A stretch of 32,801 nucleotides of DNA from Bdellovibrio sp. (lineage in GTDB: Bacteria; Myxococcota; SpSt-1050): positions 1 through 32,801 of the forward strand of contig DYEF01000002.1 of the NCBI GenBank assembly GCA_020725805.1, read 5' to 3'. Positions 1 to 32,801 of the stretch are shown piece after piece (position 1 is the first letter of the stretch; every line of letters starts with the position of its first letter). Both the position numbers and the translations under genes were made by a program. The notes under the pieces were generated by a model. The model was not told the origin of the DNA, did no database searches, and worked only from the letters and a program-made list of their open reading frames with translations.

Positions 1-284
1 CCTGTCTCTTCTATATAATATTGTCCCGGGAAGCGGAAGTTGTTTGTTGTTCTTTCAACCAATATATTCACCTTCCCAAATGGCTCATAATCTCCATACC
101 ACGCAATCTGTCCATTCTCATCAGTTAATACCTGCAGTGTCCCGAGATGGTCGTTGTGATAAAATCTTATTCCTTCCATTTTCAGTCTAATATTACCATC
201 AAACTTGTCTCCTGTAAAGAATATTGAAATACATGTCACCAGCGATGGCTCAGGATTTTCCACAAATTCATAAAGTTCTCCCAT
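1..284 (-). CDS. RHS repeat-associated core fragment (partial, runs off left edge)
   Basis: Reading the minus strand from an ATG at 284 gives about 94 residues, open to the window edge. The translation contains the RHS-associated core signature: FYHNDHLGT, then VLTDENGQ, YEPFGKV, and NNFRFPGQYYIEET at the edge. RHS core domains close the beta-cocoon shell of large secreted or contact-dependent toxin proteins, and a variable toxin tip normally follows. Here almost nothing of the long RHS repeat body precedes the core, because an in-frame TAA lies at 336-338 and palindromic repeats lie upstream. It is therefore probably a displaced or truncated RHS tip, not a whole gene. The start is uncertain and there is no convincing ribosome binding site. 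The family call is firm; whether it is expressed is not known. Confidence 0.7.
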   Translation of the reverse strand, partial: MGELYEFVENPEPSLVTCISIFFTGDKFDGNIRLKMEGIRFYHNDHLGTLQVLTDENGQIAWYGDYEPFGKVNILVERTTNNFRFPGQYYIEET

Positions 285-317
285 CAAAACTTCATCCCTC
301 TCGCCTTCAGCTCTACA

Positions 318-442
318 TCGCTTCGGTACACTCAATTACTCAGCGACCTTTCAAGCACAAGGGCGTTGAGTAGTGAGCAAAGCGAGCATATCGAAACGCC
401 TGATATTACCGTGGCTTCGATACGCTAAAGCTACTCAGCCAC
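318..442. repeat. Three REP-like palindromic units with co-varying arms
   Basis: Three related imperfect palindromes lie close together. Unit A is 318-346 (arms TCGCT/AGCGA), unit B is 362-400 (GGCGTT/AACGCC, opposite orientation), and unit C is 411-442 (GTGGCT/AGCCAC). In one orientation each has TGAGTA next to the left arm and ATCGAA (ACCGAA in unit A) next to the right arm. The arms differ between units but stay complementary within each. This looks like a small mobile or structured repeat family of the REP type. No transposase is visible nearby. Confidence 0.55.
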
Positions 443-484
443 CTTAATAGTCCTATCACCTTCAGCTCTTCAGCTCTTAAAACC

Positions 485-519
485 TGTGGACTATGGACTA
501 TGGACTGTCGACTGTGGAC
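485..519. repeat. Heptanucleotide tandem repeat, five units
   Basis: Five consecutive 7-mers fit T(A/G)T(G/C)GAC: TGTGGAC, TATGGAC, TATGGAC, TGTCGAC, TGTGGAC. They lie in non-coding DNA between the palindromic units and the end of the radical SAM gene. There are no spacers, so this is not CRISPR. The rest of 443-553 shows no gene. Confidence 0.7.
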
Positions 520-553
520 CATCTGTCTCTCTATCAGCCAGATTTACCGGAAT

Positions 554-1780
554 TTATTTACCGGAGAATCTGTCCCGCATTAAAATAATTTTTTCTGTCA
601 TCTTCTTCCCCTCCCTCCACCACCCCTTTGCCCTTCCGTCCCTCTCGAGCTTATCGAGGAGCCTTAATGTCTTTATATCAAGTTTTGAAGGATTCGAATA
701 ATACATTTCGGTTCCTGCAAGAGGCAGAAAATAATGGACGTGAAGTCTTGAAGGATATTTCCTGTTCAGTTCCCTGAATCTGTTCAGTGTATAAATCCTC
801 TCATCTGCAGTCTCGTCAGGAAATCCGATGATAATATCCACAATAGAATAGAATCCGAATCTGAATGCGGCATCCATTGTGGATTCAATATCAGCTGAAG
901 TGTGCGCACGTCGGATCTTTCTGAGCCGTTCGTCGAGAAAGCTCTGCGCCCCTATAACGATCTTCCGGTTCTTGGTATATTTTGCAAGGACCTGAAAATA
1001 ACTCCCGGTATCCCCTCTCGGTCTTATCTCGGAGGGGAACTGCCCGTATTCGATCAGTTTAATCTTCCTCTTTTGCAGGTAATCGAAAAGTGATGAGATA
1101 TTCTCCGGACTCCTTTTGTCGGTCTCGAACCTTATATCAAACGCATCCGGCGAGACAAAAGAGAACCTCTTGAATCCCTTCGAGTGAAAATCATCTATAT
1201 ACTCATCGACTGCCTCTTTAGACTTGTACAGGGGACTGCCGAGTCTTACACAGCTCTGACAGTAGTTACACCTGTATCTGCACCCCCGCTGAATCTCGAG
1301 AGGCGGAAAATAGTCGTCTGCAAACTTTGCAAAACTTCTCTTCTGCCATACAGATGACGTTTCCGAATATATTACGGCTGACCTTTGTGATACACCGGAT
1401 TCAGATAATCTGTTCAGAAAGAGGGGAAAACTCTCCTCGCTGTAACCGGAGAATACCAGATCAAAACCTGCCGCAAGAAGGGATGCAGGATCTCCGTCTG
1501 CGTGAGGTCCGCCGGCAACATACAGGACATTTTCCGATTTCCCCGTTTTATTCTTAACAGACCCGAAGATATTGTAAATATCGTGAAAATTGACCGTGGT
1601 AACAGAGAAGGCAATAATATTAAAAGAGTCCGGCGAAATACTGTTCATCAGCTCTCTCTCCGAGCGCGCATATACAATATCCATATCTCTTCTTTTACAG
1701 AAATAATCTATTCCCGCAACGAGTGCCGCAACCGAATTCCTGCTCTCGTCCTGAAAGAAAAATACAAGATTCGTTCTCAT
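554..1780 (-). CDS. B12-binding-like/radical SAM protein (MJ_1487-type)
   Basis: A 408-residue protein. The first 140 or so residues resemble the cobalamin-binding-like domain of B12/radical SAM enzymes, including an AGGPHADGDP loop, but without a classic DxHxxG base-off motif. The radical SAM domain follows, with the 4Fe-4S cysteines C167, C171 and C174 (GCRYRCNYC) and the downstream IIGFPDET region. The ATG at 1780 is preferred because it overlaps the ABC ATPase stop in an ATGA; a longer frame to 1843 would run deep into that gene. The arrangement suggests translational coupling as the last gene of the block. The reaction is unknown. The MJ_1487/TIGR04013-like assignment is from memory of the family layout, so the subfamily is less certain than the superfamily. 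Confidence 0.8.
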   Translation of the reverse strand: MRTNLVFFFQDESRNSVAALVAGIDYFCKRRDMDIVYARSERELMNSISPDSFNIIAFSVTTVNFHDIYNIFGSVKNKTGKSENVLYVAGGPHADGDPASLLAAGFDLVFSGYSEESFPLFLNRLSESGVSQRSAVIYSETSSVWQKRSFAKFADDYFPPLEIQRGCRYRCNYCQSCVRLGSPLYKSKEAVDEYIDDFHSKGFKRFSFVSPDAFDIRFETDKRSPENISSLFDYLQKRKIKLIEYGQFPSEIRPRGDTGSYFQVLAKYTKNRKIVIGAQSFLDERLRKIRRAHTSADIESTMDAAFRFGFYSIVDIIIGFPDETADERIYTLNRFRELNRKYPSRLHVHYFLPLAGTEMYYSNPSKLDIKTLRLLDKLERDGRAKGWWREGKKMTEKIILMRDRFSGK

Positions 1781-2706
1781 AGATTGCAGAAAACCCTGTG
1801 TGTCCCGGTAACCTTTCTCTCCTCTACAGACTCCCTGCCACACTCATTAAATCTCGGGCACCTCACAAAAGGGCAGAGAGATGTACCGGTCTTTTCATCA
1901 GATAGACTCTTCTGGTTAAAAATGCCGTTATCATCTGTTTTGAGCATTGCCGCATCTATAAGTTCCCTTGTATATGGGTGCAGGGGTTCCCCGAATATCT
2001 CGGATGTCTTCCCGCATTCCACAATAATCCCGTTATATAGAATATAAACATAGTCGCATAGAAATCTCACGACGGAGAGGTCGTGCGAAATCATCAGATA
2101 ATTTACATTCAGACTGAATCTGAGGTCATAGAGCAGATTCAGTATCTGGCTCTGAACAGATATATCGAGGGCACTTACCGGTTCATCACAGATTATGAAT
2201 GACGGATTCAGTATCAGAGCCCTCGCAATCGATATCCTCTGTCTCTGGCCGCCCGATATCTGATGAATATATCTCGTGCTGATATCCTGCGGAAGGGAGA
2301 CAAGTTCGAGGGTCTGTTTTATTCTATCTTCAACCCCCGTATCAATTCCATTTATCAGGAGCGGCTCCCTGAGTATCTCATATATATTCATTCTGGGATT
2401 GAACTGGGAAGACGGGTCCTGAAATATAATCTGACACTTCTGCCTGTAGTCCCGCATCTCCTCTTTGCCGAGACTACCGAGTGATTTTCCGAAATACTCA
2501 ATACTCCCCTCGTCCGGTCTGATGATATTCATCAGAAGTCTTGCGATCGTACTCTTGCCGCTCCCGCTCTCACCGATAAGTCCCACCGAGAGATTCTCCG
2601 GGATATCCATACTTTTTATATTCAGGACCAGATGCCTGTCCTTCTTCGAAAAGTATCCGCCCCTCTCAAAATACTTTTTCAGATTTTTTATGCTGAATCT
2701 GTTCAC
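1777..2706 (-). CDS. Oligopeptide/dipeptide-type ABC transporter ATPase (OppF/DppF family)
   Basis: A 309-residue ABC ATPase. It has Walker A GESGSGKST, the signature SGGQRQRISIARAL, Walker B FIICDEPVSALD and a switch His in MISHDLSVV. The C-terminus has the Cys-containing tail typical of OppF/DppF ATPases (CPFVRCPRFNEC). The start is GTG at 2706, overlapping the PilZ stop as GTGA. Such ATPases power peptide or nickel uptake permeases at the inner membrane, but no permease, substrate-binding protein or second ATPase lies nearby. It may serve a permease encoded elsewhere or have another role beside the radical SAM gene. Family confidence is high; the substrate is unknown. Confidence 0.88.
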   Translation of the reverse strand: MNRFSIKNLKKYFERGGYFSKKDRHLVLNIKSMDIPENLSVGLIGESGSGKSTIARLLMNIIRPDEGSIEYFGKSLGSLGKEEMRDYRQKCQIIFQDPSSQFNPRMNIYEILREPLLINGIDTGVEDRIKQTLELVSLPQDISTRYIHQISGGQRQRISIARALILNPSFIICDEPVSALDISVQSQILNLLYDLRFSLNVNYLMISHDLSVVRFLCDYVYILYNGIIVECGKTSEIFGEPLHPYTRELIDAAMLKTDDNGIFNQKSLSDEKTGTSLCPFVRCPRFNECGRESVEERKVTGTHRVFCNL

Positions 2707-3077
2707 TTCTTGCTGCTTAGGATTACAGCCTTTCTCTTCGGCTTCCTTGTAATAATCTGCTCAATCAGGTCTCTTGAGTACTGTGTGAGTTTTGTAAAGA
2801 CTATCCCCATACCGCTCTTCTGCTTACCTCCGGGTTTTACAACCCTTACGACCTCACCCTCACCCTCGATCGTCTCGATCTTATCCAGCATAACCGTAAA
2901 ACGGAGTTTGACCTTTGTACCTTTCGGCAGCGGATTCTCCGAGACGATGAATGCACCGCTCTTGGAAATATTTGCCACATATTCATTTATAAAGTCCTCG
3001 AGGCTCGAAAATTCCCTGTTGATGGTAATCCTCTTTTCCTTCCGCTGACCGCCGAAAAAAAGCTCTTCCTTGTTCAT
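2703..3077 (-). CDS. PilZ domain protein (c-di-GMP receptor type)
   Basis: A 124-residue stand-alone PilZ protein. Both cyclic-di-GMP contact motifs are present: RxxxR at R12-R16 (RKEKR) and NxSxxG at N36-S38-G41. A GMGIVF strand follows near residue 92, and the C-terminus is basic. It resembles the short PilZ family that is abundant in myxobacteria (TIGR02266-like), whose members are linked to motility and surface regulation. A GGAGGAG ribosome binding site precedes the ATG. The gene sits 23 bp after the RNase E/G gene and overlaps the ABC ATPase by 4 bp, so it is probably co-transcribed. Binding of c-di-GMP is inferred from the intact motifs. Confidence 0.87.
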   Translation of the reverse strand: MNKEELFFGGQRKEKRITINREFSSLEDFINEYVANISKSGAFIVSENPLPKGTKVKLRFTVMLDKIETIEGEGEVVRVVKPGGKQKSGMGIVFTKLTQYSRDLIEQIITRKPKRKAVILSSKK

Positions 3078-3100
3078 ACAACTCCTCCGTCAGTTATCTT

Positions 3101-4615
3101 TCAGCCCTCCACCTCAAACTGGTCCGTGAGGTATTCAACCGAAGGCTCTATAACTATACCCTTTTTATATTTTTTTTCAATATCTTCAATGAAGCCCTTA
3201 TTCTCCTGATACAGAAGGTCCACCACCTCGGGATGTGCCTTAACGGTAATCACATCCGAATCCGAACCCAGAGCCTTCTGCTCTATACTGCGCAGAATCT
3301 CGTAGGTTACAGTCATTCTGCTCTTTACAAAACCCCTGCCGTCACAGTGCTGACAGGGCTCTGTTATAAGACGTGTAATGCTGTCTGTAGTCCTCTTGCG
3401 GGTCATCTCGATGAGTCCGAGTTCGGATATCTTTGATATCGTGGTCTTTACCCTGTCTTTTCTGAGTTCGGATTCGAGTTTTTTATATACCTTCTCCCTG
3501 TTTGAGGGCTTGTTCATATCAATAAAATCTATGATTATGATTCCGCCTATATTTCTGAGCCTCACCTGATAGGCAATCTCCTCTGCTGCCTCGAGATTCG
3601 TCCGCGTAATCGTCTCCTCCAGATTCCTCTTCCCCACATACTTGCCGGTATTGACATCTATCACTGTAAGTGCCTCTGTCTGGTCGATGATTATATACCC
3701 TCCCGAGCGGAGCCAGACCTTTCTGGCAAGCAGTCTCGATATAGTATTTTCTATCCCGAACGCCTCGAAGAGCGGCTCAGTCCCGTCGTAGTACCTGATT
3801 CTTCGCGACATAAACGGCATATAAAGCCCGATAAATTCCTTTATCTCACTGTAAAGCTCTTTGTCGTCGATAATAATGTTGTTGACAGACTCGTTGCAGT
3901 AATCACGAATTATCTTGAGTGGAAGGCTGAACTCCTGATGAATACACTCCCTTGCCACCGACTTTTCGTATTTCTTCAGAATATTGTTCCAGAGTCCGAT
4001 CAGCAGTTCCATATCGGCGATTATCTTTTCGTCCTTCTCCTCCTCGGCATTGGTCCTCGCAATAAATCCGGTACTCACCGGCCGGTGCTTTTCGAGTATG
4101 ACTCTCAGCCTCTCTCTCTCCTTCTGACTGGTAATCTTGTGCGAAACCCCTATGTGGTCGATCGTCGGCATAAAGACCACATATCTTCCCGGCAGGGTAA
4201 TATGTGTCGTAAGCCTCGCGCCCTTGGTGGATATAGGGTCCTTTACAATCTGGACCAGAATCTTGTCCTTCTCCTTTACCAGTTTCTCTATACTTGCCTT
4301 TCTGCTGAAGAAATGCTCCTCGCACTCATCACTGTTCTCGAAGCCCTCCTCCTCGCACCATCTCTCCTCCATCTTCTGAAGAAGTCTGTCCGGCACGATA
4401 TCGCTTACATACAAAAATGCCGCCTTTTCAAGACCGATGTCCACAAATGCTGCCTGCATACCGGGCAAAACCCTGATTACCTCTCCCTTGTAGATGTTTC
4501 CTACCAGCCTCTTCTCCGAATCCCTCTCTATATGCAACTCTACCGGCTGGTCGTTTTCAATAATTGCAATTCTGGATTCATAATCCCTGTTGTTTATCAG
4601 AATAATGTTCTTCAT
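3101..4615 (-). CDS. rng: Ribonuclease E/G family endoribonuclease
   Basis: A 504-residue protein of RNase G length, without the long RNase E C-terminal scaffold. It begins MKNIILINNRDYESRIAI. An S1 domain follows (GNIYKGEVIRVLPGMQAAFVDIG), interrupted by an acidic insert rich in Glu and Cys near residues 85-105. The catalytic DNase I-like region shows the two metal-binding Asp sites, TVIDVNTGKYVG and IIIDFIDMN, and the zinc-link motif CQHCDGRG is present. The enzyme cuts single-stranded AU-rich RNA, for example in 16S rRNA 5' maturation and mRNA decay. Its ATG overlaps the stop of the radical SAM/DUF2344 gene in an ATGA, an association common in several bacterial groups. The family is certain; choosing rng over rne rests on length. 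Confidence 0.92.
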   Translation of the reverse strand: MKNIILINNRDYESRIAIIENDQPVELHIERDSEKRLVGNIYKGEVIRVLPGMQAAFVDIGLEKAAFLYVSDIVPDRLLQKMEERWCEEEGFENSDECEEHFFSRKASIEKLVKEKDKILVQIVKDPISTKGARLTTHITLPGRYVVFMPTIDHIGVSHKITSQKERERLRVILEKHRPVSTGFIARTNAEEEKDEKIIADMELLIGLWNNILKKYEKSVARECIHQEFSLPLKIIRDYCNESVNNIIIDDKELYSEIKEFIGLYMPFMSRRIRYYDGTEPLFEAFGIENTISRLLARKVWLRSGGYIIIDQTEALTVIDVNTGKYVGKRNLEETITRTNLEAAEEIAYQVRLRNIGGIIIIDFIDMNKPSNREKVYKKLESELRKDRVKTTISKISELGLIEMTRKRTTDSITRLITEPCQHCDGRGFVKSRMTVTYEILRSIEQKALGSDSDVITVKAHPEVVDLLYQENKGFIEDIEKKYKKGIVIEPSVEYLTDQFEVEG

Positions 4616-7113
4616 ATATCATTCACCGAAAAATATATCTTGTCCTTTCTTATTATCAAATTGCTCCTGTTTAAAATTCCAAAAAGTCTCAAAACCTCAA
4701 ATATATTCGCCGTTCCATCCTCCTTGTAGAGCAGAAACAGACTGAGACCCTTTTCACTCTTTCTAATATCGTGTATAAATCTTCTTATGTCAACCTCTTT
4801 TGAGACATCGCCCTTTTTGCGCATAACCGGTATTTTCTGTAAACCAAGTATCCCTGCTATCTCCTCATCAGACGGAAGCACCGGCATAATGACATCGAAC
4901 CGCGCCGCTGCAACCGATTGCGAGACGGACTTAAACCTCGAACCGGAACTTATGATGTCTATTATCCTGATTCCGGAAGGGAGAAACCGTGCGAGTATCT
5001 TTGCTGCATAATCATTCGGGATGCTCTTTTTGAGTGTAAAATCCAGAAATTCGGTTGTGGAAAAAACCCCTATAGGTAGGGCCGGCCCCAGAGACATTTC
5101 AATCCGCGGATTGAATTCGCCCCTGAAATGGGGAGAGAGACCGCTCATAAGGAGCATCTTCGTAAAGATATTGACCATATCGAGCTGCGAGGCGTAAATA
5201 ATATCCCCTTCCTTGGCATACTGCATACGGTAATATGTAATCTTCTCCTCGAATACAGGAGTTTTGCATATATCGGTTTTCAGATCTGATTCATCAATCT
5301 CTTTTGCCCTGACAATTCCGGCCATATCCCCGCAAACACCGCACCGGCTGCATTCACCGGTAAAGCAGTCCTCAGTCGTAATACCGCTGTGATACTTCAT
5401 CGCCTCGGATTCGAGATAACTCTTTGACACGCCGGTTGAGATGATATCCCACGGAAGCGGACGCCCCTTCTCTCTTGCGCCGAGATAATCGGAAATCCTC
5501 AGTCCGTATTTTTCGAAAAAATCATTCTCATTACCGAGATAACAGGAGATATCGAAATGGTCGGTCCAGGCATCCAGATACGAACCCTTTTCCACCGCAC
5601 CGGTTATCAGGTCCAGCACCCTTCTGTCTCCCCTCGAAAGCAGAGCCTCTATCCTGACGAGGGGGAGATTTACCTTCTTGATCCTGAATGCGGGGTGTGT
5701 CAGATTCTTTCTGATTATACCGAGCTTTTTGTGCAGATTCTCCTCACTCTCCAGACTCTCCCACTGAAGCGGTGTATGCGGTTTGGGGACAAAAGGACTG
5801 ATTGTAATATTGATATCGGGTCTCTTTCTGTATTTTTTTGCAGCATCGAGGACCTTATAGGAGAGAGAGCAGATTTCACGGATATCCTCATCGGTCTCAT
5901 CCGGCAGACCTATCATAAAGTAGAGTTTTATCAGCTCCCATCCGGCAGAGAATGCGGTCTCAACCGACCTTATGATATCTTCATCGGTAATGTTCTTGTT
6001 TATCCTCTGCCGCATCTTTTCCGAGCCGGCCTCGGGGGCAATGGTAATACCGGTCTTCTTGACCTTCGATATCTGGGCAAGCAACTCCGGCGATGCCGTA
6101 TCCACCCTCAGCGAGGGGAGCGAGAGACTTATCCTGTCGGGGTAGAAAGCCTGATTGAGACCATTCATAATACTGCCGAGTCCGCTGTAATCGCCTGCAC
6201 TGAGAGATAAAAACGAGACCTCCTGAAATCCGCTCTTTCTGATTCCGTCTGTGACTATGTCAAAAATATCCTTCCCCTCCCTCTGCCTCACGGGTCTGTA
6301 TATAAAACCGGCATAGCAGAATCTGCATCCGTGAGTACACCCCCTCTGAATCTCTACTACGAATCTGTCCTGAACGGCCTCCGTAAGAGGGACAATCTGG
6401 GCAACAGGATAATCAGAGCCGGTCAGGACAGGTGTAACGGCCTTTATGACCTTTAATGCCGGTTCGCTCGTTGGATATAGTCCGTCATATCTCACATCCC
6501 AGAGTGAAGGAACATAGACACCCCCGATTGAGGACAGCCTTTCCAAAATCTTCTTTCTTGGGAGACCGGATGCCTTCAGGCGTTTATATTCCCTCAGAAG
6601 AGTAACGAGGTTCTGCTCTGCATCTCCGAGATAAAAAAGGTCGAATATTCTTGCAACAGGTTCCGGATTGAAAACGGAGGGACCGCCTGCAATCAGGAGC
6701 GGAGAGGACTCATCCCTCTTATCCCAGAGCGGTTCGATTCCTCCCAGATGAAGCATCCCGACGATTGTAGAAAAACTCATCTCGTAGTGAACCGAAAAGC
6801 CGATTACATCGAAGTCAACAATAGGGATTCTGTTTTCGAGCGAAAAGAGTTTGATGCCCATACTTCTCATCTTCTCACGTGCATCCGTCCAGGGTGCAAA
6901 GACCCTCTCGCACATAATATCTTCCTGACCGTTGAGCAGATTATATATTATCCTGCCTCCCGTATGACTCATCCCGATCTCATAGATATCGGGAAAACAC
7001 AGGGCAAATTTTATACTGACCTTCTGCGGGTCTTTCCTGACCTGATTGACCTCTCCGCCCGTATATCTCACGGGCCGCGAGACTGACATAAAGAATTCGC
7101 TGAGATTATCCAA
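4612..7113 (-). CDS. Radical SAM protein fused to DUF2344 (TIGR03960/TIGR03936 type)
   Basis: An 833-residue fusion. The N-terminal part (about 1-230) is a B12-binding-like domain with GGPSVFNPEPVARIFD. The radical SAM domain carries QRGCTHGCRFCYAG. A cysteine cluster near residues 570-585 (CFTGECSRCGVC) precedes the C-terminal DUF2344 domain, recognisable from YAKEGDIIYASQLDMVNIF and FNPRIEMSLGPALPIG. The TTG start at 7113 is chosen because GGAGG lies 9 bases upstream; an ATG at 7089 is the alternative. It overlaps truB by 8 bp and rng by 4 bp. The biochemical function of this widespread family is not known to me. Its constant linkage to RNase E/G suggests RNA modification or ribosome-related chemistry, which is inference. 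The extra Cys cluster could bind another metal centre. Confidence 0.9.
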   Translation of the reverse strand: MDNLSEFFMSVSRPVRYTGGEVNQVRKDPQKVSIKFALCFPDIYEIGMSHTGGRIIYNLLNGQEDIMCERVFAPWTDAREKMRSMGIKLFSLENRIPIVDFDVIGFSVHYEMSFSTIVGMLHLGGIEPLWDKRDESSPLLIAGGPSVFNPEPVARIFDLFYLGDAEQNLVTLLREYKRLKASGLPRKKILERLSSIGGVYVPSLWDVRYDGLYPTSEPALKVIKAVTPVLTGSDYPVAQIVPLTEAVQDRFVVEIQRGCTHGCRFCYAGFIYRPVRQREGKDIFDIVTDGIRKSGFQEVSFLSLSAGDYSGLGSIMNGLNQAFYPDRISLSLPSLRVDTASPELLAQISKVKKTGITIAPEAGSEKMRQRINKNITDEDIIRSVETAFSAGWELIKLYFMIGLPDETDEDIREICSLSYKVLDAAKKYRKRPDINITISPFVPKPHTPLQWESLESEENLHKKLGIIRKNLTHPAFRIKKVNLPLVRIEALLSRGDRRVLDLITGAVEKGSYLDAWTDHFDISCYLGNENDFFEKYGLRISDYLGAREKGRPLPWDIISTGVSKSYLESEAMKYHSGITTEDCFTGECSRCGVCGDMAGIVRAKEIDESDLKTDICKTPVFEEKITYYRMQYAKEGDIIYASQLDMVNIFTKMLLMSGLSPHFRGEFNPRIEMSLGPALPIGVFSTTEFLDFTLKKSIPNDYAAKILARFLPSGIRIIDIISSGSRFKSVSQSVAAARFDVIMPVLPSDEEIAGILGLQKIPVMRKKGDVSKEVDIRRFIHDIRKSEKGLSLFLLYKEDGTANIFEVLRLFGILNRSNLIIRKDKIYFSVNDI

Positions 7114-7981
7114 CCAGTATTACCTCCGGATAAAACGTATCGCCGTCTCTAACATAAACCCCCGTAACCTTACCCGACAGAAAACCGAAGTATCTCCTGA
7201 AATCACCCCTCTCGATATTCCTGATATCCTCAGAGGATACAGATGAACCGTTTATGACCCTGCCGGATAATGCCTCATTGATCTCGAACCTTCCGAAGTC
7301 GAAGAAGACATCTGTTACGGGCAGAATATCTGTCCTGCTCAGCTCTTCCTTCTTCTTTGTGTTCTTATCACTGAAAATCCCGTATGAAGTCCTTACGAGC
7401 GAGTACATCGTGCCGGCAACACCGAGTCTTTTACAGATATCCTCGACAAGTTGTCTGATATACGTCCCGCCCGAACATTCAGTATCGATCTCTGCAAAAG
7501 GAAAATCAAAGCGGACGAGCGATATACCAGAGATTCTTATCAGTCTCTCAGGTTTCGGAACCTCGATTCCCTTACGGGCATATCTGTAGAGCCTCTCCCC
7601 TTTATATTTACGTGCAGAAAAATCCGGTGTCTTCTGCCAAATCTCGCCCTTAAAATCCGCAAGCAGGGACTGAAGTTCCTGTTCTGTTACAACACGGTCG
7701 GAACGTGCCATTACATTTCCGGTTATATCCTGTGTATCGGTGCTGATTCCGAACCGGACTGTAAATCTGTAGCTTTTATTGTATTCAAGAAAGAATCTCA
7801 TTGTACGTGTGGCCCTGTTTACAAGGACAGGAAGGACACCTTCCGCAAGTGGGTCAAGGGTTCCGCAATGGCCGGCCTTATAAAGGCCGAGTCTCTTCTT
7901 CAGATACTGAATCTCCTGACTGCTCGAACTCCCCCTCTGCTTGTAGAGGGGAAGGAATCCGTATATTTCATCTGCCTTCAC
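7106..7981 (-). CDS. truB: tRNA pseudouridine-55 synthase TruB
   Basis: A 291-residue protein making pseudouridine 55 in the tRNA T-loop. The catalytic motif HCGTLDPLAEGVLPV puts the nucleophile at D43. The KSYRFTVRFGISTDTQD region and the RKYKGERLYRYARKG segment fit TruB. The ECSGGTYIRQLVEDI motif lies near residue 173, and a short PUA-like tail ends the protein. The start is GTG at 7981, overlapping the previous stop as GTGA. It lies in the classic nusA-infB-rbfA-truB order, between the DHH gene and the radical SAM/DUF2344 gene. Confidence 0.95.
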   Translation of the reverse strand: MKADEIYGFLPLYKQRGSSSSQEIQYLKKRLGLYKAGHCGTLDPLAEGVLPVLVNRATRTMRFFLEYNKSYRFTVRFGISTDTQDITGNVMARSDRVVTEQELQSLLADFKGEIWQKTPDFSARKYKGERLYRYARKGIEVPKPERLIRISGISLVRFDFPFAEIDTECSGGTYIRQLVEDICKRLGVAGTMYSLVRTSYGIFSDKNTKKKEELSRTDILPVTDVFFDFGRFEINEALSGRVINGSSVSSEDIRNIERGDFRRYFGFLSGKVTGVYVRDGDTFYPEVILVG

Positions 7982-8955
7982 TTTATATATTCTTTTAATG
8001 CGGAAATAATTTTGTTTACTGATTCATCGATATTTTCCTGAAGCACAATACCTGCCGCATTCCTGTGCCCCCCTCCGCCGAATCTGAGCGCAAATGAGGC
8101 TACATCAATATCATCCTTCGAACGGATAGAGACCTTTACCTTCCCGCCGCTGACCTCCCTGAAGAGAAGCCCCACCTCAACTCCCTTTATCGAACGGGCA
8201 TAATTTACAAACTGGTCAGTCATATCATCGGTCGCCCCTGTATTACGAATGACATCCAGAGTGAGTTTCATATAGGCGATTTTATCTTCCTTTTCAAAAG
8301 AGAGTGTGGAGAGCGCCTTCGAGAGGAGGAGAATCCTTGCCTTCGGCTCAGACTCGTATATTTCACGGGAAATCTCCCAGGAAGAAATCCCGCAATTCAG
8401 AAGCTCCGACGCTATGGCAAAAGTCTCCGAAGTAGTATTCGAATATCTGAACCCTCCCGTATCCGTAATAATCGCAGTGTAAACCGCCTCTGCAATCTCT
8501 CTGTCTATCTCAATGGCATTTGTCTTGAGTATTCTGTAGACTATCTCGGCAGTTGCAGCGGCATCCGGCTCCTGAATAATCAGGTCACCCACACCTGAAC
8601 CTGTTATATGATGGTCGATATTGATTACAAAACCGAAGATATCCCTCTTTGGCAGTTCTATACCCCTCATAATCCTTTTGGGTTCGGAGAGGTCGAGAAC
8701 TATCGTAAGGTCAAATCTCTCACCCTCGCCTACGGCACTTCTCACTACCTTGCCGCGGTCGAGGAATGCACAGTTGAAAGGTAGTGGTTCGGGCGAAAGA
8801 ATGACAGGTCTCTTTTTGAGTTTTTTTAAGGCATAGTAGAAAGCAAATGCAGAACCCGTGCAGTCTCCGTCCGGGCTCCTGTGAAAGATTATCGCAATAT
8901 TCTCTGCCTTTTTTATATGGTCAAAGACGTCCCTGTAAATCTTTTCATTCTTCAT
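7978..8955 (-). CDS. nrnA: DHH phosphoesterase, NrnA-like (oligoribonuclease/pAp phosphatase)
   Basis: About 325 residues from the ATG at 8955. The DHH domain has FHRSPDGDCTGSAFA, a DLSEP-type metal site and NIDHH. The C-terminal DHHA1 domain ends with FGGGGHRNAAG. NrnA proteins degrade short oligoribonucleotides and dephosphorylate 3'-phosphoadenosine 5'-phosphate in the cytoplasm. The frame is open to an ATG at 9000, but starting at 8955 (MKNEKIYRDVF) leaves only an 11-bp overlap with rbfA and fits family length. It sits between rbfA and truB, as in many bacteria. The exact substrate is inferred from the family. Confidence 0.9.
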   Translation of the reverse strand: MKNEKIYRDVFDHIKKAENIAIIFHRSPDGDCTGSAFAFYYALKKLKKRPVILSPEPLPFNCAFLDRGKVVRSAVGEGERFDLTIVLDLSEPKRIMRGIELPKRDIFGFVINIDHHITGSGVGDLIIQEPDAAATAEIVYRILKTNAIEIDREIAEAVYTAIITDTGGFRYSNTTSETFAIASELLNCGISSWEISREIYESEPKARILLLSKALSTLSFEKEDKIAYMKLTLDVIRNTGATDDMTDQFVNYARSIKGVEVGLLFREVSGGKVKVSIRSKDDIDVASFALRFGGGGHRNAAGIVLQENIDESVNKIISALKEYIK

Positions 8956-9298
8956 CTTTTTTGCCAATCCCGGAAAGAATCTTACTGATACGGTCTGCAT
9001 TGTCGAAGGAACTGTCGAAAACGAAGAAGAGTTCCGGAACCCTCTTTATACTGAGCCGCTTGATGAGTTCTCTTTTGATGAAACCCTGCGCAGACTCGAA
9101 GCCGGTCTTTGCATCCTCCTTCTTCCTGTCATCTCCGTAAAGACAGTAGTAAATTCTGGCCGTCTTTAGGTCCTCGGAGACATCCACCTCAGTTATACTC
9201 ACCATCTCGAGCCTCGGGTCCTTAATACCCCTGTGAAGCATATCGGATATCTCTTCGAGTATCAGACTTCCGAGTCTTGCCTTTCTGTTTGGAATCAT
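8945..9298 (-). CDS. rbfA: 30S ribosome-binding factor RbfA
   Basis: A 117-residue single KH-like domain protein that binds the 30S subunit during late 16S rRNA maturation. Family landmarks are ISDMLHRGIKDPRLEMVSIT at the start, EDLKTARIYY in the middle and RVPELFFVFDSSFDNADRI near the end. A GAGG site precedes the ATG. It lies 8 bp after the DUF503 gene and overlaps the DHH gene. Confidence 0.94.
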   Translation of the reverse strand: MIPNRKARLGSLILEEISDMLHRGIKDPRLEMVSITEVDVSEDLKTARIYYCLYGDDRKKEDAKTGFESAQGFIKRELIKRLSIKRVPELFFVFDSSFDNADRISKILSGIGKKDEE

Positions 9299-9306
9299 TT
9301 TTTACC

Positions 9307-9594
9307 TCAGAATGTAATAATTTCGTACTTTCTGTCAATAATGTGTCCCGGAATGATATCCTCAATCAGTCCGGTCGTCTTTCCTACCACCGAATCCACA
9401 AATGAACTGTCATTGCTTACGACCGCAAAACCGAGTTCGGCCTTCTGCCAGAGGTCCTGGTCCCCGACCTCCGATACCACAATATTCATCTTGTTCTTTA
9501 CCCTGTCCCTGATTATGTTCAGGATCCGCCTCTTCTCCTTGAGCGAGTGCCCTTCCGGCAGAAAAACAGACATTTTCACAAGTCCTACAAACAT
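9307..9594 (-). CDS. DUF503 family protein (YlxP-like)
   Basis: A small protein of about 95 residues, with DUF503 landmarks SLKEKRRILNIIRDRVKNK, VSEVGDQDLWQKAELGFAVV and SND. It is usually found, as here, between infB and rbfA, so a role in translation or ribosome maturation is likely but unproven. The ATG at 9594 aligns best with the family start; a TTG at 9603 is possible. The gap to the infB stop is only 9 bp and there is no clear ribosome binding site, so translation probably depends on coupling to infB. Confidence 0.88.
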   Translation of the reverse strand: MFVGLVKMSVFLPEGHSLKEKRRILNIIRDRVKNKMNIVVSEVGDQDLWQKAELGFAVVSNDSSFVDSVVGKTTGLIEDIIPGHIIDRKYEIITF

Positions 9595-9603
9595 CTTACA
9601 CAA

Positions 9604-12153
9604 TCACATAAGTTCATAGAATTCCAGAACATCATTCTCCTGAATATCCTCAAAACCATCAATGGCAATACCGCAATCCATTCCGGACTGGACCTCCTTG
9701 ACATCATCCTTGAATCTCTTGAGAGAGGAGAGCTTACCTTCGAATACGACCTGATTATCCCTGAGAACCTTGACTTTCGCCGACCTCAGAACCCTTCCGT
9801 CAACCACCATACATCCCGCAATCTTCCCGATCTTCGAGATATTGAATATCTGTCTGACCTCGGCCCTGCCGGCATAGGTCTCGGTCTTCTCTTCCCTGAG
9901 TTCGCCGCTGACAATCTTTTTGATATAGTCGAGCAGGTCATAAATGATTTCGAATGACTTGATAATGACACGTTCTCTCTCGGCAATCGATTTCACGTTC
10001 GAATCGGGTCTGGTGTTGAAACCTATCACAAGGGCACCGCTTGCGGAGGCCAGTGTCACATCGCTCTCGGTGATTGCCCCTACACCGGAATGCAGAATCT
10101 CTATCTTGAAGTTATCTGTCGATTCCGCCTTGAGGGCCTCACCTATCGATTCGGCACTTCCGAAGACATCGGTCTTGAGGATAATCCTGAGGGTCTTCTG
10201 CTCCGTTCCGATAGAATTCAGCATCTCTTCCAGACTCGGTTTCTGCGCCGCCGAAAACTTCTGGTTTCTCTGCTGTTCGAGTCTCTTCTCGATAATTCTG
10301 TCGGCAAGTTTCTCATCCTCGACCACATAAAGGGCCTCACCTGCCTGAGGAGTACCGGAGAGCCCGAGAATCTCGACCGGTTTGGAGGGTCCCGCCGAGA
10401 CACACTGGTTACCGTTCGAGTCAAATATCATTCTCACCCTTCCCGAGCAGACTCCCGAAATAATCAGGTCGCCCTTTTTGAGCAATCCTTTCTGGATAAT
10501 CGCTGTTACAACCGGACCTCTTCCCTTCTCGATCTTGCTCTCTATAACTGTGCCCATCGCCGGACCCTTGTTGCTGGCCTTAAGTTCGAGCATCTCCGAC
10601 TGCAAAAGAATCATATCCAGAAGTTCATTCACACCCTGACCGGTCTTTGCGGAAATATAACGGACTATCGTATCACCGCCCCACTCCTCGGAGACAAGCC
10701 CGTGACTCATAAGGTCCTGCTTTATCCTGTCTGGATTTATACCGGGTTTATCGATCTTGTTGACTGCTACCACGATGGGAACGCCGGCTGATTTTGCGTG
10801 GTTGATGGCCTCAATCGTCTGCGGCTGAATCCCGTCATCGGCAGCAACAACAAGTATTACTATATCCGTAATCTGGGCGCCTCTTGCACGCATCTTCGTA
10901 AAGGCCGCGTGTCCCGGGGTATCAATGAAAGTAATACTGCCGCGCGGAAGCTTTACCTCGTACGCCCCGATATGCTGGGTAATACCCCCGGCCTCTTTTG
11001 CAGCCACATTCGTCTTCTTGATATAATCGAGCAGGGTTGTCTTCCCGTGGTCCACGTGCCCCATAACCGTCACTATAGGTGGTCTGGGGACCATATCCTC
11101 GGGCCTCTCTTCCCTTATCAGTTTTGCCTCGAGGTCCTCCTCGGCCTTAACGACCTCCCAGTTGAAATCCTTTGCCACCACCGAGGCCGTGTCAAAATCA
11201 ATATTCTGATTTATCGTTGCCTCTATACCGTATGACATAAGTTTCGATATGACCTCCGCGGCCTTTACGCCGAGTTCCTTGGCAAAATTCTGAACCGATA
11301 TACTGTCCTGCATCTTCAGAATTCTCTTTATGGCCTTGGGGGTGGTAATCTCCGTCTTCAGTTCGGCCCTCTTCTTGTTCTTCTTCTTCGCCTTTGCGGC
11401 TATGAAGGCCATTCGTTCGTCATCTTCATCGTATATGTCGCTCGAATCAAATTCACGCATCCTCTTGTGATGACCGTCTTTCTTCTTCTTGTCGAATCCC
11501 TTGGCATCCTTATCGGTCCTGAGTATCTCCTGAAGATTAAGCGATTTCGAGTCGGGTTGTACCTTCTGTTTCTGACCCTGATAGATCTCGGTCTTCGGTT
11601 TTATATCCGGCACTGTGCCCACAACTTCAATCATAAATTTGTGCTGGGTCTCTCTGGCCGGTTTCTCGGGTTCGGTCCTGACATCCTCCGGCTTCTCCGG
11701 TTTCTCTGCCTTCTCCCCGGTGACAGCATCCTTCTTCTCTGCCTCCTCCGCTATCTGCTGAGGCTGAACGACCTCTTCGGCCTTCTGCTCTGACGGAGCC
11801 GTAGCACCTGATCTCTGAACCTCCCCGGTACGTTCTGCCGGGACCTCCTCTTTGACCTCCTGTGGTTTTGCTTCCTGAACAGTCTCTGCTGTCTTCTCCT
11901 GCTCCTGAACCGGTTTGGGTGCCTCACGGCGTCTTCTCACGACTACCTGACCCTCACGGGCGATTCTGGTCTCGTGGGTGGATTTTTCCTTCTCCTTCTC
12001 AATGGCAAGTTTCAGTTTTGCGATATCTGTATCACTGATACTCGAGCTGTGACTCGCCAGTTCAAGGCCGATAAGTTCCTTGGCTCTGGCAATCAGCTCC
12101 TTGCTCTCCATTCCAAGTTCTTTTGCTACCTCGTGTACTCTCTTGTTGCCCAT
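9604..12153 (-). CDS. infB: Translation initiation factor IF-2
   Basis: An 849-residue GTPase that recruits initiator fMet-tRNA to the 30S subunit. The N-terminus ([19 protein letters not shown]) is an IF2_N domain. A long Glu/Lys/Pro/Ala-rich linker fills about 60-260, and a second IF2_N domain lies near 285-330. The G domain near 355-520 has GHVDHGKTT (G1), DTPGHAAF (G3) and NKID (G4). Domains II, III and IV follow, and the C-terminus ([22 protein letters not shown]) is typical. It is preceded by nusA with a 73-bp gap in which I see no terminator. Confidence 0.97.
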
Positions 12154-12226
12154 AAAACACCTTACATAACTAACATGTTAATATCTGATTCCACTTCTCA
12201 ATTATCCTTGAATTACAATGCTCCGG

Positions 12227-13501
12227 TTACTGCTTCTTCTCGGAAGTCTCTTTGGACAGGGCTTCCTGCTCCGACAGCTCTTTTGCGCTCGCGATTATCT
12301 GCTTTGCGGCCTTCTGGGTAATGAGTCCCGATGAGAGTTCGGAGAGTTCCTTGGGAGTAAACTCCGCAATATCAGCATACTTTCTGCAGCCCTCGGTAAA
12401 GAGCAGTTCCGCTATCACGTCATTTATGCCTTCTATCTTGGAGAATGCCTGAACTATCTCTTTCCGGTATTCACTGAATTTCTCTTCACTCATTACATCC
12501 AGCTTCCAGCCTGTCAGCTGAACAGCAAGCCTGACGTTCTGACCCTTTCTGCCGATTGCAAGAGAGAGCTGGTCATCCGGTACAACTATATCCATACGCT
12601 TCTCATCCTCACTCACAAAGACCTTGAGGACCTGTGCCGGTGCGATCGCATTACAGACAAATTTTGCAGACTCGGGGTGATAGGGTATTATATCTATCTT
12701 TTCACCTCTCAGTTCCTGCACGATATTCTGAACACGTGCGCCCTTCATACCTACACAGGCACCTATCGGGTCCACATCGGTATCCGTGGAGGAAACGGCT
12801 ATCTTGGCCCTGACCCCGGGTTCTCTGGCAACTGCATTTATATGCACAATACCTTCGGCAATCTCCGGAACCTCTATTTCAAAGAGCTTCTTGAGAAAAC
12901 CCGGATGAATCCTTGAGAGTATAATCTGAGGACCTCTGGAGATTCTGAGAACGTCCACTATATACGCCCTTATCTTGTCGCCCGGCCTGAATACCTCTTT
13001 CGGAATCTGCTCTTTTTTCGGAAGAATAGCCTCTGTCTTTCCTATATCCACAATCAGGTCCCCGTGCTCGAGTCTGCGGACCTCGCCGGTTATGAGTTCG
13101 TCCTTACGGTTCTTATAATCATTGTAAATCTTCTCTCTCTCGGCGTCCCGGACTCTCTGGGAGAGAAGCTGTTTTACGGCCTGTGCACCTATCCTGCCAA
13201 GGTCTCTGGTCGGTATCTTGAATCCCAGTTCATCACCTTCAAGCGCCTCGGGGTCGAGCTTTCTTGCCTCCTCGATATCTATCTCGGTATCGGGATTTTC
13301 TACCTTCTCCACCACCTTCTTGTATTCGAAAAGCTCCACCTCTCCGAGTTCATCATTGAACTTCGCCACCATATCCTTGCCGATATATTTCTTCCGGGCC
13401 GACGTCAGAATGGCCTCTTCTATAAATGCGATAATATTGCTCTTCTCTATACCCTTCTCCCTTGCAATATCGTCAATCACCTTCAAGAGTTCACTTACCA
13501 T
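12227..13501 (-). CDS. nusA: Transcription termination/antitermination factor NusA
   Basis: A 424-residue protein binding RNA polymerase and nascent RNA. It has the N-terminal polymerase-binding domain (about 1-125), S1 (GEVRRLEHGDLIVDIGKTEAILPKKEQIP), KH1 with GACVGMKGARVQNIVQEL, and KH2 with AIGRKGQNVRLAVQLTGW. A C-terminal helix-hairpin-helix-like segment follows, and the tail is Ser/Glu/Lys-rich. The ATG at 13501 is chosen because GGAGG lies 11 bases upstream and the following residues match NusA; the frame continues upstream to 13537. It overlaps rimP by 11 bp. Confidence 0.96.
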   Translation of the reverse strand: MVSELLKVIDDIAREKGIEKSNIIAFIEEAILTSARKKYIGKDMVAKFNDELGEVELFEYKKVVEKVENPDTEIDIEEARKLDPEALEGDELGFKIPTRDLGRIGAQAVKQLLSQRVRDAEREKIYNDYKNRKDELITGEVRRLEHGDLIVDIGKTEAILPKKEQIPKEVFRPGDKIRAYIVDVLRISRGPQIILSRIHPGFLKKLFEIEVPEIAEGIVHINAVAREPGVRAKIAVSSTDTDVDPIGACVGMKGARVQNIVQELRGEKIDIIPYHPESAKFVCNAIAPAQVLKVFVSEDEKRMDIVVPDDQLSLAIGRKGQNVRLAVQLTGWKLDVMSEEKFSEYRKEIVQAFSKIEGINDVIAELLFTEGCRKYADIAEFTPKELSELSSGLITQKAAKQIIASAKELSEQEALSKETSEKKQ

Positions 13502-13991
13502 ATCTCTTCTTTCCTCCGTTTGAATCCCCCCAGTCATAAATCAGATTTGCGTGGTCTATATCTTCTATATCAACGAGTATCCTCGACTCCCCTTTTCTGA
13601 CTGCCACACTTCCACCCTCCATTCCGAGCAGGATACCGGATATCTGATTCGAGCCCTGAATCTTTTTGCGGGTCTTTATCCTTATTTCCTTACCTGCATA
13701 GCGGTCGAAGTCCACAGGATACCGTATCCTCCTGTTGAGTCCGGGGGAGGAGACTTCAAGGGTATAGGAGTGGTCGAAAAGACCTTCTGCATCTATTATA
13801 TCGCCGATACGGCTGCTGAAATGTGCAAGGTCATCTACCGTAATACCGCCGTTCTTGTCGATATATATCCTCAATATGGCCCTGTTCTTCCCCCTTATTA
13901 TCTCGATATCGGCAAGCTGGAAATTACACTCCGATAGTACAGGCAGAATAATCTGCTCAACTTTTCTGATTGTAAATGTCTCTCTTCCCAT
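13491..13991 (-). CDS. rimP: Ribosome maturation factor RimP
   Basis: A 166-residue 30S maturation factor. It shows EQIILPVLSECNFQLADIE at the start, LRIYIDKNGGITVDDLAHFSSRI in the middle, then LEVSSPGLNRRIRYPVDFDRYAGKEIRI. The ATG at 13991 fits the family start; the frame continues upstream to 14213 but would cross the promoter region and overlap the divergent atpI-like gene. It is the first gene of the nusA-infB block. Confidence 0.94.
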   Translation of the reverse strand: MGRETFTIRKVEQIILPVLSECNFQLADIEIIRGKNRAILRIYIDKNGGITVDDLAHFSSRIGDIIDAEGLFDHSYTLEVSSPGLNRRIRYPVDFDRYAGKEIRIKTRKKIQGSNQISGILLGMEGGSVAVRKGESRILVDIEDIDHANLIYDWGDSNGGKKRYGK

Positions 13992-14045
13992 AACAGATAG
14001 AAAAAACCGTATCTCCCAAAGGACCTTTTCCCCTGAGAGGCTGGT

Positions 14046-14073
14046 ATTCTGCCACAAAATTTGATTATTGCAA
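14046..14073 (-). promoter_or_regulatory. Candidate promoter of the rimP-nusA-infB block
   Basis: On the minus strand TTGCAA (14068-14073) is followed after 16 bases by CAGAAT (14046-14051), about 55 bases before the rimP ATG. Each box matches four of six consensus positions. It is the best match I see in the divergent gap, but weak. Confidence 0.35.
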
Positions 14074-14084
14074 GTCATTTTTGT

Positions 14085-14113
14085 TTGACTTAATGCGTCA
14101 AAAGGGATATTTA
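14085..14113 (+). promoter_or_regulatory. Candidate promoter of the Fo ATP synthase operon
   Basis: TTGACT (14085-14090) is followed after 17 bases by TATTTA (14108-14113), ending 23 bases before the first gene. The -35 box is good and the -10 box weak. A transcript from here would have a leader of about 17 bases without a clear ribosome binding site. Confidence 0.35.
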
Positions 14114-14136
14114 GTAGTTCAGCGCCGATATGGCAG

Positions 14137-14361
14137 ATGAAGGAAGATGACAAAAATGTATATAGGACAGCGTCCAGGTTTCTTGCCCTCGGGCTCGAGA
14201 TGGGTATCTCCATCGGAGCAGGGTATTTTATAGGCAGTTATCTGGACAGATATTTTTCGACAACCCCTTATCTGACTGTCTTCTTCTTCATAGCCGGACT
14301 CGGTGCAGCGGTAAAGGCTGTATATTCAGCCGTTAAAAGCATTGATATGGATAAGTTATGA
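14137..14361 (+). CDS. AtpI/AtpZ-like F0F1-ATPase assembly subunit
   Basis: A 74-residue protein with two predicted membrane helices (about 14-35 and 45-62). The LGLEMGISIGAGYFIGSYLDRYF segment (residues 17-39) has the Gly-rich, Leu-Asp-Arg pattern of AtpZ/AtpI-type proteins encoded before atpB. Such proteins are thought to help assemble the c-ring or to transport Mg2+/Ca2+. There is no clear ribosome binding site. The stop overlaps the next ATG (ATGA), indicating coupling. Assignment rests on pattern and position. Confidence 0.8.
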   Translation: MKEDDKNVYRTASRFLALGLEMGISIGAGYFIGSYLDRYFSTTPYLTVFFFIAGLGAAVKAVYSAVKSIDMDKL

Positions 14362-14687
14362 AAAATACCAGTCTGATAACAGTTTTTCTGATAATTATCC
14401 CGGTTGCGGCATATTTTGTCTCACCGTCGCTCTCTGCCGGACTCTTTACCGGGATAGTATCGCTCTTTCTGATAAGGATTTTCCTTCTTTCGCTCATAAG
14501 GACCGGAAGCAATGTAAAGATTGTAGTAATGTTTCTAAATGTCTTAAAATTCGGAATCGTAATTGCAATGCTCTATATTTTTATAAAAGTACTCAGATTT
14601 GACCCGATAATGCTGGCCATAGGTTACTCGGCAGTCTTTCTGCTCACGGTAACCGAGGTTTTTATAAGAAGACCAAAGGAGTTGTAA
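14358..14687 (+). CDS. Small membrane protein, ATP synthase subunit I-like
   Basis: A 109-residue hydrophobic protein with about four predicted membrane segments (5-22, 25-47, 55-79 and 83-100). It lies between the AtpZ-like gene and atpB, where many bacteria encode an ATP_synt_I-family protein. I see no strong catalytic or sequence motif, so the family call depends mainly on topology, size and position. It overlaps its upstream neighbour by ATGA and ends one base before atpB. Confidence 0.65.
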   Translation: MKNTSLITVFLIIIPVAAYFVSPSLSAGLFTGIVSLFLIRIFLLSLIRTGSNVKIVVMFLNVLKFGIVIAMLYIFIKVLRFDPIMLAIGYSAVFLLTVTEVFIRRPKEL

Positions 14688-14688
14688 T

Positions 14689-15456
14689 ATGCCGCACGGA
14701 GTCTCCTGGTTCAATTTTCTGCCCGGATACAGACAGTTCGAGGAATTCCTGAATGCGTATCTGGGGAAATCGTTCATAGGAAAACAGGACCTGGTTGCCC
14801 AGCACGTTGCCGGAGCAATTCTCGTATTCATTATAGTAATAATACTTGCACTTCTGGCCCGCTCTGTGCTGGTAAGAAACCGCGATAACGTAATCGGCGA
14901 CGGCAGACCGAGTGTGGCAAATTTCTTTGATGCACTCTTCGAAATGCTTCTGGGTCAGATGAGGTCCGTAATCGGACATCACGCAGAGGAACACTTCCCG
15001 TTCATAGCATCCATTGTCCTCTTTATACTCTTCTCGAACCTGCTCGGACTGATTCCGGGCTTTCTGCCCCCCACAAACAATCTCAACACAACTGCCGCCT
15101 GTGCAATCTCGGTATTCTTTTATTACCATTACATCGGGATAAAGAAGAACGGATTTTTCAAATACATAAACCATATGATAAATCCTATCGGGGAGTGGTG
15201 GGGATATTTTCTCTGCTGGCTGATGTTTCCGATAGAACTGATAGGTCACTTCGCAAGACCTCTCTCATTATCCCTCAGGCTTATGGGAAATATGACCGGA
15301 GACCACGCGGTTCTGGCAATATTCCTCGGTCTCTTCCCGTTCGTACTACCTATGCCGTTTATGATTCTGGGATTGATTGTCGCCCTTATTCAGGCGTTTA
15401 TATTTGCAATACTGACCTGTGTTTATATAGCGCTTGCACAGGCGCACGATGAATAA
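14689..15456 (+). CDS. atpB: ATP synthase Fo subunit a
   Basis: A 255-residue polytopic membrane protein that forms the ion half-channels against the c-ring. The essential arginine lies in PLSLSLRLMGNMTGDHAV (R197). Other subunit a landmarks are FSNLLGLIPG and PTNNLNTT, and the C-terminal helix ILTCVYIALAQAHDE. AAGGAG precedes the ATG. Length and motifs are complete. Confidence 0.96.
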   Translation: MPHGVSWFNFLPGYRQFEEFLNAYLGKSFIGKQDLVAQHVAGAILVFIIVIILALLARSVLVRNRDNVIGDGRPSVANFFDALFEMLLGQMRSVIGHHAEEHFPFIASIVLFILFSNLLGLIPGFLPPTNNLNTTAACAISVFFYYHYIGIKKNGFFKYINHMINPIGEWWGYFLCWLMFPIELIGHFARPLSLSLRLMGNMTGDHAVLAIFLGLFPFVLPMPFMILGLIVALIQAFIFAILTCVYIALAQAHDE

Positions 15457-15480
15457 TAACCTATCATAGGAGGAATTTTT

Positions 15481-15819
15481 ATGTCATCAAGAATTTCAAA
15501 GAGCCTTTTTTTGCTGCTGGTAGTAGCAGCTGTAGTATTATTCCCGGTAATCTCATTTGCCGAGGAGGCAGCGGGCGGAAGTGATATGGCAAAGGCCGAA
15601 CAGGGCAAATTCATGGCACTTGCCGCAGGTCTCGCAATAGGCGTTGCCGCATTCGGCGGTGCGCTCGGTCAGGGAAAGGCCGTTGCATCAGGGCTGGAAG
15701 GTATTGCCAGAAATCCGTCTGCATCAGGAAAGATCTTTACACCGATGCTGCTCGGTCTTGCATTCATCGAGTCACTCGTAATCTATGCCCTTATTATTGC
15801 ATTTATGATTAAACCTTAA
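15481..15819 (+). CDS. atpE: ATP synthase Fo subunit c with N-terminal signal peptide
   Basis: A 112-residue c-ring subunit. Residues 1-27 form a predicted cleavable signal peptide (basic start, hydrophobic core, end VISFA before EEA). Helix 1 carries [12 protein letters not shown] and the polar loop is ARNP (R77-P79). Helix 2 has the ion-carrying E97 in [12 protein letters not shown]64, E97, S98 and Y102 align with Na+ ligands known from Ilyobacter tartaricus, although the Thr after ES is Leu here. H+ or Na+ coupling cannot be settled by sequence. AGGAGG precedes the ATG and a terminator follows. Confidence 0.95.
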
Positions 15820-15845
15820 TAAGAAGGTTTTTTCCCAGTCATCAG

Positions 15846-15870
15846 AGCCGGCCTTCGCGCCGGCTTTTTT
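15846..15870 (+). terminator. Intrinsic terminator after atpE
   Basis: A 7-bp stem AGCCGGC/GCCGGCT with a 6-base loop is followed by a run of T. It closes the Fo operon, 27 bases after the atpE stop, so F1 genes do not continue from here. Confidence 0.92.
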
Positions 15871-15899
15871 ATTTTAATTTAATCCTGCTGAATTGAAAA

Positions 15900-15931
15900 T
15901 TGGCTCCGACTATGTTAGGATTATGTATAAT
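15900..15931 (+). promoter_or_regulatory. Candidate -10 element of the Cys-rich lipoprotein gene
   Basis: A perfect TATAAT lies at 15926-15931. The best -35-like box (TTGGCT, 15900-15905) is 20 bases away, wider than ideal. The leader would be only about 13 bases, with GGAGG at 15939-15943 near its 5' end. Confidence 0.3.
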
Positions 15932-15950
15932 GTATTACGGAGGCTACATA

Positions 15951-18320
15951 ATGCAGAATAAAAAAATTACGTTTTTTGCCGGAATACTCCTTTTATTATC
16001 TCTTCTAATCTTATCCTGCTCAGTCGACATATCCGGTGCCCCCTGTTCAGGTAATGAAAACTGTCCCAGAGGACAGTACTGTGAAAACGGGAAGTGTGTA
16101 AGAGGTACACCGGGCGATACCGCAAATATTACCGATATTCTGTCCACAAAGGATGTGCTTCAGGATATCCCGGGGACAACAGACACGTCCCAGAATCCGG
16201 AGGATACCGAACAGATTACCGATACCTCCGTCATAAAATGCGTGAATGACAATGAATGTCTGAGTGATAAAGGGAAGTTTCTCTGTCTTAACAATATCTG
16301 TGTGCCCGGCGAGTGCCGTGAAAACGAAGACTGCAAGGTAGCCGGATTCCCGACCTGTGACGAGTCGCATTTCTGCTCTATGAAATGTGACAATGAGACA
16401 AAATGCGGAAACGGTTATGTCTGCTGTGATGGTCTTTGTAAAACAGGCACCTGCTGTGAAGACAAGGACTGCGGACCCAATATGAAATGCTTCAATAATA
16501 TCTGCACCAAAGAGTGCGAAAAGAATGAGGAATGTGAAAGCAACAAGTGCTGTGATAAGAGCATATGCGCCGAGAAAGAGAGGGGATGCTGTAATAATAC
16601 CGAGTGTGAAAGTTCCAAATACGGATTCAGCTGCATAAACTATCTGTGCTCCTGTACATCAGATTACGAGTGTCCGGAAGGGATGATATGCGATAAGAGC
16701 CTGTCGCCCCCTCTCTGCAAGACAGGCTGCAGCGATATTCACAGATGCAAACCGGGAGAGATATGCTGCAACGGAGTATGTAAAAAAGGATACTGCTGCA
16801 CATCCGAAGACTGCACAAAACCGGGATATCCGCTCTGCAAGGAAGTAAACGGAGAGAATATTTGTACCGATATATGCCAGCCCCTTTCACAGAACCCCTG
16901 CAAATCCCCTGACAACAAGTACAGGTGCTGTCTTCAGGGTGACAACCTGTACAGATGCGTTATAGCGAACTGCTGCTCAAATGATGACTGCAAGCTCCCT
17001 GACAAACCCTATTGTGAAAAGGGACTCGAGACACCGGACTGTGTAAACATATGCAAGCCGGAGAACGGAATCAAGTGTGGATTCGGATATGTCTGCTGCT
17101 ACGCGTTCAACGGATATATGTGTTTTGCCGGTGACTGCTGCGAAACCAAGGATTGCAATGACAATAAAAAATGTATAGGTCATCACTGTGTCGAGGAAGA
17201 TTGTAAGAGCGAACCTTCCATTTGCGGAACAGGTGAGAAATGCTGTCCCTCAGGGCAACTCGAAGGAGTATGCTATAAAGGTGAGTGTTGTGATGATGTG
17301 GAGTGCAGCACTAATTCAAACGGCTTTAAGTGTCTCCTTGACAGTTTCAAATGCGGCTGCACAACAAAATCGGACTGCAAGGCCGGATATGTCTGCAAAA
17401 ACAATGTATGTGTTTTCGGAGATTGTGTAACTGACGCGGACTGCAAGGATGAGGCAAAACCTGTCTGCATAAACAACAAGTGCTCACCCTGTCAGGATGG
17501 TTATCAGTGTAAAAATGCCCAGAAAGGAGATATCTGCTGCTCGGGTTATTGTAAATACGGAAACTGCTGTTCATCGCTCCCTGACTGTCAGAACCTGATT
17601 ACCAAACCCGTATGCAGGGAAGGATACTGCAGCCCCTGCGGAAGCAGTGCAGAATGTTCTTCACAGAATCTGGGAGACAAGTGCTGCACAAGGGGAGTAC
17701 TTGCAGGAGACTGCTATTCGGGAACCTGCTGCTCCTCATACGACTGTCTTGAGGCAGGAAGTATTACAAAACCCATCTGCCATACAACTGATTACAGTTG
17801 CTATCCCTGCGCCTCCGATACCGAGTGTATAAATGAGTTCAAGGATACAGGGCTCAAATGCTGTGCCGTCAAAAATTCCCCTGTATCAGGCTCCTGTTAC
17901 AAAGGTGAATGTTGTGATGATACGCAGTGTAAAACATATCAGAGCCGGCCAAAATGTGACCTCAAAACAAATATGTGTGTAGAGTGTCTCACCAACACTG
18001 ACTGCGGAATCATCGGTATAGGTTATATCTGTTGCAACAACCAGTGTGTTAGAGGAGAGTGCTGCAGCAATGCGGATTGCACGTCCCAGAACAGAGGAAA
18101 CTACTGCTATCAATATCACTGCCGTACTCACTGTGCAAAACCCCAGGATTGTTCCTTATCTCCGGATGGCAGTTATTGCTGTACAAATATAACGACGTCT
18201 CCCTTCCCGTTCTGCATCAAGGACCAGAGCGGAAAATGCTGCAAATCCGATAATGACTGCGGCGCTCTTGATAAATGCTGTTTCGGCATCTGCGAACCCA
18301 AAGCCGCTGTCTGTTATTAA
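15951..18320 (+). CDS. Secreted cysteine-rich repeat lipoprotein
   Basis: A 789-residue predicted lipoprotein. Residues 1-22 form a signal peptide ending in the lipobox ILSC with lipid-carrying C23. GGAGG stands before the ATG at 15951, which is preferred over an ATG at 15900. I count about 137 cysteines, near 17% of residues. An Asp/Thr-rich linker with few cysteines (about 55-95) separates an N-terminal Cys group from a long array of degenerate modules. Each module often has a CC pair, a short GxC segment, a second CC and a CxxxxDC or similar spacing (for example CCNGVCKKGYCCTSEDC). This resembles disulfide-rich repeats in myxobacterial surface proteins. It is probably on the outer membrane surface; its partner is unknown. 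It ends convergently on the next gene, the two stop codons sharing TTAA. Confidence 0.85.
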   Translation: MQNKKITFFAGILLLLSLLILSCSVDISGAPCSGNENCPRGQYCENGKCVRGTPGDTANITDILSTKDVLQDIPGTTDTSQNPEDTEQITDTSVIKCVNDNECLSDKGKFLCLNNICVPGECRENEDCKVAGFPTCDESHFCSMKCDNETKCGNGYVCCDGLCKTGTCCEDKDCGPNMKCFNNICTKECEKNEECESNKCCDKSICAEKERGCCNNTECESSKYGFSCINYLCSCTSDYECPEGMICDKSLSPPLCKTGCSDIHRCKPGEICCNGVCKKGYCCTSEDCTKPGYPLCKEVNGENICTDICQPLSQNPCKSPDNKYRCCLQGDNLYRCVIANCCSNDDCKLPDKPYCEKGLETPDCVNICKPENGIKCGFGYVCCYAFNGYMCFAGDCCETKDCNDNKKCIGHHCVEEDCKSEPSICGTGEKCCPSGQLEGVCYKGECCDDVECSTNSNGFKCLLDSFKCGCTTKSDCKAGYVCKNNVCVFGDCVTDADCKDEAKPVCINNKCSPCQDGYQCKNAQKGDICCSGYCKYGNCCSSLPDCQNLITKPVCREGYCSPCGSSAECSSQNLGDKCCTRGVLAGDCYSGTCCSSYDCLEAGSITKPICHTTDYSCYPCASDTECINEFKDTGLKCCAVKNSPVSGSCYKGECCDDTQCKTYQSRPKCDLKTNMCVECLTNTDCGIIGIGYICCNNQCVRGECCSNADCTSQNRGNYCYQYHCRTHCAKPQDCSLSPDGSYCCTNITTSPFPFCIKDQSGKCCKSDNDCGALDKCCFGICEPKAAVCY

Positions 18321-19219
18321 GAGGCCGTTGCAAGTATATTTGCTATCTGCCCGCAATTCGAAAGGACCGTATTCTCCCTCATATCTCCGATAGAGATTAT
18401 ACTCTGAAAACCCCGCCTGATGAGATTTTCCGAATGAGTCTTCAGAGACGAATAGACTCTATTGTAGTCTTCCGTCACATTAAAACCGGAGGCGACCGCA
18501 TTCCTCGTAGGATTTACGGGAGTGAGTTTGATAATACAGATTTTGGGATTAAAGTAACTCCCGATAACATCATAATCGATTTCAGAGTCACAGGAGAGTG
18601 CAAAATTCAGTACGACCTTTCTCTTACCGCTTGAATAAAATCTTTCGGAATATCTTGAAATCCATTTTAAGGACTGTTTCTTAAACGGCATTATCTTATC
18701 TCTCAGAGCGGAATCTGTTGAATTTACAGAGAACTGAAGCTGAAAATCCGCAAAGTGGTCTTTTATTTCAAGAAGTCTTTCGAAAAACCTCTCCGACCCC
18801 AGTGGCGCGGTTGTGGCGATACAGGGTATATATTGTGGGTATTTCTCCCTTATCGTCAGCATTGCATCGATTACCTCCGGATTTAATGACGGTTCTCCCA
18901 TTCTTGCAAACTGAATCTTGAATTTTTCTATTCTATTGGGATTGATAGCCGGATACAAGCCGAGTATGTGATTAACCTGCGACAGAATCTCCTCTTTTCT
19001 GAGATTCCCTCTGAAATATGAGGAGGCATCACAGAATCTGCATCTCAGCGGACAACCAATCTGTGATGAAACGATAATTACCCACTTCTTCTTTTTGTCT
19101 GATTCAGGCGGAGGAGTTGAATCCACAAATTCAATAAGGTCCTTTTTGTTATTCCTTACATATCCCACATATGTGGAAGCTACCTTATCAATAGAAATTT
19201 TTGAGATTACCTTTAACAT
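18317..19219 (-). CDS. Short RlmN-like radical SAM protein
   Basis: A 300-residue protein of the RlmN/Cfr class. It has the cluster motif GCPLRCRFC (C56, C60, C63), ARMGEPSLN, the IATTAP and QFSVNST strands, and C-terminal SNCGQI with C289, matching the methyl-carrying C355 of E. coli RlmN. Two things are odd. The residue matching the second catalytic Cys (E. coli C118, in CVSSQVGC) is I49 here, and the N-terminal RNA-binding domain is missing. It is therefore probably not a standard 23S rRNA/tRNA A2 methylase. GGAGG lies 5 bases before the ATG and it overlaps the FAD oxidoreductase gene by 7 bp. Confidence 0.82.
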   Translation of the reverse strand: MLKVISKISIDKVASTYVGYVRNNKKDLIEFVDSTPPPESDKKKKWVIIVSSQIGCPLRCRFCDASSYFRGNLRKEEILSQVNHILGLYPAINPNRIEKFKIQFARMGEPSLNPEVIDAMLTIREKYPQYIPCIATTAPLGSERFFERLLEIKDHFADFQLQFSVNSTDSALRDKIMPFKKQSLKWISRYSERFYSSGKRKVVLNFALSCDSEIDYDVIGSYFNPKICIIKLTPVNPTRNAVASGFNVTEDYNRVYSSLKTHSENLIRRGFQSIISIGDMRENTVLSNCGQIANILATAS

Positions 19220-20079
19220 TTCTGCCTCCCTGAGAGTATTCTGCTGATTTTCATTGCGGTATTGATTCCGTCACCGAAAGCCACGGCGGCCTGACTATAA
19301 TTCGAACCTTTTGCATCACCGCAGAAAAATATTCCATCAATACTGGTACCATCTTTTACAACCGGCAGATCCGGCACGCCCCCTGCTGTAACGAGTATTG
19401 CCTTTGCGCTCTTTAAAAGGGTTTTTCCGTTCTTCCTGTAAAGAAGGTTTATCATATCCCCGTCGGCTTTGATCATATCGTATTCGACTCCTAAAATTAT
19501 TCTGACGCATAGTCTTCTGACATCCCTTCTCAATACGGGATTAATGCTGATTTTCCGTGACCTCGAGAAGAGGAATACCTCAAATCCCCTCTCCCTCAGC
19601 GAACAGGCTGAATCTGCCCCTACCTCACCTGCCCCTATTATCAGAACCGGTGAATGAAGATTCTTCTTCATCGAATCCCATTCGAAAAAGATATGTTTTC
19701 TTACGTCCGGCAGATTTATCCCCTCAATTTCCGGGACAGCAGGCCTGAGGCCTGTTGCAACCACGACAAACCTTGAATAATAATCCTTATTCTTTGCTAC
19801 TATTCTGTAAAGATTTCCGGAGCCCTCTATCCCTTTTACCTCATCCACAACAAGATTAAGACCTTTTCTCTTTATTATCTTTTTCAGAATCCTGACTACC
19901 TGTCTGCCTCCGAGCGGACCGGATGAGAAGAGATTCTCTGCCCGTCTTGCAAGCCTTATCCTCCCGCCGACCTCCCTTTTTTCCAGCAGAAGAGTCCTGA
20001 AGCCGTTATGTTTCAGCTGCAATGCAGCTCCCACACCAGACGGACCGGCACCGATAATTACTGCATCATATATATTCAT
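19213..20079 (-). CDS. FAD/NAD(P)-dependent oxidoreductase, thioredoxin reductase-like without CxxC
   Basis: A 288-residue flavoprotein. The FAD-binding GAGPSG is at 10-15, the ATG motif at 108-110, the NAD(P)-binding GAGEVG at 149-154, and a C-terminal FFCGDAKG with SQAAVAFGDG. This is the two-nucleotide-domain fold of thioredoxin reductases. The redox CxxC expected just before the NAD(P) domain is absent, so it should not reduce thioredoxin by the usual route. It may be a reductase passing electrons to another protein, possibly the radical SAM neighbour (inference). GAGG precedes the ATG; it overlaps the hydrolase gene by 14 bp. Confidence 0.88.
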   Translation of the reverse strand: MNIYDAVIIGAGPSGVGAALQLKHNGFRTLLLEKREVGGRIRLARRAENLFSSGPLGGRQVVRILKKIIKRKGLNLVVDEVKGIEGSGNLYRIVAKNKDYYSRFVVVATGLRPAVPEIEGINLPDVRKHIFFEWDSMKKNLHSPVLIIGAGEVGADSACSLRERGFEVFLFSRSRKISINPVLRRDVRRLCVRIILGVEYDMIKADGDMINLLYRKNGKTLLKSAKAILVTAGGVPDLPVVKDGTSIDGIFFCGDAKGSNYSQAAVAFGDGINTAMKISRILSGRQKC

Positions 20080-20617
20080 CTACATCCTCACTTTTTATGA
20101 CCTTGCAGAATCCGTGTCCGAGATTCAGTACAGATGCCTTATGGTATGCGGATTTCTTGGACGTTGCGGCATCCTCCACAAGATACGAATCATACCCGAG
20201 CATAAAAGCCTCTCTGATACTCGTCTCTACACAGAGATGAGTCATTACGCCGCAGAAGAACAATCTCTTTATACCCTGAGCCCTGAGCAGTTTATCCAGT
20301 CTTGTGCCGAAAAATGCAGAGTAATGCGTCTTCTCAATAACATCCTTACAGTCAGGGACGAACATGCCGTCAAAGAGTTCACACTCCTCGCCTGACGGCA
20401 GTCTCTTCCACCATCTCCTCATAGGATGGAATGGTTCAGAAGGGAATATCTGCTTTGTAAATACGACCTTAAGCCCCCGTTCAGCAAATATGCGGATTAA
20501 TTTATTAACCGGTCTGATTATCCGACCTGAACCTCTTATATAGGCGCGGCTGCCTTTTTTGAAAAAGTAATTCTGAATATCTGTTACTATCAGTGCCGTC
20601 TTTTCCTTTGTGTCCAT
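20066..20617 (-). CDS. Isochorismatase-like cysteine hydrolase
   Basis: 183 residues from the ATG at 20617; the frame extends to 20650, but that start would lie inside the terminator hairpin region. The family triad is visible: D13 (VTDIQ), K97 (EKTHYSAFFGT) and the nucleophile C129 (GVMTHLCVE). The family includes nicotinamidases, isochorismatases and other amidases; no feature fixes the substrate. The WW pair near residues 69-70 and the Arg/Lys-rich segment around it are unusual. It is the first gene of a three-gene overlapping operon and lies just downstream of a strong terminator. Confidence 0.88.
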   Translation of the reverse strand: MDTKEKTALIVTDIQNYFFKKGSRAYIRGSGRIIRPVNKLIRIFAERGLKVVFTKQIFPSEPFHPMRRWWKRLPSGEECELFDGMFVPDCKDVIEKTHYSAFFGTRLDKLLRAQGIKRLFFCGVMTHLCVETSIREAFMLGYDSYLVEDAATSKKSAYHKASVLNLGHGFCKVIKSEDVDEYI

Positions 20618-20632
20618 ATAAAATACCCTTTT

Positions 20633-20681
20633 AAAAAAACAAAAAGCCACCCTAAACCAATAAAACCAGGTCTGGGTGGCT
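20633..20681 (-). terminator. Intrinsic terminator upstream of the hydrolase gene (possible attenuator)
   Basis: On the minus strand the 8-bp arms AGCCACCC (20674-20681) and GGGTGGCT (20645-20652) pair around a 21-base loop that can extend the stem by ACC/GGT. TTTTTGTTTTTTT follows. It ends about 16 bases before the hydrolase ATG, so transcripts entering from the right should mostly stop here unless read-through is regulated. Confidence 0.88.
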
Positions 20682-20703
20682 CTAAAAGCCTATTACATAA
20701 CCG
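20633..20703 (-). ncRNA. Candidate short leader or attenuator RNA
   Basis: A transcript from the promoter at 20710-20738 would begin near 20703 and end at the terminator, about 70 bases long. Near its 5' end GGCTTTTAGAGCC can fold as a small hairpin (GGCT/AGCC) that uses the first four bases of the terminator stem, so the two structures exclude each other. A minimal ATGTAA start-stop lies just upstream. It may be an attenuator of the three-gene operon or an independent small RNA. No known riboswitch class is recognised. Confidence 0.35.
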
Positions 20704-20709
20704 CAGAAA

Positions 20710-20738
20710 AATCTATTACAGCCACAACATATTGTCAA
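20710..20738 (-). promoter_or_regulatory. Strong sigma-70-type promoter
   Basis: Minus strand TTGACA (20733-20738), a 17-base spacer, then TAGATT (20710-20715). The -35 box is perfect and the -10 matches four of six. It points to the hydrolase-flavoprotein-radical SAM operon, with the terminator in between. The rest of 20682-20821 shows only a weak hairpin. Confidence 0.65.
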
Positions 20739-20821
20739 ACATTTTTCATCTCTGCTTTCGGCAGATGGCAGGCAAAATCATCAACAGAAATATGTACCCG
20801 GCTTTATTATATCCCTGCCGA

Positions 20822-22522
20822 TTAATAAACGAGCGAGCAGGCACACCCGGAGGATTCCTCCGGATTATCTGTTGATACATCTTCGTTCAGAGTTATACCA
20901 TCAGGTCTTTTCCCGGTATCAGGGACAGAAATATCGCTAATATTTCCATTGTCGGTCAACGCAGTATCATCTCCGGAATAGTAATCAGCAACATCATCAC
21001 CTGCATCAGGAATATTACTTCCGCCATCATCAGTGACAACTATTGCATCATCTGTCTTCGGACCGTCATCAGATAAAAGAATATCTTCATTAGTGGCATC
21101 ACCGGAACCCGCATCCGGCTGAGGGGGAACGTATTCATAGGCACCGAGGTCTACGGCATTTCCCTGAGGTCGTTTGACCTTATCTTTGTCGTAAAGCGGA
21201 GCAAACTCAGACTCTCCGGAATCAATGGCCGGACTATCGGGCGTCAGGTGCAGGTCAAATCCCGCATAATTTACAAAATACTTCTCTGCCCAGACAGAAT
21301 CTATCTTGAGGTTGTGGTCGCTGATTGTCTCGCTCCCTACCTGCAGACTTGTCGTTATATTATTTCTTACAATGCAGCCCTCCGATGGTCTCCCGTCCTT
21401 ATGGGGATTTATCCTTATCCATGGCGGGCCGGGACTCTCGGTGTTGATATCCACGACAGTATTGTTAATTATTCTTACGTTCTTTGCCCCGTAAAACGAA
21501 ATCCCGTGCCAGTGGTCGGTGATGATAACATTGTTCTCGACAACCCAGTCTGTATAGAATCCGTCGAAACAGCCGATACCCTGTAATGTCCCCCTGAACG
21601 GCTGATTCGGGTCAGTATAATTGATTATCATATTTCCACGCAGGATTACCCCTTTGACCTCACCGGTTCCCACCTGTCCGTCTGTACCGACTGACCAGGA
21701 CTGAAACCCGTCGTCGTGATTCTGGTTTACAGCATAGCAGTTCATTACAAGGTTATCCTCAAACAGTCCGTAATCCCCGAGACCGCGCAGCCCGTCTCCC
21801 GCAAAATTCTCCACTGTATTCCCTATTACCTTTGCATTCTTACCACTTACACTAATACCAAAATTTACATTCTTGAGATAATTATTTTTTACCTCACAGT
21901 TATCTGCCTGAACGGATATACCGGAGCAGGAGAGATTATTCCAGTCGTCCTGTGTCCACTGCGAGGTATCTTTTACAGAGAATATCTCCGAACCTTCGAT
22001 GACCGAATCCGTACAGGGTCCTCTGAAGTTGTGATTCTCAAAGACCACAAGGGTTGAGACCTTCTCATAGGGCTCTGCAAAAGAGGGGCTTATATAAAGA
22101 CCTCTTAATACCCATTTAGAGGCCCCGAGACACCTGATATTCTTTATCCGGGGTTTATGTCCCGGCGCCGCCTCTACAATAACAGGGTCATTCTGATAAA
22201 GGTCCTGTATCGTTATCGAGCCGTGATAACCATTCATAAGAAGCAGTCTGTCTCCGCCTTTAATTGGCGCGTCCGGATTCTTCAATACCTTATTACAGTC
22301 AGGCTTATAAGGCAGAGTCTCACACTGATATCCGCTGATCAGTTTCTTTTCAATTACCTCTTGAAGTGACGGGAGCGGATTGACGATACTGCCATCGCCG
22401 TCTATCTTCCCGTTAACCGGGTCGAGATAGAAGTCCTTCGAGTGCAAATCCGGAAGAGAGAACAGGAAGAAAAAAGACAAAAAAGCAATGAAACAGACCG
22501 CTTTGCGATTACTTTTTACCAT
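20822..22522 (-). CDS. Secreted parallel beta-helix protein with choice-of-anchor Q-like domain and Cys tail
   Basis: A 566-residue exported protein. The signal peptide is about 1-28 (long Phe/Leu core) and a right-handed parallel beta-helix fills about 60-400 (repeated N-N-x-I/V turns such as VIGNTVENF and IINNTVVDI). Near 430-465, DLHLTPDSPAIDSG and NAVDLGAYEY resemble the choice-of-anchor Q domain, which elsewhere precedes various sorting signals. An Asp/Ser/Thr-rich linker (about 468-557) then leads to the final GCACSLVY (C560, C562). The start has GGAGGG upstream. The fold often binds or cuts polysaccharides, but no catalytic site is evident. It is probably surface-bound. The tail is almost the same as in the next protein. 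Confidence 0.85.
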   Translation of the reverse strand: MVKSNRKAVCFIAFLSFFFLFSLPDLHSKDFYLDPVNGKIDGDGSIVNPLPSLQEVIEKKLISGYQCETLPYKPDCNKVLKNPDAPIKGGDRLLLMNGYHGSITIQDLYQNDPVIVEAAPGHKPRIKNIRCLGASKWVLRGLYISPSFAEPYEKVSTLVVFENHNFRGPCTDSVIEGSEIFSVKDTSQWTQDDWNNLSCSGISVQADNCEVKNNYLKNVNFGISVSGKNAKVIGNTVENFAGDGLRGLGDYGLFEDNLVMNCYAVNQNHDDGFQSWSVGTDGQVGTGEVKGVILRGNMIINYTDPNQPFRGTLQGIGCFDGFYTDWVVENNVIITDHWHGISFYGAKNVRIINNTVVDINTESPGPPWIRINPHKDGRPSEGCIVRNNITTSLQVGSETISDHNLKIDSVWAEKYFVNYAGFDLHLTPDSPAIDSGESEFAPLYDKDKVKRPQGNAVDLGAYEYVPPQPDAGSGDATNEDILLSDDGPKTDDAIVVTDDGGSNIPDAGDDVADYYSGDDTALTDNGNISDISVPDTGKRPDGITLNEDVSTDNPEESSGCACSLVY

Positions 22523-22550
22523 TTTTATACCCTCCGAAAAATATGATAAA

Positions 22551-22572
22551 GGAAGGGTTTTCTCACCCTTCC
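22551..22572 (-). terminator. Hairpin between the VWA and beta-helix genes
   Basis: On the minus strand GGAAGGG and CCCTTCC pair around an 8-base loop, followed by TTTATC. The U-tract is short, so it is a weak terminator that may only lower expression of the beta-helix gene. Confidence 0.5.
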
Positions 22573-22605
22573 GTTACCATCAAAAACAGTCTTATAAGTT
22601 CAGGC

Positions 22606-25305
22606 TCAGAACAATGCCGAACAGGAACAACCGGAAGAATCTTCACTACCAGACCCGTCATCCACATCCTTTCCGCCTACACTACCGGAATCATCAGAAG
22701 AAGCCGTATCCGGCTTCGATGAGGTATCAGAGAGAGAGGTATCTTTTGCCGCATCGGCGATTCCGGCATCCCTGTCCGAATCCGTGAACACATCCGTATA
22801 TCCCGAATCGTAAGCCGTATCAGAACCCGTATCGGAACCTGCGTCAGTAATTTCTCCGCTGACACACTGGCCGTTGACACACCTCTCTGCCTCAAACGGG
22901 CATTTGATATTGTTGCAGGGGTCTTCCACGCACTTGTTGTCGACACAGATAAATCCCTTATCGCACTTGATTTCATCGCACTCATTTTCTATACACTTAC
23001 CTTCCTGTGAACAGATTTCTCCCTCTTTGCATTCTTCAAACGCGCAGGGGTCATCAACGCATTCTCCGTAAACACATTTTTTACCAATTTCACAGGAAAC
23101 CCTTGCACAGCTTCTCTCACATTTTCCGTCAACACAGAATTCTGCATTCTGTTTGTTGCAGGTCACATTCTTACACGGGTCATCAATACACTGATAATTC
23201 TCACAGATCTTCCCTTCTTCACAGGGAATCTCGTAGCAGTTATCCGGCAGACACTCGCCGTGCCAGCACCTGTAATTATTTTGACACTTTACATCCTTAC
23301 ACTTATCTACGCAGACTCCGGCGATACAGTCCTCTTCAGGTTTGCAAACCTTCCCCTTGCAGGGCTCGACACAATAACCGTTGACACAGTCATATCCCTT
23401 CGGGCATTCACCGGCCTGACAGGGAGCCACACACTCTCCCTCGAAGCAGTACTTTCCGGGCGGACAGGGTGCATTATCATCGGTAACACCGTTACAGTTC
23501 TCATCCTTTCCGTTGCATATCTCTTCGGGCTCCGGACCACAGCCACCGCAGTTGTTGAGGACACCATTGTCAATCTCTCCGTCACAGTCATTGTCAAGTC
23601 CGTCGCAGACCTCCGTAACGGCCGTCTTGTCGGGGTCACACACAAGTTTCGCATTTGCCGAATCACACCTTGTATGACCTTTGGAGCACTCTCCCTTCAG
23701 GCCCGTTGCACAGACCTTTCCTCCTCCCGGATTATTATCGTCGGCCACTCCGTTACAATCGTTATCCAGACCATCACATATCTCGACCGAGGGCTGATTC
23801 TTCTGCAGACACTTCAGTTCACCTCCGATACAGGTTACCACGCCTTCTGCACAGACTCCCTTCTTCCCGGTATCACAGGCCGCGCCTCCACCCGGATTAT
23901 TCTCATCCACCTCTCCGTTACAGTTGTTGTCCTTATTATCACAGATTTCATACGGCAGAGGTTCATTAACCCTGACACAGGTAAGGATATCGTTGACACA
24001 CTTCATTCTTCCCTCTGCGCATATCCCCTTCTCTCCGGTATTGCACGGGGCATTCGTATCAATACAGCAGGGCTGCGCATCACACTTGCTCCATACACCA
24101 TTGACGCAGCTCTGCTTCCCTTCATGACCACAGAAGTTGGTGCAATCCCTGTCGGGTATGTTATTGTCAATCTTGCCATCACAGTCGTTGTCGAATCCGT
24201 CACAGATTTCGGTCGAGGGCTGCTTAATCTGAACACAGGTGAGTACATCATCCACACACTGCATCTTACCCTCAGCACATACTCCCGGTTTCCCGGTGTT
24301 GCAGGGTTCATAGGTTGGTGTGCAACAGGGGGCAGCACTGCACTTTGTCCAGTTCCCATAGACACAGGTCTGTGTCCCCTGATTTCCGCAGGTGTTTGTA
24401 CAGACCTTGGGAGCAATTCCGTTGTCAATCTGTCCGTCGCAGTTGTCATCTAGCAGGTTACACTCCTCATTCTTCGGAAAGTTTACCTGAACACAGGTGA
24501 GTTTGCCGTTGACACACTTCATCTTCCCTATCCCGCAAACACCCTGAAGACCTGTATTACAGGTATCATTAGTATCCACACAGCAGGATGTAGGAGCCGT
24601 ACAGTTCTTCCATTGCCCGTTTACACAGGACTCATAACCCGAGCCGCAGTCAGTATAACAGACCCTCTTCGTGGCAAGAGTAACGATTATATCGAGCGCT
24701 GCCTGAAGCTGCTGCTGATTATCTGCCTGATAATAGTTCCCCGTCCCTCCTGCATTTGCCATATTGTTGAGGGTATTCGCATCTACACCGCTTCCGAAAC
24801 CGATTACAAAGACCTTAACACCTGATGCATAGAGTGCACCCGCCGCCTTTATCGAGTAATTGATTGCGTCGGTATCGCAGTTTGGCTGACCGTCGGTAAT
24901 CAGAATTACAAAATTCAGCCTTGCAGGGTCGTGAATGCCGCTATACTGATTTACTGCCACAAGTGTCCTGCCCGTGGGGGTATTGCTGTCGGGAGAGACA
25001 CTGTTTATCTTGTTCATAATTGCCGTGGCAGTATTGTCTGCACAACCTACGTCGATTATACCGGCCGCACAGTTATTATCGGATGCGAAGAGAGAGAGTC
25101 CCCACCTCGCCTGAGAACCGTATGTGTTCATCAGGTATTGGATGGCTGCCTTTGCCTGTGTCCACTTAGTTCCCGCCATCGAGCCTGATTTGTCGAGTAC
25201 GAGCAGGATATTCGGATTACTGCACTCCTGAGTATAGGCCGGCTGGCTCATCAGACAAAAAGCCGTTATCACCGAAAAAGCCAGAAATATCTTAAAAGGT
25301 TTCAT
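22606..25305 (-). CDS. Secreted VWA protein with MopE-type and Cys-rich repeats and Cys tail
   Basis: An 899-residue protein. A signal peptide (about 1-25) is followed by a von Willebrand A domain (about 30-205) with the MIDAS D38-x-S40-x-S42 (DKSGSM), a Thr in TPTGRT and TDGQPNCD. Next are about six MopE-like metal-binding repeats, pattern ICDGxDNDCDGxIDN, up to about residue 590. Nine or so short Cys modules (CxxxxCxxGxxCxxGxC type) reach about 815. A Ser/Asp/Thr linker and the end GCSCSALF (C893, C895) close the protein. MopE repeats bind Ca2+ or other metals in related proteins. It probably works on the cell surface in adhesion. AAGGAGG precedes the ATG, 14 bp after the NHL gene. Confidence 0.88.
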   Translation of the reverse strand: MKPFKIFLAFSVITAFCLMSQPAYTQECSNPNILLVLDKSGSMAGTKWTQAKAAIQYLMNTYGSQARWGLSLFASDNNCAAGIIDVGCADNTATAIMNKINSVSPDSNTPTGRTLVAVNQYSGIHDPARLNFVILITDGQPNCDTDAINYSIKAAGALYASGVKVFVIGFGSGVDANTLNNMANAGGTGNYYQADNQQQLQAALDIIVTLATKRVCYTDCGSGYESCVNGQWKNCTAPTSCCVDTNDTCNTGLQGVCGIGKMKCVNGKLTCVQVNFPKNEECNLLDDNCDGQIDNGIAPKVCTNTCGNQGTQTCVYGNWTKCSAAPCCTPTYEPCNTGKPGVCAEGKMQCVDDVLTCVQIKQPSTEICDGFDNDCDGKIDNNIPDRDCTNFCGHEGKQSCVNGVWSKCDAQPCCIDTNAPCNTGEKGICAEGRMKCVNDILTCVRVNEPLPYEICDNKDNNCNGEVDENNPGGGAACDTGKKGVCAEGVVTCIGGELKCLQKNQPSVEICDGLDNDCNGVADDNNPGGGKVCATGLKGECSKGHTRCDSANAKLVCDPDKTAVTEVCDGLDNDCDGEIDNGVLNNCGGCGPEPEEICNGKDENCNGVTDDNAPCPPGKYCFEGECVAPCQAGECPKGYDCVNGYCVEPCKGKVCKPEEDCIAGVCVDKCKDVKCQNNYRCWHGECLPDNCYEIPCEEGKICENYQCIDDPCKNVTCNKQNAEFCVDGKCERSCARVSCEIGKKCVYGECVDDPCAFEECKEGEICSQEGKCIENECDEIKCDKGFICVDNKCVEDPCNNIKCPFEAERCVNGQCVSGEITDAGSDTGSDTAYDSGYTDVFTDSDRDAGIADAAKDTSLSDTSSKPDTASSDDSGSVGGKDVDDGSGSEDSSGCSCSALF

Positions 25306-25319
25306 AGTAAACCTCCTTC

Positions 25320-27236
25320 TTACTGTTCAAGGTCCAAAAGTCTGATTCTGTGATTCTGGGAATCGGCCACAAGGATATTCTTCCCGTCAGGGGCAATAAA
25401 GAGATGCATAGGTGTATTGAACTTCGTCAGATATCCCTGCCCGTCTGCAAATCCATAAGTATTGGTCCCGGCGAATGTATATACCTGTCCGCCCACAATG
25501 ACACGGATATTGTAGTTCTGAGTATCGGAAATATACAGAAGCTCTGTGGCACCACTCTTGAAATAAGTTATGCCTGAGGGTGAATTGAACTGGGCGGCAG
25601 AGGTAGCAGCACCGTCCTTATATCCCGCAGTACCCGTCCCCGCAAAGTTGGTAACATTCGCATTCGATATCTGTATCCGTTTAATCTTGTTGTTGTTGGT
25701 ATCGCAGACATATAGGTAAGTGCCTGCCGAATCCGCTGCAATCGCCGTAGGTCTGTTGAACTTTGCAGCGGTCCCTGCTCCATCTGCATCTCCCTGTGTA
25801 GAGCCGGCAAAAGTCGTCACAGCAAAATTACCCGACAACTCGATTCTTCTTATTTTGTGATTTCCGGCATCAGCTACATAGAGATAATTCCCGACCTTGA
25901 CAACTCCCATCGGCTGGAAGAATGTCGCAGAGGAACCTGTATTGTTATCTGCACTGCCTACCGCGCCTGTTCCGGCCACCAGAGTGGTCGTACCTGCTGC
26001 ATCAGCTCTTCTGATTCTGTTGTTGCCGGTATCTGCAAAATAGAGGTATGAACCGTCCCAGAAGAGTCCCGTCGGGGCAGCAAGCTGGGCAGCCGTCGTT
26101 GCACCCTCTGCATATCCATAGGCACCGCTTCCGATAATCAGTGTGTTCTTACCTGTCGGATCGACCTTCTTGATACGGTTGCTGCCGGTATCTGCCACAT
26201 AGGCATTAAGACTATTGTCAATCACAAATACACCGGACGGAGACTTAAACTGAGCCGGTTGTCCGATTGTAGCGCCGTCTCCCCAAGAAGAGCCCGCAAA
26301 TGTCGAAACCATCGGGTACAGATATACCTTTGCATCGGCATACTTCGTATTGTCTGCCTGAGAGGTGGCCCTGACTGTTGCCACGACCTTGTCTGTGATC
26401 TTATCCGGTGCGGTATAAGTCCCGGAGGCATTTACCGAACCATAGTTTGCACCCTCTACAACCGAGTAGGTGACATTTGTGTTGCTCGTATTGTAAACGC
26501 TTGCGGAGAAGAGCTTTGTCTCCTTAAGGGCAAGCTTTGCCTCTGTGGGAGATATGGATACCTGAATCGGCGGGGCAATTACCACCTGCGCACCGCCTGA
26601 TTTTGTCGGGTCGGCCTTCGAGGTGGCAAGTACCGAGATTATATTCGGATTCGGCACGTTCGCCGGTGCCGTATAGAGGCCGGTCTGCGAAATCGTTCCG
26701 TTTGCCGCACCACCGTATACCGACCAGGTAACTCCCTGATCACTCGTGTTCTTGACAGTTGCAGTAAACTGCTGCGTCTTCGTTACGTTGACATAGACGA
26801 AGTTGGGAGAGACCTCGACCTCGATCGGTTTTGCAACAGTAACAGTTGCAGTATCGGAGGCAGAGGTATCGAAGTTGGATGTAACCTTCACTGTGACATT
26901 TGCAGGGTTCGGAACCGTGTCGGGTGCAGTATAATAACCGTCCTGTTCAATAATCCCGTTCTGATTTCCGCCTATAACCTCCCATTTTACCGACGGGTCT
27001 TCGTCGGCATTCTCGACGGTTACACTGAACTTGAAGGACGTTCCCGCATTGACGGTTTTTGTCTTGGGAGATATTGTCACACTTACAGGCGGGACAATCA
27101 AAACAGGTGCTATTCCGAAGGCGGAATTGTCTTCGACGCTCGTCGCCCTTATCACTATCTGTGCCGGATTAGGAACGTTCTGGGGAGCAGTGTATAAACC
27201 GGTATTGCTTACGGTTCCGAGTGAACCGTCACCGGG
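25320..27236 (-). pseudogene. 3' part of frameshifted Ig-like/NHL lipoprotein gene
   Basis: This is the downstream part of the gene that starts at 28215. Similarity to the repeat pattern resumes at about 27236 in a new frame (PGDGSLGTVSNTGLYTAP). An open frame continues upstream to 27320, but that stretch is the wrong frame of the same Ig-like repeat and has no family features. The part holds the end of Ig-like repeat 3, repeats 4 to 6 (each with GxYTAP-x-VPNP and a final VTV/VLI strand), and six NHL repeats forming a beta-propeller (ADTGNNRIRR, ADAGNHKIRR, CDTNNNKIKR and similar). It has no signal peptide of its own. If the frameshift is a sequence error, this and the upstream part are one protein of about 965 residues. 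Confidence 0.85.
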
Positions 27237-28215
27237 GGTCTTTCTCGATCGACCAGATAACGGCATTCGTCTGATGAGCATTCTTGACAAGTGCCGTAAA
27301 CTGCTTCGTCTTACCAACATTTATTATCGCCGATGAGGGCAGAATGTTCACCTCTATCGGGAGTGCCACTGTCACTACCGCCGTATCGTATTTGGAATTG
27401 TCGACAGCACTCGTTGCCCTGATCTGAACCTCTTCGGGATTCGGAACATCGGGAGGCGCCGTATAGAAACCGGTATTGTCAATCGTACCGTTCTGTGCAC
27501 CGCCAAGGACTTCCCATATAACCGTCGTATCGTTGGTATTTTCGACGAGCGCAGAAAACTGCTGGGTCATATTGTTATGCACAATGGCCGTCTTCGGGGA
27601 GACCGTAACCTTTATTGCAGGGAGAATAAAGACAGAGGCATCGGCATAGACCGAATTATCCTCGACACATCTGACCCTGACTGTAATGTTCGGATTTGCC
27701 GGCTGTTCGGGCGGTGCCTTATACAGACCTGAACTGCTGATAGTTCCGTAGGAGCCGTCACCCGGGTCACCGACTATCTCGAACGTTACATCTGTGGTTA
27801 CCTTCGAATTGAAAACAGTTGCCTCAAACTTCTGCTGACCGACATTTGCCTGAAGAGTTACGCTCTCGGGAGTTATCTCCACATAAAGCTGGTCTACAAC
27901 TGCATCCTTTGAGACATCCGTCCCGCCATCGGTATAATCCGTATCCGGAACCTCCCCGTCAGGTTCTGTACCATCCGGTATCTCCCCGTCTTTATAGACA
28001 TCACTCCCGTCAGTATCCTTCGAAGCATCCTTCGATGCATCGGTCACATCCGTAATGACATCCTTTATTATGACATCAGAGAGTTTTACATCCTTTCCTG
28101 AAGAGCTGTCCTCATACGGGTCACCTCCTCCGGAAGAAGGAGAATCACTGCAGGCCGAGAACAGCATCAGACCTGTCGATAGAATAATTGTCAGATTACA
28201 TAACCCTCTTCTCAT
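27229..28215 (-). CDS. 5' part of frameshifted Ig-like/NHL lipoprotein gene
   Basis: 328 residues from the ATG at 28215, with GGAGG 7 bases upstream. The signal peptide ends with the lipobox LFSAC (C22). A Ser/Asp/Lys-rich linker (about 23-105) includes many SDV, DAS and DGE pieces. Two full Ig-like repeats and the beginning of a third follow. The frame ends in SIEKDPR then TGA at 27229-27231. In repeat 1 the same place reads GDPGDGSYGT, so the natural continuation is in the other frame. The product is probably an outer-membrane lipoprotein; beta-propeller NHL domains often bind proteins or sugars. It is first in an operon with the VWA and beta-helix genes. Confidence 0.85.
   Translation of the reverse strand: MRRGLCNLTIILSTGLMLFSACSDSPSSGGGDPYEDSSSGKDVKLSDVIIKDVITDVTDASKDASKDTDGSDVYKDGEIPDGTEPDGEVPDTDYTDGGTDVSKDAVVDQLYVEITPESVTLQANVGQQKFEATVFNSKVTTDVTFEIVGDPGDGSYGTISSSGLYKAPPEQPANPNITVRVRCVEDNSVYADASVFILPAIKVTVSPKTAIVHNNMTQQFSALVENTNDTTVIWEVLGGAQNGTIDNTGFYTAPPDVPNPEEVQIRATSAVDNSKYDTAVVTVALPIEVNILPSSAIINVGKTKQFTALVKNAHQTNAVIWSIEKDPR
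27234..27238 (-). other. Probable +1 frameshift site in a C5 run
   Basis: The minus strand reads GACCCCCGGTGACGG. With four C instead of five, the frame gives D-P-G-D-G, exactly as in Ig-like repeat 1 (DPGDGS). Everything before and after is intact. It may be a sequencing error, a recent mutation, or a phase-variable run. Confidence 0.8.
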
Positions 28216-28239
28216 AAGGAAACCTCCCTTACAAATATC

Positions 28240-28268
28240 ATTATACAAAAACGAAATATCAAAATCAA
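28240..28268 (-). promoter_or_regulatory. Strong promoter of the surface-protein operon
   Basis: Minus strand TTGATT (28263-28268), a 17-base spacer, then a perfect TATAAT (28240-28245). The leader would be about 18 bases and contains AGGGAGG. It would drive the Ig/NHL lipoprotein, VWA and beta-helix genes. Confidence 0.75.
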
Positions 28269-28313
28269 CAAATAAGGTAAAAACCCTAATGCAACTTGTT
28301 CCGGAAATACCGG

Positions 28314-29420
28314 TTACTCCCCGTAAGGGTCGTCGGCACGGTTATCCTCACCCCGCCATTTCGATGATTCTATCCGTTTCTTCACAAATGATATCATCGG
28401 TTTCAGATAATCTTCGAAATGAGGTGCCTCGATACCGGAATCCTTCATAAACCTGTCCGTATTGGTATGGGAGAAAATAATAAACTGATTCAGTATGTCG
28501 AAAAGCGGGGTATATTGAGGGATTATTCTCTTCAAAAATCCGGATTTGGAGAGTGGTCTCAATATATCGGCAGGCGGGAAGACTATTCTCAGGTTCTTCT
28601 TCGTCTCTTTGGCAATAAGGTCGAGGGCTGTCTTTACCGAGACCGGATTGGGGTCGACTATATGGAAAATCTGTCTTACCGATTCCGGATTCTCACTGAT
28701 AAAACAGAGTGTCTTTACCAGATAATCGAGCGGCACTATATTCAGAGGGGCAGTACCTCTGTGCGGCACAGGTACCGGGAACTTCATATCCGTAATAAGC
28801 AAAAGATATATAAGGGCGTAAAACCCGTCGAGTTTCTCCGTCTCGCCGCTGACAGAATCACCGCCGATAAGAGGTGCCCTGAAGATTCTCGAAAGTACTT
28901 CCTGTTCCGAAATTATCATACTCTCGGCGATATACCTGCTCTTGTAAAGAAAGCAGCTGTATGACGGTCTGCTGACCGGTTCTTCCAGAACAAGTCCCGA
29001 ATGACCTTCGAATACCATACAGGTCGAGAGATAATTGAGCGGCACATTCTTCCCTGTATCCTTTACAAACTGAATGATATTTTTTGTGCCCTGAATATTG
29101 ACCTTCCGGATTATATCTTCCTGTGTGCCCGGATAGTATATCGATGCCAGATGATATACGTCCGTCACATTCTTCAGCAGGAATCTGTATTCCTCCGAAG
29201 AAAACCCCAGATGCATAGTTGCAATATCGCCGGTTATCACCCTGACATTGGTTTTCAGGTTATTCTTCTCTACGAACGTCTTTGCGCTTTTTTCGAATTT
29301 GGGCGGGACCAGCACCGCACAATAATTCTTCTCCTTCTGGGCTGCATAAAGGATGAATTTCCTCGCTGTTATCAGCGGAAAGCCGGTCACAAGAAGTACT
29401 CTCTGAATACCCCTGCCCAT
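28314..29420 (-). CDS. Extended SDR/NAD-dependent epimerase-like protein, degenerate active site
   Basis: A 368-residue protein with the extended short-chain dehydrogenase fold, similar to thioester-reductase or fatty-acyl-CoA-reductase-type SDRs: DVYHLASIYY, VNIQGTKNIIQFV, NYLSTCMVF, and the FRAPLIGG region. The N-terminal TGxxGxxG dinucleotide motif is altered (VTGFPLITA). The usual YxxSK region reads LYKSRYIAE, so the catalytic Tyr and Lys positions appear as Leu and Arg. It may bind a nucleotide without normal catalysis, or act with other residues. It follows the cNMP-fold gene with a one-base TAATG overlap. The function is unknown. Confidence 0.8.
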   Translation of the reverse strand: MGRGIQRVLLVTGFPLITARKFILYAAQKEKNYCAVLVPPKFEKSAKTFVEKNNLKTNVRVITGDIATMHLGFSSEEYRFLLKNVTDVYHLASIYYPGTQEDIIRKVNIQGTKNIIQFVKDTGKNVPLNYLSTCMVFEGHSGLVLEEPVSRPSYSCFLYKSRYIAESMIISEQEVLSRIFRAPLIGGDSVSGETEKLDGFYALIYLLLITDMKFPVPVPHRGTAPLNIVPLDYLVKTLCFISENPESVRQIFHIVDPNPVSVKTALDLIAKETKKNLRIVFPPADILRPLSKSGFLKRIIPQYTPLFDILNQFIIFSHTNTDRFMKDSGIEAPHFEDYLKPMISFVKKRIESSKWRGEDNRADDPYGE

Positions 29421-29899
29421 TACTGCTGATTCCTTCCGGTTGTATAACTTTCTATGATGAATCTGAATGCCTCGGAGTTCTCCTGAACCGTCCTGACAAA
29501 CTCCGAGAAGATATTCAGCACGAGTCTGAGCGACATCTGGGGATTGGTTTTGTTGAGACTGGCAAAACTCTGGCGGGAGAGTTTCAGAAGAGTCGTATTC
29601 TCCTGTGCAACGGCCTTCGTGAGATGTTCAAAATTTCCTATGAGTGAAAGCTGTCCCAGTGCCTCCTGCTGTATAAGACGGCCGATAAGGACCTCTTTCC
29701 CGCTGCTCTCCCTGACATAAATGTTCACGGAACCTTCCATTATCAGATACAGGGCGTCTGCCGGCTGTTTCTCATCAAATACCGTCCCTCCCGACTCGAA
29801 CTCCAGTTCCTCAAACGATTCGGCAAACCTCGCAATCGAACCCTCATCAAATCCCTTAAACAGAATATTTCCTTTCAGAAACTCTATCTGGTCCATCAT
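29420..29899 (-). CDS. Cyclic nucleotide-binding-fold protein without DNA-binding domain
   Basis: A 159-residue single cNMP-binding-fold (cupin-like) protein: FKGFDEGSIARFAESFEE at the start, YLIMEGSVNIYV, and LGQLSLIG in the cassette. There is no helix-turn-helix. The phosphate-binding cassette lacks the usual Glu (G82-Q83 instead of GE) and the following Arg (T94 at the expected place), so cAMP or cGMP binding is doubtful. Stand-alone domains of this type occur as regulatory partners. Start ATG 29899 overlaps the upstream stop; a second ATG follows directly. Confidence 0.85.
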   Translation of the reverse strand: MMDQIEFLKGNILFKGFDEGSIARFAESFEELEFESGGTVFDEKQPADALYLIMEGSVNIYVRESSGKEVLIGRLIQQEALGQLSLIGNFEHLTKAVAQENTTLLKLSRQSFASLNKTNPQMSLRLVLNIFSEFVRTVQENSEAFRFIIESYTTGRNQQ

Positions 29900-30423
29900 C
29901 TCCCCCTTTTCATACCAAGATAATCTTCCTTGAGTTCGAGGTAGTGTCTGTGGAAGTAGTCGAATCTCTTTATCTCTTCTTCTGTAAAAGTCTTCTTGAT
30001 CTTCCCCGGGACCCCCGCCACCAGCGAGTATGGAGGAATCTTTGTATTCTCCGTTATTACTGTTCCCGCTGCCACCACCGAGTATTCTCCGATCTCCGTG
30101 CCGTCCAGAAGGATTGCACCCATACCTATAAGGACATCATTGCCGATTTTAGAGCCGTGAACGGTCGCCTTATGTCCTATCGTTACCCTGTCACCGATAA
30201 TAACGGGCGGGCCCTGTCTCGACACATGAATAAGGACGAGGTCCTGAATACTGGTTTTAGAGCCTATACGGATACTGTTCATATCCCCTCTTATTACGGT
30301 ATTGAACCATACATTCGAATCGTCACCTATTTTCACATCCCCTATTATAATTGCACCTTCGGCAATGAAGACACCATTCCCGGTTTCGGGCCTTTTTCCT
30401 TTATATTCAATCAGTCTCTCCAT
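29896..30423 (-). CDS. Gamma-carbonic anhydrase-like left-handed beta-helix protein
   Basis: A 175-residue protein of hexapeptide repeats (I-I-G-D and IGxD turns) with a C-terminal helix. Three His fit the zinc ligands of gamma-class anhydrases: H66 (VLIHVS), H84 and H89 (IGHKATVHG). RGD (R45-D47) and Q60 also match. Such proteins (YrdA/PaaY type) hydrate CO2 or are thioesterase-like; activity often cannot be told by sequence. GGAGAA precedes the ATG. It overlaps the VanZ-like gene by 17 bp and the cNMP gene by 4 bp. Confidence 0.9.
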   Translation of the reverse strand: MERLIEYKGKRPETGNGVFIAEGAIIIGDVKIGDDSNVWFNTVIRGDMNSIRIGSKTSIQDLVLIHVSRQGPPVIIGDRVTIGHKATVHGSKIGNDVLIGMGAILLDGTEIGEYSVVAAGTVITENTKIPPYSLVAGVPGKIKKTFTEEEIKRFDYFHRHYLELKEDYLGMKRGR

Positions 30424-30817
30424 TACTTTTCTCCTTCCGTGAAATTACATATAACACAATTAGGTAAAAAATTGAACCAATAAAACCACCTGTTGTGTCG
30501 GCAAGTATATCTCCGAGTGAGACAACCCTGTTGGGGACATAGAGCTGGTGATATTCGTCGGAACATCCGAACAGAAAGGCAAAGAATACCGTTGTAAATA
30601 CACCCCTGAGCCTGAACTCCCTCCCCGCTGTATTCAGATATGCCCTCATAAACAGAAACCCCAGCACCGCATATTCGAGAATATGCAGAAACTTATCCGA
30701 TACAGAGACCGGCAGCGCGCCGGCACTGATATTGAGAGAAGAGAGAAAATATATCAGCAGCAGATAAAGCGCCACGGGCACATAATAGTAGAAAAAAAGT
30801 ATCAGAAATCTTATCAT
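30407..30817 (-). CDS. VanZ-like family membrane protein
   Basis: A 136-residue protein with four predicted membrane helices. VanZ-family landmarks are SDKFLHILEYAVLGFLF and a later FAFLFGCSDEYHQLYVPNRVVSLGDILADTTGG (residues about 81-113), with the characteristic DE-x-HQ and GD-x-x-A-DT-x-G residues. Family members occur widely in membrane or envelope contexts; the exact role is unknown. It is 9 bp after the DUF151 gene and overlaps the carbonic-anhydrase-like gene, hence within the operon. Confidence 0.88.
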   Translation of the reverse strand: MIRFLILFFYYYVPVALYLLLIYFLSSLNISAGALPVSVSDKFLHILEYAVLGFLFMRAYLNTAGREFRLRGVFTTVFFAFLFGCSDEYHQLYVPNRVVSLGDILADTTGGFIGSIFYLIVLYVISRKEKSNGETD

Positions 30818-30826
30818 ACAGGGGAA

Positions 30827-31294
30827 TCACATTTTGTATTTTCCGAAGTCCTCAGAAGAGAGCGAATTCAGATACTCCCTGAGTCTCTCGTCGGGGTCCA
30901 TCTTCTCCTTCATCTTTTCGAAGACCTGATCATTTATAAAAACGGGGGCATTCATTCTGAGCGCAACCGCTATCGCATCCGAAGGACGCGAATCGATACT
31001 GACCTCCCTCCCGCCGATTCCGACGACTATATTTGCATAAAATGTATTCTCGAGGAGGTCCGTTATCACGACTCTTTCTACACCGGCACCAAGTCCGTCG
31101 AGAATATTCTTTATCAGGTCGTGTGTCATCGGTCTGGCAGGTTCCACATTCTCGAGCGCATTCTGAATCGCAATAGCCTCCACAGGACCTATCCATATAG
31201 GGAGCTGGATATTATCCTCGACTGTCTTTAAGACCACAACCGGTATTTTATCCTTTTCGTCAAGCAGTATTCCTACCACATCTGCCTTTTTCAT
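30827..31294 (-). CDS. DUF151 bifunctional nuclease family protein
   Basis: A 155-residue protein. DUF151 landmarks are VVVLKTVEDNIQLPIWIGPVEA, ALENVEPARPMTHDLI, SIDSRPSDAIAVALRMNAPVF and the acidic C-terminal region. Some plant and bacterial members have nuclease activity on DNA and RNA; activity here is inferred only. The start MKKADVVGILLDE agrees with the family although it lies 35 bp inside the miaB 3' end. AAGGAGAG precedes the ATG. Confidence 0.9.
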   Translation of the reverse strand: MKKADVVGILLDEKDKIPVVVLKTVEDNIQLPIWIGPVEAIAIQNALENVEPARPMTHDLIKNILDGLGAGVERVVITDLLENTFYANIVVGIGGREVSIDSRPSDAIAVALRMNAPVFINDQVFEKMKEKMDPDERLREYLNSLSSEDFGKYKM

Positions 31295-32606
31295 AAATCT
31301 CTCCTTTCATCAGTTCACCCCTGAGCGAATGTTTGAGTGCCTCTGTAATCCTGACTTTCACGATTCTGCCCGTCAGGTCGCAGTCCGATATAAGATTTAC
31401 GACCCTGTTGCAGGAGGACCTCGAAATATATTGCCCGGGAAATTTCTCCGATTTCTTTTCAACAAGTACTTCAAGACATTTTCCCTTAAGGTTTCTGTTC
31501 TTCTCCTGTGCAATACTTTCGATTCTCTCCTGCAGAATCCCCAGTCTCTCCTCTTTGATATTCTCAGGTACGTCATCCTCCAATTCCCTGTATGCCCTCG
31601 TCAAAGGACGCGGAGAGTACTTGAAAGAGAATGCTGTATCGAACTTTATCTCATCGAGCAGTGACATAGTGTATCCGAAATCCTCATCTGTCTCTGTCGG
31701 AAATCCGACGATTATATCGGTAGTAATTGCGATATCCTCTCTGACCTTTCTGAGCTTTTCAATTATGCTTAAATAGTGTTTTCTGTCGTATTTGCGGTTC
31801 ATAAGGTCAAGTATTCTGTCCGAACCGGACTGGACAGGCAGATGTATATGATTGCATAATTTAGGGAGATATCCGAATGCGCCTATCAGTCTGTCAGAAA
31901 CATCTTTGGGGTGGGAGGTTGTAAATCTAATCCGCATAAGTCCATCAATCTCGTGAACCATCTCCAGAAGTCCTACAAAATCGACATTATTTTTCTCGTC
32001 CAGATACGAATTTACGTTCTGTCCCAGAAGGGTGACCTCCTTTACACCGCACCCGACTCTTTTCTTGACCTCATCCAGAATGATCCGGCTCTCCCTTGAG
32101 AACTCCCTGCCCCTCAGATACGGGACGATACAAAAGGAGCAGAAGTTATTACACCCTTTGGTTATATTGACAAAGGCAGTTACACCCTTAAAGTCCTCTG
32201 AAAAATTCTCCTCGCTTACATATCCCGAATCCGAGACATCCACAACAGATACCTTCCCGGCAAGAACCCGACCGAGCAGAACCGGCAGGTCCTTGATCTG
32301 CTGCGGACCAAAGACGAGATCGATATCCGGAAATCTCTCCCTTAATTTCTCCCCCTCCTGTTTTGCAAAGCAGCCGCAGAGTGCAACAATCCTCTTTCTG
32401 TGATTCTTCGACTTGATATACCTGCCCGCCGCCGAAAGAGCCTTCTGCGACGGCTTCTCCCTTACCGAGCAGGTATTGACGAATACAATATCGGCGTTTT
32501 TCGGAGAATCTACCTCAAAAAGCCCTTCCATCCTGAGTATCGAGGAAATCTCCTCAGAATCTCGTTCATTCATCTGGCAGCCGTATGTCTCGATATAGAA
32601 TTTCAT
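31260..32606 (-). CDS. miaB: tRNA-2-methylthio-N6-dimethylallyladenosine synthase MiaB
   Basis: A 448-residue methylthiotransferase that converts i6A37 to ms2i6A37 in tRNA. The N-terminal UPF0004 domain has C10 (ETYGCQMN), C46 (VNTCSVRE) and C79 (GCFAKQEG) for one 4Fe-4S cluster. The radical SAM cluster is C152, C156 and C159 (GCNNFCSFC). Then come LLGQNVNSY, HLPVQSGSDRIL, and a C-terminal TRAM domain (VLVEKKSE to VKITEALKHSLRGE). The start at 32606 (MKFYIETYGC) agrees with the family. It has no ribosome binding site and may be leaderless or coupled to a 28-residue ORF upstream. Confidence 0.95.
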   Translation of the reverse strand: MKFYIETYGCQMNERDSEEISSILRMEGLFEVDSPKNADIVFVNTCSVREKPSQKALSAAGRYIKSKNHRKRIVALCGCFAKQEGEKLRERFPDIDLVFGPQQIKDLPVLLGRVLAGKVSVVDVSDSGYVSEENFSEDFKGVTAFVNITKGCNNFCSFCIVPYLRGREFSRESRIILDEVKKRVGCGVKEVTLLGQNVNSYLDEKNNVDFVGLLEMVHEIDGLMRIRFTTSHPKDVSDRLIGAFGYLPKLCNHIHLPVQSGSDRILDLMNRKYDRKHYLSIIEKLRKVREDIAITTDIIVGFPTETDEDFGYTMSLLDEIKFDTAFSFKYSPRPLTRAYRELEDDVPENIKEERLGILQERIESIAQEKNRNLKGKCLEVLVEKKSEKFPGQYISRSSCNRVVNLISDCDLTGRIVKVRITEALKHSLRGELMKGEIYEKGRCGRNTA

Positions 32607-32689
32607 ACCCGACCAATCATAAATTCTACTTTTATATGAGTCAAGGCATATTTATATTGCTTTTCTGGAAATACCCCAAAATTTTTCAT
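32603..32689 (-). CDS. 28-residue ORF overlapping the miaB start (possible leader peptide)
   Basis: ATG at 32689, preceded by GGAGG (4 bases apart), reads 28 codons and stops at TGA 32605-32603, overlapping the miaB ATG by ATGA. The peptide (MKNFGVFPEKQYKYALTHIK at its beginning) resembles nothing I know. It could feed ribosomes to miaB when transcription comes from upstream. The miaB promoter lies within it. This may be chance. Confidence 0.3.
   Translation of the reverse strand: MKNFGVFPEKQYKYALTHIKVEFMIGRV
32616..32644 (-). promoter_or_regulatory. Near-consensus promoter of the miaB operon
   Basis: Minus strand TTGACT (32639-32644), a 17-base spacer, then TATGAT (32616-32621). The expected start of transcription, near 32609, is only about 2-4 bases before the miaB ATG at 32606, giving an almost leaderless mRNA. 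Confidence 0.7.
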
Positions 32690-32799
32690 AAATCCTCCGC
32701 AAAACTAAATCTTAGCTGGTTTTTATTCACTTTTTTCTCTTTACTAAGCATCTGCTTTATCCTTTTCATAATGATTTTAAGCACTTCAGATAATCCGTC
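32686..32799 (-). CDS. C-terminal end of an unrecognised reading frame (partial, runs off right edge)
   Basis: A minus-strand frame is open from the window edge for 37 residues (starting DGLSEVLKIIMKRIKQ, Lys-rich, ending SFAEDL) and stops at TGA 32688-32686. The stop overlaps the next ATG by ATGA. No family is recognised. A second frame is also open at the edge and stops at 32768-32766, so the real upstream frame is uncertain. Confidence 0.3.
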   Translation of the reverse strand, partial: DGLSEVLKIIMKRIKQMLSKEKKVNKNQLRFSFAEDL

Positions 32800-32801
32800 C
32801 C

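Follow-up and report, generated by a model that had tools for sequence, protein, structure and literature searches.

Two adjacent genes encode exported proteins that differ greatly in fold but share almost the same last eight residues, which raises the question of whether these ends are a C-terminal sorting signal and, if so, of which kind. The genes lie in the window analysed here, a stretch of 32,801 nucleotides on contig C20 of the host genome G000, from an uncultured relative of the myxobacteria (3.29 Mb in 115 contigs, 97.9% complete, GTDB phylum Myxococcota). An earlier note on this DNA, written without database searches, had suggested a short, helix-free, Cys-based signal. We followed up this suggestion across the host genome, its only congener found (G001, so that the genus is represented by two genomes) and further Myxococcota.

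Tagged proteins in the window and in the genus

The first gene (20822..22522, reverse strand) encodes an exported right-handed beta-helix protein of 566 amino acids. Its N-terminal signal peptide (22439..22522, reverse strand) has a hydrophobic core score of 2.7, the extent being judged by eye. The choice-of-anchor Q-like domain seen by the earlier note was recovered at residues 423-464 by NF041518 with 44.5 bits, against a cut-off of 25. Between this domain and the tag the translation runs through an Asp/Ser/Gly-rich linker (20849..21127, reverse strand), and the tag GCACSLVY (20825..20848, reverse strand) ends directly at the stop codon (20822-20824). The second gene (22606..25305, reverse strand) encodes an exported protein of 899 amino acids with a VWA domain (PF00092, 69.7 bits) and MopE-type metal-binding repeats (PF11617, 79.6 bits). 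Here the signal peptide (25231..25305, reverse strand; core score 2.5, extent by eye) lies at the N-terminus, and an Asp/Ser-rich linker (22633..22854, reverse strand), again read from the translation, precedes the tag GCSCSALF (22609..22632, reverse strand; stop codon 22606-22608). Both tags are assigned from the sequence and from the genome-wide pattern described below. The near-identical tails, SSGCACSLVY and SSGCSCSALF at their stops, were confirmed in the sequence, and no hydrophobic stretch was found downstream of either stop codon; the earlier note had seen no hidden helix after the VWA stop.

The window holds N-terminal lipoproteins as well as tagged proteins. At 25320-28248 (reverse strand) lies a large lipoprotein with the lipobox LFSAC and Ig-like and NHL-type repeats, without a C-terminal tag. 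It is split into two overlapping frames near 27229-27320, and the repeat pattern continues across the break (KDP / GDGSLGTVSNTGLYTAP), which suggests an assembly frameshift or a real lesion. The other lipoprotein (15900-18320, forward strand; 806 amino acids, lipobox LILSC) is very Cys-rich and ends in FGICEPKAAVCY, likewise without the tag.

Over the whole host genome, the pattern GC-x-C-[S/T..]-3 residues-stop gave 35 matches compared to 3 for a reversed-pattern control, and about 0.16 tagged ends are expected for 3000 proteins of the same composition; on these figures chance was rejected. With the pattern relaxed to GCxC, four residues and a stop, and with mild filtering of the residue that separates the cysteines, reading of the ORFs gave at least 45 ends in the host and at least 29 in the congener whose second Cys lies exactly four residues before the stop; the proteome-wide count is a lower bound. 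Thus, the search for such tails in the proteome and in relatives, which the earlier note had proposed, found many in both genomes. Among 77 tails examined, 74 have this spacing of four residues. Length variants with three (L096) and five (L097) residues after the Cys occur once each in the host, and the congener has a tagged protein (L257:10397-11443) that ends in GCSCTTLSID, six residues after the second Cys. All 44 carriers with a complete 5′ end in the host possess a hydrophobic, signal-peptide-like N-terminal core, as do 24 of 26 in the congener, where the remaining two fall only slightly below the threshold. The short, helix-free, Cys-based signal of exported proteins is therefore supported genome-wide. 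Cargo domains of the tagged set comprise GH25, purple acid phosphatase, kelch, papain, matrixin, thermolysin, subtilisin and GH123, and many of these proteins are Cys-rich. Three tagged orthologue pairs apparently also have an N-terminal lipobox (L172, L208 and L209 in the host; L224, L249 and L236 in the congener), with FIKGC, CLSAC and VASC as examples; to judge from these motifs, such proteins could be lipidated at both ends.

Since the search imposed only the G, the two Cys, the length and the mild filter between the cysteines, all other positions were free to vary. They nevertheless follow the consensus G-C-[S/G]-C-[S/N/A/T]-Φ-Φ-[E/D/N/Y/F]-stop, preceded by an Asp/Ser-rich linker (D/S/E-rich over the whole tagged set). 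Position -2 is L, I or V in 42 of 45 tails of the host and in 29 of 29 of the congener, position -3 is mostly L, F, I, V or Y, and position -1 is E, D or N in 28/45 and 20/29, respectively (in the host Glu 17, Phe 7, Asp 6, Asn 5 and Tyr 5). Ser prevails in the host at positions -9 (28/45), -6 (28, with Gly 13) and -4 (30). From the two proteins of the window, a Ser behind the second Cys and aromatic or hydrophobic end residues had been proposed in addition to GCxC: the core was confirmed, whereas Ser is only one of several residues behind the Cys, and most tails end in an acidic residue or Asn, not in an aromatic one. In 27 reciprocal-best pairs between the two genomes (mean identity 68%), chosen for bearing the tag in both species, G, C and C are kept in 27/27, identity is about 35-40% at linker positions -11 to -30, and the hydrophobic tag positions swap among hydrophobic residues. 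On this preselected set, the tag looks like a motif under purifying selection.

Technical origins of the short tail were considered. Stop codons of the tagged genes in the host are TGA (21), TAA (15) and TAG (10), and hidden helices were seen in 10 of 74 downstream stretches of 150 nt compared to 6.6 expected from shuffled sequences. A recoded stop or a frameshift that hides a helix is unlikely, because all three stop codons are used and downstream helices are without clear excess. Truncated contigs or assembly errors were rejected, as the tag is common to the 27 orthologue pairs with the second genome. In 195 Myxococcota genomes, the strict pattern gave 24 and 9 matches in host and congener and at most 6 per genome elsewhere, and no convincing match outside the genus was found. 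We therefore rejected a short tag widespread in Myxococcota; the other matches are few per genome and mostly end in TGG (Trp) codons, which the pattern admitted.

Relation of the tag to MYXO-CTERM

Orthologues of the beta-helix protein end in a canonical MYXO-CTERM signal (GCxC, membrane helix, Arg cluster), located at the same place as the tag and after the same kind of linker; an example of such an end is AGGCSCGSVSGPGAFLIFLSALGLAIVRRKNRNHG. These orthologues were found in Myxococcales bacterium A3 099 (G030, L041/L166) and Deltaproteobacterium B64_G9 (G044, L042/L167) (59% identity) and in G026 (L168; about 50%). Distant homologues of other tagged cargo also end in MYXO-CTERM (L133, L035, L124 and L126), and one more (L158) has GGCATTG plus a helix. 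The order-mate G002 shows the canonical GCGC, helix and RRRR end (NGCGCASVGAGDDAGLLALLAVLGAALAALRRRR). With TIGR03901, the model of this signal, no match was obtained in the host or the congener, compared to matches in 30 of 39 genomes searched. Myxosortase-family genes are present in six TIGR03901-negative genomes as well (G003, G012, G028, G032, G035 and G037; below cut-off in G028 and G032), which may have further variant signals. In G003, G012 and G046, which were covered by one relaxed pattern scan, the background was too noisy for tails to be read.

Because TIGR03901 matches are absent from both genomes, the strict tag is confined to the genus among the 195 Myxococcota genomes and homologues carry MYXO-CTERM, a short signal appears to have taken the place of a helix-bearing one throughout the substrates of the genus. 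As signs of chance or truncation, the earlier note had named the lack of other exported proteins with such an end and homologues that continue into a membrane helix. The former was not observed; the latter was, in other genera. However, the convergent consensus (C-x-Φ-Φ-E/D/N), the fixed length and the retention in 27 orthologue pairs disfavour both explanations, and the tag is not a plain truncation, since a new consensus is seen behind the Cys. The same note had set the tail apart from MYXO-CTERM. The helix is indeed absent, but in the orthologues MYXO-CTERM occupies the place of the tail and a myxosortase-family protease is present, which argues for a derived MYXO-CTERM and not for an unrelated signal. 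That the tag is a helix-less descendant of MYXO-CTERM is well supported by these sequence comparisons.

Candidate machinery and mechanism

The co-occurrence of a myxosortase, to be looked for according to the earlier note, was found: each of the two genomes encodes one protein above the Mrt_core cut-off of 100 bits (NF040914), with 117.9 bits in the host and 109.6 bits in the congener. In the host it is the one PF02517 protein (218 amino acids, L113:6714-7370, reverse strand; C2:42.7-43.0 kb), and the single orthologue in the congener is 59% identical with conserved neighbours. The host protease exceeds the cut-off of the MrtJ model (78.7 bits, cut-off 75) and stays below that of MrtS (83.4, cut-off 130) and those of the equivalogs MrtX (83.3/180), MrtC (135.7/195) and MrtP (160/250 bits), so that homology does not settle its substrate. 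The catalytic residues E127, E128, R132, H167, H203 and N207 are retained in the motifs EExxxR and HxxxN. A sequence search of the PDB with the protease gave no match; for its AF2 model (pLDDT 94.4), Rce1 (4cad) was the top PDB match in Foldseek, with a probability of 1.00 and a TM of 0.52, although the E-value is only 0.05. The genus alone differs at fourteen otherwise conserved columns, including W204 (next to the catalytic H203), L202, R193 and I/Y188, which fits what would be expected if substrate recognition had changed. No obvious partner was found among the genes that adjoin the protease gene, which are ispDF and a TPR gene in both genomes. It is convergent to the ispDF fusion gene of the isoprenoid pathway (L113:5556-7370 and L229:3874-5686), a neighbourhood that is conserved, though probably a coincidence. 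Protease gene and tagged genes are not neighbours; they are linked by co-occurrence within one genus (two genomes), from which we infer the pairing of enzyme and tag.

Components for lipidation and secretion are encoded as well. A GspD secretin of the type II secretion system was detected in the host with 588 bits, and both genomes of the genus carry a tandem lspA-lgt-lgt. The two Lgt paralogues (314 and about 265 amino acids) are ancient and about 31% identical to each other, and the divergent copy is a candidate for the acyltransferase of MYXO-CTERM proteins. The order ileS-lspA-lgt-lgt is conserved in tagged and helix-bearing Myxococcota (L256:6626-8923, L257:2459-4822 and L258 of G002). 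As a marker of the tag the lgt duplication was rejected, because relatives with helix-bearing signals (G002 and G030) have it too; by this distribution of the genes, the pair is older than the tag.

In Myxococcus xanthus, TraA is cut by MrtX in a Cys-dependent manner, and the scheme for this organism proposes lipidation of the Cys, names Lgt as the foremost acyltransferase candidate and has the product exported by the T2SS (PMC11980579). We transferred this scheme to the genus, with a tetrapeptide in place of the helix. The tagged proteins would be exported via Sec by their N-terminal signal peptide, and at the outer face of the inner membrane a lipid would then be attached to one Cys of G-C-x-C-x-Φ-Φ-X-COOH, with either of the tandem Lgt paralogues as a possible catalyst. 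The single Rce1-like CPBP myxosortase would cleave behind the lipidated Cys and release a short peptide instead of a membrane helix, before the T2SS would carry the product out for anchoring in the outer membrane. The release of a short peptide is also what Rce1 performs on CaaX proteins. To the reading that the genus has rebuilt MYXO-CTERM into a short CaaX-like box, with a lipidated Cys, a tetrapeptide trimmed by the myxosortase and a protein anchored at the surface, we assign a probability of about 0.65. Its main difficulty is access to the membrane: the myxosortase substrate known so far has its helix as a membrane anchor, whereas a soluble tetrapeptide tail on a periplasmic protein has no obvious route to an intramembrane protease or to Lgt. 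Targeting without a helix would need either lipidation first, as in CaaX proteins, or help of the signal peptide before its removal. On the statement that the whole detectable set of MYXO-CTERM substrates (at least 45 proteins) was converted to the helix-free box and the myxosortase adapted to a tail that is short and soluble, we are evenly divided.

The absence of a helix to cut, the position of the protease below the equivalog cut-offs of MrtX, MrtC and MrtP and the substitutions near its active site (W204, L202, R193, I/Y188) could also mean that a genuine tag of MYXO-CTERM descent is served by another enzyme. This might be, for instance, a transferase by which the C-terminal Cys is attached, with no cleavage at all, to a lipid or a partner on the surface. 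The retained myxosortase would in this case act on other substrates or on none. We consider both this enzyme and this fate of the myxosortase rather unlikely: both genomes hold a single, intact copy of the protease and no remaining helix-bearing TIGR03901 substrate for it, an altered active-site environment fits an altered substrate equally well, and the constant length of four residues behind the Cys points to a C-terminal recognition peptide that can be removed.

Two further explanations do without a sorting signal. The C-terminal CxC might be a thiol, disulfide (intermolecular, to a surface scaffold) or metal-binding motif, in agreement with the two Cys, with the many Cys-rich cargo proteins and with the fact that a lipid on the Cys is only proposed; this is improbable, as the conserved Φ-Φ-[E/D/N], its fixed distance from the C-terminus and the positional equivalence with MYXO-CTERM would be left unexplained. 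Still more improbable is that MYXO-CTERM anchoring was lost through early stops and that the GCxC stubs are neutral leftovers of proteins that are now released. Helix-bearing homologues and the lack of anything behind the stubs are in line with such a decay, but dozens of stops fall at the same codon distance with a common new consensus, G, C and C persist in 27/27 orthologue pairs amid diverged linkers, and one intact myxosortase is retained in both genomes.

Cys core and protease persist in the genus, while all substrates found have lost the helix. Should the pathway still be functional, it can do without the helix, and targeting must be the task of the Cys modification, a point that bears on whether, and by which enzyme, the Cys of MYXO-CTERM is lipidated before cleavage. 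If the substrates were indeed converted to a CaaX-like box, the system would be an extracytoplasmic, prokaryotic counterpart to the CaaX processing of eukaryotes; lipidation would have to come before the protease and by itself recruit the substrate to it. The tag is also a minimal, eight-residue candidate for surface display, and the genus offers a natural experiment in the specificity change of an Rce1-fold protease.

Comparison with known systems

To our knowledge, the known sortase-like systems (sortase, exosortase, rhombosortase and myxosortase) act on a tripartite tail with a membrane helix. The same is stated, for the systems that it lists, in a publication that calls MYXO-CTERM universal in Myxococcota (PMC11980579). 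The literature searched, a set without Haft's 2024 myxosortase paper, yielded no account of a helix-less form.

The closest match is MYXO-CTERM (TIGR03901) with MrtX of M. xanthus. Shared are a GCxC behind a disordered acidic linker at the C-terminus of proteins with a signal peptide, dozens of carriers per genome, the same position in homologues, and the presence of a myxosortase-family CPBP protease together with a T2SS. Cargo is alike, too (hydrolases, adhesins, VWA/MopE), and the tagged set resembles the extracellular enzymes and adhesins reported for MYXO-CTERM proteins. We do not file the tag as MYXO-CTERM, because the defining helix and Arg cluster are both absent; moreover, it has no TIGR03901 match, ends in the fixed tetrapeptide C-x-Φ-Φ-[E/D/N/Y/F]-COOH and occurs with a protease outside the equivalog cut-offs of MrtX, MrtC and MrtP.

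Synerg-CTERM/MrtS also couples a CPBP protease to a signal at the C-terminus whose Cys is invariant. JDVT-CTERM and Synerg-CTERM signals keep the helix and the basic end, whereas the entire substrate set found here lacks both. For JDVT-CTERM, the pairing of the CPBP protease MrtJ with a signal containing an invariant Cys is described in PMC11980579. GlyGly-CTERM/rhombosortase and PEP-CTERM/exosortase resemble the tag in the many-to-one C-terminal sorting of exported proteins, but differ by tripartite tails with a helix and by enzymes outside the CPBP family. With the eukaryotic CaaX box and Rce1, the tag has in common a short soluble box of a Cys, aliphatic residues and a variable last residue, as well as a protease of CPBP/Rce1 fold. 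In contrast to CaaX, where exactly three residues follow the modified Cys, four residues follow the second Cys in nearly all tails here (C-x-Φ-Φ-X) and GCx precedes it, and the carriers are extracytoplasmic proteins with signal peptides, for which prenylation is not expected.
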